A stretch of DNA of 64,000 nt, from positions 3,286,001 through 3,350,000 of the forward strand of contig NZ_LR746496.1 of assembly GCF_902729405.1 (NCBI RefSeq), read 5' to 3'. The first letter of the stretch is position 1. Each line of letters opens with the position of its first letter. Shown here piece by piece: positions 1-64,000 of this stretch. This DNA comes from Acididesulfobacillus acetoxydans. Its GTDB lineage: Bacteria > Bacillota > Desulfitobacteriia > Desulfitobacteriales > Desulfitobacteriaceae. The position numbers were made by a program, and so were the translations under genes. A model generated the notes under the pieces. That model made no database searches. It worked only from the letters and a program-made list of their open reading frames with translations, and was not told the DNA's origin.

Positions 1-13
1 CTTGCAATTTATC

Positions 14-373
14 TTAATTATTGGGAGACCCTTCAGTAAAAGGTTTAGGCAGTCTGCGATACCTATAACCCATGATACCTCCGATCAACGTAAAACGTAT
101 TCCGGCGGTTGGAGAGGAATCTTTCAATAGATTGTAATGCATCAGCGTTTCTTTATAGGCATAGCTGTTACTCTGCTCAATGGTTGTCAATTGCTGTTTA
201 AGCCGGTCTAACTCGTTGTTTCGGCCCTTAGTATACACGTTGGCACTCTCTATAGAACCGCTCAGACCACCAATGCGCTGTCCTGTCAATCTTAACTGTG
301 CAGATCCCCCGCCGCTGTCAGAGCTCCAATAGCTCTGGCCGTTCGATGAGCAAGAAAACCAAAGTAACGACAT
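14..373 (-). CDS. Hypothetical protein, possibly a remnant
   Basis: A 119-residue open frame that I do not recognise. It is Ser/Gly-rich near the N-terminus (about residues 10-30), then polar with a helical, Gln-rich stretch (about 55-75). It has no clear membrane segment. The start is weak, with only a poor purine-rich stretch upstream. A neighbouring frame over the first 60 bases reads as a short hydrophobic peptide, so the N-terminus may be frameshifted. It lies just downstream of the dead ABC exporter genes on the same strand and could be a further piece of that locus. No function is proposed. Confidence 0.35.
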   Translation of the reverse strand: MSLLWFSCSSNGQSYWSSDSGGGSAQLRLTGQRIGGLSGSIESANVYTKGRNNELDRLKQQLTTIEQSNSYAYKETLMHYNLLKDSSPTAGIRFTLIGGIMGYRYRRLPKPFTEGSPNN

Positions 374-505
374 ACAAGATTTTCCGGCTGAAGATCTACA
401 ATATGAAGGACCGTTGACCCAGACGAAAATTCGGATGGCCCAAAAACATGAATTTTTCGGGCGAGCAGAGGCTATACGGCGATACCCGGGAGTACTATGC
501 TTGGC

Positions 506-544
506 TTAAACCTTGTAAAGCTCGTTCTTTAAAAGTTCTTTCAT
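506..544 (-). pseudogene. Start of a lost ABC-2 type permease
   Basis: Twelve codons reading MKELLKNELYKV and then a TAA. The ATG overlaps the TGA of the preceding ATPase remnant (ATGA), and GGAGG lies just upstream, so translation was coupled. This opening is typical of ABC-2 permeases, which start with a short amphipathic helix before the first membrane segment. The rest of the gene is missing. Identity is inferred from the coupling and the N-terminal pattern. Confidence 0.5.
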
Positions 545-705
545 TCCTCCGCCTCCCTGTCAAAATAGTAGAGATACATATCCTCGAATCCCGGTTCAAC
601 GGAAAGGGCCTCCGGCAAGGGCTTGTGGTCGGAAATGATCCTCGCTTCCATCATTCCGCTCTCCCTTCTCCGGGTGCTGATCTGTCGGCACCTTTTCACC
701 GCCTC
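541..705 (-). pseudogene. C-terminal remnant of ABC transporter ATPase
   Basis: About 54 codons ending with EPGFEDMYLYYFDREAEE, the ending seen in BcrA/CcmA-type ATPases that partner ABC-2 permeases (the usual form is EPxLEDxYLYYF). An in-frame TGA at about 706 closes the frame upstream, and no Walker or signature motifs remain, so the nucleotide-binding domain is gone. The last codons overlap the start of a truncated permease. Together they mark a decayed drug or peptide exporter operon. Confidence 0.65.
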
Positions 706-781
706 TCATATAGGACAACGAAGTAAACCGGGAAAAAGATCAAGCGAGTTCAATCTGCAAAAGAATAGATAACGCAACAAG

Positions 782-813
782 AAAAACTCTCCCGCCTATG
801 GACGGCAGGAGAG
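782..813 (-). terminator. Terminator after kdpC
   Basis: An inverted repeat (787-796 with 804-813, one mismatch, 7-base loop). Read on the minus strand it is followed by five T residues (782-786). It lies about 90 bases after the kdpC stop codon and fits the end of the kdp operon. Confidence 0.75.
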
Positions 814-900
814 CTCTTATGATTCTCAAAGAACGTATTTCGCCATCAAGTCCGGACCGGGGAGGGCCGAACGCCCGTCTCCGGCCCCTCCGGCCGCGGT

Positions 901-1482
901 TCAACGACCCGTCAGGGCATCCAGAGCCAAGTTTAAGCGCAGGACGTTGACCCGCGGTTCGCCCAGAAAGCCGAACTGTCTTCGTTCCGTGTAGCGGTTG
1001 ACCAAAGTCTGAACTTTGGCCACGCTTAAGTTCCTGGCCTTTGCTACCCTAGCTACCTGAATCCGGGCCGCCGCCGGAGTAATGTCCGGATCCAGCCCGC
1101 TGGCCGAAGCGGTGATCAGGTCGGAGGGAACAGGGGCGTTCGCCGCCAGTCCGTTTTCCCGGCGCACCTCGGCCGCCCGCTGTCCAGCCTCTGCCAGCAG
1201 GGTCTTATTCGTCGGCCCCAAGTTTGAACCGCCGGAGCTCGTTGCGTCATAACCCGTCTTGCCGGCAGCCGAAGGCCGGCCGTGGAAATAGCCCGGAGCC
1301 GTAAAGTCCTGCCCGATCAGGGCCGAACCCACCGGCTTCCCGTCTTTATACAGCAGCGAACCATTAGCCTGGTGCGGAAAAATGAGCTGATCCAAGCCCG
1401 TCACCACCAGCGGATAAGCAATTCCCGTGATGAGAGTCATAATCAAGAGGAGCACAAAGGCTCTGCCCGCTGTTCTCAACAT
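901..1482 (-). CDS. kdpC: Potassium-transporting ATPase subunit C
   Basis: KdpC, the periplasm-facing accessory subunit of the KdpFABC high-affinity potassium pump, about 193 residues (the usual size). One N-terminal membrane segment (about 8-30) is followed by the conserved soluble domain with [24 protein letters not shown] and SASGLDPDI, and an ending that contains LNLALD. The chosen ATG has GGGTGA 8 bases upstream. The frame stays open for 48 codons further upstream, but that part is Arg-rich and unlike the family. The 229-bp space to kdpB is unusual because these genes normally abut or overlap. Confidence 0.95.
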
Positions 1483-1711
1483 CGAATTTGTCACCCTTTC
1501 CCCTAGGCAAAATAGCATCTTGTTCCCGTGAACTGCAAACTGCCGCCTTGGCGCCCGCTTTCTCAAACGCGGCTTCGCCCCAAATCTCGTACGGACCCAA
1601 GAGACCAAGATCCGCCGCGCTCCCAACGCCTGTTTCCATCTCTGCCCCGGCCCCGTGCCCGCGGCTGCCTATGCCCGGGACATGGTAGTCGTTGACACCC
1701 GAAACCCCTCG

Positions 1712-3742
1712 TTAGCTCAAATGGAAAGCGGAGAGAATCAGGTCAATGAGCTTGATACCGATAAAGGGAGCAACGATTCCCCCTAAGCCGTAGATCAAAA
1801 GATTGCGCCGCAGAATGATATTGGCACCCAGCGGCCGATATTTAACCCCGCGCAGGGCCAGGGGCACCAAGGCGATAATGATCAAGGCGTTGAAGATGAC
1901 GGCCGAAAGAATAGCACTTTGCGGCGTGGCCAGCCTCATGATATTCAAAACCTTTAATTCCGGATAGGTGACCATAAACATAGCCGGGATGATGGCAAAA
2001 TACTTGGCGACGTCATTGGCAATGCTGAAAGTGGTGAGCGAACCCCGGGTCATGAGAAGCTGTTTGCCGATCTCAACGATCTCCAGCAGTTTGGTCGGGT
2101 TGCTGTCGAGGTCCACCATATTGCCCGCTTCTTTAGCTGCTTGGGTGCCACTGTTCATCGCCACTCCTACGTCGGACTGCGCCAGGGCCGGGGCATCATT
2201 CGTGCCGTCTCCCGTCATGGCCACCAAGTTCCCTTTGCTCTGATAATCCCGGATTAAGGTCAGTTTCGTCTCCGGGGTCGCTTCCGCCAGGAAGTCGTCC
2301 ACCCCGGCCTCCGCGGCGATGGCCGCCGCCGTCAGGGGATTGTCTCCCGTGATCATCACGGTCTTGATGCCCATCCGGCGCAGCTGGGCGAACCTCTCCT
2401 TGATGCCGCCCTTGACCACATCCTTGAGATAAACTACTCCCAGAGCCCGATCACCCTCGGCCACCACCAGAGGGGTGCCGCCTTTCTTGGCAATGTCTTC
2501 CACAGCCTTTAAAACCTCCGGCGACATGTCCTTGCCCTTTTCCCCCAAATACTTTTGGATGGAATCCATGGCTCCTTTACGGATTTCCCGGCCCTGCAGG
2601 TCGACCCCGCTCATGCGGGTGTGGGCGCTGAAAGGAACGAAATGCGCGCCCAAACTGCTGAGGTCCCGTTCGCGCAGGTTATACTTTTCTTTAGCCAGAA
2701 TGACGATGCTGCGCCCCTCCGGCGTTTCATCGGCCAGAGAAGATAATTGAGCCGCGTCGGCGAACTCCTCCGGCGTCACACCCGGCGCCGGCACAAATTC
2801 CGTGGCCATCCTGTTGCCCAGGGTAATGGTGCCTGTTTTGTCCAGAAGCAGTACGCCGACATCCCCCGCCGCTTCCACCGCGCGCCCGGACATGGCCAGG
2901 ACGTTGCGCTTGAGCAGGCGATCCATGCCGGCGATGCCGATAGCGCTGAGCAAGCCCCCGATGGTCGTCGGAATCAGACATACCAGCAAGGCGGCCAGAA
3001 CGGGAATAGATACCGGAACTCCGGTATAGATGGCATAAGGTTCCAATGTGGCCACGGCCAACAGGAAGATAATGGTCAAGCCGAGCAGGAGAATGGTCAA
3101 AGCGATCTCATTCGGGGTCTTCTGGCGCTTGGCTCCTTCCACCAGGCCAATCATCCGGTCGAGAAAAGTTTCGCCCGGGTTGGCTGTAATCTGCACCTTG
3201 ATCCAGTCTGAGAGCACTCGCGTTCCCCCGGTCACCGCGCTGCGGTCACCGCCGGACTCCCGGATCACAGGCGCGGATTCCCCGGTGATGGCACTCTCGT
3301 CCACGGATGCGACACCTTCCACAACCTCACCGTCACCGGGAATGAAATCCCCCGCCTCCACCAGGACGATATCGCCCTTGCGCAACAGGGAGGCAGAAAT
3401 CTCTTCCCTTGTTTCCCCCACCAGTTTTTTCGCAATCGTTTCACTCCGTGTCTTGCGCAGGGCGTCCGCCTGGGCTTTGCCCCGTCCCTCGGCCAACGCC
3501 TCGGCGAAATTGGCGAACAAGACCGTGATCCAGAGCCAGAAAGCGATCTGCCCGTCAAACCCCACGCTCTTGATTGCGCCGCTGCCGGCATCACGCAGGG
3601 TAAAGTAGGTGGTTACCACCGCTAATACTTCCACCACAAACATAACCGGATTTTTCCATAAAACCCGGGGATCCAATTTCACAAACGATTCCTTAACAGC
3701 CTCCAAGAACATGGCCTTGTCCAGACCCGACTTTTTGCTCAT
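1712..3742 (-). CDS. kdpB: Potassium-transporting ATPase ATP-binding subunit
   Basis: KdpB, the P-type ATPase catalytic subunit (676 residues, normal length) that powers potassium import with KdpA. Visible motifs are the actuator-loop TGES (about residue 155), the phosphorylation site DKTGT (about residue 300), the nucleotide-domain KGAMDS, and the hinge [12 protein letters not shown] (about 510). The membrane helices flank these as expected. It starts 15 bases after kdpA on the same strand, so the two are cotranscribed. No KdpD/KdpE sensor pair is present in the window. Confidence 0.98.
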
Positions 3743-3757
3743 CGCCTAAAACCTCCC

Positions 3758-5464
3758 TCAAAAGGCCTTACCGGCCCACATTAATAGCTGTTCGACGATC
3801 GGACCCAAAGCCAGGGCCGGGAAGAAAGTCAAGGCTCCCACGATCAAAACCACCCCGGAGAGCAGCCCGGAAAACAACCCCCCCGTCGTCTGGAAAGTTC
3901 CCGCGCTCACCGGCGCTATTTTCTTTTTTGCCATACTGCCGGCAATGGCAAGAAGCGGCAGGATCACTCCAAAACGGCCGACAAACATCACCAAAGCCAA
4001 GGACAAGTTCCAGAAATAGGTGTTGGCATTGAGTCCCGCGAAGGCACTGCCGTTGTTAGCCGAGCCCGAGGCAAAGGCATAAAGCATTTCACTCAGGCCG
4101 TGGGGACCCGGATTCGCGAGCGAGGATGTACCCGCCGGCAGGATGGAAGCGAGAGCGCTTCCCAAGAGGATACAGGCGGATGGGATGAGCACGGCCAGCA
4201 CGGCCATTTTCATTTCAAAGCCCTCAATCTTTTTGCCCAGGTATTCGGGAGTGCGGCCCACCATCAAACCGACGATGAATACCGTCAAAATAACAAAGGT
4301 CAGCAAGCTGTAAAGACCGGCTCCCACACCGCCAAACACCACTTCGCCCAGCATCATCTGCAGCATGGGCGCCAGTCCGCCCAGAGGAGTCAAACTGTCG
4401 TGCATGGCATTGACCGCCCCGCAGGAAGTCGCGGTGGTCACCGTAGCAAAGAGGGCGGAGTTGGCCACCCCAAACCTCACTTCCTTTCCTTCCATGGCAG
4501 AAGCCCCGGTGATCCCGATTTTGCCGATCAGCGGATTACCCGCTATCTCCGAGCCGTAAGTAAGGGCCAGCATAAGAATGAACAAGATCAAGGCGGCGCC
4601 AAAAATCACTCTTCCCTGCCTGACGTCTTTAACCATGTGACCGAAAGTGAAAGTCAAGCCCACGGGAATCAGCAAAATGAAGAGCATCTCCAACAGATTG
4701 CTGAACGGAGTCGGGTTTTCGAACGGGTGAGCCGAGTTGGCATTGAAAAATCCGCCGCCGTTGGTGCCGAACAACTTGATAGCCTCCTGGGAAGCCACCG
4801 GTCCCAAGGCCAAAGTTTGGCTTGGTCCTTGCAGAGTGTGGACCGTCAGATAGGGAGATAAAGTTTGAATGACTCCTTGCGAACTCAGCAGCAAAGCCCC
4901 CAGCAGAGATAAAGGCAGCAAGATGCGCAGGGTGGAACGGGTCAAATCGACCCAAAAGTTCCCGATCGCTTGGGCCTGCCTTCGGGTGAGTCCCCGGATC
5001 AGGGCCACCGCGACCGCGATTCCGGTAGCTGCCGATGCGAAATTATGAACCGTGAATCCCGCCATCTGGGTGAAATAGCTCATGGTCGATTCCGGAGAAT
5101 AGGCCTGCCAGTTCGTATTGGTGACAAAACTGACGGCAGTATTCAGAGCTAGATCCCACCTCATGGCCCCCAGTTTCTCGGGATTGAAGGGCAGGTGCCC
5201 CTGCAGCATTTCCAGGATAAAGAGCGTCACGATACCCAAAATGTTAAAAACAATAAGTGCCCCCGCGTACTGCCGCCAGTTCATGTCCTCTTCAGGGTTT
5301 ATGCCGCACACCCTGTAGATAAGCTTCTCCAATGGCCCCATCACCTTGTCGAGGAAGGTCTTCTCCCCTTGCAAGACTTTGGCCATGTAACGTCCCAGCG
5401 GGATGGCTAAAACGACGAGTATGACGAGGTAAAACCCCATCTGGGCCAAATCATTGATTTTCAT
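3758..5464 (-). CDS. kdpA: Potassium-transporting ATPase subunit A
   Basis: KdpA, the channel-like potassium-binding subunit of the Kdp pump (568 residues). It carries the selectivity-filter regions of the superfamily, for example NTNWQAYSPES, GTNGGGFFNANSAHPFENP, TATSCGAVNAMHDS and GSANNGSAFAG. The ATG at 5464 overlaps the kdpF stop (TGATG) and has GGAGG 7 bases upstream. A GTG one codon earlier is less likely. Ten or so membrane helices are evident. Confidence 0.97.
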   Translation of the reverse strand: MKINDLAQMGFYLVILVVLAIPLGRYMAKVLQGEKTFLDKVMGPLEKLIYRVCGINPEEDMNWRQYAGALIVFNILGIVTLFILEMLQGHLPFNPEKLGAMRWDLALNTAVSFVTNTNWQAYSPESTMSYFTQMAGFTVHNFASAATGIAVAVALIRGLTRRQAQAIGNFWVDLTRSTLRILLPLSLLGALLLSSQGVIQTLSPYLTVHTLQGPSQTLALGPVASQEAIKLFGTNGGGFFNANSAHPFENPTPFSNLLEMLFILLIPVGLTFTFGHMVKDVRQGRVIFGAALILFILMLALTYGSEIAGNPLIGKIGITGASAMEGKEVRFGVANSALFATVTTATSCGAVNAMHDSLTPLGGLAPMLQMMLGEVVFGGVGAGLYSLLTFVILTVFIVGLMVGRTPEYLGKKIEGFEMKMAVLAVLIPSACILLGSALASILPAGTSSLANPGPHGLSEMLYAFASGSANNGSAFAGLNANTYFWNLSLALVMFVGRFGVILPLLAIAGSMAKKKIAPVSAGTFQTTGGLFSGLLSGVVLIVGALTFFPALALGPIVEQLLMWAGKAF

Positions 5465-5541
5465 CACAGTTCCTCCGCTTTCAACAGGGTGTAGGCCAAA
5501 TAGATTAAGAGAGCCAAAGCTACAATGCCGCCTAAAATCAT
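5464..5541 (-). CDS. kdpF: KdpF small membrane subunit
   Basis: A 25-residue hydrophobic peptide (MILGGIVALALLIYLAYTLL then KAEEL), a single membrane helix matching KdpF, which stabilises the KdpABC complex in the membrane. It lies directly in front of kdpA, and the stop codon overlaps the kdpA ATG. GGGAG precedes the start at short spacing. It is too short for usual ORF calling. Confidence 0.9.
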   Translation of the reverse strand: MILGGIVALALLIYLAYTLLKAEEL

Positions 5542-5622
5542 GTCTCCCACAGATTTCACCCCTCTAAAAGTCATTACCACCCTTTCAGGGGGTGGCTTGG
5601 GGACTCTTGCCAAATAGGACAG

Positions 5623-5937
5623 TTATTTACTCATTTTAGTTTGCCCCCCTGTTTGGCGATTATTCGGGCCCGGGCGCAACCGAAATCTAAAAGTCCGGGG
5701 GTTTCCCTTGTAGAACCGGAGTTTCCTGATCTTGATCTTATCAGACAAAGCATACTCTTTCACCGCCACATCCCCATCTTCTTGCGGAGCCGTGCGGCTG
5801 TAGACCCCCTCCAGGAAATCTATAAATTTATCCAGGAGTGTCCTTTTTCGGAAATAAGCCTCGATTCTTTCCGTGACCATAAAAATCACCAGCAAAGAGA
5901 CACCAAGGACGACTCCCTCCAACACATCCCTAAACAT
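5623..5937 (-). CDS. Small membrane protein leading the kdp operon
   Basis: A 104-residue protein that I do not recognise. Residues about 5-22 form one hydrophobic segment, followed by a basic, helical stretch (ERIEAYFRKRTLLDKFIDFL) and a very basic tail (about 70-100). A strong site GGGGAGG sits 8 bases before the ATG. It is 80 bp upstream of kdpF on the same strand, with a promoter-like sequence in front of it and none evident in between, so it probably belongs to the kdp transcript. A role in Kdp assembly or regulation is only a guess from position. Confidence 0.75.
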   Translation of the reverse strand: MFRDVLEGVVLGVSLLVIFMVTERIEAYFRKRTLLDKFIDFLEGVYSRTAPQEDGDVAVKEYALSDKIKIRKLRFYKGNPRTFRFRLRPGPNNRQTGGQTKMSK

Positions 5938-6012
5938 TCTTGATCCTCCCCTATGGTTCTAACCTCCCGGGCTGTTTCAGTTTTTCCTTCTTCCATTTTG
6001 TAAAGCGTTTCT

Positions 6013-6078
6013 ATTATAGGCTTTTCCGGCATCAAATTAGCGTAAATAGACATCCGGGGCCTATAAAAATAGCGTAAA
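6013..6078 (-). promoter_or_regulatory. kdp promoter region with direct repeats
   Basis: On the minus strand a perfect -10 TATAAT (6013-6018) lies about 75 bases before the small membrane gene. No good -35 is present, as expected for an activated promoter. Upstream, TAGCGTAAA (plus-strand reading) occurs twice, at 6038-6046 and 6070-6078, exactly 32 bp apart (about three helical turns). A related motif sits upstream of the kimA-like gene. Assignment to a KdpE-like regulator is inference. Confidence 0.5.
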
Positions 6079-6208
6079 AATATCCCGCGTGCCTAAGGAC
6101 ACCTACTGACTCCGCACCCGGACTCCCGGCAACAAAAACAAAAATAGGAAGCGGTTGAATCAAAATCGGCAATCTTTTCACCGGCACACAACCGCTCCAG
6201 ACAGGACG

Positions 6209-6237
6209 CAAAAAATAACGGCGCCGTCCCGGCGCCG
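6209..6237 (-). terminator. Terminator after the kimA-like gene
   Basis: A perfect 7-bp GC stem (6219-6225 with 6231-6237, loop GTCCC). Read on the minus strand it is followed by TTATTTTTT. It lies 100 bp past the stop codon of the potassium transporter and separates that gene from the kdp operon. Confidence 0.85.
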
Positions 6238-6337
6238 CAACATATGCCCAAGTTGACACTGCGTTTTTAGATAACATCTCCACCCGTATGGCTGCTCCCC
6301 CTCGTGGGACTCAGCTTCGGGCGGATCTCTTAACCCA

Positions 6338-8230
6338 TCACCGGCCGGTGTGTTCACACGCTTGACCCGGCTGTTCGACCACGCCGTTGCGACCGGCTCC
6401 ATGGCTTAAGTGATAGGGCACCGAGGCCACGACCATATTTTTGCTCAACGTCAGATAGGACTTGAGCAAGAGACCGGATTGGTTGTGAAGCAAATACTGC
6501 CACCAGGTCGCTGTAAAGAATTCCGGGATCAAAACCATGATCAGTTCCTTCGGCGCTGCCGACTTTTCAATCTCGTCGAAATAACCCCGCAGAGGCACCA
6601 TCAGGCTGCGATAGGGACTGGGGATGACCTCCATGGGAATATCCGGGTAATAATGTTCCCACTGTCCCTTAATTTTCCCCACTTTCTCTTCGTTAATGGC
6701 CACATGAACGGCCCTGATATCCTTGCTCAGGGATTTTGCATATTCGATCGTATTGACGACAACCTTGGTAAACCCCGCGACCGGTACAATAATCTTGATG
6801 TGCTCAGGGTGCACGCAGGTGATCGGGTCGCTGACCCGCAGCTGGCGCGCAATGTCTACATAGTGCATGTGAATTTTTGACAACATCCAGACAATAAGAG
6901 GGATGACCACGATCACAAGCCAGGCCCCATAAATGAATTTCGTGACGGAAATAACGATGAGAGCCGTCCCGCTGAACAAGGCGCCCAGCCCGTTGATAGC
7001 CGCCTGTTTTCTCCAGTGAGCGTCCTTCTTGACCCACCAGTGTTTGACCATCCCCGTCTGCGACAGGGTAAAGGCGAGAAAGACTCCTACCGCATAAAGA
7101 GGGATTAAGTTATGTGTGTCCCCATGGAAAACGATGAGCAGAAGTGCCGACAAAGCCGATAAAGTGATGATTCCGTTGGAAAAGACCAGTTTGTCTCCCC
7201 TTAAGCCGAAGGAACGGGGAAGGTAGCCGTCCCGGGCGAGCAGACTTGCCACCATGGGAAAATCGCTGAAACTGGTGTTGGCCGCCATAACCAAAATCAG
7301 GGCCGTACTTCCCTGCACTAGGTAGTAAAACCAGCCGCGCCCCACGAGCAAGGTAGCGATTTGCGAGATGACGGTCTGGTCCGAACTCGGAGTAACGCGC
7401 AAAATTTGAGCCAAGTAAGTAACTCCGCCGAATTGGAAAACAATGATTAGGCTCATAATCGTTAAAGTAATGGCCGCGTTTCTCGAACGGGGTTCCTTAA
7501 AGTTCGGCACACCGTTACTGATAGCCTCCACGCCGGTTAACGCGGAACAACCGCTGGAAAACGCCCGCATCAAAACCCAAAGAGTGATGGCAGTGGCCGG
7601 AGTCGAACCCAGGATGGGATTGACCGGAGCGGGAGGGATAGGCAGGCCGAGAGCATGTTTATAAATCCCTACTCCGATCAGGGTAAGCAAAGAGACGATA
7701 AAAACGTAGGTCGGCAGGGCAAAAACCGCAGCCGATTCTTTGAGTCCCCTCAGGTTGCCAATCGTCAAGATTAAAAGAAAGAATAAACACAACTCCACCG
7801 GGTAGGGTAACAAGACGGGAAACGCCGACGTGATGGCCGCCACTCCGGACGCAATGCTGACGGAAACGGTCAGGATGTAATCAATAACCAGCGCCGTACC
7901 CGCCACCAGACCCGGGATTTGTCCCAAATTGTCCTTAGCCACGATGTAAGAGCCGCCGCCGTTGGGGTAGGCAAAAATCGTTTGGCGGTAAGATACCGTT
8001 AAAGTGAGCAAGAGCAGCAAGATGGCCCCGGTTATGGGCAGGGAGTAAGACAGGGCAAAAGCTCCCAAGGGGGCTGTAACCCAGAGAATTTCTTCGGCGG
8101 CATAAGCCACGGAAGAGAGAGCATCCGATGAATAGACGGCCAAGGCCTTAAACTTGGTCAGCCGTTGATGAACAAGAACCTTGTTTTCTAGCGGGGGACC
8201 AATGAGAAATCTTTTAAGCAGGCGAACCAT
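6338..8230 (-). CDS. kimA: KimA-type potassium importer (APC superfamily)
   Basis: A 630-residue APC-superfamily transporter that resembles KimA (formerly YdaO), a high-affinity potassium/proton symporter of Firmicutes; family length is about 600. The N-terminus has LSSVAYAAEEIL and the substrate-loop NGGGSYIVAKDN. About 12 membrane helices run to around residue 455, then a soluble C-terminal domain (about 470-620) begins with ITCVHPEHIKIIVPVAG. In Bacillus the soluble domain binds c-di-AMP. Its position next to kdp supports a potassium role. No c-di-AMP riboswitch is visible upstream. The family as a whole is often annotated only as an amino-acid permease. Confidence 0.85.
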   Translation of the reverse strand: MVRLLKRFLIGPPLENKVLVHQRLTKFKALAVYSSDALSSVAYAAEEILWVTAPLGAFALSYSLPITGAILLLLLTLTVSYRQTIFAYPNGGGSYIVAKDNLGQIPGLVAGTALVIDYILTVSVSIASGVAAITSAFPVLLPYPVELCLFFLLILTIGNLRGLKESAAVFALPTYVFIVSLLTLIGVGIYKHALGLPIPPAPVNPILGSTPATAITLWVLMRAFSSGCSALTGVEAISNGVPNFKEPRSRNAAITLTIMSLIIVFQFGGVTYLAQILRVTPSSDQTVISQIATLLVGRGWFYYLVQGSTALILVMAANTSFSDFPMVASLLARDGYLPRSFGLRGDKLVFSNGIITLSALSALLLIVFHGDTHNLIPLYAVGVFLAFTLSQTGMVKHWWVKKDAHWRKQAAINGLGALFSGTALIVISVTKFIYGAWLVIVVIPLIVWMLSKIHMHYVDIARQLRVSDPITCVHPEHIKIIVPVAGFTKVVVNTIEYAKSLSKDIRAVHVAINEEKVGKIKGQWEHYYPDIPMEVIPSPYRSLMVPLRGYFDEIEKSAAPKELIMVLIPEFFTATWWQYLLHNQSGLLLKSYLTLSKNMVVASVPYHLSHGAGRNGVVEQPGQACEHTGR

Positions 8231-8532
8231 CTTCCCTATTCCTTTCTCTTACGAAGACTAGACGTCGGTCATTGAAGCGATACCAGCCACCGGTGTCAGA
8301 CATTTACGGCTTTTTTACCTTTTATCTTTGCCCCCTCGTCAAATTATTGCTCTTCAAAAACAGCCCAATTATAGCCCCTTTCCTGCCCTACCCTGTGTAA
8401 AAAAAGGCGTATAAACCGTAAAAATTCCGTAAAAATCACGTCCTATGTCCGTTAGGCTTTACGTAAATTAGAGAAATCATCCGTCGCTTCGCACATTAGG
8501 CTATCCTGCTGCTTTCGTTCACTTAAGCGGGC
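8231..8532. promoter_or_regulatory. Regulatory region upstream of kimA-like gene
   Basis: A 300-bp space between divergent genes. CCGTAAAAAT is directly repeated at 8416-8425 and 8427-8436 (11-bp period), with a degenerate CGTATAAAC just before (8408-8416). A perfect palindrome TTTACGTAAA lies at 8458-8467. The core matches the GCGTAAA repeats upstream of the kdp operon. A TATAAT on the minus strand near 8368 may be the -10 element. No riboswitch-like conserved loops were recognised. Confidence 0.45.
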
Positions 8533-8561
8533 TTGGACTCCAAATCGAAACGTGGTATAAT
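8533..8561 (+). promoter_or_regulatory. tatA promoter
   Basis: TTGGAC (8533-8538), a 17-bp spacer, then a perfect TATAAT (8556-8561). Transcription would start near 8568, inside or at the edge of the ribosome binding site GGAGGTG (8567-8573), which gives an unusually short leader of about 13 bases. Confidence 0.8.
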
Positions 8562-8580
8562 CTGATGGAGGTGATAATAA

Positions 8581-8793
8581 ATGTTGACGACATTTGGTTT
8601 CTTAGATCCCCCAGAATTGGTTATCATACTTGTTATTGCCCTTGTTATTTTCGGCCCCGGGAAACTGCCTGAACTCGGTAAATCTTTAGGCAAGGGCATT
8701 AGCGAGTTTAAAGCGGCTACCAACGGCGAACCGGAAAAAAAGAAAGAAGCCGTGGGTGAACCGGACAAAAAAGACGAACCCAAAAACGGTTAG
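8581..8793 (+). CDS. tatA: Sec-independent translocase protein TatA
   Basis: A 70-residue TatA/E-type protein, the pore-forming component of twin-arginine export of folded proteins. An N-terminal hydrophobic helix (about 12-27) containing [14 protein letters not shown] is followed by the amphipathic helix [12 protein letters not shown] and a charged Lys/Glu tail, all diagnostic. GGAGGTG precedes the ATG with good spacing. No tatC is adjacent, so it is a solitary copy here. Confidence 0.95.
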
Positions 8794-8807
8794 GTTTTGG
8801 GTTCGTC
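8773..8807 (+). terminator. Hairpin overlapping the tatA stop codon
   Basis: A perfect 13-bp inverted repeat (8773-8785 with 8795-8807, 9-base loop). It begins inside the last tatA codons, and the TAG lies in its loop. There is no T tract after it, so it may act as an mRNA-stabilising hairpin rather than a true terminator. Confidence 0.55.
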
Positions 8808-9154
8808 CCCCGCATCCATGTGTATCATTTCTATCGTTCACTGCTTTACTTCAACGAATACGCCGGTCAGGGAGATCGTCTCTTTGACTGGCATTTTATT
8901 TTACTTGCAGGGTCTGTCAGTTAAGCTAGCGTGTCTGCATTTGATACAGAACACCAAGTGGTAACGCAATGCGCAGACATAAGCGAGTCCATGCCTAATT
9001 TCCAAGCGAATTTTCCCCTACTCATGTTATAGCATATGACACAGAGCAACCCATCTAGAAATTCGGTTTTTGGGCTGCTATTTGCATGGTAAATGCAGGG
9101 CGGCAAGAGCGCCCTAACTCATGACTGAAGTCACGAGTGTGCGGACGCTGTCCC
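8808..9154. other. Spacer with an IS200/IS605-like end hairpin
   Basis: No gene is supported here. At 9117-9138 a hairpin (ACTCATGAC, loop TGAA, GTCACGAGT, one mismatch) followed by TGTGCGG resembles the subterminal hairpin at the end of the tnpB remnant near 46.73 kb (CTGACT, AA, AGTCAG, then a GATTGCGG tract). It is probably a decayed insertion-sequence end. Confidence 0.4.
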
Positions 9155-10798
9155 TCAAGGCAGGTGCAGAACTTGCACCGGAAGATCGGCTCCGAAGATA
9201 ATGCCATAATACCCTTTGCCGATACAAGTCCCGGTCGTGCCGTTGCCAAGCTCCCCGTCTTTGCCGTCCCCCCAGGCCCAAACATGATTCGACGAGTCGA
9301 GGGCATATCCGGTTGAGTTTCCGCCGGCAATCGCTGCGATTTGAGTAAGGTTGAGAACCCGAACGGGGTTAGAGGTAACGGCGTTCAATCCGGCCTCACC
9401 ATTGCCGAGTTCACCGGATGTTCCATCGCCGGAAGCCCACACCCGGCCCTTCGTGTCCAAGGCATAACTGGTAAAAGTTCCGCCCACCACTTCCCGCACG
9501 TCCGTAGGACTTAAGACCCGAACGGGAACGGCAGAAGGATCGGTTCGCGAGCCGTTGAACAGCGAGCCGTCGGCATTGCCCCAGGCCCAAAGCTGTCCGG
9601 ACGAGGTGAGGGCACAGGCCGTTCCCAACCCGCCGGTAAAAATCCGCCTGACCTGGGTCAGGTTTGAAACCCGAACGGGGGTGGTCGCTCCGTAATTGAC
9701 ATTCTTGTGGGAGTCGATTCCGATCGGATTTCCGGTGGAACCGTTGCCAAGCTCGCAGTTTCTTCCGTCTCCCCAGGCCCAGACACCTCCGGACGCATCG
9801 AGGGCATAACCGTTCACCCCGCTGGCCGCGATGGCGACAATATGAGGTAAATTGGCCACTTGGACCGGAACGGCCGCCCCGTAAACCTCACCGCCGGACT
9901 CATCTTTGCCGATAGGCGCTCCGGTTGTACCGTTGCCGAGCTCCCCGTTTTCCCCGTCTCCCCAAGCCCACACGTGCCCGGATTCGTCGAGGGCGTAGCC
10001 GGTCGCTTCGCCGGCGGCCACAGTCACAATGTGGGCCAGCTGGGAAACCCGAACCGGGGTGGCTTGCCGCTTGGTCAGACTGCCATTGCCAAGCTCTCCA
10101 TCAAGTCCGTCCCCCCAGGCCCAGACATGACCGGACGAGTCAAGCGCATACCCCGTAGACTCCCCCGCCGCGATTTCCGTGATATGCGAGAGCTTGGCAA
10201 CCTGTACGGGCACCGCCTGAACTTTTCTGACCGAACCGTTGCCAAGTTGCCCGTGTTCTCCCCCACCCCACGCCCAAACGTGACCCGAACTGCTGAGGTA
10301 ATAGGCGGTCACCCCTCCGGCAGCGATCGCCGGCTGCTGTTTCTTGATCGGCGCTCCCATAGCTCCCTGCCCCCTGATGAGAAGGAATATGATCAGAAGA
10401 GCACCGACACCCACACAGCCAATAAGGCCGGCGGCCCAATACAGCTGCTTTTTCTTCCCGCAGGTTTTCCCTGTGGCTGCTTTGTCGCCGTTCCCTATGG
10501 CAGCTTTGTCGCCGTTCCCTGCGGCAGCTTTACTGTCGTTCCCTGTGGCAGCTTTACCGTCGTTCCCTGTGGCAGCTTTACCGTCGTTCCCTGTGGCAGC
10601 TTTACTTTCGGCCGTTTTCTTTCCGGCCGTCTTCTTTTCGGCAAGCAGCTTTTTGCTAACCGGCCGTTCGGCAGCCGGCTCTTCGGGAACCGGCCTTTCT
10701 GTAATTTCCTTCTCAACTGTTTTTGCGCCGGAAATTTTCCTCCCAGCTGCTTCCTTTTTGAAGATTCCCTTTCCGCCAGTCTGACACGGCAAATGCAT
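9155..10798 (-). CDS. Membrane-anchored RCC1-repeat propeller protein
   Basis: About 547 residues with three parts. The cytoplasmic N-terminus (1-118) is Lys/Ala-rich and contains an 8-residue tandem repeat, KAATGNDG. One membrane helix follows (about 120-143). The outside part is made of seven RCC1-type repeats (HVWAWGDGxxGELGNG pattern), enough for one seven-bladed beta-propeller. One repeat has WASG in place of WAWG and another reads NADGSLFNG. Such propellers bind proteins or surfaces, but no enzyme motif is present and the ligand is unknown. ATG was chosen over the GTG one codon upstream. Confidence 0.8.
   Translation of the reverse strand: MHLPCQTGGKGIFKKEAAGRKISGAKTVEKEITERPVPEEPAAERPVSKKLLAEKKTAGKKTAESKAATGNDGKAATGNDGKAATGNDSKAAAGNGDKAAIGNGDKAATGKTCGKKKQLYWAAGLIGCVGVGALLIIFLLIRGQGAMGAPIKKQQPAIAAGGVTAYYLSSSGHVWAWGGGEHGQLGNGSVRKVQAVPVQVAKLSHITEIAAGESTGYALDSSGHVWAWGDGLDGELGNGSLTKRQATPVRVSQLAHIVTVAAGEATGYALDESGHVWAWGDGENGELGNGTTGAPIGKDESGGEVYGAAVPVQVANLPHIVAIAASGVNGYALDASGGVWAWGDGRNCELGNGSTGNPIGIDSHKNVNYGATTPVRVSNLTQVRRIFTGGLGTACALTSSGQLWAWGNADGSLFNGSRTDPSAVPVRVLSPTDVREVVGGTFTSYALDTKGRVWASGDGTSGELGNGEAGLNAVTSNPVRVLNLTQIAAIAGGNSTGYALDSSNHVWAWGDGKDGELGNGTTGTCIGKGYYGIIFGADLPVQVLHLP
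10467..10610 (-). repeat. 24-bp tandem repeat inside the RCC1 gene
   Basis: Six units of exactly 24 bp; the plus-strand unit begins TTCCCTGTGGCAGCTTTA. The units encode the KAATGNDG-like repeat of the cytoplasmic tail. Central units are nearly identical and flanking units have diverged, so copy number may have changed recently. Confidence 0.9.
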
Positions 10799-11024
10799 CA
10801 CCCGCTTCTATCTCAACCTTTTTTCCCGCCTTCGGATTCGCAAGGTTCCCCCGCATTTTCCCAATAGGTAATTAGGCAAATTTCCTATAGTCCCGCAGGT
10901 TCTGTCTTATAGCTTAGGTTCTGCATGATTGCTGTCCCCTCAGCTTCGACCAGGTCCCGCCAAGTTTTAGCCACGCCCGGTGAACCCCGGTACAACTGGC
11001 CTCCCCACCTTCCGGCTCAGTCTG

Positions 11025-12182
11025 CTATCTGTTAGACCCGCTGCCCTTCCCGGCCGCGTGGTCGGCAAAGTAAGCCGCAATGCCGTTGGCTATCCCCGTG
11101 GCCGCTTCCGTCTGCCATTTCGCCGTCTCCATGGCGCTCGCGGTGTCGGGGTTTGTCATAAAGCCCAATTCCACCAAAGTCGAAGGCAGATCATTAAGGC
11201 GTAAGACTTCGTACGGCTGTGCTTGTAAGCCGAAGACGGATTGCCCCGTGCCTGCAGCCACCGAATCGGCTACATCTGCGGCCAAATCCTTGCTCAGAGG
11301 CCAATTTTTAACCGCCATAGGATTAATGGTGTCTCCCACGTGATTTGTATAAGGGGCAACGCCGTTTTCAAAATAAGTTCCCAACACACCGGTAACGGCA
11401 GGATTGCTAACCCAGTTACAGTGGACACAGACAAAGATATTGGCTCCAGACTTGTTTGAGATAGCCGCCCGTTCAGCCAAGCCGACGTAAGTATCCGTTG
11501 TCCGCGTCATGATGACATGGATGCCCCGTGACCTTAAGATGTCCTTAAGCCTTAAGGAAACGGCTAGCGTGATCGCTTTTTCGTCCAACTTATCCTTGTC
11601 GGGGCGAATGTCTGAGTTGGCATCTACCTTGTACGGAACCTGTGCCCCCGGGTCTTTGCCTCCGTGACCCGGATCGATCACGACCGTGTACCCTGAGGGA
11701 TGGGCGGGAACGGAACCGCTGCCGGACGGTATATTTCCGGGGCCGGCGCCCGGGGACACACCACCCGGGGCAGGTGTCGGAGGTACCGGAGAAGGGTTTT
11801 CCTGAGGAGGTGCCTTCCCGGATACTTTGTCCGGTCCGCTTGGGCTTTGGGCCGGCGGCTGAAAATAGCTGAGGAAAAAAGTCCGGGCGTCGGTCATATC
11901 CGCCCCGGTAAGAGAAAACAGACCGCGCGAAATTAGTTGTTGCTCTGCCGTATCCAGCGCTGCCAACTGCGCCTGGGAATACCCCGGCAACCCTTCGACG
12001 AGAATCTCCTTGAAAGGAAAATTCACTTTTTGCAAGAAGTGAATTAATTCCCCCGGGATCCCTTGCCCCAAAACATAATCCAACCCCACGAAGTAAAAGA
12101 GGACAAAAAACCCCGTGGTCACGACCCCAACCCAAATCCTGAACAGCCTCTTTTTTGTGCCCAGAAGCGCGTTACTCGACAA
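11025..12182 (-). CDS. N-acetylmuramoyl-L-alanine amidase
   Basis: A cell-wall hydrolase of the Amidase_3 family, 385 residues from a TTG start at 12182. AAAGGAGG lies 8 bases upstream of this TTG, and the longer open frame to 12338 lacks a site. A membrane anchor (about 14-38) is followed by a linker rich in Pro, Gly and Ser (about 115-190) and the catalytic domain. Zinc ligands and catalytic residues are visible: His in VVIDPGHGGKDPG, Glu in KLDEKAITLA, His in FVCVHCNW, and Glu in TLVELGFMTN. It cleaves the amide bond between muramic acid and the stem peptide outside the membrane. The genes on either side give no clue to its role. Confidence 0.92.
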   Translation of the reverse strand: MSSNALLGTKKRLFRIWVGVVTTGFFVLFYFVGLDYVLGQGIPGELIHFLQKVNFPFKEILVEGLPGYSQAQLAALDTAEQQLISRGLFSLTGADMTDARTFFLSYFQPPAQSPSGPDKVSGKAPPQENPSPVPPTPAPGGVSPGAGPGNIPSGSGSVPAHPSGYTVVIDPGHGGKDPGAQVPYKVDANSDIRPDKDKLDEKAITLAVSLRLKDILRSRGIHVIMTRTTDTYVGLAERAAISNKSGANIFVCVHCNWVSNPAVTGVLGTYFENGVAPYTNHVGDTINPMAVKNWPLSKDLAADVADSVAAGTGQSVFGLQAQPYEVLRLNDLPSTLVELGFMTNPDTASAMETAKWQTEAATGIANGIAAYFADHAAGKGSGSNR

Positions 12183-12317
12183 TAACCTGTCCTCCTTTCT
12201 CCTAACAAATATGAAGCTGGGGTCTGTTCTAGAACTCCAATCCTTCAAGGAAAGGCAAGTTTTTAGCCGCGGTGAGCGATGGTTTTTTGGCTGGGTGAAG
12301 TTTTCCGGCATTGCGAA

Positions 12318-12346
12318 TTGACATATTCCTTTTACCATTCTATAAT
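12318..12346 (+). promoter_or_regulatory. Consensus sigma-A promoter
   Basis: TTGACA (12318-12323), a 17-bp spacer and TATAAT (12341-12346), a perfect match to the vegetative consensus. It drives the 44-residue zinc-ribbon gene at 12427 with a leader of about 75 bases and diverges from the amidase gene. Confidence 0.9.
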
Positions 12347-12426
12347 AATAATTACTTTAATGTCTGAAACGTCAGTCAGGCATTCTCAGGTACACAACCA
12401 CGGACAAGAATAAGGAGGGGTTCACG

Positions 12427-12561
12427 ATGGCTGTCTGCGCTAAATGCGGTCAAGAAGTTTCAGATGACGACCTCTACGAAGACCATGGACTGCTGGTTTG
12501 TGACGACTGCAAGGTGAACGGGACAAGACCTATTTCTAAGCCGTGCGGAGGTGAAAGCTAA
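12427..12561 (+). CDS. Small zinc-ribbon protein
   Basis: A 44-residue protein with two Cys pairs, CAKCG near the start and CDDC around residue 25-28, the layout of a small zinc ribbon or rubredoxin-like knuckle, plus a fifth Cys near the end. AAGGAGGGG lies just before the ATG, and a perfect promoter is upstream. Similar short zinc ribbons are common in anaerobic Firmicutes but lack assigned functions. The strong promoter suggests an abundant protein. Confidence 0.8.
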   Translation: MAVCAKCGQEVSDDDLYEDHGLLVCDDCKVNGTRPISKPCGGES

Positions 12562-13028
12562 GCATCCTGCAACTGGGGCGTAACGCAAATTTGAGTCCGC
12601 CCGCAACTTATCTGGATTCACGTTCTGCTTATCTGTGTCCACGTTCTGCTTATCTGTGTCCACGCATAACTTGTTTAGGTCCGCCGCAACTGTAATCTTA
12701 CTCAAGCATTGACGAGAAAGGTCCCGGGGACTCACGCTTCCCCGGGACCTTTTTGCTCTTATGAGACTGACTTGTCTCGCCCGTTCATAGGGCCGTTCTT
12801 CATGTCCGCTGTCCCGCGGCGTCTTCGGGACGCCGCGTTACCTCTCTGCCGTTCAAAGCGCCATTGTGGCTCTCTGCCGGTCATAGTACCGTTCTTCCTC
12901 ATGGGCGTTCACAGTGCCGCTCTGCTTTTAAGCCTAACACCCTTTGCCTCTTGGTCAGTTGTTCACCAAACTGTTCTGCCTTTCGCCCTTTTCGTTTACG
13001 GCACCGTTCAAACTATCTGTTCTGTATT
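12562..13028. repeat. Tandem repeats and spacer
   Basis: No gene is supported. A 21-bp unit (CGTTCTGCTTATCTGTGTCC plus A) occurs twice without a break at 12621-12662, with decayed copies on both sides. Further on, a sequence with CCGTTCATAGGGCCGTTCTT near 12.78 kb recurs in altered form near 12.88 kb. A strong terminator lies between at 12717-12755. Confidence 0.7.
12717..12755 (+). terminator. Strong rho-independent terminator
   Basis: A 14-bp perfect stem (12717-12730 with 12739-12752) with an 8-base loop, ending in a T run. The A-rich 5' side also makes it usable from the minus strand. It ends transcription from the zinc-ribbon gene. Confidence 0.92.
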
Positions 13029-13622
13029 CTACTTCTTTGCCGCCTGCTTCTTGGAAAGGAACTTGTAAGCCCCGCTTACCATTGCCCCCAGGCATCCCCC
13101 GAGCAGGGCAGTCTCAAGTTGCACGAGACCCATGCCGACTGCAAAAACGGGAGCTGCGGCCGCCGGTATAACCGCCAGTTTGATCAGCACCATTGCCATA
13201 GTAAAAAGGAAGCCCGCCTTCAGGAGTGCCGCCGCCAGCAAGGTCGCCAAAAAATAGACTCTCTTCCCCACGTACAAGTATTTAAAGGCAAATACCAGGA
13301 TTGCATTCCCAATCCATATGAATGGGATCATGTAAAGCAAGACAAATTGAAACGGCCCAAAGAGATACGTCCCCAGCAAGGCGGCCAAACTGGGGAGGAT
13401 CACGAGCGAAGCCACTTCGCCCCAACCCTTCATCGTGACGGCCGTCATAATAAGCACGAAATTGACCACAGACCCCACTAACAACTGTGGGTGCTGTAAC
13501 AATAAGGGTATGGAGACGCCCAACAGGGCCAGAAAGAGATACTGGAAAACCTCAGCGGCCTTAGTCGTATCGTACATTCTCTTGTTCACAAGAGTGTCAG
13601 CCTGCCGTCCTACTCCACTCAT
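13029..13622 (-). CDS. Conserved multi-pass membrane protein, function unknown
   Basis: About 197 residues with five to six hydrophobic segments and a basic C-terminus (KFLSKKQAAKK). The overall shape, a small protein of about 200 residues with six helices, is like the substrate-binding subunits of ECF transporters, but I see no family signature. The start at 13622 is chosen because GGGAGGGG lies upstream of that ATG; an ATG seven codons earlier overlaps that site. No partner gene is adjacent. Confidence 0.65.
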   Translation of the reverse strand: MSGVGRQADTLVNKRMYDTTKAAEVFQYLFLALLGVSIPLLLQHPQLLVGSVVNFVLIMTAVTMKGWGEVASLVILPSLAALLGTYLFGPFQFVLLYMIPFIWIGNAILVFAFKYLYVGKRVYFLATLLAAALLKAGFLFTMAMVLIKLAVIPAAAAPVFAVGMGLVQLETALLGGCLGAMVSGAYKFLSKKQAAKK

Positions 13623-13703
13623 TTCATTGTCCACCCCTCCCATCCGTTTACTTCATTGTATTCCAATCCTCTTCAGGTATTCTTTGCTTAGCGGTTGCCG
13701 TGA

Positions 13704-13874
13704 TCACCAAAAGCTCAGCTGCTGGTAACGATTAGCTTCATAATATTGATTGAGCAGCTGATCGAGTTCTTGACTCATTCGGATAACTTTGGGATCCTTG
13801 AAACCCCTTTCTCCGCCAGATTTATTGAGTTTTCTGCGGAGTCTCTCGATTCTTCGCTGAAGAATGCTTTCCAT
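13704..13874 (-). CDS. Spo0E-like aspartyl-phosphate phosphatase
   Basis: A 56-residue protein with the Spo0E signature: IERLRRKLN, a short linker, then SQELDQLLNQYY. Family members dephosphorylate Spo0A~P and so delay sporulation. The ATG at 13874 has GGGGAGG 7 bases upstream, and an in-frame ATG further up lacks a site. It stands alone, 80 bp from the membrane protein gene. It is the clearest sign in the window that the organism makes spores. Confidence 0.88.
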   Translation of the reverse strand: MESILQRRIERLRRKLNKSGGERGFKDPKVIRMSQELDQLLNQYYEANRYQQLSFW

Positions 13875-14059
13875 CTCGATTCCTCCCCAACTCTCGCCTT
13901 TTTTACACATTTTACCTCAGAGGGGCAGGGTATGCAAGCGCTTTAACCTCGTAATTATTCTAAAGCGGTACCCGGGATCAACTCGGCACGATTCGAAACC
14001 GATTCTGCATCGTTTGGGACCGGTCCGGAACGATTTTGCCCAACTGCCCGCACAAACCA

Positions 14060-14109
14060 TTGCTCAACCCCGCCACAACCGTTATAATGAATCATACCCC
14101 CGTGGGGTA
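14060..14109 (+). promoter_or_regulatory. Ferredoxin promoter with CsoR-type operator
   Basis: A -35 TTGCTC (14060-14065), a 17-bp spacer and a perfect TATAAT (14083-14088). Right at the expected transcription start lies the inverted repeat TACCCC-CGT-GGGGTA (14095-14109). This C-tract/G-tract palindrome is the operator form used by CsoR/RcnR-family repressors. No such repressor gene is in the window. Confidence 0.65.
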
Positions 14110-14139
14110 ACTAGATGCTTAAGGCGGAGGAGTAAAGAC

Positions 14140-14361
14140 ATGAAAATAGCTTTTGTCAATCCCAGTAAATGCGACGCCTCACCCGTGTGCCCTTCCCGGC
14201 GCTCCTGCCCGGTGAAAGCCATCACTCAGGAGAAAACAGGATTCTTGCGGCGCGGTCCCGCCAAAGTCGATACCGCTCTTTGCACGGGTTGCGGCACCTG
14301 TATCAAAATGTGCCCGCACGGAGCGATCTCCTTTAAACAAGGCGCCAAAAAGCCCAAGTAA
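14140..14361 (+). CDS. 4Fe-4S dicluster-type ferredoxin
   Basis: A 73-residue protein. The C-terminal half has a complete 4Fe-4S motif, CTGCGTCIKMCPHGAI. The N-terminal half has a variant set with wider spacing (KCDASPVCPSRRSCPVKAI), as in the ferredoxin-like domain of RNase L inhibitor-type proteins. It probably carries electrons or senses redox state. GGAGG precedes the ATG at 14140; the longer open frame from 13864 has no site and crosses the promoter. The CsoR-like operator suggests induction by a metal, sulfide or aldehyde stress. Confidence 0.85.
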   Translation: MKIAFVNPSKCDASPVCPSRRSCPVKAITQEKTGFLRRGPAKVDTALCTGCGTCIKMCPHGAISFKQGAKKPK

Positions 14362-14813
14362 CCCGGCGCCGCGGGAGGACGCATAATCTTCCCACTCTGA
14401 AAACGTTCTGATTATTGAGAGGACTCCGCCAATGAGACGCCGGATCCGGGCAGGTGATCCATTCCGAATCCGGTACCCCACACCGAACCGAACCGCCTGT
14501 GAAACCTCCTTGGAATCTGCCTCACGAACCCCCCGAAACGTCCGCTTTACGTTCGTATTAGTAAAGAGGGGGTATGCGGAGGAGTATCCGGGTTGAGACG
14601 CCCATACCTGCCCAATCTGGGTCGGTACGCCGTTGCCTTCCCGGTCGAAGCCGAGGGACCTATAGAGTGAGGTGCAATTGTCTTCCGACAAGTAGGCACG
14701 ATTCCCGAAAGGTCAATATCTGCGATAAACTAATTAAAACACGTGTCTTAATATAACGTGAGAAAATAACCAGCTCCGCGTTATCGGAAAGATTCTAGGT
14801 AGGGTGTAGTAAA
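14362..14813. other. Intergenic region without a gene
   Basis: About 450 bp in which no frame has a ribosome site together with protein-like composition. Short degenerate repeats around CCGGATCC/GAATCCGG are scattered at 14.44-14.50 kb. The kinase promoter should lie near the 3' end, but no clear -35/-10 pair is seen. Confidence 0.5.
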
Positions 14814-16598
14814 GTGGGGAAAATCTTTGGTGGCCGTTATGAGATCAGAGATAAGATTGGCGCAGGCGGAATGGCTATTGTCTACAGAGCTGAAGATTTA
14901 TTGCTTAACCGAATCGTCACTGTCAAAGTGCTGAGGGAGCAATTTGCCGCGGACGAGGAATTTATCACGCGTTTCCGGCTTGAGGCCCAGGCCGCGGCCG
15001 GCTTATCACATCCCAACATTGTCTCGATTTATGACGTAGGCCATGAGGGCGAAACCGAATACATTGTGATGGAGTATGTACAGGGACACAACCTGAAGGA
15101 GATTATCCGGGAGCATGCTCCTCTTTCTCCCGGACGCTCCCTTTACCTCGTAAGGCAAATCGCGCGTGCCATAGGCCATGTCCATGAACACCACGTCATT
15201 CACCGGGACATAAAACCACACAATATCCTGGTAACTGCCGACGACTGGGCCAGGGTCACCGACTTCGGCATTGCCCAAACGGCGGAGGCCACCACCTTAA
15301 CCCATACGGGGAACATTGTCGGATCAGTCCATTATCTTTCCCCTGAACAGGCACGAGGTGAGCCGAGCGGTGAACAATCCGACCTTTATTCACTGGGAAT
15401 CATTCTTTACGAACTTGTCACAGGCAAACTTCCGTATGACGGCGAGACACCGATTGCCGTTGCCTTGAAACATGTGCGGGAACACCCGGAATCCCCGCGT
15501 CAACTCAATCCGCAAGTAAGCCCTTCTCTGGAAGCCATTATTATGCGGGCCATTGCCAAAGACCCCGAGCAGCGCTATCCTTCCGCCCAAGCCTTCTTGG
15601 CGGATCTTGACAAGATTGAAGCCGAGCAGTCTGTGGCGGGGCCAAACAATTTAGGGAACGGCTTCGAGAACGGCGATATTGAGAAGACCCAGATACACCA
15701 AGGCCCCACCGCCGGCATGATGACCGGTGGCGGCAATGGCAATCCTCCGGCGGCTCCGGCCCGATTGGCTCATGCCGGCAATGCTTTGGCGGCCCGAGTC
15801 AGAAAAACTGTCCTCAGACGCAGGTTCTGGGTTGGGCTGGGCGCGGCTGCAGCCGTCTTTTTGGCGGCCTTGTTTTGGTTGCACAGTTATGCGAGCGCCG
15901 AAGAAGTAACGGTACCGGCAGTTACCGGTCAGACCGTCACAGAGGCGGCAGCCATATTGGGTCAAAGCCATCTCCGGCTGGCCCGCGAGATCAACCGTGA
16001 AAACAGTAACGAGGTCGCAAAAAACCTTATTATTCAGCAGGAACCTGCGGAAAAATCTCTAATAAAGACGGGTGGGGATGTCCGGATTTGGGTGAGCAAT
16101 GGTCCGGCGAACCTGACCATGCCCGATGTTAAGGACCAAGACCCGCCGCTCAGCAAAGACGCCGCGCTCGCCCTGATCAAGGGTGTCGGCTTCATTAACG
16201 CTCCCCTTTTTACTTATGTTCCAAGCCCTCTTGTCCCCAGCGGCGCTGTGATTGACCAGAACCCCGCTCCGGACACCCCCTGGCCGGCGAACGGGAAGAT
16301 CCGGATCACCCTAAGCTCAGGACTGCCTGCGCTTTCGATGCCGGATGTGATCGGCATGTCTTCAGAAGAGGCTGAATCCGCACTTACCGGCACCCCTTAC
16401 AACCTGGCGGTGGTGATCGCCGTTAAGGATTCCCCGACTTATCCCCGTGGCGCGGTGATGAGCACCGATCCCAACCCCGGAAATCCCGTAGAGCAGGGAA
16501 CCACGGCCACGGTTATAGTTTCGAGCGGCTCGGAGCCCGAACCGCCTGGCAGTATACCATCTGACGCTCATGGCCACAAAAAAGGCCCCAAACCTTGA
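14814..16598 (+). CDS. prkC: PASTA-domain serine/threonine protein kinase
   Basis: A 594-residue Hanks-type kinase like PrkC. The kinase domain spans about 8-275: glycine loop GAGGMAIVY, ATP Lys in VTVKVL, catalytic HRDIKPHNIL and metal-binding DFG. One membrane helix follows (about 340-360), then three PASTA repeats outside the cell (about 365-575). Such kinases sense muropeptides and control cell-wall synthesis and, in spore formers, germination. The start is GTG with AGGTAGGGTG upstream. The partner phosphatase PrpC, usually next door, is absent, so this may be an additional copy. Confidence 0.92.
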   Translation: MGKIFGGRYEIRDKIGAGGMAIVYRAEDLLLNRIVTVKVLREQFAADEEFITRFRLEAQAAAGLSHPNIVSIYDVGHEGETEYIVMEYVQGHNLKEIIREHAPLSPGRSLYLVRQIARAIGHVHEHHVIHRDIKPHNILVTADDWARVTDFGIAQTAEATTLTHTGNIVGSVHYLSPEQARGEPSGEQSDLYSLGIILYELVTGKLPYDGETPIAVALKHVREHPESPRQLNPQVSPSLEAIIMRAIAKDPEQRYPSAQAFLADLDKIEAEQSVAGPNNLGNGFENGDIEKTQIHQGPTAGMMTGGGNGNPPAAPARLAHAGNALAARVRKTVLRRRFWVGLGAAAAVFLAALFWLHSYASAEEVTVPAVTGQTVTEAAAILGQSHLRLAREINRENSNEVAKNLIIQQEPAEKSLIKTGGDVRIWVSNGPANLTMPDVKDQDPPLSKDAALALIKGVGFINAPLFTYVPSPLVPSGAVIDQNPAPDTPWPANGKIRITLSSGLPALSMPDVIGMSSEEAESALTGTPYNLAVVIAVKDSPTYPRGAVMSTDPNPGNPVEQGTTATVIVSSGSEPEPPGSIPSDAHGHKKGPKP

Positions 16599-16626
16599 TC
16601 AAGAAAGGCCGTGGCTAAAGCGGCAC

Positions 16627-16863
16627 TCACATTACACAAGACACCGCCTTAGTGAGACTATGGGCGGTGTCTCTTTGGTCGGCCAGACCTTTGCCGGTGA
16701 TGGCCCCCATGCGGGCACTCATTTCTTGCACCACGATCAAGGCCAATGTCATCGGGATGAACACCCACAGAAGCTTAAACCCGAAATGAGCACCGGCGAC
16801 TGAATAGGTTGTGATTCCACCCGCATCGTTATTCATCCATAACTCCAAGTCTCCCCTTGTCAA
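16627..16863 (-). pseudogene. N-terminal fragment of an Nramp metal transporter
   Basis: The frame contains NNDAGGITTYSVAGAHFGF and VVQEMSARMGAITGKGLAD, the first two helices of an Nramp-family Mn/Fe transporter variant (DNDAGGI in place of DPGN). Similarity stops after GKGLAD and the frame ends about 20 codons later, where over 350 residues should follow. The natural start is also lost. A 9-bp hairpin (16640-16648 with 16663-16671) lies at the break. Confidence 0.75.
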
Positions 16864-17301
16864 TAGCTAAAAAGCCGCCCCACAAGAAAGGCCGACTTTT
16901 CGCGTCTTGATCAATTTAATACCTGTTAACCCATTAGCGTCTCTCGACATTTCTGGGCAGTGGCGTGTGGTCTATGCAGAAGCCTCACCTAACGAAGAAT
17001 CTTCAGTTCCCCCTTAAGTTATCACCAGATTTGCGGCCTGTCAAGCGTTTTAGCCGTCTTTTCGGCGATTTAGTCCCAAAGAGTGCATTTATCCTGAATT
17101 AGATCGGGGAAAGGCCGTTTCGCTAAGCCTCACGAAATCGTATCCTCCCAGCCCCGAAGCGGCACGACCTTACCTAAGCATCAGGATGATGTGCACAAGC
17201 ATTATGCTGATACGCATGATCGTGGCTGTGGTGGTTTTACCTGCTCCACGATAAATGGTAAAATGACTGGGGATGCTTCGTCAGAAAGAGGTGCCTAACC
17301 T
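16864..17301. other. Intergenic region without a gene
   Basis: About 440 bp with no supported gene. A GGTAAAATG sequence near 17.26 kb could be part of the promoter for the transporter remnant that follows. Confidence 0.45.
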
Positions 17302-17890
17302 TTGAAAGCCATCGCACTGGGTATCTTAGCCTCATTCTTTTTCGCCTTTACTTTTGTGCTCAATCGAGCCATGAATCTTGCCGGGGGCAGTTGGATCTGG
17401 AGTGCTGCCTTGAGATATCTGTTCATGCTACCGCCCCTCTGGATCATCGTTGCCGCACGGAGGAATCTCAAAGACCTTTTCTCCGCCATGCGAGCCAGGC
17501 CCCTATCGTGGTTGGGCTGGAGCACCGTGGGTTTCGGCCTGTTTTACGCCCCCCTCTGTTTTGCGGCTTCTTATGGCCCCGCTTGGCTGGTGGCCGGCAT
17601 GTGGCAGATGACCATTGTGGCTGGTTCTCTTCTTTACGGCCACCAATACGACCCGGGGCGATATGCACAAACTGGCAGCCGTGGAAGCGACGCAATCCGG
17701 AGAGCTCATTTTTTCATTATTGGGGGAAGTCTTTCTTCTGCACGGGAATTATCCTTCGGCACTCTCTGGTGCCGGCATCGCCCTTATCGTGTTGGGTATG
17801 ATTGGGCACAGCCTCGCCTCACACAAGACGAAAAAACGAACTTCAGTGGCCGACCCGGTGTCTGGAACATTCAGCGACAAGCTTTCATAG
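17302..17890 (+). pseudogene. DMT-family transporter with internal deletion
   Basis: The first frame (17302 to about 17640) encodes four membrane helices of an EamA/drug-metabolite type transporter and ends in AGMWQMTIVAGSLL. The protein then continues in another frame with FFTATNTTRGDMHKLAAVEA and a final helix pair to 17890. The central helices are missing and the frames do not match, so an internal deletion joined the two ends, probably at a short repeat (GGCTGGTTCTCTTCTT). The TTG start has AGAGGTG upstream. Confidence 0.75.
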
Positions 17891-17932
17891 TTTTATGATA
17901 GCCTCAAGCAAGCAACAAGAAAGGGGGTATTG

Positions 17933-18286
17933 TTATGGTGACAACCGCGACATCTCTTCCATCACCTGCCGGAAACCCAGAAGACCTGTCATAGTCTTTG
18001 GAAAACCCGCAGTCGGAGCCACCAGCAGAATCGCATGCTCAATCTCTTCCGGCGTACAGCCGCTCTTGAGTGCCTTTAAAATATGCGTTCTCAAAGCATA
18101 GGGGTATTGGCAGCCCGTGGATAAGGCCACTTTAATGAGCCAGCATATCTTCTGGTCGAGCGGTCCGCCTTCTTCATGTACTAACTGACCATATGTTTCA
18201 TAAGCTTGATATATGTCTTCGTGCCGTTCCATGAAATACTTTAGATTCTTTTCGATCACGTCGGCATTGTCAAAGTAGTCCTTCAT
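17933..18286 (-). CDS. Carboxymuconolactone decarboxylase-like protein
   Basis: A 117-residue helical protein of the CMD/AhpD-like family, with LIKVALSTGCQYPYALRTH and GCTPEEIEHAI followed by a Gly/Pro turn. The redox CxxC of AhpD is absent; only one Cys remains before the RTH motif, so peroxidase activity is unlikely. Start at 18286 because GAGGGAGAA precedes that ATG. It converges with the damaged transporter gene. Function unknown. Confidence 0.8.
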   Translation of the reverse strand: MKDYFDNADVIEKNLKYFMERHEDIYQAYETYGQLVHEEGGPLDQKICWLIKVALSTGCQYPYALRTHILKALKSGCTPEEIEHAILLVAPTAGFPKTMTGLLGFRQVMEEMSRLSP

Positions 18287-18839
18287 GGCTATTCTCCCTC
18301 GACCCAATATAACCTCTGCAAACTGTTACGCTCTTGCATTTTTGTGCTTTGATTCTTTCCCTAACCTGCTGCCGGGTTCCCCCATTTCAGTTCTTCCACT
18401 TACTCTTCCCGCAGGATGAAAAAATATTCCTGATCCAAAATACACATTCAGCCACTTTATGAAAGCCACACCATCCCGGGCGCCTCCACAAGCCGGCGAA
18501 GAAAGGGCTATTTGTTCGAGGGCGGAATGCACTGGCTGACAGGTTCGTCACCAAAAACCTCCCTTAACAAGCTTCGGCGTGAAGTGGGCGCTTTGAATGA
18601 TACCGTCAATGTCTATAACCACTATCCCTTTTTAGCCTTTGAATATCCTCAAATCCTGCGGATATCATATCTCCGGTTACGCCGACGTCACCATGCCGGG
18701 CTCGGACGGGCTGGCTTTTCTAAGCCGCCATTCAGATCGGCAAAGGCACTGTTGGGAAAATGCGATGGAAGGGGCCGGACAGCGATTACAATCCCTTGAG
18801 GCTGAACCATCTCTAATTGGTTTAGTACGGACGAATACC
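18287..18839. other. Intergenic region, probably decayed
   Basis: About 550 bp. Overlapping short frames exist on both strands but none has a good start or recognisable motif. It sits in a stretch rich in gene fragments and may be a decayed gene too diverged to name. Confidence 0.45.
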
Positions 18840-19298
18840 CTAAAAGCGCTCCAGCCTGTCCCTTTCGACTTCTTCAATGAGCCATTCATTGTCTCCGTAT
18901 CTGATAAAGTAACGTCCATCCCGCTCGATCAGGTTTTTGCATAACTCACAATAGGAAGCACGCGACAACTTGGTGTCATACTGCCAGAATAATGAGATGT
19001 AGGGGATATTCTCTTTCATGACAATACAACCCAAGGGCAGGGGGAGTTTCCTGCCGTCATAGAGCTGTATCATGGGCTGACCAACCTGTTCGCTTACCGA
19101 TTGGACAAAAAAAGGAGCGTCCTCCACACTGACAGGGTATAATTGATTCCGCCAGTTGATTTGATATTTGCCATAATCGTCTTTTGTAAGATGGGACGCA
19201 AATAACTTTATAATTTCCTCATTGACCATCTCCACCCCGTCGGCATACCATATCCCATTCTTATCAATATGAACTTCGGGTCCGCTAAAATCACCCAT
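18840..19298 (-). CDS. DUF1285-like conserved protein
   Basis: A 152-residue protein. The first half (GPEVHIDKNGIWYADG, then EEIIKLFASHL and VEDAPFFVQSV) resembles DUF1285 proteins, small beta-rich proteins of unknown role. The C-terminal half has CELCKNLIERDGRYFIRYGDN, with a CxxC that may bind metal. AGGGGGACATATC precedes the ATG at 19298; an earlier in-frame start lacks a site. There are no obvious operon partners. Confidence 0.65.
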   Translation of the reverse strand: MGDFSGPEVHIDKNGIWYADGVEMVNEEIIKLFASHLTKDDYGKYQINWRNQLYPVSVEDAPFFVQSVSEQVGQPMIQLYDGRKLPLPLGCIVMKENIPYISLFWQYDTKLSRASYCELCKNLIERDGRYFIRYGDNEWLIEEVERDRLERF

Positions 19299-19549
19299 GA
19301 TATGTCCCCCTCCCCCTTCATGCGGCACCCCTGTCAATCAGTCACTAGCGCGTGCTCAAATAGCGGTCAAAGGCTCAATGTCCCTTAACTTCATACAACC
19401 CTGATGCCTACGCGCCACTACATACATAATTTTACCCCAGAGAGTTACGTCTTACAATCCTTGCTTGGCGGCCAAGGGTTACCACTCGACCCCACTCCAT
19501 TCCATACCCTGGCCGCTTTTACATCCAGATATTCCTAGAACACGGTATC

Positions 19550-20737
19550 TTACTTTTGGCCAAACCGAGGCTCATTATGAATCATAAATTCGCGGTAATC
19601 CGTGTGTTGTACCCAGTCCAGCTCTTGGCGCCGATTCTCACCGGTTTCAATAAAGGCAAAGGCAAAGAGCCCATACTCGCGATAATCAAGCTTGCGAAGA
19701 GCCAAGACTTTGCTAAAACGCGAGGCGAAGCCCTCATAATCGATACCAGTCATTTCTTCCTGCCGTTGCTCCTTGGGAACGTCCCCTACGACGATGCTAT
19801 AGACCTTGCCTTCCTTACCGTCTAGGCACTCTGACCAATTTGGTTCCTTGTCCTGCCAAAAGTATTCGTAAACATTGATCCCATAAGCATAAGAGGCGAT
19901 GTCGGTCGTGCACCAGCCGGCAAAGCGCATCGGGTTAAACTCAATCGGATAGATTTCTCCCGTTGGCGTCACACGCACTTCGATGTGCAGGGGCAAGTTT
20001 TCAAGGGGTGTGAGTTCACCGATCCGATCCAGGAAGTGTTGAAAGCGAGTCAGGTTGCCTTGAATGATCCCTTTCGAGGTGTAATAGAGACGGTCACGGA
20101 CATCCGCGGCGGTGGCAAACTCATGCTGCAGGATGTTGAGAATTACAGGTCGGCCCGAGGCATTAAAATAGGCGTCGATGGCATATTCCTCACCTTGCAC
20201 ATACCTCTCAATGAGAAACTTCCGGAAATTAACCACTTCCGCCGGATACTGCCGGCGCACTCTCTTGATAAGACCGTCGATTTCGTCAATTGCTCCCGCC
20301 CACTCTTGGGAGTTGCTGATCTTAAATACCCCCAAGCTTAAGAAACCGGTGACCGGCTTGAGGATCAAGGGCAAAGGCAGCGCATTGATGTCGAGCCCCG
20401 CAAGTTCTTCAGCAAGTACAACATTGTACCAGAAATCAGGGTACAGGGGCTTAAGCAAATCGCGAAATTTCGCTTTATCTTTGAACAAATCGAGCCGGCC
20501 CGGCAGCCGGCTGAACCCCAGGTGTGCATGAATCCAAGGGATGGCATCTTCGGAATTTATGTATAGGGGGAATTCCGTCCCCCGTTCGAACGCTTGGATG
20601 AACGTCTTTTCGTCACGCAGTTGCCGATCAGATACTCCCAACCTCCTGGCGGTACTGTTGTCCAAAACTGCGACTCCCAGGTCACGCACCGTCTGCAGCA
20701 AAAAATCAGAAACATACGGTTTTTCTAAAATAATCAT
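19550..20737 (-). CDS. ATP-grasp domain enzyme
   Basis: A 395-residue protein of the ATP-grasp fold. Visible parts are LPLILKPVTGFLSLGVFKI (the ATP-binding lysine strand), LIERYVQGEEYAIDAYFN (hinge and lid) and EVRVTPTGEIYPIEFNPMRF with the metal-binding Glu and Asn. It should join a carboxylate to an amine or thiol using ATP. The substrate cannot be read from sequence. GGAAGGGG precedes the ATG. It stands alone, with no peptide or cofactor genes nearby. Confidence 0.85.
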   Translation of the reverse strand: MIILEKPYVSDFLLQTVRDLGVAVLDNSTARRLGVSDRQLRDEKTFIQAFERGTEFPLYINSEDAIPWIHAHLGFSRLPGRLDLFKDKAKFRDLLKPLYPDFWYNVVLAEELAGLDINALPLPLILKPVTGFLSLGVFKISNSQEWAGAIDEIDGLIKRVRRQYPAEVVNFRKFLIERYVQGEEYAIDAYFNASGRPVILNILQHEFATAADVRDRLYYTSKGIIQGNLTRFQHFLDRIGELTPLENLPLHIEVRVTPTGEIYPIEFNPMRFAGWCTTDIASYAYGINVYEYFWQDKEPNWSECLDGKEGKVYSIVVGDVPKEQRQEEMTGIDYEGFASRFSKVLALRKLDYREYGLFAFAFIETGENRRQELDWVQHTDYREFMIHNEPRFGQK

Positions 20738-20840
20738 AGGTTTCCCCTTCCAAAACTCCTGGTTAGCAATTTATTGTCGAATAAAGCAGAAAGACCTGTT
20801 GCCAGTCGATACAGTCTAACCCTTCTTTATAAGTAAAGAT

Positions 20841-21002
20841 GATTTTCACCCCCGTATCAACCTCGTGGATCCGTTCATTATTTCGTCCGCGGCCGGGTGG
20901 AACCTGGCCTTGTCGCTGCCGGCCTTTGCCGCACTCCTGGCCGGATTGTTGATTTGGACCTTGCCTGAAACCAAAGGACGTGATCTATCCGCCGTCAAGT
21001 AA
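20841..21002 (+). pseudogene. C-terminal fragment of an MFS transporter
   Basis: The plus-strand frame ends WNLALSLPAFAALLAGLLIW and then TLPETKGRDLSAVK-stop. The PETKGRDL ending after a last membrane helix is typical of MFS sugar/metabolite transporters. In-frame stops lie upstream at 20817, so only about 45-60 codons survive. Confidence 0.7.
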
Positions 21003-21005
21003 ACA

Positions 21006-21033
21006 GGCAGGGGACCCCTGCCGGAGAATTTTT
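21006..21033 (+). terminator. Terminator of the lost MFS gene
   Basis: An inverted repeat around GGCAGGGG-A-CCCCTGCC (21006-21022) followed by GGAGAATTTTT. It stands directly behind the MFS fragment's stop codon and supports the view that a full gene once ended here. Confidence 0.55.
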
Positions 21034-21088
21034 GCGATGGTGGTAATAGCTCCCTCCGGAATGGGGTCGCCCTCGTCAGAAACGTGCC

Positions 21089-21628
21089 CTATTTGGCCAG
21101 ACTTCCAAAATCATTTGGCGGCCAGTACTTGAACATAGCCCTTCCTACAACATTTTTTGCCGGTAAAACACCCCATATATGGCTGTCTAGGCTGTCATTG
21201 CGATTGTCCCCCAAGACAAAATATGAATCAGCCGGAACCTTGATCGGGCCATAATCGTAATCTGGTTTTGCCATTTCATATGGCTCATTTAAGGCCTTGC
21301 CATTGACAAACACCTTGCCGTCTTTAATTTGCACAGTATCTCCCGGCAAACCAATGACTCTCTTAATCCAAAGGTCGCCGGTAGGGTTATTAACGTCCTT
21401 GGGTGGATGGAAAACTATAACATCTTGTCGATTAATTCCCGAGAATTTGTAAGCGATTTTATCCACCATTACCCTATCCTGCAACTGAATTGTCGGCAAC
21501 ATCGAGCCTGACGGAATCGTCATTGCTTCTACTACTGTACTGCGAAGGCCCCAGGACAATACGAAAGCAAAGACTAGGATCTGCACCAACTCAAAAACTG
21601 CTTTTTTAGTACTGCTGTGTTGAGTCAA
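21089..21628 (-). CDS. lepB: Signal peptidase I
   Basis: A 179-residue type I signal peptidase that removes signal peptides outside the membrane. It has one N-terminal membrane helix (about 10-30), the nucleophile Ser in IPSGSMLPT, the general-base Lys in WIKRVIGLPGD, and GDNRNDSLDS. The usual Arg after LDS is His here. The start is TTG at 21628 with AAAGGAGG upstream. A 43-bp near-copy of its central part lies at 25189-25231. Confidence 0.95.
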   Translation of the reverse strand: MTQHSSTKKAVFELVQILVFAFVLSWGLRSTVVEAMTIPSGSMLPTIQLQDRVMVDKIAYKFSGINRQDVIVFHPPKDVNNPTGDLWIKRVIGLPGDTVQIKDGKVFVNGKALNEPYEMAKPDYDYGPIKVPADSYFVLGDNRNDSLDSHIWGVLPAKNVVGRAMFKYWPPNDFGSLAK

Positions 21629-21894
21629 GACCTTTGTCCTCCTTTGTCACCATTAATCCCATAGTTAATGCTCTCATCATACCATATTCCTGAGATGATT
21701 GCACTGAGAGGCAATGTACTGTGGACCCCCGCTTGGCGAGGTTTGACCGCTGTCCACCTAACCCACAAGCCCCTCACGAGCATCCGTACCAACTCATATA
21801 AAATCTTACCCATCTTACCCAGAGGTATCTCGACAGCAGGGAAATCCGCGTCTATACTATTGATTATAAATTCAATGAATAGGGGTTCAATCAT
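21629..21894. promoter_or_regulatory. Divergent promoter region lepB/tetR
   Basis: A 266-bp divergent spacer. The 3' part is AT-rich (ATACTATTGATTATAAATTC near 21.85 kb) and probably holds the TetR promoter and operator, but no clear palindrome was found. Confidence 0.35.
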
Positions 21895-22458
21895 TTGGGC
21901 ATTCGTGAGAGACAAAAAGAAAAACGGCGGGAAGAAATTCTGGCAGCCGGGCTTGATTTGTTCATTCGCAAGGGATATGCCGCCACAAAAATAAACGATA
22001 TTGCTGAACGTGTCGGCATGAGTACGGGTCTTCTATTCCACTACTTCGAATCTAAGGAAAAGCTGTATGAAGCGCTGATAGTCCTCGGCATTTCAGTGCC
22101 AATGAGTGTCATGGCTCCCACTGAAAGGGAACCCCTAGAGTTTTTTCGGGTTACCGCAGAACAGATTTTTCACTACATCCGAACCGAGCCGTTTGTCGCG
22201 AAAATGTTTGTCCTAATGAGCCAGGCGTTCTATAACGAAGCGGCGCCGCCTAGTATTAAAGAATTGTTAATGGGTTTTGACATCTACACGCCGACAACTT
22301 TGCTTATTCAAAAAGGTCAGGCCAATGGTACAATCCGGCAGGGTAATTCTCACGCACTGGCAATCGCCTATTGGTGCGCCATTCAGGGTATTGCGGAACA
22401 GATGGCACTAAACCCTGATGTTCCCTGTCCTAAAGCGACTGGATCGTTGATATCATAA
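21895..22458 (+). CDS. TetR-family regulator, C-terminus frameshifted
   Basis: A 187-residue TetR regulator. The N-terminal helix-turn-helix runs about 10-55 (RREEILAAGLDLFIRKGYAA and VGMSTGLLFHYFESKEKLYE). The frame ends in PKATGSLIS, but one base back the sequence reads SDWIVDIIRRNS and stops at 22472 in a TAATG overlap with the next ATG. This is the natural TetR ending, so one A has been lost from an A run at 22432-22434. The change affects only the last residues and may be tolerated. The start is TTG at 21895. Confidence 0.85.
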   Translation: MGIRERQKEKRREEILAAGLDLFIRKGYAATKINDIAERVGMSTGLLFHYFESKEKLYEALIVLGISVPMSVMAPTEREPLEFFRVTAEQIFHYIRTEPFVAKMFVLMSQAFYNEAAPPSIKELLMGFDIYTPTTLLIQKGQANGTIRQGNSHALAIAYWCAIQGIAEQMALNPDVPCPKATGSLIS

Positions 22459-22471
22459 GGAGGAACTCTTA

Positions 22472-22507
22472 ATGAAGAAAGGGTTATTAACAATGTCTAT
22501 TGCCTAG
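22472..22507 (+). pseudogene. Start of a lost gene controlled with tetR
   Basis: AAGGAGG, a TAATG overlap and then MKKGLLTMSIA-stop, which looks like the beginning of a secreted or membrane protein. The rest is missing, and the gene runs straight into the 3' end of the opposite-strand gene at 22497, so a deletion removed the regulator's likely target. Confidence 0.55.
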
Positions 22508-22904
22508 CAAACTTAAACTTCCCTTCTAACTCCTTGGGTACCCCCATCCCCTCAGAAAGCTTTAAGCCAACAGCCCGCTTCTTGGGGTCATCAACCGTAT
22601 ACATGACGTTGATCTCAAGCCCATCCTCATAAAAAACGTAGGCCATTTTGATATTTTCTACTTGAAAGCGCGACGTTTCCAAAGGCTTGGTCGCAAACTC
22701 AATACCACGTTCTTTCTTCAAAATCTGGTTTACATAATCTAGGGTCTCCGGGCTTTCCCCGGCTGGTACAACCGTAAATTCATGCTTGTATTTGTTCATA
22801 AAGTAACGGGCTTCATGAGCACGTAAACCCGCCAGCGCCTCTGCTACAGGGGAAGACTCTAAACCAACCGTAGACACATTTTTAAAATCTACGATGTATG
22901 ACAT
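22497..22904 (-). CDS. Conserved hypothetical protein next to nitroreductase
   Basis: A 135-residue soluble protein that I do not recognise. It shows alternating strands and helices, for example YFMNKYKHEFTVV and NIKMAYVFYEDGLEINVMY. GGAGGGACCGAA precedes the ATG at 22904. It starts 23 bp after the nitroreductase and is probably in one transcript with it. No Cys motif or signal peptide is seen. Confidence 0.7.
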   Translation of the reverse strand: MSYIVDFKNVSTVGLESSPVAEALAGLRAHEARYFMNKYKHEFTVVPAGESPETLDYVNQILKKERGIEFATKPLETSRFQVENIKMAYVFYEDGLEINVMYTVDDPKKRAVGLKLSEGMGVPKELEGKFKFARQ

Positions 22905-22927
22905 TTCGGTCCCTCCCTTTATTGTGG

Positions 22928-23560
22928 TCATAAAAGCCAAGTTGTGATTTCAGAAACACTGGGATATTCCGGTCTTGGCGGGAGATTCAAGGCAGGATAA
23001 CCAATCGCACAACCATCCATTTTGTACTCGCCAACGGGCAGGTTAACAAGTTTACAGAAATCCGAATTATCGCCCATCTGTCCTGTGATCGACACAAGCT
23101 GAAATCCCAAGCCGAGTTCAGTAGCCTTGAGCCACATGTTTTGCATACAATGAGCGATAGACTGCATCTGAGCTTCCGGTATACCTTTGGGTTCGGCGAC
23201 GACAATGTAATAAGGGGCTGAGCCGATACCCAGTGGCCCTTGCTTCATCGTCATTTCTAACCTTCCCAAGAAGTTCTTGGCCTTCACACCGAACTCCGGG
23301 ACTGCGTCACTCTGCCTGGAAAGTTCTTCAAATGCTTTCTGTGCTTGTTTCTGGACCACGTCCGCTAATTTCAAAAGCACCGAGTTACCGCGGGACACCA
23401 CAACAAATCTTCTGGCGTATCTGTTTGAACTGCTGGCCGCAGCGAATGGGGCAAGCAGTCCGGCCTCAATCACCGATTCAATCAGACCTTTGGAAGGAAT
23501 CTCATCCGAAAAATGACGGGTTGAACGCCGTTCCCTAATCACTTGATCTAAAACCGACAT
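22928..23560 (-). CDS. Nitroreductase family protein
   Basis: A 210-residue FMN-dependent nitroreductase fold. The N-terminus RERRSTRHFSDE carries the phosphate-binding Arg cluster. LGLGFQLVS and the final GYPALNLPPRPEYPS region are also typical. Family members reduce nitro groups, quinones or flavins with NAD(P)H, and the substrate here is unknown. GGGGGG precedes the ATG. It leads a two-gene unit with the hypothetical protein downstream. Confidence 0.9.
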   Translation of the reverse strand: MSVLDQVIRERRSTRHFSDEIPSKGLIESVIEAGLLAPFAAASSSNRYARRFVVVSRGNSVLLKLADVVQKQAQKAFEELSRQSDAVPEFGVKAKNFLGRLEMTMKQGPLGIGSAPYYIVVAEPKGIPEAQMQSIAHCMQNMWLKATELGLGFQLVSITGQMGDNSDFCKLVNLPVGEYKMDGCAIGYPALNLPPRPEYPSVSEITTWLL

Positions 23561-23769
23561 AAAGTAACCCCCCTACATGATATTTCAGAAGCCTATCTCT
23601 AGCATTGCCCCTTAATAGCATTCTACGCGCCGCGTTGTTTTCCTTCCGTGGAAACGGGCCAGGCTTTATTAGGAAAAGTAAGCACATCGTTTCTTCCGCC
23701 CTGAATTCCCAGGCCGGGTTATTCCCGGGTGGGCCGTAGAGTGGCTTACCTGCGTCTTCAAAGGGCGGA

Positions 23770-24439
23770 CTATTTCTTATACATCCACACCTGAAAGCCA
23801 ATGCCGCCCTTTTTGATTTCGTGGCCGGCGAAATCCGTGTCGGCGATCAGTGCCTCCAGTTCTTCGCCCGTATAGGCGCCGCTGCGCAGAACAGTCTGAA
23901 ACGACAGCTTGACAAACCAGCGGTCAAAACCTTTTATGCCGGTTCTTTCTATTTCCTGTTCGATATCCTCTTTCGTGCAATTGCGATTCATGTCAATAAT
24001 GAGCGCGGTTCCGCCGGGCTTGAGGACGCGATACATTTCCTGCATAGCCGTCAACGGCTTGCTGAAATTCTTAAAGGCGGCAGAACAAATAACGAAATCA
24101 AAGGTCCCGTCCCGTAACGGCAACGCGGAGGCGTTACCTTGTCTGAAATCGACCCCCACACCCTTGTCCCCGGCGTTTTGCTTCTCGATTTCCACAAAAT
24201 CCGCTGAGTTCCACACCCGTAACGGAAAACCCCCGCGAAGCCAGTTCGATTGACAAGTAACCCGGCCCGGGAGCAATTTCCAAAATCTCTCCCCCGGCGG
24301 GCGCTGCTTGGCTGACGAGGTCGGCCATATAGCCCATTTCCGCAAGACGTGACTTACGGGTGTTCTTATCGTACCACTTTGCCATTAGACCGGTAATGGC
24401 GAGATCCTTTTTGCGGCGACCCTTCTTCATGAAAGACAT
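23770..24439 (-). pseudogene. Class I SAM methyltransferase, frameshifted
   Basis: The first frame gives ILEIAPGPGYLSIELASRGF and VTGVELSG (SAM motif I and the following strand). The second frame picks up at SADFVEIEKQNAG and continues through LPLRDGTFDFVICSAAFKNF and MYRVLKPGG to 23770. The break is near 24204 and equals a loss of two bases. GGGAGTCAGG precedes the ATG at 24439. Joined, the protein would be about 223 residues. The substrate is unknown. A divergent TetR with palindromic operators lies in front. Confidence 0.8.
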
Positions 24440-24500
24440 TGGCCTGACTCCCTTCTCTTGCCGCGTTGACTTCCAAACCGTTCCGAGATAATATAATATC

Positions 24501-24550
24501 GCTAACACTGTTAGCCTAATGCTGTTAAGTATACGGTCTAACGGTGTTAG
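24501..24550. promoter_or_regulatory. Multiple TetR-type operators
   Basis: A perfect 15-bp palindrome GCTAACACTGTTAGC (24501-24515), a second CTAACGGTGTTAG (24538-24550) and a weaker CTAATGCTGTTAA between them. The consensus is CTAAC-N3-GTTAG. They lie between the methyltransferase and the TetR gene and would cover both promoters. Confidence 0.75.
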
Positions 24551-24585
24551 TGTCAAGGGCGTCTGAGACTTCTTGGGGTGATAAA

Positions 24586-25185
24586 ATGGCGATTTCTAAG
24601 GAAACGATTGTGGAAGCTTCCGTAAAGATATTAAATCGTAACGGAATTGAAGGACTATCCATGCGGGCTATTGCAAAAGAATTAAATATCAAAGCGGCTT
24701 CGCTCTATTGGCACTTCAGCGGGAAACTTGATTTGTACGGGGCAATTGCAGAATATCTCTGTTCACGCTATGAAATGCCGGAGGAATCGGATGACCCTAA
24801 AGACTATTTGATTGCCAGCTATAGAGCATACCGCACCATGCTTCTCTCGACCAGGGATTCCGTCCCTGTCTTGGAAAATTCGATTCCCTACACACCGCGC
24901 AGAATGGAAATTATCCGCGCCATTTCCAAGGCGCTTTTAAAAATGGGCGTCAAGGAGCAAACCCTGACCACTATTGCAAATCTCTTAAACAATTATGTCC
25001 TCTCTTTCGTGGCGGACGAATGCCGCTTCAAGAATACGCCTCCGGATAAACTGCACGAAATCGATAAAATGCTATGTCCGCAAGATAAGTTGTTTCTCAG
25101 CATCCCAAGCGATTTCGACGAACAATTTATATATGGCTTGCAGGTGCTTTTTGCGGGGCTGGAAGCGTTGAAAAATCGCGAATAA
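24586..25185 (+). CDS. TetR-family regulator with TetR_C-type domain
   Basis: A 199-residue regulator. The helix-turn-helix (about 3-48) contains ILNRNGIEGLSMRAIAKEL and AASLYWHFSGKLDLYGAI, the TetR(A-D)-like recognition helix with LYWH. The helical C-terminal part resembles the tetracycline-repressor C-terminal domain. GGGGTGATAAA precedes the ATG at 24586; an upstream in-frame start would lie within the operators. It faces the broken methyltransferase across shared palindromes, so it probably represses itself and that gene. Confidence 0.88.
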   Translation: MAISKETIVEASVKILNRNGIEGLSMRAIAKELNIKAASLYWHFSGKLDLYGAIAEYLCSRYEMPEESDDPKDYLIASYRAYRTMLLSTRDSVPVLENSIPYTPRRMEIIRAISKALLKMGVKEQTLTTIANLLNNYVLSFVADECRFKNTPPDKLHEIDKMLCPQDKLFLSIPSDFDEQFIYGLQVLFAGLEALKNRE

Positions 25186-25188
25186 ACA

Positions 25189-25231
25189 TCTTTAATTTGT
25201 ACAGTATCTCCCGTCAAACCCATGACTCTCT
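25189..25231 (-). pseudogene. 43-bp fragment of a signal peptidase gene
   Basis: This stretch matches lepB at 21321-21363 with three mismatches in 43 bp and the same orientation. Translated on the minus strand it gives RVMGLTGDTVQIKD against RVIGLPGDTVQIKD. It starts right behind the TetR stop codon and has no flanking lepB sequence. Confidence 0.7.
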
Positions 25232-25647
25232 CATTGCACTGAGCTGTGATCCGCCGCAGCCAGCCTAATCGTCCTCGCAACGCCTCTCCGTGCAGAGATC
25301 GTCCATCCAGCCCTCATCGTAGACCGAACCACAGTCTTTGTAAGGCACGGCACGTGGTTTGCCCATTTTATAAAGTTTGCAAGACTAAAGCCTTGGAAAG
25401 GCCGCTTGGCTATTTTGGTACTTTCGACATGGTCAAACAAGAGATCCTAGATACGATAGATGGAGACCGAGACCCATCTTTGTCAGTCAATTCCTGTGTC
25501 ATTTCCTGTTGACATATCATCCTTACTCTGTTATACTTTAAAAGCTCGTTAGTTAAATGTGGATATACGAAAACCTTCTGATTGCCTAAGGCTATGGGAA
25601 GTTTTAAGTCCCACACCTGCGGGTAGAAAATTTAGGAGGTTTTTTAA
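25232..25647. other. Spacer without a recognised gene
   Basis: About 415 bp. A minus-strand frame (25231-25440) has mixed composition and no ribosome site. The part from 25.5 kb on is AT-rich and should hold the promoter of the zinc-ribbon gene. GGAGG precedes that gene. Confidence 0.45.
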
Positions 25648-25950
25648 ATGTTTGAAGACAAAATCCTTACTTGCAGAGACTGTGGTGAAGAATTTACTTT
25701 TTCCGCATCAGAACAAGAATTCTTCGCTGAAAAAGGATTCACCAATGAACCCGGTCGCTGCCCTTCCTGTCGTGCCGCAAGAAAGCAACAAAGCCGTGGC
25801 AATAGTGGAGGATATAGTCGCCAACAACGTGAAATGTTCCCGGCTGTTTGCGCCGAGTGTGGAAAGGAAACCATGGTACCTTTCCAACCAACTGGTGACA
25901 AGCCCGTCTATTGCAGTGACTGCTTCCGGTCACGTCGCAATAATTGGTAA
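25648..25950 (+). CDS. CxxC zinc-ribbon protein
   Basis: A 100-residue protein with two zinc ribbons. The N-terminal one pairs CRDCGEEF with CPSC (the probable zinc-ribbon domain found in many anaerobes), and the C-terminal one pairs CAECGKET with CSDCF. The linker is Gly/Ser/Gln-rich. TAGGAGG precedes the ATG. A strong terminator follows, so it forms a single-gene unit. It likely binds nucleic acid or protein. Specific role unknown. Confidence 0.85.
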   Translation: MFEDKILTCRDCGEEFTFSASEQEFFAEKGFTNEPGRCPSCRAARKQQSRGNSGGYSRQQREMFPAVCAECGKETMVPFQPTGDKPVYCSDCFRSRRNNW

Positions 25951-25959
25951 ATCACTTTA

Positions 25960-26000
25960 AAAAGGACTTCCCAAGCTTTCCGAGCTTGGGAAGTCCTTTT
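25960..26000 (+). terminator. Strong terminator after the zinc-ribbon gene
   Basis: A perfect 17-bp stem (25960-25976 with 25984-26000) with a 7-base loop, ending in TTTT. The A-rich 5' arm also allows use on the opposite strand. Confidence 0.93.
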
Positions 26001-26005
26001 GTCTT

Positions 26006-26113
26006 AAAAGCCATTTCGTGCGTGATGAGCAACATGGTCATGTTTCCCTCGGTCGCAATCTCTTTGAGCACACCCAGCACTTCACCGACCATCTCCGGAT
26101 CGAGGGCGGAGGG
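26006..26113 (-). pseudogene. Fragment of polar amino-acid ABC transporter ATPase
   Basis: Thirty-six codons reading [19 protein letters not shown] and then [12 protein letters not shown]. This is the Walker B/D-loop/H-loop segment of a GlnQ-type ATPase. The Walker A and signature parts are absent, and the fragment abuts the terminator on one side and an XRE fragment on the other. Confidence 0.8.
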
Positions 26114-26378
26114 CTTGACCGTCATGCCATTCGAGCACCTGCTCCTTTTCGCCTTGCAAATAGTCTTTTATTGCTTTTTGGACACTCTCCGACAGCCCGG
26201 TTTCCAAGTAAGTTTTTATGTTTGGTTTCCCGGCGGCTGTGTTTTCTTCCGGCTCTGTTTCCAGTGCCAACAGTTCCTCAATGGATAGACCAAGTGTTTT
26301 GGACAGTTTGGAAAGCGTTCCTGCGCCACATCGGTGCAAATGGGTTTTCCCTGAATAAATATCCGCGAGAGTTGCGCG
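26114..26378 (-). pseudogene. Fragment of XRE-type regulator
   Basis: The frame starts directly after the stop codon of the rRNA methyltransferase and reads RATLADIYSGKTHLHRC, GTLSKLSKTLGLSIEELL and a helical tail. This is the second half of an XRE helix-turn-helix of the small antitoxin-like type. The first helices are missing, and the tail runs into the ABC fragment, leaving a mosaic of two cut genes. Confidence 0.6.
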
Positions 26379-28295
26379 TTACCTTTCACGTTGCAACAGC
26401 ACTACAACTTCTGTATGCCTGGTCCACGGAAACATGTCAACCGGCTGGACCAAGCTCACTTGGTACCCGCCCCGGACGAGTCGGGACAGATCGCGAGCTA
26501 AGGTTCCGGGATCACAAGAGACATAAATAATCTTGCCGGGGCGGCAGCGCAGGATGTGATCAATGACGTCAGCGGTGACTCCGGCCCGAGGCGGATCCAT
26601 AATGACTACGTCCGGCTTTCGAGGCAGCCTGGGAAGGTTCTTTTCTACTTTGCCCCCAAGGAAGTGCACATGTCCAAAGCCATTCAAATCGGCATTTCTC
26701 CGCGCATCTTCGACCGCGAAGGGGTTCTCCTCAATTCCATATACCTCGTGGGCGCCGCCGGCAACTATCAGCGACAAAGTACCGACCCCTGAATATAGGT
26801 CCCAAACGCACTCCTTCCCCCTCAGGTCTGCAAACTGCCGGACCAACGAATAGAGCTTTTCTGCCATGCTGTAATTAACCTGAAGAAAAGCCAAGGGAGA
26901 AACTTTAAAGTCAACTCCCAGGAAAGAAACCTCCATCATCTCCTGCCCCCAGAGAAGGAGCGGTGTATCCGCCGCCCGCACCGCCCAGGCACTTCCTACC
27001 TCCGGAATGAACGTCCTTGTCACTGCGAAATCTGAGTCCCTCCCTGAGATGGAGTTCTTGATCAACAAAAGCCCGTCTCCCGCACGTGACTCCCTCAGAA
27101 TAATGTCTTCTATCCCCGGGAAACCGCCGATAACCCCGGATACCGTGTGAATCCAGGCATTCATGCGCTCACTGAGAAGGAGACAGTCGTGAAAAGGGAC
27201 CGTAACGTGACTCCGGTTTTGATAATACCCCAGAACCGCCAGTGGCCCATTCCCTTGCGGCCCTCTCCCTTGCTGCGCAATTTCGCATCGCTCGTTCACT
27301 CCACCCGGAACATAGGCCTTGCCGCGGTGCAAAGTGACTTTATTGCGATAGCGCCAAGGAAAATCCATACCAAGAACGGGTTCCACCCGTACACGAACTT
27401 TCCCCACCCTTTCCAAGGCATCTTGGACCCAGAGATTTTTCCACAATAAGGTTTCTGCATAGTTCATATGCTGCAATTGGCACCCGCCACACACTCGAAA
27501 CACCGGGCAAGGTGGGTCTTGGCGAACTGCTGCAGGTTGTATCAGCTTCACCAGCTTACCCCGTTGAAAACGCTTTTTCCGTTCTTCGATATGGACAAGG
27601 CCGGTTTCGCCTCGAAGCAGTCCTGGAACAAAAGTGACCAGGCCCCGGACATAGCCTACCCCGGCACCGTCGGAAGCTAAGCGAACACATTCCACTGAAC
27701 ACGCTTTTTGGGTTTCAACCCGAGTTTGTCTCTCGTTGCTTTCTTGAATTCGTCTTTGAGCTTTTTCCCGGTCCTCCCCCTGAGCCCCTCCTTGACTTTC
27801 CACTCGAATAGAAGCTCCGGTTTCGTCCCGAGCCGCTTCTTGTTGTGTTTCTTTTCGAGCTTCTGCTCGAGTTTCGGCTCGAATCCCCGCCTGAGTGTTG
27901 GGGCGGGTTTCTTCCCGAATGTGTTCTCGAATGTCTTCCCGTGAACTTTCGTAAGTTCCTTCCAGAATTCCATCGCCGGCCCCTATATCGCTCCCATAGC
28001 GAAAGCCTTCTTCGGTTTGTGCGTGAGTTCTTCCGTAGGTCTGTCCTTGAGTTCTCGGGTGAGCTTCTTCCTGAGTTCTTTGCTGAGTTCTTTCCTGAGA
28101 CTTCTCCTGAGTTCTTTCCTGTGTTTCTTCCTGACTCTCTTCTCCAGTTTCTCTCATATATGAACAGCGCAGCCTTTCTTTCAAATTACCGCCATTACCG
28201 CCCAAGTCACTATAATAACCGCGAATTCGCCGGCCCCAGACCCCAGAGGAGCCGAAGGTACACTTATTCCCGCCAAAGTATAGCGGCGATTCCAT
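26379..28295 (-). CDS. rlmD: 23S rRNA (uracil-5-)-methyltransferase, RlmD/TrmA family
   Basis: A 638-residue frame whose last 440 residues are a complete RumA/RlmD-type enzyme: a TRAM domain, iron-sulfur Cys set PCPVFRVCGGCQLQHM, SAM motif DLYSGVGTLSL, the MDPPRAG motif and the catalytic Cys in VSCDPGTLARDL. It methylates C5 of a uridine in 23S rRNA or a related RNA. About 195 residues are added in front, dominated by a four-residue repeat (RTQE/ETQE) encoded by 12-bp units. The true start is unclear: 28295 lacks a site, and an ATG at 28157 just before the repeats is an alternative. The symbol is tentative within the family. Confidence 0.85.
   Translation of the reverse strand: MESPLYFGGNKCTFGSSGVWGRRIRGYYSDLGGNGGNLKERLRCSYMRETGEESQEETQERTQEKSQERTQQRTQEEAHPRTQGQTYGRTHAQTEEGFRYGSDIGAGDGILEGTYESSREDIREHIREETRPNTQAGIRAETRAEARKETQQEAARDETGASIRVESQGGAQGEDREKAQRRIQESNERQTRVETQKACSVECVRLASDGAGVGYVRGLVTFVPGLLRGETGLVHIEERKKRFQRGKLVKLIQPAAVRQDPPCPVFRVCGGCQLQHMNYAETLLWKNLWVQDALERVGKVRVRVEPVLGMDFPWRYRNKVTLHRGKAYVPGGVNERCEIAQQGRGPQGNGPLAVLGYYQNRSHVTVPFHDCLLLSERMNAWIHTVSGVIGGFPGIEDIILRESRAGDGLLLIKNSISGRDSDFAVTRTFIPEVGSAWAVRAADTPLLLWGQEMMEVSFLGVDFKVSPLAFLQVNYSMAEKLYSLVRQFADLRGKECVWDLYSGVGTLSLIVAGGAHEVYGIEENPFAVEDARRNADLNGFGHVHFLGGKVEKNLPRLPRKPDVVIMDPPRAGVTADVIDHILRCRPGKIIYVSCDPGTLARDLSRLVRGGYQVSLVQPVDMFPWTRHTEVVVLLQRER
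28070..28153 (-). repeat. 12-bp tandem repeats in the methyltransferase N-terminus
   Basis: Seven units of 12 bp (plus-strand form CCTGAGTTCTTT) encode RTQE/ETQE-like tetrapeptides. Further degenerate units with the same period continue at about 27.83-27.96 kb (plus-strand forms such as CGAGTTTCGGCT and CGAATGTCTTCC). Confidence 0.85.
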
Positions 28296-28310
28296 CTGCC
28301 GGCGTCACAC

Positions 28311-28403
28311 GCTGATTACCACACATGTCGTCACGAGACGTATAGGGTTCCATTTTGATCTGCAAAGACATGCGCCGCTGATTAACATATGTCGTCACGA
28401 GAC
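28311..28403. repeat. Direct repeats upstream of the methyltransferase
   Basis: GCTGATTA, a short variable part, then ATGTCGTCACGAGAC occurs at 28311-28339 and again at 28377-28403. The pair lies in the region where the methyltransferase promoter is expected. The rest of 28296-28604 holds no gene. A GCTAACACTGTTGCC sequence at 28428-28442 resembles the TetR operators near 24.5 kb. Confidence 0.7.
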
Positions 28404-28604
28404 AGAGAAAAGTTAGTACATATCGTTGCTAACACTGTTGCCAATTGCCGCGTATGCCTTACTCAAGATATGCTAACCTTTATATGATCAGCACATAGGC
28501 CCAACCTTTATACGATCGGCGAAGCCCTCTTTCCCTGTTAACGCACTTTGTTACCGCACTTTGAAGCCCGGCTCAAGCGGCCTGCTTACCGAAGCACAAG
28601 TGTT

Positions 28605-29432
28605 CTAGCGCTGCAGCCACAGTGCAAGCGCCATTAAGATATTCCAGGTGCCGTGGGCCAAAATAGACGGCCACAGGCTTTCCGTCTTTTCGAAAAGCCA
28701 GACCAGGACCAGGCCGCCGAGAAAAAGGGGCAAAAAACGCACCAGATCCAAATGCAGCACAGCAAACAACGCCGCGGTAAATATCATCGCTTGGCCCCGG
28801 CCATAATCTTGGCGCAAGGGAGGATAAAACAACCCGCGGAATATCGTTTCCTCTTTCAGGGGAGCGATAATTCCCCCCAATAAGAGAAGCAGATAAAACT
28901 CCCAGGGATACTTTGCGCTTTGCGCGGCGACCGCAAAGCTCTGCGGCACCGGAGTTCCGGCCCAGCGTGTGAGAATAGTCCCTATCAGACCGATAATGAG
29001 AAAGAGGAGGACTCCCACAACTAAACCCCAGAGGACATAGGCCGCCTTGGGCCGGACAAACCCCAGATCGCGCAAGGGCCGATGCAAACGCCGGAAAAGG
29101 AAAACCAGGGCTCCGGCATAGAGAACCCCGTCCATGATGTCGACGGCGGCAAAATGCACGATCCCCGCCACAGCCGTCAGGTCTTGGGGAGTGTTCAACA
29201 AACCGAGAGGCCATTCAATCAGACTAACTACGGCGATGAGCATTAGGGCCTGCCAAAGATTCCATGAGGGACGGCGCAGAGGCAGCCGCTCCTTATCACT
29301 TGCCGTCTCAAAGCTCTTTTCTTTCACAATAATCGCGGCCCGGCCGCTTCCGGCTTCGCCGGGACTGCAAAGGCCGTGTCCTCCTTTCGGCATCCCGGTC
29401 AGCCAACACTCTTGAACTGGCCAAAGAACCAC
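28605..29432 (-). CDS. CPBP-family intramembrane metalloprotease
   Basis: A 275-residue membrane protein with about seven helices. It has the CAAX protease/bacteriocin-processing signature: KEETIFRGLFYPPL (EExxxR), then AVLHLD (FxxxH-like) and ILAHGTWN (HxxxN). It cleaves substrates inside the membrane. The soluble N-terminal part (1-60) is atypical, and no start has a convincing ribosome site, so the protein may begin further in. It sits 25 bp after the CoA-transferase gene on the same strand. Confidence 0.85.
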   Translation of the reverse strand: MVLWPVQECWLTGMPKGGHGLCSPGEAGSGRAAIIVKEKSFETASDKERLPLRRPSWNLWQALMLIAVVSLIEWPLGLLNTPQDLTAVAGIVHFAAVDIMDGVLYAGALVFLFRRLHRPLRDLGFVRPKAAYVLWGLVVGVLLFLIIGLIGTILTRWAGTPVPQSFAVAAQSAKYPWEFYLLLLLGGIIAPLKEETIFRGLFYPPLRQDYGRGQAMIFTAALFAVLHLDLVRFLPLFLGGLVLVWLFEKTESLWPSILAHGTWNILMALALWLQR

Positions 29433-29457
29433 CCCTTCCCATCCTGACGCCCTTCTC

Positions 29458-30792
29458 TTACCGCTTTTGGCTGTTGCGCCAGATTCCCATCTTCTCAGCC
29501 TCTTGAATCAACTCATCCCGGAAGTCGGGATGCGCAATGCCAATCAAGGCCTCGGCGCGCTGCCAGCTCGCCAGTCCCTTCAGATTAACCTTGCCGTACT
29601 CTGTCACAATATACTGTACACTCGCCCTCGTATCGGTGATGACGGCTCCGTAAGTCATGAGGGGCTTGATTCTCGACCGTGTCTGACCTGCCTTGTCGCG
29701 ATAGGCAGCCGGCAAGCAAATGAAACTCTTGCCGTTCTTGGACAGGTAAGCGGCCTCCACAAAATCCAACTGCCCCCCCGAACCGGAGACCATGTTCGGT
29801 CCGAGAGTCTCTGAGCAAACCTGACCGGCCAAGTCCACTTCCAGTGCACTGTTGATCGAAACGACCCGCTCGTTCCGCGAAGCCACACAGGGGTGGTTCA
29901 CGTAATCCACCGGGTAGGCCGCCAGGACAGGGTTATCCTTCATAAAATCATACAACCGTTGGGAACCCGCCGCAAATGAGAATGTCACCCGTCCCCTGTC
30001 GATCTGTTTGCGTCTGCCGTTAACCCGGCCCGCCTCCACCATATCGGCAAAGGCATCCACAAGCATCTCGCTATGTACCCCGAGGTCACGCAGGTCAGAC
30101 TGGGCAATCATTTTTCCCAAGGCATTGGGCATGCCCCCGATACCCAACTGCACGCAGGCTCCGTCCTCAATATCCGGAAGTATTTGTCCGGCAATCTGCC
30201 GGTCAATATCGCTTACCGGCGGAGTCGGCAGCACAGGCAGACCCAGGTGACCTCCTTCGACAATATAGTCCACCTGGGAAATGTGAACGACATGGTCATA
30301 CCCGCCCTGAACCTGAGGCATGTCTTCGTTAACTTCCACGATCACAGTCTGCGCTTTCTCAGCCGCAGCCGCAAAATGCGAAATCGTCACGCCGAAATTA
30401 AAATAACCGTGCCGATCCATGGGTGCCACTTGAATCATCGCCACGTCTGTGCGCAGGTTTTCCCGTATGTAACGCGGAACCTGGGAATACTTAATGGGAA
30501 TGTAGTAAGCTTGGCCTTTCTGTCCGTATTGGCGTTCAAGACCGCTGTAGTGCCAGCTGTTCCATAAGAAGTGGCGAGCTTCGGGGTCACTTTCCAAAAT
30601 GGCGAGGGGAGCGGTCAAAACCGCACCTCTCAGCTTCACATCCGTCAGTTCGTCCCGACGTCTGGCTAGGGCCTCATCCAGAAGTTTGGGCATACTGGCG
30701 GCCCAGCCAAATTCGATCCAATCGCCGCTCTTCACCGCCTTGACGGCCGTGTCTGCCGACACGCATTTCCTCCGGTATTCGCCAGAGAACAT
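29458..30792 (-). CDS. Acetyl-CoA hydrolase/CoA-transferase family protein
   Basis: A 444-residue family-I CoA-transferase of the acetyl-CoA hydrolase/4-hydroxybutyrate or butyryl-CoA:acetate CoA-transferase type. The catalytic Glu is in INSALEVDLAGQ, followed by the Gly-rich GPNMVSGSGGQLDFV. Substrate pockets (GIGGMPNAL, HSEMLVDAF) are intact. It moves CoA between acetate and another acyl group in fermentation. AAAGGAG precedes the ATG at 30792. It follows the NifV-like gene at a distance of 272 bp. The exact acyl substrate cannot be read from sequence. Confidence 0.88.
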   Translation of the reverse strand: MFSGEYRRKCVSADTAVKAVKSGDWIEFGWAASMPKLLDEALARRRDELTDVKLRGAVLTAPLAILESDPEARHFLWNSWHYSGLERQYGQKGQAYYIPIKYSQVPRYIRENLRTDVAMIQVAPMDRHGYFNFGVTISHFAAAAEKAQTVIVEVNEDMPQVQGGYDHVVHISQVDYIVEGGHLGLPVLPTPPVSDIDRQIAGQILPDIEDGACVQLGIGGMPNALGKMIAQSDLRDLGVHSEMLVDAFADMVEAGRVNGRRKQIDRGRVTFSFAAGSQRLYDFMKDNPVLAAYPVDYVNHPCVASRNERVVSINSALEVDLAGQVCSETLGPNMVSGSGGQLDFVEAAYLSKNGKSFICLPAAYRDKAGQTRSRIKPLMTYGAVITDTRASVQYIVTEYGKVNLKGLASWQRAEALIGIAHPDFRDELIQEAEKMGIWRNSQKR

Positions 30793-31064
30793 AACACAAC
30801 TCCTTTCTTTCCGACACACCTTTCACATCAGGCTGATCCAAAGTTTTGTAACCGGAAACCGCAGAACCCAGTGCGGCTAAACCGACGACCGCAGACCGTA
30901 GAACCATGCTGCTTATGGATCACTGGACCGCAGCGCTTACCTGCCACAGAGCCGGCATCCACCGACCTGTACGGCGGCACGTCTCTGAAGTTCGTAGATT
31001 TAGCAGACTTTGCACCCTAATCTCTAGCAACCGCAGAACCGTAAAGCAGTCTGAGAACCATGCA

Positions 31065-32192
31065 TTATCGTTGAGCCACCATATCTTCGAAAATGTAAAC
31101 CAGTTCCTTGTCAAACAAAGAGCGTTTCATATCAACCGCCATGGCCCTGACCCTCTTCAGGAGTTCCTCCGCCTCTTCATCGCTGATCTCTTTGCCGTAT
31201 TCGCTGAATTTCGCTTTGATAGCTGCGGTACCTGAATGTTTGCCGATTACGATCTGGCGTTCGAGGCCCACATCTTCAGGCTTGAACACCTCATAAGTCA
31301 ACGGATTTTTCAAGGCGCCGTCCGCGTGAATTCCCGACTCATGCGCAAACATATTGGTCCCTACGATCGCCTTCCACACAGGCAGCTGCCGGCCGGAAGC
31401 ACGGGCAACGTATTCCGACACCTCCCTGAATCGGGTCGTCGCAAAATTCAAGTCAGCCTCCCAAAGAACCTTAAGAGCCATCACCACTTCCTCCAGAGCG
31501 GCGTTTCCGGCGCGTTCCCCCAAGCCGTTCACAGTCACTCCCACATGGCTGGCCCCCGCCTTGACCCCGGCCAGAGCATTGGCAGTGGCCATGCCGAAAT
31601 CATTATGGGTATGCATTTCCACATCAATCCCGACCCGTTCGATCAAAGTTTTAATCCTCTCATAGGTCGTGAACGGATCATTAATTCCTACCGTGTCACA
31701 GTAACGGATGCGATCTGCCCCGGCTCTTTTGGCCTCGCGAGCAAATTCAACCAGGAAATCCATCTCTGTTCGGGATGCGTCTTCCGCATTCACCGAAATG
31801 TAGACTCCCTGGCCTTTGGCAAATTCCGTCGCCTTGACCATACGCTCCAAGACGGCTCCGCGCGTGGTCATAAGCTTATGCTCAATGTGAATATCCGAAG
31901 TGGAAATGGAGATAGCGACCGCATCCACGCCGCAGGCCAAAGAGCTCTCAATATCACTGATAACCGCCCGGTTCCACCCCATAATGCTGGCCTTCAAACC
32001 CATATTGACGATGTCCCGGATGGCTCGCTGTTCATCTCCACCCATGACAGGGATGCCCGCCTCAATCTGATCTACCCCAAGTTCATCCAAAAGGCGGGCG
32101 ATGCGTAATTTTTCCTGGTTAGAAAATACAACACCGGCCGTTTGCTCTCCATCCCGTAAAGTCGTATCCACGATCTTTAAATCTTGACTCAC
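31065..32192 (-). CDS. Homocitrate synthase/Re-citrate synthase-type enzyme
   Basis: A 375-residue DRE-TIM metallolyase. VDTTLRDGEQTAGVVFSNQE, ASIMGWNRAV, SISTSDIHIEHKL and MHTHNDFGMATANALAG match NifV-type homocitrate synthase, which condenses acetyl-CoA with 2-oxoglutarate. In anaerobes such as Clostridium kluyveri, close homologues act as Re-citrate synthase with oxaloacetate. No nif genes are in the window, so the citrate role is at least as likely. The start is GTG at 32192 with AAAGGGGAA upstream; the longer frame lacks a site. Confidence 0.85.
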   Translation of the reverse strand: MSQDLKIVDTTLRDGEQTAGVVFSNQEKLRIARLLDELGVDQIEAGIPVMGGDEQRAIRDIVNMGLKASIMGWNRAVISDIESSLACGVDAVAISISTSDIHIEHKLMTTRGAVLERMVKATEFAKGQGVYISVNAEDASRTEMDFLVEFAREAKRAGADRIRYCDTVGINDPFTTYERIKTLIERVGIDVEMHTHNDFGMATANALAGVKAGASHVGVTVNGLGERAGNAALEEVVMALKVLWEADLNFATTRFREVSEYVARASGRQLPVWKAIVGTNMFAHESGIHADGALKNPLTYEVFKPEDVGLERQIVIGKHSGTAAIKAKFSEYGKEISDEEAEELLKRVRAMAVDMKRSLFDKELVYIFEDMVAQR

Positions 32193-32713
32193 TTGAACTT
32201 CCCCTTTCCTGACCGGCGCTATTAACGGTGAGAGAACCCGTCTTGGATCTCCTTCGCCGGCCCCTCCTTGCCAAAGCCCCTTAGAGAGACGCACTGCAGC
32301 CTGTCCTATCCCATCCTATTCCCGGCTGCCCGACGGCATATTCTCAACCGGTTTCCCGCATTGCCTTGACTCCCGCCACCGCTCTGGGCGGCAGGAAACT
32401 CTATAGCAAGGTTTTAAGAATTGGAACCTTGTAGAAGCCAGGCTCAAACCGGCGCCGGCTTCACTCTCTGCAAAGGTCCTTACAACAGGATTCTTGGCTC
32501 GGCCTTATCTGACTCCCTCCCTGAAGGACTTCGCGGGACCTCCGCCGGATCCGCTGGCTTAACTTATCTCATTTGTTCCTATAGACTTTAATACTAGCAC
32601 AAAGCCCTGTCGGTTTGAACAGGACTTTATCACTTATACAGTATACTTGAACAAATTTTCCCCTGTATATTAGTACAGTCCGTTGAATCGTCGCGAGCGT
32701 CAGGATATCTGCG
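32193..32713. promoter_or_regulatory. Long leader region of the NifV-like gene
   Basis: A 520-bp gene-free stretch. It holds palindromes TATACAGTATA (32635-32645) and CTGTA-N6-TACAG (near 32.66 kb), and a hairpin-forming segment around GAAGCC...GGCTTC (near 32.45 kb, minus-strand reading). The segment AGAGAG then GAGCC recalls a T-box stem, but the conserved T-box core is missing. Possible operator sites; identity open. Confidence 0.4.
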
Positions 32714-34162
32714 TCAAGTCATTTTCTCCCTGAGCAGGCGGTTTACCAATCCGGGATTACCCTGACCTTTAGTAGCCTTCATCACCCGGCCCACCAGAAA
32801 TCCGATGGCCTTTTCCTTACCCGCCCGGAAATCCTCCACTGACTGCGGATGGGCAGCCAGTACTTCGTCCACAATTCGGAGCAAGGTTCCCTCATCACTG
32901 ATCTGGGCCAGGTTCTTTTCCTTGACGATGAGAGACGGATCTTTACCCGTGAGATACATCTCCTCAAGAACATTTTTGCCAATCTTGCCGCTGATTACCC
33001 CTTGGTCGATCAAGCCCATGAGTTCGGCGAACTGTTCAGGTGAAAGGCGGGATTCGGCTGCACTCTGCTGGTTCGCATTCAGTAAACGCAGAAAATCGCC
33101 GGTAACCCAATTGACCAAAACCTTGGCTTGATCAAAGCGGATAAGCGCCCGGTCAAAGAAATCTGCCAGAGGTTTGGCTGCAACCAAGACGCCGGCATCA
33201 TATTCCGACAGGCCCAGTTCTAGGTAGCGCAACCGCCGCTCGGCGGGAAGTTCCGGCAAGGTGGTTCTGATCCTCTCCACCCAATCCCGGCCAATGACGA
33301 GGGGGACCAAATCCGGTTCCGGAAAATACCGATAATCGTGCGCTTCCTCTTTGGTACGCAAGGCCAAGGTAATCCCTTTGCCCTCGTCCCAAGTCCGTGT
33401 TTCCTGAATAACCTGTCCGCCGCCATTCAGCACTTGGGCTTGACGTTCTGTTTCGTATTCAAGGCAACGGCGTACCGAGCTGAAGGAGTTCAGATTCTTG
33501 GTTTCCGTCCGGATGCCAAACCCGTCGGCACCCAGCCGCCTGAGCGAGACGTTGATGTCGAAACGCACTGAGCCTTGCTCCATCCGGCAATCGGAAACCT
33601 CCGTGTACTGGAGGATTTGCACCAATTGCTCCAAATAGGCCAGCACCTCCGGAACAGAGCGCATATCCGGTTCTGAAACGATTTCCAGCAAGGGAACCCC
33701 GGTCCGGTTATAATCGACGTATGATTCATCCGAACTCATAATCGTTTCCCCGCTGTGAACCAGTTTACCGGCGTCTTCTTCCATATGAGCTCGCGTGATT
33801 CCGATTTTTTTAACTCTCTCCTCCGTTTCGATCGTCACCCAACCCTTAGTACAGATCGGCAAATCATATTGCGAAGTTTGGTAGTTCTTGGGCAAGTCCG
33901 GATAATAGTAATTTTTCCTGTCAAACTTGGAAAACTCCGCGATTTCGCAGTTCAGTGCCAACCCCGCCTTAATGGCCAAGTTGACGACCTCCCGGTTCAA
34001 AACCGGCAGAACCCCGGGCATACCCAGACAAACCGGACAGACATGGGTATTCTGTTCTCCGCCGAATTCCGTGCTGCAGCCACAAAAGATCTTTGTTTTC
34101 GTTGCCAGCTCCACATGCGTCTCAACGCCGCAGACCATCTCATATCTATCTTGCCAAGCCAT
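32714..34162 (-). CDS. gatB: Asp/Glu-tRNA amidotransferase subunit B
   Basis: GatB (482 residues, normal). Together with GatA and GatC it converts Glu-tRNA(Gln) and/or Asp-tRNA(Asn) to the amidated forms. Features are [10 protein letters not shown], the zinc Cys set CGCSTEFG and [22 protein letters not shown], and a C-terminal YqeY-like tail. The start overlaps the gatA end by 17 bp, with GGAGGTGAG upstream. Confidence 0.98.
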
Positions 34163-35636
34163 CGGCTCTCACCTCCACCCCCAAATCGGGTTTCGCTTTG
34201 TGGAATTCCGTGTTTTGTTCGAAGGTGTAGGCCACCCGGTAAAGCGTTCCTTCGTCAAATGCCTTACCCATTAAATGCAGGCCGACAGGCAGCACCCCGG
34301 CAAAGCCGGCCGGAAGCGTGATGGCTGGAATGCCGGCTAGATTGACAGGCACCGTACACACGTCCGACAAATACATCGCCAGGGGGTCGGACGATTTTTC
34401 TCCGAACTTGAAAGCCGGCGTGGGGGCAACGGGAGAAAGGAGGACATCGTATTCGGCGAACGCCCGATCAAAGTCTCCTTTGATCAAAGTCCGTACTTTT
34501 TGGGCTTTGAGGTAATAAGCATCATAATAACCGGAACTGAGCGCATAAGTACCCAGCATGATCCGGCGCTTGACTTCCGGCCCGAATCCTTCCGCCCTGG
34601 TTTTGGAAACCATGTCGACAATGTCTTCGGCCCCCCCCCCTCGGTAGCCAAAACCGACTCCGTCATAGCGAGCGAGATTCGAACTGCACTCCGCGGTCGC
34701 GATGAGGTAATAGGCAGGGATGGCGTACTCGGTGTGGGGCAGGGAACATTCGTCCACTTGCGCTCCCAAGTCCTGAAGAATCCCCACTGCTTTACGGATG
34801 ACCTCCGCCACCCTGGGATCCGTGCCGTCACCAAGGTATTCGCGCGGGATACCAATGCGCAAGCCTTGAATGTCGTCGACCAGGAACTGGGTATAATCAG
34901 GTTTGCCGTAATTCACCGAGGTGGAATCCTTGGCATCATAGCCGGCGATACAGTTCATGACCAGGGCATTATCCCGGACATCCTTACTGACGGGTCCGAT
35001 CTGATCGAGGGAAGATGCGTAGGCGATCAACCCATAGCGCGATACCGCCCCATAGGTGGGTTTCAAACCGACGACCCCGCAGAAAGCAGCCGGCTGGCGA
35101 ATAGAGCCTCCCGTGTCGGAACCGAGGGAATAGGCTGCTTCATCTGCGGCCACCGCTGCGGCGGGTCCTCCGGAGGAGCCACCAGGCACGCAGGCAAGGT
35201 CCCAGGGATTCCGGGTGAACCGGAAATGGGAATTCTCAGTCGAGGAGCCCATGGCAAACTCATCCATATTCAGTTTACCCAGACAAATCGTCCCCGCCTT
35301 TCTTAACCGCTCCGTAACGGTCGCCTCGAAAGGGGGAACAAAATTCTCCAACATTTTCGAAGAACAGGTCGTTCTCATGCCCTTGGTGCAAATGTTATCT
35401 TTCAACCCCATCGGGATTCCCTCCAGGGAACCCGGAGTCTCCCCCCTGGCAATTCTTGCGTCGACCTGTCCGGCCTGTTTCAGAGCTAGGTCTTCACTTA
35501 CAGAGACATAAGCCGAGACTTTCTCCTCCACCGCCCGGATACGTTCAATGAAAGCCTTGGTCAGTTCCACGGCGCTAACTTCTTTAGCTACCAAAAGATC
35601 ATGCATTTCAACCGCCGTCTTGGCCGTGATATCCAT
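34146..35636 (-). CDS. gatA: Asp/Glu-tRNA amidotransferase subunit A
   Basis: GatA (496 residues), the glutaminase subunit of the amidase-signature family. The catalytic Ser-cisSer-Lys elements are visible: Lys in [11 protein letters not shown], the cis-Ser in PGGSSGG and the Ser nucleophile region in [16 protein letters not shown]. The ammonia released is channelled to GatB. GGAAGGAG precedes the ATG at 35636. An in-frame start 12 codons upstream is less likely. Confidence 0.98.
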
Positions 35637-35686
35637 CACCCGCACTCCTTCCGCCTCACGAGACCTTGTCACCGGGTTCCCAAGCC

Positions 35687-35971
35687 TCAGACGATCCTGG
35701 GAACGCGGAAGAAGCCGTTCTCCGCATCCGGCGCGTTCATCAGGGCTTTCTCCTGTTCCAAGGAGGGTCGTACCACATCTTCCCGCAGCACATTGTGCAA
35801 AGGAAGGACATGGGCCGTAGGACTAACCCCGTCGGTATTCAACTGCTCAAGAACTGCCGCATATTCCAAAATGGAGTTGAGCTGCTCCGTGAACATTTCA
35901 ATCTCCGGTTCCGTAAGCTCCAAGCGGGCCAATAAAGCCACATGTTCAACGTCCGACCGTGAAATTTTCAC
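35687..35971 (-). CDS. gatC: Asp/Glu-tRNA amidotransferase subunit C
   Basis: GatC (94 residues), the small clamp that wraps around GatA. It begins [20 protein letters not shown] and has the typical [18 protein letters not shown] and [13 protein letters not shown]. The GTG start at 35971 is preferred because of its family-like N-terminus and GGGGTGG upstream. It is first in the gatCAB operon. Confidence 0.95.
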
Positions 35972-36428
35972 CCTTTCGCCACCCCTTTTGCCTTCAACCG
36001 CCATCAACCACTCATTTGCGCTCCCGCGCATCACATTTGTGCCGAATTACTTCTCTAATATATCAAATCAGGCAAGGTACGGCAAGTTCGAGCCGTCTCC
36101 GGCACACTCGCTCACCGGACCGCCCCCCGGATCATCCGTCGTTGAGGTGCCGTTAGCTCCCGCCGGGTCCCGTTATACCCTAGGGATGCCGCAGGCCCGG
36201 CTGCGCCCACATTCAAGCGTTCCGGCGGATTAACGCATCCGGCCCAGTGCGGGGAAACTCCAGCCTTCCCGGGAACCGCAGACATTCCGCCCTATGACAC
36301 GTTGTGCCCATGACGGGGGATTGGCTCTGTTACGGAGGATTCGCTCCCCGCGCAGAATCCGAAGGCAGCAGGCAGGGCCCACGGTGAAACCGCCGGTTGC
36401 CTTGCGCGGCGAATCCGATGGGACTCTC
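35972..36428. other. Spacer between ligA and gatC
   Basis: About 455 bp of GC-rich sequence without a supported gene. Inverted segments such as GGATTC...GAATCC (near 36.33 kb) occur but have no T tract. No clear promoter was identified. Confidence 0.45.
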
Positions 36429-38639
<2,211 letters not shown>

Positions 38640-38659
38640 TCATCCTCTCTGCACCTGAC

Positions 38660-41170
38660 CTAAAACCGAGTCAGTTTGGCATATTCGGAAATTAGTTGTT
38701 TGAGCTGTCCGCTAAAGGCCACCGTGAGGATGGCGGAGGCCCCCTCTCCTTTGACGCTCACGATAATCCCCCTGCCGAATTTCTCATGCTCCACCTTGTC
38801 TCCGACATGATACGTTTCACTTTTGCCGGTTGCCAGGGGAGTCCCTGCGGAGGCAAGTGAACCATCGTCCCGGTTCTTGCTGCGGCCGTGTCCGCTTGTC
38901 CCAGCGAAACCCCCGCCCCGAACGGCGCCGCCCATGCGTCCCTGCCGCCGGGGCGGAGGATCGATTGGGTCCCGATCCAGCATTAACTCGGGGGGAACCT
39001 CACTGAAAAATCTTGAAGGCAAATTGCTTTGAATGTGCCCATAGAGCAGCCGCCGGCTGGCGCAGCAGAGGTATATTTTTTCCTTGGCCCGGGTCAGAGC
39101 CACGTAGCAAAGCCGGCGTTCCTCTTCCAGTGCCGCTTCCGCCAGCAAAGAATGGGAACTGGGGAAAATGCCCTCCTCCATACCCACCAGAAAAACCACC
39201 GGGAACTCCAGCCCTTTGGCCGAATGCATGGTCATCAAAACGACACCGTCGTCACCTTCGTTCAACTGGTCAATATCAGCCACCAAAGCTACCTGCTCCA
39301 GAAAGCCGCCCACCCCCGCGGAGAAATCGTCAATCACGAGTGCGGGCCCGTCCTCTTCCTCGGCAGGGAAGTCGCCCCCAGCCTCGGGTATAGGGCGGTC
39401 TTCTGCCCCCGCCGAGGCAGTATCTCCCGTTCCCGAAACGATCCGGTCCTCTCCCCCGGTCAGGAAGGTACCCCCAGCCTGGGTTCCAGGGCGGTCTTCT
39501 GCCCCCGGCCCGAGCCGGTCTTCCGCCTCCGCTAAGGAACCGGACGCCGTTCCCGCTGCCGGCCGGTTTCCTTCTTCGGCGGCCTGTTCGTCTCTTTCCT
39601 CGGGTATTTTGGCATCATATTCGGCGGTAACTGAGAGGAATTCCTGCAGGTTCTCCACCCTGGCTTGGGCTTCCGGCGTGTTGTCAGCCTTGAGCATGGT
39701 CCAATAATCGGTCTTGTCCAGGATCTCCTCAACCAGATCCGTGATTTTCCCCTCCAGGCTCTGTTCTCGCAGTTCTTCCAAGAGCCTGCTAAGACTCAGG
39801 AGAGCCTCACGGGCCTGGGGCCGCAAGCCGGGAATGTACTCGGCTTCCCTTAGCGCGGCCAGCATGTCCAAGCCCTGCTCTTCCGCATAGAGCAGTACCT
39901 TCGCCAGTACGCTCTCACCTAAACCCCGTTTCGGCACATTGAGAATCCTGCTGAAACTCACCCGGTCCGCCGGGTTGTGCAAAACCCTCAGATAGGCGAG
40001 AATATCTTTAATCTCCATCCGTTCGTAGAATTTCATACCCGAAACGACCCGGTAAGGAATTCCCTCCCGCAAGAGGTACTCCTCCAAAATACGGGATTGG
40101 GCATTGGAGCGGTAGAGCACGGCAAAATCCTTATTCGGACGGCCCTCCCGGTCTTTCAAGCGCCGGATCCTCTCCGCCACGTAGCGTGCCTCATCCCGTT
40201 CATCCTCCGCCGCATAATGAATTAGCAGGTCCCCGGACAGATTCTCCGTCCAGAGAGACTTGGCTTTGCGGTCCAGGTTATGCCGAACCACGGCATTCGC
40301 CGCCTGCAAAATGTGTTTCGTGGAGCGGTAGTTCTGCTCCAGCTTGAGGACCACGGCTTCCGGGTAATCCCGCTCGAAAGCGAGGATATTCTGGACATCG
40401 GCCCCTCTCCAGCCATACACAGCCTGATCGTCGTCTCCCACCACACAGAGGTTGCGATAGCGGGCCGCCAGCAGGTTGACCAAAGTATACTGGGCATGAT
40501 TGGTGTCCTGGTATTCATCCACCAAAATATAGCGAAACCTGTCGCGGTAATAGTCCAGAACGGTCGGATTTTGGCGGAAGAGCTCAACTGTGAGCATGAT
40601 AATATCATCAAAATCCAAGGCATTATTAGCCATAAGTTTCTTCTGATAAAGTCTGTAGGCTTTGGCCGCCATCTCTTCAAAATACTCGGCCGCCTGCCCC
40701 TCCGCGTCCTGCACTTGGCAGAGCCTGTTTTTCCAATCGCTGATTTTGGCTGAAATGCCTCGAGCCGGGAATTTCTTCTCGTCCAGGTCCAATTCCTTAA
40801 GGCAGGACTTCAATACGGACAGCTGGTCCCCAGTATCGTAGATAACAAAACTGCGCGCGTATCCGGACAAATGATCGATTTCCCGCCGCAGAATACGGAC
40901 ACAGGCGGAGTGAAAAGTAGATACCCAAAGGCCAGCCCCTGCGCTTCCCAACAATGTCTCCACCCGTTGTCTCATTTCCTTAGCCGCCTTGTTAGTGAAC
41001 GTAATGGCCAAAATACTCCAAGGGGCAACACCCCGGGCAACGAGATGGGCGATGCGATAAGTTAAGACGCGGGTTTTCCCCGATCCTGCCCCAGCCAGGA
41101 TCAGCAAAGGTCCGTCCCGATGCTCGACCGCCTCCCGCTGGACCGGATTCAAATCCGCCAAACTATACAT
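38660..41170 (-). CDS. pcrA: ATP-dependent DNA helicase PcrA
   Basis: An 836-residue UvrD/Rep-family 3'-5' helicase for repair and replication restart. Motifs: AGAGSGKTRVL (Walker A), VDEYQDTNHAQY, VVGDDDQAVYGWRGA, QNYRSTKHIL and TMHSAKGLEFPVVF. The C-terminus (DKVEHEKFGRGIIVSV) is the RNA-polymerase-binding Tudor-like part. About 80 residues of low-complexity sequence (around 530-610) split the 2B/2A region just before FLEQVALV. They contain a 32-residue duplication with GAEDRP. Family length is about 740. GAGGTGAG lies upstream of the ATG. Confidence 0.97.
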   Translation of the reverse strand: MYSLADLNPVQREAVEHRDGPLLILAGAGSGKTRVLTYRIAHLVARGVAPWSILAITFTNKAAKEMRQRVETLLGSAGAGLWVSTFHSACVRILRREIDHLSGYARSFVIYDTGDQLSVLKSCLKELDLDEKKFPARGISAKISDWKNRLCQVQDAEGQAAEYFEEMAAKAYRLYQKKLMANNALDFDDIIMLTVELFRQNPTVLDYYRDRFRYILVDEYQDTNHAQYTLVNLLAARYRNLCVVGDDDQAVYGWRGADVQNILAFERDYPEAVVLKLEQNYRSTKHILQAANAVVRHNLDRKAKSLWTENLSGDLLIHYAAEDERDEARYVAERIRRLKDREGRPNKDFAVLYRSNAQSRILEEYLLREGIPYRVVSGMKFYERMEIKDILAYLRVLHNPADRVSFSRILNVPKRGLGESVLAKVLLYAEEQGLDMLAALREAEYIPGLRPQAREALLSLSRLLEELREQSLEGKITDLVEEILDKTDYWTMLKADNTPEAQARVENLQEFLSVTAEYDAKIPEERDEQAAEEGNRPAAGTASGSLAEAEDRLGPGAEDRPGTQAGGTFLTGGEDRIVSGTGDTASAGAEDRPIPEAGGDFPAEEEDGPALVIDDFSAGVGGFLEQVALVADIDQLNEGDDGVVLMTMHSAKGLEFPVVFLVGMEEGIFPSSHSLLAEAALEEERRLCYVALTRAKEKIYLCCASRRLLYGHIQSNLPSRFFSEVPPELMLDRDPIDPPPRRQGRMGGAVRGGGFAGTSGHGRSKNRDDGSLASAGTPLATGKSETYHVGDKVEHEKFGRGIIVSVKGEGASAILTVAFSGQLKQLISEYAKLTRF
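39367..39507 (-). repeat. Duplication inside pcrA
   Basis: A 45-bp stretch at 39367-39411 recurs at 39463-39507 with few changes, at a distance of 96 bp (32 codons). GGGCGGTCTTCTGCCCCC is identical in both. The duplication stays in frame and forms the core of the low-complexity linker in PcrA. Confidence 0.88.
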
Positions 41171-41274
41171 TGTAAACCACTCACCTCGCTCCCAATAACA
41201 TTAGCCCCGGCATCCTGGATGCTCTGCGCGAATCGATAATTTCGCATCATGTTCTTGATCTTCAGGTGTTCCAT
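41149..41274 (-). CDS. Small ORF between mazG-like gene and pcrA
   Basis: A 41-residue frame starting MEHLKIKNMMRNYRFAQSIQ that overlaps the pcrA start by 22 bp and begins 7 bp after the MazG-like stop. TAGGAG precedes the ATG at short distance. The tight packing suggests translational coupling, but the product matches nothing I know and could be a leader peptide or a remnant. Confidence 0.35.
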   Translation of the reverse strand: MEHLKIKNMMRNYRFAQSIQDAGANVIGSEVSGLQCIVWRI

Positions 41275-41281
41275 GGCGCTC

Positions 41282-41611
41282 CTAATCACAATAGCCTTTT
41301 TGCCGCAGCTTTTCCGTATGCTCCTCCAGGACCCCGGCCAAATCGATTCCGTACTGCTCTTCGAGGACAAACATCATCGTCACAGCTGTTTGGGCCACAT
41401 CCATCAGCTCACGGGCCACCAACTGCATAGCCTCTTTCTCCTCGATCTTTGGCCTTTCGCCGCTCAGCCCCCGGAACTTCCCAATCGCTTGGGCCAGCTC
41501 ACCCGACTCCTCCATGATCTTCAGGGCCGTGCTCTCCAGGGAGGGACTTAAGCGATTCAGGCGGGGAAGTGTAACTGTTTTCGATACCCGTGCCCACTTT
41601 ACGCTTTCCAT
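41282..41611 (-). CDS. MazG-like NTP pyrophosphohydrolase family protein
   Basis: A 109-residue all-alpha protein of the MazG-like group. EESGELAQAIGKF and ARELMDVAQTAVTMMF give the EExxE-like metal site and ExxD pair. Such enzymes hydrolyse non-canonical or excess nucleoside triphosphates. GAGGAGG precedes the ATG at 41611. It lies between the topoisomerase genes and pcrA, a fitting place for a nucleotide-pool cleaning enzyme. Confidence 0.78.
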   Translation of the reverse strand: MESVKWARVSKTVTLPRLNRLSPSLESTALKIMEESGELAQAIGKFRGLSGERPKIEEKEAMQLVARELMDVAQTAVTMMFVLEEQYGIDLAGVLEEHTEKLRQKGYCD

Positions 41612-41737
41612 ACCATATCCTCCTCGTTCTTGGGAGTTTATCAACACTCCGCAGAACACTGCGACTTTCTGGGTCGGAAGTGAACTCGTTCAACTGACGA
41701 AGCCGCCTATCCCAAAACGACACTTCGCGGCGAAGGC

Positions 41738-41827
41738 GTCATTGTCCGGTGGACAATGACGGCCGAAGGCTGAGTCTCCCCCCTACGAAGCAACGGGGGA
41801 ACCACTCCCACTTGTAGAAGTGGGAGT
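41738..41827 (+). mobile_element. IS200/IS605-like end remnant
   Basis: Two perfect hairpins: GTCATTGTCC-GGT-GGACAATGAC (41738-41760) and ACTCCCACTT-GTAG-AAGTGGGAGT (41804-41827) followed by CTCCCC. The second has the form of the subterminal hairpin at the end of tnpB elements in Firmicutes. No transposase frame remains. Confidence 0.5.
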
Positions 41828-41857
41828 CTCCCCTCCCGGAACACCGGCAACGGCGCC

Positions 41858-44353
41858 CTAGCCAAAGACCGCGATCACGTAATCATCCAGCACGACCGCA
41901 ACCAGCAAAGCGCCTCTCCGCGACCGGGTTTCAATCTTGAGGCTCTCGACCGGGATCCGGGTCTGCGCCCCACTCCTTTGCAGCACGGTCAAAACGGCTG
42001 CCGGGCCTACCGGCAGGGCGGCCGCCAACAACCCGGTCTTTTCCAGTTCCACCCGGGCAGCCGTGACTCCTTTGCCGCCCGGTTTCTGTCGTTTGAACTC
42101 CTCAATGGGTGTGCGTTTGAGCCAACCCCGTTCACTCACCGTTATGAGATCCGCCGCCGCATCTGTCACGGGCAGGGCGGCCACCACCGAGTCTCCCGGA
42201 GCCAGGTTAACCCCCCGCACCCCTTTGGACTTGCGGCCCATGGCCCTAATGTCAGCCTCCGTCAAACGCAAGGCCTGTCCTTGAGCCGTGAGCAAGATCA
42301 GATCCTGCTCCTCCGGGCTGATCCAGGCTGTAACGAGAGTATCGTCCGGTTTCAATGTCATACCTTCTGCAGTCCTCAGATTGGCAAAGTCTGCAGCCGG
42401 GCTTTTCATAATTTGTCCCAGCCGGGTGACAAAGACGACATGGCCCCCCGCCGCTTCCGGCAGAGGCCGGCAAGCCGCGATTTCTTCTCCTTCGGGGAGG
42501 GAAACAACTGCCGAGAGCGTTTTCCCTTTTACCCTGCCGGACGTTTCGGGAACCAACTTCGCGGCTAAACTGTACACTTTCCCGCTCACACCGAAGAATA
42601 ACAGCTGATCCTTATCTGTACAACGCACTTTGTGTCGAAGAATATCCCCGTCTTTGTATTGAAATATGTCTGTGTCTTTGTACCGAAGTGCATCCCCCTC
42701 TTTGTATCCGAACCTATCTTCGCCCTTGTGTTCAAACATATCCCCGCCTTGGCCTGCCGGATCTCCCATCTTGCCGCGTCCGTTTTTCCCCGGCAGCCGG
42801 GCTTTGATGAATCCCTTGCCGGTCAGCAAGACCTCCAACGGCCTCGCCGGCCCCGCGGGAACGGTCTGAGGCTTCCCTTGGTCCCCGCCGTCCAGGATAA
42901 CGGTTCTCCGCTCGTCTCCGTACTTATCTGCTGTCTCCTTCAGTTCTTTCTTAATGATACCATAAACTTTCCTCTCATCGGCTAAAATCTCTTGCAAGGC
43001 AACGACAGTTTTTTGAATCTTGTCATACTCACGCTCTATCCCAAGCAATTCCAGATGAGTTAGGTGCTGGAGTTTCATATCCAAGACTGCCTGGGCCTGC
43101 AGTTCGGAGAACGCGAAGCGGAGAACCAAAGCTGCCTTGGCTAAGGCCGGAGTCTTGGCCGCCCGGATCTCTGAAATCACCTGATCAAGATTTTGAATCG
43201 CTTTGACCAGCCCCTCCAGGATGTGCGCTCTCTCTTTCGCCCTCTTCAGGTCATACGTGACCCGGTTCACGACAACTTCCCGGCGATGCTCAATGTAAGC
43301 GGCATTGATTTCTTTTAAGTTCATGACTTTCGGGGTACCGTCGGCCGCAATCACCAGGTTAATGATGCTAAAGGATTCCTGCAGCTGCGTGTACTTGTAA
43401 AGCCGCTCGAGAATCTTCTCCGGATCGCTGTCTTTGCGGCATTCCACCACCAGGCGCATCCCTTCGCGGTCCGACTCGTCACGGACATCCGCGATTCCCT
43501 CGATCTTATCCGCGGTTAGAGTTTCAATCTTAGCGGCCAGATTCGCCTTATTGACCTGATAAGGAATTTCCGTAATGACTATAAGGCTTTTGCCGTTTTT
43601 CCCGGGTTGAATCGACGCCTTGCCGCGCAGGATGATTTTGCCCCGCCCTGTTTCGCAGGCTTGGCGGATGCCCTCTCTTCCCAAGATAAATCCCCCTGTG
43701 GGAAAATCAGGCCCAGGCACCCAGTTCATCAGCTCCGCCGGCGTAATTTCCGGCCGGTCGATTTGGTGAATGATTCCGTTCACCGCCTCGCCCAAGTTAT
43801 GAGGCGGCATGTTGGTGGAAAGTCCCACAGCGATTCCCCCGGCACCGTTGACCAGGACGTTAGGCAAAGGGCTGGATAAAACCACGGGTTCCTTGAGACG
43901 GTTGTCGTAGTTTGGCCGAAAACTGACAGTGTCCTTCTCCAGGTCTTGGCACATCAGTCTGGCCAAAGGGGTCATGCGTATCTCCGTGTAGCGCATAGCC
44001 GCAGCCGGATCCCCGTCCACCGAACCGAAATTTCCGTGCCCATCAACAAAAGGATAGCGGGAAGCCCAGGGTTGGGCCATGCGCACGGCCGCTTCATAGA
44101 TGGCGCTGTCGCCGTGGGGGTGATAGGCCCCCATACAATGCCCAACCAAACGGGCAGATTTCGAGTAGGGCTTATCCGGATACATACCGAGCTCGTTCAT
44201 GGAGTAAATAATACGCCGGTGCACCGGCTTGAGGCCATCCCGCACATCCGGAATGGCCCGGTGCAGGATAACAAATTTTGAATAGCCCATATAAGCCTCA
44301 GGCAGTACCTCTTCCAAAGGCCTTTGACTGATGTTTTCTTCCAAGACGCTCAT
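41858..44353 (-). CDS. parC: Type IIA topoisomerase subunit A (ParC/GyrA-like)
   Basis: An 831-residue DNA-cleaving subunit. The active-site Tyr is in AAAMRYTEIR, the quinolone region reads HPHGDSAIYEA, and the C-terminal beta-pinwheel runs from about 500 on. A degenerate GyrA box (QKPGGKG) is present at the right place, TPIEEFKRQKPGGKG. Residues around 535-575 hold an insertion of five 8-residue repeats (FxYKxGD type). I name it parC because of the LexA-type box in front of its partner gene and the pcrA-ligA neighbourhood, but a second gyrase is possible. Confidence 0.85.
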   Translation of the reverse strand: MSVLEENISQRPLEEVLPEAYMGYSKFVILHRAIPDVRDGLKPVHRRIIYSMNELGMYPDKPYSKSARLVGHCMGAYHPHGDSAIYEAAVRMAQPWASRYPFVDGHGNFGSVDGDPAAAMRYTEIRMTPLARLMCQDLEKDTVSFRPNYDNRLKEPVVLSSPLPNVLVNGAGGIAVGLSTNMPPHNLGEAVNGIIHQIDRPEITPAELMNWVPGPDFPTGGFILGREGIRQACETGRGKIILRGKASIQPGKNGKSLIVITEIPYQVNKANLAAKIETLTADKIEGIADVRDESDREGMRLVVECRKDSDPEKILERLYKYTQLQESFSIINLVIAADGTPKVMNLKEINAAYIEHRREVVVNRVTYDLKRAKERAHILEGLVKAIQNLDQVISEIRAAKTPALAKAALVLRFAFSELQAQAVLDMKLQHLTHLELLGIEREYDKIQKTVVALQEILADERKVYGIIKKELKETADKYGDERRTVILDGGDQGKPQTVPAGPARPLEVLLTGKGFIKARLPGKNGRGKMGDPAGQGGDMFEHKGEDRFGYKEGDALRYKDTDIFQYKDGDILRHKVRCTDKDQLLFFGVSGKVYSLAAKLVPETSGRVKGKTLSAVVSLPEGEEIAACRPLPEAAGGHVVFVTRLGQIMKSPAADFANLRTAEGMTLKPDDTLVTAWISPEEQDLILLTAQGQALRLTEADIRAMGRKSKGVRGVNLAPGDSVVAALPVTDAAADLITVSERGWLKRTPIEEFKRQKPGGKGVTAARVELEKTGLLAAALPVGPAAVLTVLQRSGAQTRIPVESLKIETRSRRGALLVAVVLDDYVIAVFG
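42627..42746 (-). repeat. 24-bp tandem repeat inside parC
   Basis: Five units of exactly 24 bp (plus-strand form TCTTTGTA, then variable, ending ATCCCCC). They encode the repeat with core F/L-x-Y/H-K-x-G/T-D, inserted between pinwheel strands of the topoisomerase C-terminal domain. Confidence 0.88.
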
Positions 44354-44415
44354 GTTTTTCCTCCGTTTGCGCGGGACGACTCACTCACCCCGGCCGGGGG
44401 TCCCGGCAATCCCGC

Positions 44416-44495
44416 TCCGACTTGGGCCGCCTTCCGGCTCCATTCGTCCTCCGGCTTGGGCCGCCCTCCGGCTTCGTTCGCCCCCTCCGGCTTGG
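44416..44495 (-). repeat. 34-bp repeats between parE and parC
   Basis: A unit beginning TCCGGCTTGGGCCGCC occurs at 44416-44449 and 44450-44485, with a third partial copy at 44486-44495. It fills most of the 148-bp gap between the two topoisomerase genes. Confidence 0.8.
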
Positions 44496-44501
44496 TCTTT
44501 T

Positions 44502-46403
44502 TCAGATATCCTCTTGCGTGAAGACAATATGCTCCATGAGAAATTCCCGCCGAGGTTCCACTGCCGGACCCATGCAGATATTGAGTTTTCTCTCGGCAGC
44601 CACCGCATCGTCAATCGTCACTTGAATCATTTTACGGTTAGCCGGATTCAGCGTGGTTTCCCACAACTGCTCGGGGTTCATCTCCCCTAAGCCTTTATAC
44701 CTCTGCACCTGGGCTTTACGGCCCAGGTGCTTGAGCGCTTCTTTCAGCTCAGAATCATCGTAGGCATAACGAACGCCGCTGCCCTTTTGCACCTTGTATA
44801 AAGGGGACTGGGCAATATAGATGCGGTTGTCTAAAATGAGCGGGCGCATATAGCGATAGAAGAAAGTCAGGAGGAGGGTGCGGATATGGGCTCCGTCCAG
44901 GTCGGAATCCGTCATGATGCAAACCCGGGCATAATTGCATTTCTCCAAATCAAATTCCTTCCCCAACCCCGCGCCGATGGCCGTAATCATCGAGCGTATT
45001 TCTTCATTTTCCAGCACCTTGTCCAGCTTCGCGCGGAAAGTATTGATGACCTTGCCCCGAAGGGGGAGAATCGCCTGAAAACGGCGGTCGCGGCCGGACT
45101 TGGCCGAACCCCCGGCCGAATCCCCCTCGACCAGAAAGAGTTCATTTTTTAACTTGTCTTTTTCGGAGCAGGCCGCCAGTTTCCCTCCCAGGGCTTTTGC
45201 CTCCGCGTCCTTTTTCATGCGTTTGAGCTCTTTGGCCCGTTTGGAGGCGATGCGAACCTGGGCCGTGCGCCAGGACTTGCTGATGACTTCTTTGGCTACA
45301 TTGGGGTACTGCTCAAAAAAACCGTTCAAACCCTCGTTGGCCAGAGACTGGACAATGCCTTCCACTTCCGTATTTGAAAGCCTAGTCTTGGTTTGCCCTT
45401 CAAACTGCGGTTCCCGTACTTTGACTGAGAGTACGCAAACCAGCCCGTCACGCAAATCGTCTCCGATTAAACTCTCATCCTTGTTTTTCAGCAGGCCCGC
45501 TTTTTTGCCGTAATTATTAAAAACCCGGGTCAAGGCGGTCCTCAACCCGCTTTCATGCGTCCCCCCCTCTACGGTGGCGATATTGTTGCAGAACGAATAA
45601 AATGTTTCCGTATCCGCATCATTATACTGGATGGCACATTCAGCCTGAACGCCGTCCTTTTCTCCCCGAAAATAGATCGGCCGTTTATGCAGAGGTTCAT
45701 TACCCCCCTCCGCACTGATCTGATCGACAAACCCTACCAACCCGGTCCGAGCGCAGTAACTCTCGGCACGTTCTCCCCCACGCCTATCGAGAAAATCGAT
45801 CACTAAGCCGGCATTGAGATACGCCAACTCCTGCAGCCGGCTTTGCAGAATTTCCGCTTTTAAAACCTGTTCTTTAAAAATTGCCCAGTCCGGCCGGAAA
45901 GTCACCTTGGTCCCAGTCCCCTTCACCCTGTGCTCGACGACTTTGAGCTCGGAGACAAGTTTCCCCCCGTCGGCATACTCGAGCCGGAAACGCTTGCCCT
46001 CCCGTTTTATCTCAAGCAGCAAGAATTCTGATAAAGCATTGACGACACTGGCGCCTACCCCGTGCAACCCACCGGAGACTTTATAGGATTCCCCGCCGAA
46101 CTTGCCTCCGGCATGCAGAACCTCGTAAGCCACCCTGGCGGCCGGGATCCCCATTTTGGGATGGATGTCCACGGGAATGCCGCGGCCGTTGTCCTCCACC
46201 GTCAGTGAGTTATCCGGGTTTAGCGTCACCCGAATCCGGCTACAATGCCCTGACTCCACTTCATCGATTGCATTGTCAATGATTTCCCAGGCCAGATGGT
46301 GCAATCCCCGGGAATTTGTGGCCCCTATGTACATACCCGGGCGTTTTCGCACCGCTTCCAACCCGTCCAGGATTTGAATGTCTTCCGCATTATATCCTGC
46401 CAA
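44502..46403 (-). CDS. parE: Type IIA topoisomerase subunit B (ParE/GyrB-like)
   Basis: A 633-residue ATPase subunit. GHKL motifs are visible: EIIDNAIDEVESG, VEDNGRGIPV and GGLHGVGASVVNALS. The TOPRIM domain has LVEGDSAGGSAK and IMTDSDLDGAHI, and the tail LGEMNPEQLWETT. It works with the A subunit downstream to pass duplexes through a double-strand break. The start is TTG with AAGGGGG upstream. The LexA-type box in front favours topoisomerase IV, as parE-parC is an SOS operon in Bacillus. Confidence 0.88.
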   Translation of the reverse strand: MAGYNAEDIQILDGLEAVRKRPGMYIGATNSRGLHHLAWEIIDNAIDEVESGHCSRIRVTLNPDNSLTVEDNGRGIPVDIHPKMGIPAARVAYEVLHAGGKFGGESYKVSGGLHGVGASVVNALSEFLLLEIKREGKRFRLEYADGGKLVSELKVVEHRVKGTGTKVTFRPDWAIFKEQVLKAEILQSRLQELAYLNAGLVIDFLDRRGGERAESYCARTGLVGFVDQISAEGGNEPLHKRPIYFRGEKDGVQAECAIQYNDADTETFYSFCNNIATVEGGTHESGLRTALTRVFNNYGKKAGLLKNKDESLIGDDLRDGLVCVLSVKVREPQFEGQTKTRLSNTEVEGIVQSLANEGLNGFFEQYPNVAKEVISKSWRTAQVRIASKRAKELKRMKKDAEAKALGGKLAACSEKDKLKNELFLVEGDSAGGSAKSGRDRRFQAILPLRGKVINTFRAKLDKVLENEEIRSMITAIGAGLGKEFDLEKCNYARVCIMTDSDLDGAHIRTLLLTFFYRYMRPLILDNRIYIAQSPLYKVQKGSGVRYAYDDSELKEALKHLGRKAQVQRYKGLGEMNPEQLWETTLNPANRKMIQVTIDDAVAAERKLNICMGPAVEPRREFLMEHIVFTQEDI

Positions 46404-46502
46404 GACCGCCTTGCCCCCTTCCCCGGCTTCCGGACGACCGGCCCCGTGCTGACTTTCAGGTCACGGGCCCCATGGGGTTTAGCCGGATCCAGCCGTTTCT
46501 TT

Positions 46503-46541
46503 ATTTTACCACATTGTGGACCTTTTTGGAACATATGTTTC
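46503..46541 (-). promoter_or_regulatory. Promoter with LexA-type SOS box
   Basis: GGAACATATGTTTC (46528-46541) matches 13 of 14 positions of the Bacillus LexA/DinR consensus CGAACRNRYGTTYC. A minus-strand -10 TAAAAT (46503-46508) lies 17 bp from a TTCCAA that overlaps the box, so LexA bound there would block the promoter of the topoisomerase genes about 125 bp downstream. Confidence 0.65.
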
Positions 46542-46726
46542 AGCCGAGAGCAGAAAAACGTCAAAATCCCGCGTCTATCCTTGCGCTTTCCGGCGCTTTT
46601 GGGTCGACGGGGTCCTGCGACCGAGGGGATACCCGCGGTCAAGGCCGCATAAATGGCACTAGGGCGAGCAGCCTGCACTGCCCGCCCACCCATAATAGGG
46701 TATAGATCACAATATTACCGCTCTTC

Positions 46727-47530
46727 AACTACCCCTGACTAAAGTCAGAGGATTGCGGCTTTCCTCCACCGGGTCCGGCCCAGTATCATTGGAATCCACA
46801 TCAGGGACGGTTGAAACGCGCCCCGTAATCGTCCGGTCCTGCCGGGCGACCAACGTTCTAAGCCTTACATTACGTCCGCCTACCAAGTCAGCATGCAGCG
46901 TATAACCGCAAGCTTCGCAGGTGAAGAGCAGTCCCTTTCCCGGCCGGTTGTTCTTGCTCGTATGCTCGCAACGGGGGCATGCTTGGCTTGTATAATGGGC
47001 ATCCTGGCGGGTAGCGTACCCTCCGTACAGCGATGACTTATCGAGCGCATACCGACATCAACACCCTGCACTTGAGTCATATCGTTTAAGTCAACGCTTT
47101 GCTCACGTGTGATCGGGACGATCAGATATAACGCCTTGCGTCTTTTATCATACCAGAGCTTGGCAGTGCCAATTTTCCACTCGCCCGAACGCAAGCGCTC
47201 AACGTGAGGAGTCCACCCCTCATAAGCAACGCGAACTTGGCCTTCCAATGTATTGACCGCGGCCGTTTGGTTCTTGCCGAACGAATAATCCCTGCCGTAG
47301 ACCATTTCAGTCGTGCGCGATTTGAATTCGGGAGCTTTCTCCAAACCGTGGTAATATTTCTTGGTGTACCCAAGTTCGCGATGCTCGGCGTTTTGTTTTA
47401 TTTTTGTCCACTCTCCTTGGTAAGTGGACGCGACTCTGCGAATCGCCGATTGAGCCAACTGAGACCTTACCGTTTTCGGATGATCAAGCTCCGTCCTTAC
47501 CGTGTTGATGGGGTATGGAGAGTGCTTCAC
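46727..47530 (-). pseudogene. Deleted tnpB (IS200/IS605 family)
   Basis: The N-terminal part (RTELDHPKTVRSQLAQSAIR through WKIGTAKLWYDKRRKALYL) leads to GVDVGMRS, the first RuvC Asp strand of TnpB. The sequence then shifts frame and resumes at SSLYGGYATRQDAHYTSQAC with the zinc finger CPRC...CEACGY and TLHADLVGGRNVRL. The rest of RuvC is deleted near 47040, and the N-terminal end is cut where it meets hisIE. The stop is followed by a hairpin (46730-46749) typical of the element's right end. It cannot encode an active nuclease. Confidence 0.85.
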
Positions 47531-48213
47531 TTCCTGCGCTGCCTCAATTCGCAGGCGACTTCCTCAAGTGCGACACCCCGTTCTTCCAGCATCACCAGCA
47601 GGTGATAAAGTAGATCGCTCACTTCGTAGCGGATCTCGGCCGGAGCCTGATTCTTGGCGGCAATGATCACCTCGGCGCTTTCTTCCCCAACCTTCTTCAG
47701 GATCTTGTCAAGACCCTGGTTGAAAAGGTACGTCGTGTAGGCTCCCTCCGGCCTTTGCTCGCGGCGCGACCGGATAACCTCCGCCAAATCCCGGAGCACT
47801 TTACCCAGGTCAGGTTCGGGCCTTCTCTCCGGCTGCCCGACCTTGGCAAACCCAGCGGTCTCCGTCCTGTAGTGAAAACAGGAAAAGTAATTTTCGTGGC
47901 AGGCCATGCCGCTTTGCTCGACCGTCAGGAGGAGAGCGTCCTGGTCGCAGTCAAAGCGCAGGTCGAGGATCTTTTGCGTGTGTCCGGACGTTTCTCCCTT
48001 TCGCCATAAAGTTTGCCTGCTTCTGCTGTAGTACCAGGCACGCCCCTCCTCCAGGGTGAGTCTGAGCGCTGTTTCATTCATGTAAGCCAGCATCAAAACT
48101 TCCCGGGTTTCCACATCCTGCACAACAGCCGGGATAAGCCCGTCCGCGTTCCAACGTATTCCCGCCGGAACCTGAAGTCGGTTGAGCTGTGTGTTCGCTT
48201 GATCTTTTTCCAC
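47527..48213 (-). CDS. hisIE: Bifunctional phosphoribosyl-AMP cyclohydrolase/phosphoribosyl-ATP pyrophosphatase
   Basis: A fusion of HisI (about 1-120; DCDQDALLL and GMACHENYFSCF bind zinc) and HisE (about 135-228; GEESAEVIIAAKN). It carries out the second and third steps of histidine synthesis. GTG at 48213 has GGAGG five bases upstream; an ATG four codons earlier lacks a site. It is the last his gene of the cluster, and a tnpB remnant begins right at its stop codon without harming it. Confidence 0.95.
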   Translation of the reverse strand: MEKDQANTQLNRLQVPAGIRWNADGLIPAVVQDVETREVLMLAYMNETALRLTLEEGRAWYYSRSRQTLWRKGETSGHTQKILDLRFDCDQDALLLTVEQSGMACHENYFSCFHYRTETAGFAKVGQPERRPEPDLGKVLRDLAEVIRSRREQRPEGAYTTYLFNQGLDKILKKVGEESAEVIIAAKNQAPAEIRYEVSDLLYHLLVMLEERGVALEEVACELRQRRK

Positions 48214-48399
48214 GCTAACCTCCATTTCGCCGCTGCTGCGGACAACTAAAATACTGACATCCTCGCACGGCTAAAGCCTGGCTAAAGCCGCGGGCCCCAC
48301 GGAGCTGGGGTAAAAACGGTTTTCTAATTCGCAGCTGCCCGCAAGCTTCACTAAGCCGCTTGCGTAGTGAAAAGTGCACCTTCCGGCCGGGATTCGCTC

Positions 48400-49176
48400 T
48401 TACCTTTCGGACGCTGTCAGCCGCCGCACCGGGATACCCTTCGCCGCCAAGAAATCCTTGGCCTGGGCAATGCTAAATTCCCTGTAGTGGAAAATCGAAG
48501 CCGCCAACACAGCGTCGGCTTCACCCTCTGTCAGCCCCTGCGCCAAATGCTCCAGATTCCCGACCCCGCCGCTCGCGATTACCGGCAGGGAAACAGCTTC
48601 ACTTACCGCGCGCGTCAATTCCAAATCATATCCGGCCTTAGTGCCGTCCCGATCCATCGAAGTCAAAAGGATTTCTCCGGCTCCCAGGCTCTCCGCTTCC
48701 CGAGCCCAGTTCAAGGCGTCTTTGCCCGTGGGCGTACGCCCGCCGTGAATATAGACCTCCCAGCGGCCGGGCCGAGTTTGGCGGGCATCAATCGCCACGA
48801 CCATGCACTGGCTTCCGAAAGCCAGCGCACCTTCTTCGATCAGGTGCGGGTTCTGCACCGCGGCGGTATTAAGCGAAACCTTGTCCGCTCCGGCCCGCAA
48901 GACCTCGCGCACATCTTCCAGGCTGCGCAACCCCCCTCCTAGGGTAAAAGGGATAAATACTTCTTCCGCCGTGCGCCTCACCATGTTTATCATCGTTTTC
49001 CTCCCTTCATGGGAAGCCGAAATATCCAGAAAGACCAGTTCATCCGCACCTTCCCTGTCATAAAAAGCGGCCAGTTCAACGGGGTCCCCGGCATCGCGCA
49101 AGTGAACAAAGTTCGTCCCTTTCACAACCCGCCCTCCGTGAACGTCCAGACACGGAATAATTCTCTTGCTTAGCAT
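48400..49176 (-). CDS. hisF: Imidazole glycerol phosphate synthase cyclase subunit
   Basis: HisF (258 residues), a half-barrel-duplicated TIM barrel. Catalytic Asp residues lie in [14 protein letters not shown] and [13 protein letters not shown]. It closes the imidazole ring with ammonia from HisH. GGGGGATTTGAACC precedes the ATG. It is 186 bp from hisIE; the gap contains a doubled GGCTAAAGCC. Confidence 0.98.
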
Positions 49177-49300
49177 GGTTCAAATCCCCCCCATTCCGTG
49201 CAACCCCCCGCGCTTGTTACGGCGTACCGGCCTCCTCGGTACTCCTGAGTGGCCAGACCCGCATAGCCGCCGCACTCCCGTTTCTCCCCGCGGCCCCCGC

Positions 49301-49400
49301 GGTTTTGTTTGCATCCCCAGTATCTGGTTTGCGTCCCCAGAATCTGGTTTGCGTCCCCAGGATCTGGTTTGCGTCCCCGCAGTTTAGTTTATATCCCCGG
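49301..49400. repeat. 20-bp tandem repeats between hisF and hisA
   Basis: Five units of exactly 20 bp (best unit TATCTGGTTTGCGTCCCCAG); the middle three are almost identical and the outer two have diverged. They occupy the centre of the 281-bp gap within the operon. Confidence 0.92.
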
Positions 49401-49457
49401 GGCCCAGCGGGCAGCCTCTCGCATCTGAAGTCTCGCCTTTTCGGGGCGGGCCCGGTC

Positions 49458-50189
49458 TTAAACCCTCAGTGCCTCCAAAGCCTCTCTCAAGGTGAAATTT
49501 CCCGCATAAAGAGCTTTGCCGATAATCGCTCCTTCGATCCCCGCTCCCCTGGCCTCTTCTTGAGCCAGGCACCGTAAATCTTCCAGCCGGGATATGCCCC
49601 CCGAGGCGATGACTCTTAAGCCCGTCGTTTGGGCCAACTGTACCGTGTTCCTAATGTTAGGACCTTGGAGCATTCCGTCCCGGGAAATATCGGTAAAGAC
49701 GATTCGCTTCACACCCAGGCTTTTCATGTCCAGCCCTAATTGCACAGCCTGAACAGCGGTGTTTTCCGCCCAGCCCTTGACCGCGACCCGCCCCTCCCTG
49801 GCATCGATCCCGACCAGGATGCTTTCCCCATACCGACGTACGGCTTCCTCGACCAGGCCGCGATCCGTGACCGCCGCCGTACCCAGAATCACCCGTTTCA
49901 CCCCCAGCTCCACGAGTTCCCCAATCCGGGCTAAGCTGCGAATTCCCCCGCCCACTTGTACTTGCAGGGGGACCGCCCGGACAATTTCCCGAATTGCCGC
50001 ATCGTTCACCGGCTCGCCGGCGAACGCGCCGTCGAGATCGACCACATGCAGATGCGTGGCCCCCTGCCGGGCAAATTCCTCAGCCACCTCTGCCGGGTGC
50101 TCGTCATAAATCGTCGCCGCTTCCATTCGTCCCTGCAGAAGCCTGACAACCTTACCCTCTTTAAGATCAATTGCCGGAAAGATGAACAC
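49458..50189 (-). CDS. hisA: ProFAR isomerase
   Basis: HisA (243 residues), a TIM barrel that performs the Amadori rearrangement of ProFAR. Catalytic Asp residues are in AIDLKEGKVVRLLQG and FTDISRDGML. The GTG start overlaps the 3' end of hisH by 23 bp, with GGAGAG upstream. Confidence 0.98.
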   Translation of the reverse strand: MFIFPAIDLKEGKVVRLLQGRMEAATIYDEHPAEVAEEFARQGATHLHVVDLDGAFAGEPVNDAAIREIVRAVPLQVQVGGGIRSLARIGELVELGVKRVILGTAAVTDRGLVEEAVRRYGESILVGIDAREGRVAVKGWAENTAVQAVQLGLDMKSLGVKRIVFTDISRDGMLQGPNIRNTVQLAQTTGLRVIASGGISRLEDLRCLAQEEARGAGIEGAIIGKALYAGNFTLREALEALRV

Positions 50190-50796
50190 TTTTTTCCACT
50201 CTCCTGCCGAAATTCTCCAATATCTTCAGCCCCCAGCGGCTGGACTTCTCCGGATGGAATTGGGTTCCCCAGATGTTGCCGCGCCCCACCAGCGCCGGGA
50301 AAGCAACTCCGTATTCAGAGCGGCCCACGACCACCGATTCGTCCGGCGTCGAAACGTAAAAGGAATGAACGAAATAAAACCATGACTCCGCCGGGATTCC
50401 TTGAACCAAGTTATTGTCCCGTTCCCAGTGCACCGTATTCCAGCCCATGTGCGGTATCTTGCGCCCCGGCGGGAACTTCACCACCCGTCCCGGCAACAGA
50501 CCCAAACCTTCGTGTGCCCCGTGTTCCTCTCCGAGCTCAAAAAGCACCTGCATCCCTAAGCAAATCCCCAAGAAAGGGGCTCCCGAGCGGGCATAATTCA
50601 CCAGGGGTTCGACCCAGCCCAATTGCCGGAGCGCAGCCATCGCGTCCGCAAAAGCCCCGACTCCGGGCAAGATCAGCCCCCCGACCCTGGGCAGGGCGGC
50701 GGGGTCAGTAAGAATCTCCGCTTCAAAGCCGGTCGCGGCCAGAGCTTTCTCCACACTGCGCAAATTTCCCCGCCCGTAGTCAATAATCCCAATCAT
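50167..50796 (-). CDS. hisH: Imidazole glycerol phosphate synthase glutaminase subunit
   Basis: HisH (209 residues), a class I glutamine amidotransferase. The nucleophile Cys is in FLGICLGMQVLFE, and the His-Glu pair is in TQFHPEKSS. It feeds ammonia to HisF. GGAGGG precedes the ATG at 50796. An in-frame start 14 codons upstream is not supported. Confidence 0.97.
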   Translation of the reverse strand: MIGIIDYGRGNLRSVEKALAATGFEAEILTDPAALPRVGGLILPGVGAFADAMAALRQLGWVEPLVNYARSGAPFLGICLGMQVLFELGEEHGAHEGLGLLPGRVVKFPPGRKIPHMGWNTVHWERDNNLVQGIPAESWFYFVHSFYVSTPDESVVVGRSEYGVAFPALVGRGNIWGTQFHPEKSSRWGLKILENFGRRVEKSVHLSGN

Positions 50797-50804
50797 AACG
50801 ACAC

Positions 50805-50930
50805 CCTCCAACCTCACCGACCTTACCAGCCTTATCAACCTTGAACCTTGCCGCTATATCAACCTTACCGGGTTTGCTAACCTTACCAGCTTTACCAACT
50901 TCACCAACCTTACCGGCTATCGGGCCGGCC
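50805..50930. repeat. 9-bp repeats between hisB and hisH
   Basis: The gap is filled with a 9-bp motif (plus-strand CAACCTTAC/CAGCTTTAC). Read on the minus strand it would code for GKV/GEV/KAG tripeptides. It carries no gene of its own. Confidence 0.8.
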
Positions 50931-51887
50931 CTAAAGGACCCCTTTGGTCGAGAAAACTCCGGCATCCTCCGAGCTCTTGCGCACCGCCTGCCGGAGAACC
51001 CTTCCTACCCCTTTAAAAACAGCCTCCAAAATATGATGGCTGTTTTTTCCGGATAAAAGCCGGATGTGCAGGGTCAGGCCCGCTTGAACCAAGGCGCGGA
51101 AGAATTCCTCCGCCATTTCCGTCGGAAATCCCCCCACAGCGGCAGAGGGACAATTGACATCCCATACAAGATAAGGGCGGTTGGAAATGTCCAGAGCCAC
51201 TTGCACCAGGCTCTCGTCCATGGGCAGGAGTGCCTCGCCAAAGCGTTCAAGCCCGCGCTTATCCGACAATGCCGCCCTCAACGCCTGCGCTAGGACGATC
51301 CCGCAATCCTCGATCGTGTGGTGGGGATCCACTTCAAGGTCACCCTCGGCCTCCAGTTGCAAATCAATGCCGGCGAAACGACTCCAGGCCGTCAACATGT
51401 GATCGAAAAAACCAATCCCTGTCCGCACCTCGGCTTCACCCCTGCCGTCCAAATCCAGTTTGACCTTGATGTATGTCTCTTTCGTCCGGCGCTCCAAGCT
51501 GACCCGGCGTCGTACTTCTGCCGCTTTTCGCGGCTCCCCGGCCTCGTCGTCCTCCCCCGGGTTCCCTCCCCGGCCTCGTCCGGGTCCCGCCCCGAACTCC
51601 TCTCCCGAACCGCCTTCGAGCTCCTCTCCTGAACCTTCTCCATCATTTTGGGATAGGCGGCTTCGGCGAAACTCTCCGCTGGAGACTTTCGTCACCGAAG
51701 ACTCGATGTTCAGCTTAGGCTGAACGAGTTCACTTTCGGGCACCTCCCCGGAATCTCCCGCCGGCATCTTCTCAAGGGCTCCCCCGGGATCACCCTCCGC
51801 CAACTTCCCGGGAGTTTGAGAAAAATCCTCAGTCATACGTCGGCTCATGTTCTTCCGCCCTTTCTTCCGGTATTCCCGGGCCTTCAC
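50931..51887 (-). CDS. hisB: Imidazoleglycerol-phosphate dehydratase with N-terminal extension
   Basis: The last 195 residues are a standard HisB: GIGFFDHML, DPHHTIEDCGI, EFFRALVQAGLTLH and GKNSHHILEAVFKG give the manganese-binding His/Glu set. It dehydrates IGP. In front lie about 120 extra residues, acidic and Gly/Ser/Glu-rich, with an 8-residue repeat (GSGEELEG/GSGEEFGA, 24-bp units at 51593-51640). The extension has no domain signature. The start is GTG at 51887 with AGGTGGGG upstream; an ATG at 51848 is possible. Confidence 0.93.
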   Translation of the reverse strand: MKAREYRKKGRKNMSRRMTEDFSQTPGKLAEGDPGGALEKMPAGDSGEVPESELVQPKLNIESSVTKVSSGEFRRSRLSQNDGEGSGEELEGGSGEEFGAGPGRGRGGNPGEDDEAGEPRKAAEVRRRVSLERRTKETYIKVKLDLDGRGEAEVRTGIGFFDHMLTAWSRFAGIDLQLEAEGDLEVDPHHTIEDCGIVLAQALRAALSDKRGLERFGEALLPMDESLVQVALDISNRPYLVWDVNCPSAAVGGFPTEMAEEFFRALVQAGLTLHIRLLSGKNSHHILEAVFKGVGRVLRQAVRKSSEDAGVFSTKGVL

Positions 51888-51943
51888 TTTCGCCCCACCT
51901 GCGCCGCAGAGCGGAAAACCGTCACAAATCTATTACCCGGCCC

Positions 51944-53023
51944 TCACTTTGACATCGTTTCCCGTACAGCCCGCAGAAACTGTTTATTCTCTTCCGGCAG
52001 CCCGCTGCTCATGCGCAGACTCGGGCCCAGCACGGGAATATCCCCTAAATTGCGTACCTGAAAGCCGTACGACGCCAAATCCTCCGCCAGCCGTACCGTA
52101 TCCGCGCACTGAAACAAGACAAAATTGGCCGCTGTCGGGTAGACCCGAACTCCTGGTATCTCATTTAATTCCCGGTAGATTCTCCCTATTTCCTCCCGAA
52201 TCATAGCAACTTGCTTTCTGTATTCCGCCTCGTAACGGAGGGCAATCACACCCGCTTTCTGGGTAAAGGCATTGACGTTGAAAGGCTGGCGCGCCCGGTT
52301 TACCAGGTCGATGATCCCGTCCTGGCCCAAAAGGTAACCCAGGCGCAAGCCGGCCAAACCAAAGGCCTTGGAAAAGGTGCGCATGATGAGGAGGTTCGGA
52401 TACCGGGAGATCGCACCGACCATGCTGGCACCGGAAAATTCCGCGTAAGCCTCGTCGACCACAACCACTTTTCCCGATTCGCGAACAATCTCCAGAATGT
52501 CCTCCTCGGCAAACCGGGAACCGGTGGGATTGTTGGGATTGCAGAGAATAATCACATGAACGGCGGGAGCTGCCGCAGCTTGGATAATTCCCTCCACGTC
52601 CAGATGCAAACCGTCCCGCAGGGGAACCTCCTCCACCTTGGTGCCCGTGACCCGGGCAGCCGCCTCGTACATGACGAAAGTGGGCGGATGCAGCACAACC
52701 GCTCGCCCCTCTCCGCCAAAAACCGTAAAGACCAACTGAATAAGTTCATCCGAGCCGTTTCCAGGCAAAATTCCCCTCTCGCTGACTCCGGTGTATCGGA
52801 CCAAAGCCCGCTTCAGCTCTTGAGCTTCTCCGTCCGGATAACGGTTTAAGGATAGCTCCGCGCTCAGGAGTTCTTCCCGCATACCTTCCGGCCAAGGGAA
52901 AGGATTTTCATTGGCATCCAGTTTAACGGCACGGAGATAGGGTTTGCCGGCATAAGGTTTTAGAGAAAGGATCTCCGTGCGGGCTAAAGCGGCCGCTTCT
53001 TTCAAACCGAAACTCTTATTCAT
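51944..53023 (-). CDS. hisC: Histidinol-phosphate aminotransferase
   Basis: HisC (359 residues), a PLP fold-type I aminotransferase. The PLP Lys is in TFSKAFGLAGLRLGY, with LCNPNNPTGS and DEAYAEFSG before it. It transaminates imidazole acetol phosphate. Its ATG overlaps the hisD stop codon (ATGA), showing translational coupling. Confidence 0.97.
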   Translation of the reverse strand: MNKSFGLKEAAALARTEILSLKPYAGKPYLRAVKLDANENPFPWPEGMREELLSAELSLNRYPDGEAQELKRALVRYTGVSERGILPGNGSDELIQLVFTVFGGEGRAVVLHPPTFVMYEAAARVTGTKVEEVPLRDGLHLDVEGIIQAAAAPAVHVIILCNPNNPTGSRFAEEDILEIVRESGKVVVVDEAYAEFSGASMVGAISRYPNLLIMRTFSKAFGLAGLRLGYLLGQDGIIDLVNRARQPFNVNAFTQKAGVIALRYEAEYRKQVAMIREEIGRIYRELNEIPGVRVYPTAANFVLFQCADTVRLAEDLASYGFQVRNLGDIPVLGPSLRMSSGLPEENKQFLRAVRETMSK

Positions 53024-54411
53024 CCGTGCGCCGGGCCCTCCTCACCGGACCGCGGCTTCTCCCTCCTCATTCTTTGATATCCGCTCGTACCTCGGGCATC
53101 GCCGCGACCTTCCTCGGGCTCTCCTTTGCCCGCCTCGTGCCCTCTCACCTCCACCGCTCTGGCGTGAGCTTCCAGTCCTTCCGTCCTGGCCAGGCGGACG
53201 ATGTGTTCAGCATCTCGGGCCAAAGCCTGCTCGGAGTACTGAATCACGCTTGTCTTTTTCGTAAATGTATCCACATTGAGCGGAGAGTAAAAGCGGGCTG
53301 TACCGCCGGTCGGCAAAATGTGGTTCGGTCCGGCCAGATAATCCCCCACCGGTTCGGGCGAAAACCGCCCCAAGAAGACGGCCCCGGCATTGCGTACCCT
53401 CCCCAGCCACTGCTGCGGGTCCTTCACTACCAGTTCGAAGTGTTCCGGCGCTATCCGGTTAGCCAGGTCCATTCCTTCCGCCAAATCGCGCACCCATATA
53501 GCCGCCCCGTGATTTTCCCAGGCGCAGCGGGCGATCTCCGCCCGGGGAAGCGTGCTCAACTGCCGCTCAACTTCCCGGACCGTCTCTTCCAGTAAGGTGC
53601 GGTCCGGAGAAACGAGAATGGCTGACGCCAACCTGTCATGCTCGGCCTGGGAAAGCAGGTCCGCCGCCAATTCCCGCTCCCGCGCGCTTTCATCCGCCAA
53701 GATTAAAATCTCGCTCGGCCCCGCCAGCATGTCAATGTCCACTTGGCCGAACACTTGCTTTTTGGCCAAGGTCACATAGATGTTACCGGGACCGGTAATC
53801 TTCTCCACCGGGGCTACAGTTGCCGTGCCGTAAGCCAAAGCCGCCACGGCCTGCGCCCCTCCCACTTTGTAAATTTCCCGGACACCCGCTTCCCCGGCCG
53901 CCGCCAGAACCTCTGGCAACAGGCTGCCATCCGGCCGGGGAGGGCTGACCATAACGACTTCTTGGACACCGGCAACCAGAGCCGGCAAGGCATTCATCAG
54001 CACCGAGGAAGGGTAAGCGGCCGTTCCGCCGGGCACATAGATTCCCACCCGCCTTAGAGGCCGGATCAGCTGCCCCAGGATACTCCCGTCTTCCTCCGGC
54101 TCAAACCAGGAAACCCGTTTCTGTCTTTCGTGAAAACGCGTGATATTTCTCTTGGCCACCCGCAAAGCCGTCAAGAATTCCCCCGAAACAGACGCGCAGG
54201 CCTCCTCAATTTCTTCCTCTCGGACTTTCAAACCGCTCTGCCGCAAGTCCACTCCGTCCAACTCCATTGTCAGCCTGAAGAGTGCCTCATCCCCTTCCAG
54301 CCTGACTCTCCCGAGAATTTCCGCCACCCGGGACTCCAGGGCAGCCTCGTCTCCGTACGATTTGCGAATTAGCCGTTCCAAATTCGCCTCAGCCAGTTTT
54401 TCAATCTTCAT
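53020..54411 (-). CDS. hisD: Histidinol dehydrogenase
   Basis: HisD (463 residues), zinc-dependent and NAD-dependent for the last two steps to histidine. Visible are PGGTAAYPSSVLMNALPA, ITGPGNIYV, DMLAGPSEILI, SQAEHD and AGPNHILPTGGTARF. The C-terminal 40 residues (GHEAGKGEPEEGRG onward) are an extra charged tail not usual in the family, which normally ends near 430. GAGAAAGG precedes the ATG. Confidence 0.97.
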   Translation of the reverse strand: MKIEKLAEANLERLIRKSYGDEAALESRVAEILGRVRLEGDEALFRLTMELDGVDLRQSGLKVREEEIEEACASVSGEFLTALRVAKRNITRFHERQKRVSWFEPEEDGSILGQLIRPLRRVGIYVPGGTAAYPSSVLMNALPALVAGVQEVVMVSPPRPDGSLLPEVLAAAGEAGVREIYKVGGAQAVAALAYGTATVAPVEKITGPGNIYVTLAKKQVFGQVDIDMLAGPSEILILADESARERELAADLLSQAEHDRLASAILVSPDRTLLEETVREVERQLSTLPRAEIARCAWENHGAAIWVRDLAEGMDLANRIAPEHFELVVKDPQQWLGRVRNAGAVFLGRFSPEPVGDYLAGPNHILPTGGTARFYSPLNVDTFTKKTSVIQYSEQALARDAEHIVRLARTEGLEAHARAVEVRGHEAGKGEPEEGRGDARGTSGYQRMRREKPRSGEEGPAHG

Positions 54412-54534
54412 GCCTTTCTCCTCGAATAGTATTTTTGAAACCGGCAGACAGCTCGTAATACCGGCAGTACCGGTTACGGGGTGATAAAGCAGAACAAATA
54501 GGCCAGACTTTCAGAAAGTAAATTGCCGCAACCT

Positions 54535-55251
54535 TTATACTCTTTCTCCTTTGCCGCCGGGTAAGTCGGACAGACGAGCGGCCGTTCCCCGCTGCACCTG
54601 CTCCCGCAGGGCGTCCGCCAGGTTCTGAATCCGCTCATACTTCATGCGGAGGGACACCCGGTTGGCCACCATCCGAGTAGTCGCCTCCAGAATGGGAGCC
54701 ACTTCTGCCAGCTTGTTCTGGCGTAAAGTGGCGCCGGTGGACACGATGTCGACGATCATTTCGGCCAGACCCACCCGCGGGGCCAGTTCAATATTACCGT
54801 GAAGCTTGATGGGGGTAACCTGCATGCCCAAGTCGCTAAAAAACGTCTGAGCCACCCTGGGAAACTTCGTCGCAACCCGCTGATGGTTTAACACGGACAG
54901 GTCATACCCTCCGTCGGCCAAGCGGGGAGGCGTTTTACCGGCTGGCATCGCCACTACAAAACGACAAAAACCATATCTTAAGTCCAGAAGCTCGGCTACA
55001 TCCTTATTTTCTTCCAGCAGAGTATCTTTACCGACAAAGCCCACATCGGCGGCACCGTATTCCACATAAGTCGGAATATCCGTCGGTCGGCAAATGATGA
55101 CTTGAGCCTCCCCCTCGGGAATCTCAAACAAAAGTTTACGCGAATCCTCCCTAACTTCATCACAGTCCAACCCCACTCCGCTCAGGAGGGCCAAAGACTC
55201 CGGCAGAAGCTTTCCTTTAGGAAGGGCGATCGTCAGCAAATTGCGTTTCAC
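54535..55251 (-). CDS. hisG: ATP phosphoribosyltransferase, short form
   Basis: Short-form HisG (about 238 residues), catalytic subunit of the first step (ATP + PRPP). Features: [33 protein letters not shown] and [18 protein letters not shown] (PRPP loop). The regulatory ACT-like domain is absent, so the enzyme needs HisZ, which is present upstream. The GTG at 55251 with GGAGAG upstream fits the family start. The frame is open to 55311. Confidence 0.95.
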
Positions 55252-55690
55252 ATCCTTTTCTCTCCTCAAACCCTCAATCTGTTCGCCCGCTTTCATCCTC
55301 ATCCCCCACACCTTAGTCCGCGGCCCCCGCGCGCTTTTATTCGCGGCTCAGCGCAGCCGAACCGCATTTCCTGCGGCCGGTCCATACTATCGCGGTCTGA
55401 TCCGCCTCCCCGGGGCTTAGCTCGCAGCCCTTCTGTTTAGTCCGCCTCCCCGAGTCCGAGCTCGCAGTCCTTCGCGCGGATCCTCCATTTTCGCTTTAGT
55501 CCGTTAACGCGCTAATATGATAGCGCGGTAGTACACTGATATTATAGCAAATGGTTCATTTCTTTGGCAAGCGTCCGCAGCAAAAAAGAAAAGGATTTTC
55601 CTCCTGTTCAGAAAATCCCTTGGTCCGCCGACCCTGACCCAATGTTCGCCGCCCGATCTTGGCCCGGTGTTTGCTGCCGGATCCTGCGGC
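55252..55690. repeat. Repeat-bearing spacer between pfkA and hisG
   Basis: A 40-bp unit beginning TCCGCCTCCCCG occurs at 55401-55440 and 55441-55480, each made of two 20-bp halves (the second half starts CTCGCAG). The remaining sequence is gene-free and GC-rich, then turns AT-rich near 55.54 kb, where a promoter for hisG may lie on the minus strand. Confidence 0.75.
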
Positions 55691-56770
55691 TTAGTCTCCC
55701 ATCTCGATGCCCAAACTTCGCGCCGCCAACAAGACCGGGTCCGTCAGGGGCACCTGTTTCAACTTGTCCACTGCGTCAGACAAGGCTACGCGCACGATAT
55801 CCCTGCCCTGCAAAGCGACCATCGTGCCAAAAGCCCCCTCGCGCAGCGCCTCCACGGCCGCAGTCCCGTATCGGGTCGCGAGCAGCCGGTCATACGCGAC
55901 CGGTGAACCTCCCCGCTGCAGGTGTCCGAGGACCGTAACCCTGTTTTCCATTCCGGTGAGTGTGGCCAGATCCCGGGCCACTTTGGCTCCGATCCCCCCC
56001 AGTTTCAACGGGTCTGGCCGTCCGCTCACCCTGCTTTCCACCACCATCTCTCCCCCTAAGGGCTTGGCGCCCTCGGCCACAACCACGATGCTGAACTTTT
56101 TCCCTTGCCGGGCCCGCCTTTTCACCGCTTCCGCCACCCGCTCAAGGTCATAAGGGATCTCGGGGATGAGGATGACATCCGCTCCTCCGGCCACACCGGC
56201 ATAAAGGGCAATCCAACCGGCATACCGCCCCATGACTTCCAAGATCATGACCCGGTGATGGGATTCGGCCGTGGAATGAAGTTTGTCCAGTGCTTCCTGG
56301 GCCGTGGTCACGGCGGTTTGGAAACCAAAGGTCTGGTCCGTAGCCATCAGGTCATTGTCAATCGTCTTCGGTATGCCGATAACCTGTAAACCAAGTTCAG
56401 CAAACTCCAAGGCGATCTTCAGGCTCCCGTCCCCGCCGATGGCAATCAAGGCCTCGGCCCCTGCCACCTCCAGATTGCGCAAAACATCCCGGGAGCGATC
56501 CACCGGCTCCGCCTTGTCGCCGCCTCCGCCCGCGTAAGCAAAGGGATTATCCCGGTTCGTCGTGCCCAAAATCGTTCCCCCGCGCGGCAGGATCCCCGAG
56601 ACATCCCCGAAGCCGAGAGGCACGAAATCTCCTTCTATCGCTCCGCGGAACCCGTCCTTCACCCCCACGACTTCAATCCCATACCGGTCGGCCGCTTTAA
56701 CAACCGCCCTCAAGACCGCGTTGAGGCCGGGACAATCACCGCCCCCCGTGAGCACCGCAATCTTACGCAT
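55691..56770 (-). CDS. pfkA: 6-phosphofructokinase
   Basis: A 359-residue phosphofructokinase: LTGGGDCPGLNAVLRA, LIAIGGDGSLKIA, IPKTIDNDL, LEVMGRYAGWIAL and LGHLQRGG. The residue pair Gly in GGDG and Lys in PKTIDND is the mixed type seen in group III (actinobacterial-like) enzymes; strictly PPi-dependent enzymes have GGDD. ATP use is therefore likely but not certain. It lies between hisZ and hisG, 28 bp after hisZ in reading direction, an unusual place for a glycolytic gene. Confidence 0.93.
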   Translation of the reverse strand: MRKIAVLTGGGDCPGLNAVLRAVVKAADRYGIEVVGVKDGFRGAIEGDFVPLGFGDVSGILPRGGTILGTTNRDNPFAYAGGGGDKAEPVDRSRDVLRNLEVAGAEALIAIGGDGSLKIALEFAELGLQVIGIPKTIDNDLMATDQTFGFQTAVTTAQEALDKLHSTAESHHRVMILEVMGRYAGWIALYAGVAGGADVILIPEIPYDLERVAEAVKRRARQGKKFSIVVVAEGAKPLGGEMVVESRVSGRPDPLKLGGIGAKVARDLATLTGMENRVTVLGHLQRGGSPVAYDRLLATRYGTAAVEALREGAFGTMVALQGRDIVRVALSDAVDKLKQVPLTDPVLLAARSLGIEMGD

Positions 56771-56798
56771 ACAGCCGCCACCTTTCCCAAAATTGCCC

Positions 56799-57947
56799 TT
56801 AAACTTTCTCCACCAGAGCGATACCCTTTTTCTCCGCCAGGTTCCCCGCCTCAGTGCGAGTCACCGGACCCAGAGCCATCTCCACCCGTTTGCCTTGCCC
56901 TCTCAGTTCCAGACAACGGCGAATCACTTTGGGAACATCGCGGCCGAAAACCAAAATATCGGCCTCTCCGCTCTCCCACACCGGAAACAGGCCCAACAAA
57001 CTGCCCAAATGGATCGCAAATCCTGTGGCCGGTTGGTTGTAGCCGAAGTCGGCATACAGTGAATCGTATCGTCCCCCCTCGGCCACCGGAAATCCCACGC
57101 CCGGAACATATCCTTCGAATATCACTCCGGTATAATAGGAAAACCCTCGCAGAATTCCCAGATCGAGCGCGACAGGCCGCTGGACCCCAAAATCCCGCAG
57201 GTAACGGTAAACCTGCCTCAGTCCCTCCGTCGCCGCCCGAATCCCCGAGTCCTCGCTCCAGCCCAGTACTTCATCCAGAATTTCCTCTCCTCCATGCAGA
57301 TGAGGCAGTTTGAGGAGAATGTCCTGAGTTCTTTCCGGTAAATCGTTTTGCAGGACCAAGCTTTCAATTCCAACCATATCTTTCCGCGCCAGCTTCTCTT
57401 CGATACCCTCCCTCAGTCCGGGCGGAAGGGCGAGGTCCCGCATTAGTCCGGCAAAAATGCCCATGTGGCCGAGATTGAACTGAAAATCCTTGATATCCAG
57501 CTGCTCAAGGCTCTTGATGGCCAGGGCAACCACTTCCGCGTCCGCAATGATTTCGGCAGACCCAACCAATTCCACTCCCACCTGGCGAAATTCGCGAAAA
57601 TGAGGCGTGGAATTCCGGAAGACATCCGCACCGTAACATAGGCGCAGCGGCGGTTGGGAAGCCCGCAGCCGCGTACTGACCAAGCGGGCAATAGAGGGAG
57701 TAAATTCGGGACGCAAGGCCAAAATCCGCCCTTGCCGATCAAAGAACTTGTACAGTTGGTCTTCCCGGTCGACATCAGGCTGCACACAGGCCGCATATTC
57801 CAAAGCCGGCGTCTGAATTCTCCGGTAGGCCCAGCGGCTGAACAAATCAAGAGTTTGTCTTTCTAAGTGCTCAAGCAGAGCCATTTCATCTGGCAGAAGA
57901 TCATGCATCCCCATCGGAACGCGCAACCCCAGAGCAGAACGTTGCAA
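56799..57947 (-). CDS. hisZ: ATP phosphoribosyltransferase regulatory subunit
   Basis: HisZ (about 382 residues), a HisRS-like protein that partners short HisG and makes it histidine-sensitive. GMHDLLPDEM, RRIQTPALEYA, LRPEFTPSIARLVSTRL and YYTGVIFEGYVPG are present, but the aminoacylation motifs are degraded and the anticodon domain is absent, as expected. TTG at 57947 is chosen because GGGGGAG lies 8 bases upstream; a GTG at 57956 overlaps that site. Confidence 0.93.
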   Translation of the reverse strand: MQRSALGLRVPMGMHDLLPDEMALLEHLERQTLDLFSRWAYRRIQTPALEYAACVQPDVDREDQLYKFFDRQGRILALRPEFTPSIARLVSTRLRASQPPLRLCYGADVFRNSTPHFREFRQVGVELVGSAEIIADAEVVALAIKSLEQLDIKDFQFNLGHMGIFAGLMRDLALPPGLREGIEEKLARKDMVGIESLVLQNDLPERTQDILLKLPHLHGGEEILDEVLGWSEDSGIRAATEGLRQVYRYLRDFGVQRPVALDLGILRGFSYYTGVIFEGYVPGVGFPVAEGGRYDSLYADFGYNQPATGFAIHLGSLLGLFPVWESGEADILVFGRDVPKVIRRCLELRGQGKRVEMALGPVTRTEAGNLAEKKGIALVEKV

Positions 57948-57980
57948 TACTAACACTCCCCCAACGATGATTAAGGCTAG

Positions 57981-58295
57981 TTAAGGAACTTCTTTTTCTT
58001 CCCGCTCAGCCAACCGGTCAAGAATCAATTGATACCCATCAGCGCCGAAGTAGAGGCAGCGCTTGACACGGCTGATCGTCGCTGTGCTTGCCCCCGTGTG
58101 TTCGGCGATTTCCGCGTAGGTCACGTTTTCGCGCAGGAGCTTCGCCACTTCCAGGCGTTGAGCCAGCGCTTTAATCTCGGCGATCGTGGCTATGTCCTCG
58201 AAAAACCGGTAGCACTCTTCCCTGTCTTGAAGGAGCAAAATTGCATCAAACAGCGCATCATTCAAGTGATCTCTTAGTCTTTCATCTGTGGCCAT
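57981..58295 (-). CDS. yerC: YerC/YecD-family TrpR-like regulator
   Basis: A 104-residue helical protein of the TrpR-related YerC/YecD family: FFEDIATIAEIKALAQRLEV, then the helix-turn-helix NVTYAEIAEHTGASTATISRVKRCL. It is next to the his genes here, as is common in Clostridia, so control of histidine or purine/PRPP genes is a reasonable guess. It lies 33 bp before hisZ, likely in the same transcript. Confidence 0.9.
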   Translation of the reverse strand: MATDERLRDHLNDALFDAILLLQDREECYRFFEDIATIAEIKALAQRLEVAKLLRENVTYAEIAEHTGASTATISRVKRCLYFGADGYQLILDRLAEREEKEVP

Positions 58296-58358
58296 CCCTT
58301 ATTCCCCCCCGCCGTTGCTACCTTTCCCCCTTTAATTTATTAAAGCGGAAGAGTTCTG

Positions 58359-59741
58359 TCAAGTCACGCTGAGAGCGAACGCGGCTTCTTTGGCTTTTTC
58401 CCTGACCACAGTCGGCTCCGAGTAATCTGCCGCCAAACGTTCCAAATGAACCAGTGCCCGCCGGTCCCCTAAGCCGGCTAAAGCCTGCGCCGCCGCCTTT
58501 TTCACCCCGGGCACTTCATCCTCCAGGCATTCAATCAGCCTGGGAACAGCGTCTTTGCGGCCCAAATTGCCGAGTGCCTCACAGGCTCCGGCCCGAATCA
58601 GGCTGTCCTGCTCGGCGGTCGCCCCCAGCACGAACTCCCAGGCCGCCGGTACCCGGCCGCAAGCCTCTATCACGCACAAGTCGATCCTCCGGCTGACCCG
58701 CTTGTACAGGCCGGTTAAGAGTTGAAATGCCTCTTCCCCGCCGGCTTCCCGAGCCACCCAGTCGACGATCTGCGCCAGCACTTCCGGGTTCTGGGCCAGC
58801 AGAATTCTTTGGGCTTGTTCCATATCCCGATATTTTAAGCTTTCCCGCAGGCGTTCCGTCACCCTGGGCAAAATAAACCCGGCCAAAGCCTTGGCGCTTT
58901 TCTCACTCAAGCAAAGCTTGCCTGATTTGTTCCGTTGAATCCAATACACAGAAATGAGGCCGTGCAAAATATCGGGAAAGAAGTGGACTATCCCGTCACC
59001 GCGTCCGTCCGGACGCCGGGCCATTTCACCCAGGGCGGCAATGAAGGCGGATTCGGTCCATTCGCTCTCGTGTTCATGAAGGATTTCCAAAAGGGTCACC
59101 AGATCGGACACTTGCAGGGGGAGATTCAGTTCTTGGATGACCTGCTCCATGATCAGCCGCTCCTGAAAGAGAGGCTCCCCTGACAAGGCGCTGAGAAATT
59201 GGTACAAGAAGCTCAATTGTGCAAAGCCGTATTCCCCCAACTCCTCATTTTCCAGGCATTCCAATAAGCCAAGGCCGCGACCCGCCACGAACTTCTGCAA
59301 TTTTCTTAACCGCAAAAGCAAAAGATCCAGATAATCCAACGGATACCCCGTACGTTCGGCAATGTCGGGCAGAGACTCCCCGCTAACCCAAAGGCGAAAA
59401 ATCCGCCGCCAAGGCTCCCTTACATCTGACACTTGCACCCGGTCGACGAGACCCTCGACCGCCCGGATCAGGTCCCGGGCCAAGGGCTCGGCCGCCGCCG
59501 CCGGGTAAGCAAACTGTGTCCTCAATTTCCATGCGACAATCTCCGCAAAAGTCTGATTTTGCAGCAGATCCGCGTTCAACCGGAGGCAGTACAAGAGGTC
59601 CGGCACGATCGTTTCATGAACGTATTGGAGCGCCAGCGGACTGCGCGGGCCTCCCCACTCCTCCAGAAAAATTCTTGCCAGCCTCCGCTCCAACTCCCCG
59701 GTTTTCTCGTCGGTCCATTCCGGCCGGTTCAACTCTAACAC
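58359..59741 (-). CDS. HEAT-repeat protein
   Basis: A 460-residue all-helical protein. The last 100 residues contain clear HEAT/PBS-lyase type repeats (LIRAGACEALGNLGRKDAVP, VKKAAAQALAGLGDRRALVH). The N-terminal two-thirds is helical without a known motif. There is no signal peptide or membrane segment. It likely forms a protein-binding scaffold. It is the first gene of the run leading into yerC-hisZ. The GTG start has AAAGGTG upstream. Function unknown. Confidence 0.8.
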   Translation of the reverse strand: MLELNRPEWTDEKTGELERRLARIFLEEWGGPRSPLALQYVHETIVPDLLYCLRLNADLLQNQTFAEIVAWKLRTQFAYPAAAAEPLARDLIRAVEGLVDRVQVSDVREPWRRIFRLWVSGESLPDIAERTGYPLDYLDLLLLRLRKLQKFVAGRGLGLLECLENEELGEYGFAQLSFLYQFLSALSGEPLFQERLIMEQVIQELNLPLQVSDLVTLLEILHEHESEWTESAFIAALGEMARRPDGRGDGIVHFFPDILHGLISVYWIQRNKSGKLCLSEKSAKALAGFILPRVTERLRESLKYRDMEQAQRILLAQNPEVLAQIVDWVAREAGGEEAFQLLTGLYKRVSRRIDLCVIEACGRVPAAWEFVLGATAEQDSLIRAGACEALGNLGRKDAVPRLIECLEDEVPGVKKAAAQALAGLGDRRALVHLERLAADYSEPTVVREKAKEAAFALSVT

Positions 59742-60347
59742 CTGCGTTCACCTTTCTCCCGTCGGGTTCTAGCCAAGCAGCTCCTCAAGGGCAAATTCTC
59801 CTGCTTTCACCCAAAGAAGTTCGACACATCCTCAAAGTTTCCTGCCCCGACCCCCTTGCACTTCGCAACATGCCCTCCCGTCGCCGCCTGCCAGTGCTTG
59901 CGGCGACGTCTTGCGGCGGTGCTTTTCGCGACACCCGCAGCGCCTTTGCCGCGCCTTAGGGGCACTGCCACCTCCCGCTATCTCTCAGGTGCAGACAAAC
60001 CCGGTTCCGTACCTCGGGGGATTTGCCGCACAGCCCCTTACGCTTCCTCTCAAGCCTCCGGGTCTTCCTATCTTCGCCCCCGCCGCCGAAATTATACCCC
60101 GCCAACACTGAAAGAGCCGGCGGCTCACGCTCGCTTGACACTGCGAACACAAGTCCCGGCTCCAAAGGTCGTCAGACCCGAATCCCTCTCTCAAACCGCT
60201 GACACTCGGCCGAGTCTCCAGAAAGAGTTGACCATTCGGCGTGTCCTCGGCGAGGATTCTCAGAACATGGCAGCAAAATATCCTCTCTGCTCCCTTGAAC
60301 TTTGGCTATTCGACATTTTCCCTGCGAGAAGAATGGCCCCGAAGGTT
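59742..60347. other. Intergenic region without a supported gene
   Basis: About 600 bp. A 169-codon open frame on the plus strand exists but has Pro/Arg/Ser-rich random composition and no ribosome site. Short GC-rich direct and inverted motifs (CTTGCGGCG, GAGCCGGCGGCTC) are scattered. No T-tailed terminator was found. Confidence 0.5.
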
Positions 60348-61577
60348 TTACTGTCTTCCTGTTAACTCCCGCACATGTTGGGCAACTTGTTCGGGATCGA
60401 CGTGCTTGCGGGCCACACCGCTCTCCATGGCGGCTTTCGCCACGGCCGCCGCCACAGTCGGGCCGACCCGGGGGTCAAAGGCTTTGGGCATAACGTAATC
60501 CCGCTCAAGTTCGGCATCTGAAACAAGTCCTGCAATCGCATAAGCGGCGGCGATCTTCATCTCCTCATTGATCCCGGTGGCTTCCGTATCTAAAGCCCCA
60601 CGGAAAATTCCCGGGAAGGCCGTCACATTATTAACTTGATTGGGGTAATCGGAACGCCCGGTACCGACGACGGCGGCGCCCGCTTCGTTAGCTAATTCCG
60701 GCAGGATCTCCGGATTGGGGTTGGCCATGGCAAAGATAATCGGGTCTTTGGCCATGGACTTCACCATGTCCTGAGTGACCGCATTCGCCACCGATACCCC
60801 GATAAAGATATCGGCGCCTTTCAACGCCTCGGCTAAGTCGCCCTTCACCATCTCACGATTCGTGTGCCGGGCGATTTCTTCTTTATATTTATTCATGCCG
60901 CTCGTACGGCCTTCGTAAATGGCACCTTTGCTGTCGCACATGATCACGTTTTGGACACCCATGTTCATGAGAAGGTTGATAATGGCCGTACCTGCCGCCC
61001 CGGCCCCGCTGGTGACTACTTTGACATTTTTCAATTCCTTGTGTACAAGCTTGAGCGAGTTGATAAGCCCTGCCATGACTACAACCGCGGTCCCATGCTG
61101 GTCGTCATGGAAGACGGGGATGTCCATCTCGGCTTTAAGCCGCCTTTCAATTTCAAAGCAGGTGGGAGCGGAGATATCCTCCAGATTGATACCCCCGAAT
61201 GTGGGTGCCAGCAGTTTTACCGTCTCCACGACCTTGTCCACATCCTTGGTATCCAAACAGATGGGGAAAGCGTCCACTCCGGCAAAAGATTTGAAAAGAA
61301 CCGCTTTGCCTTCCATAACCGGCATCGCCGCATAAGCCCCGATATCACCTAAGCCCAAGACCGCGGTACCGTTGGACACGACGGCCACCATGTTGGCGCG
61401 ATTGGTATACGTGCTGATGAGGTCCCGGTTTTTGGCTATTTCTTTGCAGGGTTCCGCGACTCCGGGGGAATAGGCGAGACTCAAGTCACGGGAATCGCGC
61501 ACCGGCACTTTACTCTCCACGGAAATTTTACCTCGATGGTCGGCATGGAGTTTCAAAGCATCTTCGCGCAATGACAT
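60348..61577 (-). CDS. NAD-dependent malic enzyme
   Basis: A 409-residue malic enzyme that decarboxylates malate to pyruvate. Signature: SLAYSPGVAEPCKEIAK, NGTAVLGLGDIG, the metal site PVFHDDQHGTAVV and the Rossmann loop TSGAGAAGTAI; the NAD(P) preference cannot be read safely. AAAGGACG precedes the ATG at 61577. It lies 187 bp downstream of the CitE-like lyase, and the two are likely steps of one route (malyl-CoA to malate to pyruvate). Confidence 0.95.
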   Translation of the reverse strand: MSLREDALKLHADHRGKISVESKVPVRDSRDLSLAYSPGVAEPCKEIAKNRDLISTYTNRANMVAVVSNGTAVLGLGDIGAYAAMPVMEGKAVLFKSFAGVDAFPICLDTKDVDKVVETVKLLAPTFGGINLEDISAPTCFEIERRLKAEMDIPVFHDDQHGTAVVVMAGLINSLKLVHKELKNVKVVTSGAGAAGTAIINLLMNMGVQNVIMCDSKGAIYEGRTSGMNKYKEEIARHTNREMVKGDLAEALKGADIFIGVSVANAVTQDMVKSMAKDPIIFAMANPNPEILPELANEAGAAVVGTGRSDYPNQVNNVTAFPGIFRGALDTEATGINEEMKIAAAYAIAGLVSDAELERDYVMPKAFDPRVGPTVAAAVAKAAMESGVARKHVDPEQVAQHVRELTGRQ

Positions 61578-61764
61578 AAGGGCATCGTCCTTTCTCAAAA
61601 TAGATTTTGCCGGGCGGAACTCCTGGACCCAACTCTGACCGGGCGGAGGGCCGGGCTGATTTATGGTCTGTTCTTAACGGTCTCCCACCGTTATCTTATC
61701 AAAAAGATATTCCCGCGTGTGGCCATTCTGAATTCTATATATTGTATATTGTGTACCCGTGCCT

Positions 61765-62649
61765 TCAGCGTTTTGCCTTGGCATCGATTTCGGCCTGGGC
61801 CGCCAGGATATCCTGGGCATTCAAATAAACCGGAGTATCGACCATTTTCCCCAGGTAGGAAACTGCGGCTTTCCCTTGGGCAATGCCTTCTTCTTCAAAA
61901 ACCTTGACGACTCCCTTAGCCCATTCCACATCCGCAGGATCGGGAGCATAGAGTTTGTTGGCAAGTTCCACTTGTCCGGGGTGGATGATCATCCTGCCCT
62001 CATAGCCCATTTGGCGACCCTGAACCACGCTTTTCTTAAAAGCTTCCATGTCCTTAAAATCGACGAAAGGAGCGTCGATGGCCACAATTCCGGCCATACG
62101 GGCGGCCACCGCCATATGGGCCCGGGCGTACTGCTGCTCAACCGCCTCGGAGGTCAGTTTGACCCGCATATCGCGGCAATAATCAACGGCGCCGAAGATG
62201 GCATTGACATTGCGCTTGCTGGCCAGACAGCACTCAGCCGCGTTGATGATCCCCTTGGCAGTTTCCAAGAGCATGGAAATCTTGACACTGCCTACCTGCA
62301 GACCCCGGCGGCGCTCCAGCTCCTCCAGTTTCCAGTCCAGGCGCTTAACGTCGTCCGCGCACCCGGTTTTAGCCAAGGTGACCCCGCTGAGGCCTTCATT
62401 CACGATCGCTTCCAAGTCGTCATTGGTCATCTCTGTTTCCCAGTTATTGATCCGCACATAGACCTGGGCCCCGGCCGAGCCGGCAAATTTCAGATTCTCG
62501 CGCACGAGCTGACGGGCCGTTTCCTTCTCCGCCGGCGGCACGGAATCCTCAAGGTCGAGCGTAATGATGTCGGCGGGTATTTCGGGCGCCTTGCTGATCA
62601 TCTTAGGGTTGTTTCCGGGAATGTACATGATAGAACGCATAACGGTCAT
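61765..62649 (-). CDS. HpcH/CitE-family lyase, probable malyl-CoA lyase
   Basis: A 294-residue CitE-like TIM barrel: RSIMYIPGNNPKMI, ADIITLDLEDSVPPAEK, VRINNWET, SMLLETAKGIINA and MIIHPGQVELAN. The family includes citrate-lyase beta, citramalyl-CoA and malyl-CoA lyases. No citD/citF is present, and a CoA-ligase subunit and malic enzyme flank it, so malyl-CoA <-> acetyl-CoA + glyoxylate is the best reading. AGGAGG precedes the ATG. Confidence 0.82.
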   Translation of the reverse strand: MTVMRSIMYIPGNNPKMISKAPEIPADIITLDLEDSVPPAEKETARQLVRENLKFAGSAGAQVYVRINNWETEMTNDDLEAIVNEGLSGVTLAKTGCADDVKRLDWKLEELERRRGLQVGSVKISMLLETAKGIINAAECCLASKRNVNAIFGAVDYCRDMRVKLTSEAVEQQYARAHMAVAARMAGIVAIDAPFVDFKDMEAFKKSVVQGRQMGYEGRMIIHPGQVELANKLYAPDPADVEWAKGVVKVFEEEGIAQGKAAVSYLGKMVDTPVYLNAQDILAAQAEIDAKAKR

Positions 62650-62861
62650 GGTCTTCTACCTCCTAAATTTTTTCTGAATTCGCTTGAATGCTTTCTCCCG
62701 AATTCTTTTGCCTGCTTTCTCTGATTGTTTCCGGGAACCCGGCTGACTAATTCCCTCTCTTTAAAGGTACGCCTCTTGGAAGGTCTACCTCTTGGCGGCC
62801 TTACACTTTCGGCTCCGGCACTCTCCGCACTCACAAACTATAAAACATCCGCTCTGAAAAC

Positions 62862-63758
62862 TCAATGTCCGAGTTTTTCCCGTAAAATCACAGGAATGTC
62901 GGTCGGCGTCTCGGCAATAAAACCACCCGCCCGGCGCACCGCTTCGATCTTGCTTTTGGCAGAACCGCGCCCGCGCTCCACGATATTAGAAGCGTGCGAG
63001 AAGCGCTGCCCTTCCGGCGCCCAAGCCCCGGCCACATAGATGACAAAGGGCTTGGTAAATTTTCCGTCCGCAATGACTTCGGCACATTCTTCCTCCTGGG
63101 AGCCGCCAATTTCGGCATAGACGGCGACGCCTTCCGTCTCGGGGTCTTCTTGGAAGAGAGGAAGCAGATCCGCCATGGAAGTTCCCAAGACCGGCTCAGT
63201 CCCGGTATGAATAACGGTGCTAACTCCGAACCCGCCTTCTCTCAATACCCAGGGAATGGTCCCGGACTGGCCGCCGCTGCGGGAAAAAACACCGATGCTT
63301 CCCCGCTGAAAGAATTGGCTGGCCCACTCCATGTTCCCTCCCAACCAGCCGACCACCGCCTCCCCGGGAGTGATGATTCCGATCGAACCCGGCCCGATGA
63401 CGCGCGAGCCTTTGCTGCGGGCGTAAGCGATCATTTCCATAATATCATGGATAGGCGTGCCTTCCACACATGGGACAATGTTTTTTACCCCGGCATCGGC
63501 TGCCTCCATCACGGCCGTTTTCAAAACCCGACCGGGGACAAAAATGACGCTGAAATCGATCTCGCCTTCCGCCCGCACGATCTCTTTGACCGTATTGAAA
63601 ACCCTCACCCCGTGAACCTCGGTTCCGGCCTTACCCGGGCTGGTACCCCCAACCAGGCGGGTTCCGTATTCTTTCATATATGTGGTCCGCACTGATCCTT
63701 CACGGCCGGTAATCCCCTGGACTATCACTTTGGTGTTTTTGTCAATCAGAATGCCCAT
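62862..63758 (-). CDS. Succinyl/malate-CoA ligase alpha subunit
   Basis: A 298-residue SucD-type subunit. The CoA-binding Rossmann part has VQGITGREGS and GGTSPGKAGTEVHGVRVF, then GTPIHDIMEM, GPGSIGIITPGE and FSRSGGQSGTIP. The phosphohistidine is probably His in RFSHASNIVERG, where succinyl-CoA ligases have GHAGA. That altered site and the lyase next door favour malate-CoA ligase (MtkB-like), making ATP from malyl-CoA. GAGGGATTAGA precedes the ATG. Confidence 0.85.
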   Translation of the reverse strand: MGILIDKNTKVIVQGITGREGSVRTTYMKEYGTRLVGGTSPGKAGTEVHGVRVFNTVKEIVRAEGEIDFSVIFVPGRVLKTAVMEAADAGVKNIVPCVEGTPIHDIMEMIAYARSKGSRVIGPGSIGIITPGEAVVGWLGGNMEWASQFFQRGSIGVFSRSGGQSGTIPWVLREGGFGVSTVIHTGTEPVLGTSMADLLPLFQEDPETEGVAVYAEIGGSQEEECAEVIADGKFTKPFVIYVAGAWAPEGQRFSHASNIVERGRGSAKSKIEAVRRAGGFIAETPTDIPVILREKLGH

Positions 63759-63811
63759 TCTAATCCCTCGTTCACCAATTTTTTATTCATAAATTTCTCG
63801 CTCACTAATTC

Positions 63812-63871
63812 GTCATTCACTGATCCCTCATTTACTTATTCCTCATTCACTGATCCCTTATTTGAATTTCG
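63812..63871. repeat. 30-bp direct repeat upstream of the ligase gene
   Basis: A unit with CATTCACTGATCCCTCATTT occurs twice in tandem (63812-63841 and 63842-63871), with decayed CTCGTTCACCAATT-like copies at 63.77-63.81 kb. It fills the gap between the last two genes. Confidence 0.8.
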
Positions 63872-63921
63872 CTTTCTCCGACTCACGGCATCGACTGCCT
63901 TCGTCTTCTCCCCCCCTTTGG

Positions 63922-64000
63922 TTAGGCACGTTTGCGCAAATATTCCCCAAGCCCCTCCACCGCAACATCGATCCGAATCGCGTCCCGGCCGTAGAACTTA
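63922..64000 (-). CDS. C-terminal end of a gene cut by the window edge
   Basis: The last 25 codons of a frame ending RIDVAVEGLGEYLRKRA-stop. It runs into the ligase alpha gene about 160 bp downstream. By position it should be the beta subunit (ATP-grasp) of the same CoA ligase, but this short end carries no diagnostic motif. Confidence 0.4.
   Translation of the reverse strand, partial: KFYGRDAIRIDVAVEGLGEYLRKRA

Follow-up and report, generated by a model that had tools for sequence, protein, structure and literature searches.

Predicted KdpE operators of a shared two-box layout precede kimA and the kdp operon in Acididesulfobacillus acetoxydans

Introduction

What controls two potassium transporters that are encoded side by side? 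In the 64,000-nucleotide stretch of A. acetoxydans DNA analysed here (the window), two units follow one another on the minus strand, kimA (8230-6338) and then orf104-kdpF-kdpA-kdpB-kdpC (5937-901). The importer KimA is known to be controlled by c-di-AMP through a riboswitch on its mRNA, as in B. subtilis and in bacteria of the B. cereus group, and for kdp operons the riboswitch and KdpDE have been reported to be mutually exclusive (PMC6488665). E. coli KdpE binds TTTATA and TTTACA, 5 bp apart, with a footprint from -72 to -50, and binding is lost once TTTA is altered (PMC3264566). A first-pass annotation of the window saw a repeat, SCGTAAA, in front of both units, recognised no c-di-AMP riboswitch at either place, and suggested a common regulator that binds direct repeats. 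We find that the suggestion is strongly supported by sequence comparison and that the predicted regulator can be named as KdpE.

Results

The kimA product is KimA by full-length homology, and potassium transport is its predicted function. The kdp operon opens with orf104, which has no Pfam or NCBIfam match; its homologues occur in ten kdp loci, its own included, with 32-76% identity at the kdp loci of relatives, and it is possibly an unannotated Kdp accessory protein. The true kdpC start is probably internal to the longest open frame (Table 1). No TrkH/KtrB-family gene was found in the genome. Most potassium may therefore enter through Kdp and KimA, and the repeat cannot lie near other trk/ktr genes, where the first-pass annotation had recommended looking for it. 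KdpABC was undetected in the A. acetoxydans proteome at pH 3.9 or 5.0, in a study that cites unpublished transcriptomics in agreement (PMC8982180); an operon that is off when potassium is plentiful would be expected to behave in this way. A second KimA paralog (39% identity; G000:C1:1876132-1877994, locus L143 4085-6055) is encoded in the same genome with neither the box described below nor a c-di-AMP riboswitch, and its orthologs in relatives often have the box. Other structured RNAs include a Mg2+-responsive M-box riboswitch in the window (16845-17003, minus strand) and, elsewhere in the genome, an Ornate Large Extremophilic (OLE) RNA (locus L019 3588-4167, plus strand, 391 bits).

The two promoters share one layout when the coding (minus) strand is read. 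The heptamers lie where the first-pass annotation had placed them, GCGTAAA at 6040-6046 and 6072-6078 (32 bp apart) by kdp and CCGTAAA at 8416-8422 and 8427-8433 (11 bp apart) upstream of the kimA-like gene; the kdp -10 element is also as described, and 11 and 32 bp are indeed whole helical turns. SCGTAAA is nevertheless a misreading of the unit, which is a TTTAYR half-site on the minus strand. Read in this way, each promoter has one half-site that had been missed (TTTATA at 6067-6062 for kdp, TTTACA at 8401-8396 for kimA), as had the arrangement common to both: half-sites at offsets 0, 11 and 32, with TATAAT at +60. From 6078 the kdp promoter is TTTACG-N5-TTTATA-N15-TTTACG-N22-TATAAT, and from 8433 the kimA promoter is TTTACG-N5-TTTACG-N15-TTTACA-N22-TATAAT. 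At neither -10 element was a consensus sigma-70 -35/-10 pair called, which fits an activator-dependent promoter; in both cases the -35 region is taken up by the third half-site. The element TTTACGTAAA, correctly reported by the kimA repeats (8458-8467), was rejected as a component of the system: it is out of register and missing from the near relative CEB3, and thus is probably irrelevant.

Table 1. Predicted operator elements and genes of the kimA and kdp units, in window coordinates
Feature	Position	Strand	Basis or remark
kdp predicted KdpE half-site 1, TTTACG, offset 0	6073..6078	-	pattern match; kept in relatives
kdp predicted KdpE half-site 2, TTTATA, offset 11	6062..6067	-	pattern match; absent from first-pass annotation
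kdp half-site 3, TTTACG, offset 32, opens proximal box	6041..6046	-	pattern match
kdp half-site 4, degenerate TTGATG, offset 43	6030..6035	-	from alignment of 35 sites, outside query
kdp -10 element TATAAT, offset 60	6013..6018	-	pattern match
kimA predicted KdpE half-site 1, TTTACG, offset 0	8428..8433	-	pattern match
kimA predicted KdpE half-site 2, TTTACG, offset 11	8417..8422	-	pattern match
kimA half-site 3, TTTACA, offset 32	8396..8401	-	pattern match; absent from first-pass annotation
kimA -10 element TATAAT, offset 60	8368..8373	-	pattern match
kimA, K+ importer (predicted), 630 aa	6338..8230	-	PF13520; B. subtilis KimA 6s3k, E=1.4e-176, residues 3-608
intrinsic-terminator-like hairpin between kimA and kdp promoter	6218..6238	-
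orf104, small predicted membrane protein, first in kdp operon, between kdp promoter and kdpF	5623..5937	-
kdpF, 25 aa, MILGGIVALALLIYLAYTLLKAEEL	5464..5541	-	size, hydrophobicity, position
kdpA	3758..5467	-	PF03814, TIGR00680
kdpB	1712..3742	-	TIGR01497
kdpC, longest open frame	901..1626	-	PF02669, TIGR00681; match from residue 55

The distal pair agrees closely with the KdpE operator of E. coli. Two 6-bp direct repeats 5 bp apart are present as TTTACG-N5-TTTATA and TTTACG-N5-TTTACG, and the last base of the half-site, A in the E. coli site, is A or G here. The kdp promoter of E. coli K-12 has its first half-site 59 bp ahead of the -10 element, which we take to be TACCCT. This is one base off the 60 of the window, where the start site is a predicted one and the pair likewise lies upstream of the -35 region.

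Is the layout more than chance? The heptamer SCGTAAA was ruled out as the motif because it is too common, with 25 occurrences in the window where shuffles give 14.3 +/- 3.9, a mild enrichment only. The full four-element pattern, with up to 3 mismatches of 24 allowed, has exactly two matches in the 4,520,225-bp genome, at the kdp and kimA promoters, and a reversed control pattern at the same threshold has none in the same 4.52-Mb genome. Both matches have 0 mismatches by construction, the pattern having been written from these two sites; the absence of any other site with up to 3 mismatches is not by construction, and the relatives offer an independent test. Partial matches elsewhere in the genome were set aside. 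One other GCGTAAA pair, at 1997095, is within a predicted reading frame, and of four other matches to the 18-bp double half-site three are in reading frames and one points into the 3' end of a gene, so that none is upstream of a correctly oriented gene.

Conservation was followed in 61 genomes of the order, this one included, with up to 2 mismatches allowed. The full pattern gave 47 matches, against 4 for the control, and by coordinates 37 of these are at potassium genes (kdpA 15, kimA 10, kdpD 12), that is, no more than 900 bp upstream of one of the three and on its strand. Reading the downstream genes added four (in G013, G027, G040 and G015), which brings to 41 of 47 the matches at kdpFABC, kimA or kdpDE. 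The gene downstream of the box is kimA in G015, and in the other three (loci L186 and L190 for G013 and G040, L187 for G027) the boxed unit begins with a short KdpD-like kinase that lacks the N-terminal KdpD domain and is followed by KdpE, then by kimA in G013 and likewise with KimA in G040. Among matches with 0-1 mismatch, potassium genes explain 35 of 36. The six of 47 away from potassium genes count against a KdpE assignment. In G020 and G021 (L188, L191) a box with 2 mismatches is upstream of a 164-aa predicted membrane protein unrelated to known potassium genes, possibly a further KdpE target. A class-wide search yielded eight loci from further genomes, seven with KdpA, KimA or KdpD close by, although one of the seven (L203) has no more than 41 residues of KdpA, which overlap the site, with KimA farther on; the eighth (L207) has none of the three. 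The class sample beyond the order gave no match in its only nine genomes, too few to say much. The phased arrangement is not found at random sites, either in this genome or in relatives, which was the check that the first-pass annotation had called for.

Alignment of 35 sites revealed a fourth half-site at offset 43, outside the query, with T at position 43 in 100% and A at position 46 in 97%; TTTA is common at no other position. The architecture is therefore one of two boxes in tandem, set three helical turns (32 bp) from each other. Another group of kimA genes (L061-L066, L070) has offsets 0/11/43 with the -10 element at 59. In Peptococcaceae bacterium CEB3, the nearest named relative (KimA 93%), both promoters are conserved, and the half-sites are kept while the spacers have changed.

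The predicted regulator is itself encoded in the same genome, about 2.1 Mb away from kdp and kimA, a lack of linkage that counts against KdpE as the regulator. KdpD is full-length (905 aa, 41% identical to E. coli KdpD), and its PF02702 N-terminal domain scores 308.3 bits, above the curated cut-off of 26.1. KdpE (227 aa) is 56.5% identical to E. coli KdpE and conserves R193, R200 and T215, residues that E. coli KdpE needs for DNA binding; against NCBIfam NF007820, a model named after the enterobacterial protein PRK10529, it scores 291.9 bits, under the cut-off of 325, which counts against the assignment, although among 104 models this one matches best by far. Many relatives carry a box before kdpD, and none was found there in this genome. 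A further point against KdpE is that in G012 kimA is boxed and there is no PF02702 KdpD, although a gene for a 47%-identical regulator lies directly upstream. KdpD matches four of the five positions of the c-di-AMP-binding motif (A/G/C)XSXSX2N...(Y/F), reading CISPSPFS...Y with S in place of N. Just upstream of kdpDE, an M-box (Mg2+) riboswitch precedes an Nramp-like gene (locus L014 541-707, plus strand).

How do the box and the riboswitch divide kimA among relatives? Five relatives carry a c-di-AMP riboswitch on kimA (G037, G039, G041, G043, G058), and two of these, G043 and G058, have no KdpD and no close KdpE, their best regulators being about 40% identical. Conversely, four genomes without kdpA (G038, G040, G042, G055) retain kdpD beside a boxed kimA, in G055 with a KdpE-like regulator between the two, which suggests that KdpDE could serve KimA alone. 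Across 58 kimA upstream regions the box is present in 20 (up to 3 mismatches), the riboswitch in five, and both in none. Strict per-gene exclusivity was not retained as a claim: zero overlap is expected by chance at about 11%, which is weak and not significant by itself. The data suggest an exchange of box and riboswitch at kimA similar to the one reported for kdp operons.

Discussion

We propose that the repeats are KdpE operators and that they define a KdpE regulon with two tandem boxes, KimA included, a reading in which we place high confidence. When potassium is limiting, the kinase KdpD would phosphorylate KdpE, and KdpE dimers would bind the distal box through half-sites at about -72 and -61. 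Dimers would also occupy the second box, which lies downstream by 32 bp (three helical turns), through a half-site at about -40, which overlaps the missing -35 element, and a weaker one at about -29. Bound KdpE would recruit RNA polymerase to TATAAT, such that kimA and orf104-kdpFABC would be induced together, each from its own promoter and with the terminator between them. A protein regulator would here control KimA, whose B. subtilis counterpart is under a c-di-AMP (ydaO) riboswitch. The sequences directly show the sites, their conservation, their near-confinement to potassium-uptake genes and kdpDE, and the presence of KdpDE; KdpE binding, activation at low potassium, co-induction of the two units and the signal are the predicted parts of this scheme.

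Could another regulator of the OmpR/PhoB family, of the PhoP/PhoB, WalR or MtrA type, bind a similar 11-bp direct repeat at both promoters? The family generally binds such repeats; M. tuberculosis PhoP, for example, recognizes 7-bp motifs with a 4-bp spacer (PMC4832192). Several other regulators of the family, sharing 36-43% identity with KdpE, are encoded in this genome. TTTACA also resembles TT(A/T/C)A(C/T)A, the half-site of PhoP in B. subtilis. However, the matches are almost confined to kdpFABC, kimA and kdpDE, several of them at kdpDE itself, and the E. coli KdpE site agrees with them both in half-site and in spacing from the -10 element; we therefore regard a different family member as improbable.

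Two further explanations dispense with such a regulator. The view that the repeats arose by chance or reflect A+T-rich promoter sequence in general, the transporters being regulated separately, gains something from the common heptamer and the A+T-rich upstream regions, but both of the two genome-wide matches fall at the kdp and kimA promoters, CEB3 keeps the half-sites despite its changed spacers, and no shuffle of the kimA upstream region comes closer than 6 mismatches, where the actual sequence has 0 (for 600-bp kimA upstream regions in general, the best of 40 shuffles usually has 4-7). Coincidence is accordingly very unlikely. Scarcely any probability attaches to an undetected c-di-AMP riboswitch as the real control in one or both leaders, even though kimA is known to be controlled in this way in B. 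subtilis and the B. cereus group, and this genome has two good c-di-AMP riboswitches at other places. The covariance model RF00379 (c-di-AMP, ydaO) found none upstream of kimA or kdp at its gathering score, nor at permissive thresholds, with no match in 5400-8700 up to E=5, in line with the first-pass annotation; the leaders, from -10 to first codon, measure only about 75 nt for kdp and 140 nt for kimA, whereas the aptamer has 134 positions.

The KdpE regulon proposed here joins a known regulator and site type to a second box and to what appears to be a new transporter target, KimA. As at E. coli kdpFABC, two TTTAYR half-sites 11 bp apart lie upstream of kdpF(ABC), at a distance of 59-60 bp from the -10 element. 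Unlike the E. coli promoter, in which no second box was found, those described here have one 32 bp downstream over the -35 region, and the layout also precedes kimA and, in relatives, kdpDE. The comparison with ydaO-riboswitch control in Bacillus (PMC6488665) is similarly mixed: the transporters are the same and higher expression is expected at scarce potassium, but there is no riboswitch here and the predicted two-component regulator would act at transcription initiation. The exclusion reported in that study concerns kdp operons, whereas the exchange suggested here concerns kimA. KimA itself resembles B. subtilis KimA (PDB 6s3k) over its full length and differs in the predicted regulation of its gene. 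The papers searched on KimA with KdpE or KdpDE, which take in only part of the subscription literature, contained no report of KdpE controlling kimA.

More broadly, we think it likely that KdpDE serves this order of Bacillota as a general potassium-starvation regulator, one that acts through a tandem two-box promoter and replaces the kimA riboswitch, with KimA as its linked target in the genomes without kdpFABC (G038, G040, G042, G055). If so, a two-component system and a riboswitch would be interchangeable on one transporter, KdpE would gain a second transporter target beyond the Kdp pump, and searches for the promoter layout would help to predict which genes of acidophilic sulfate reducers and related bacteria respond to potassium starvation.
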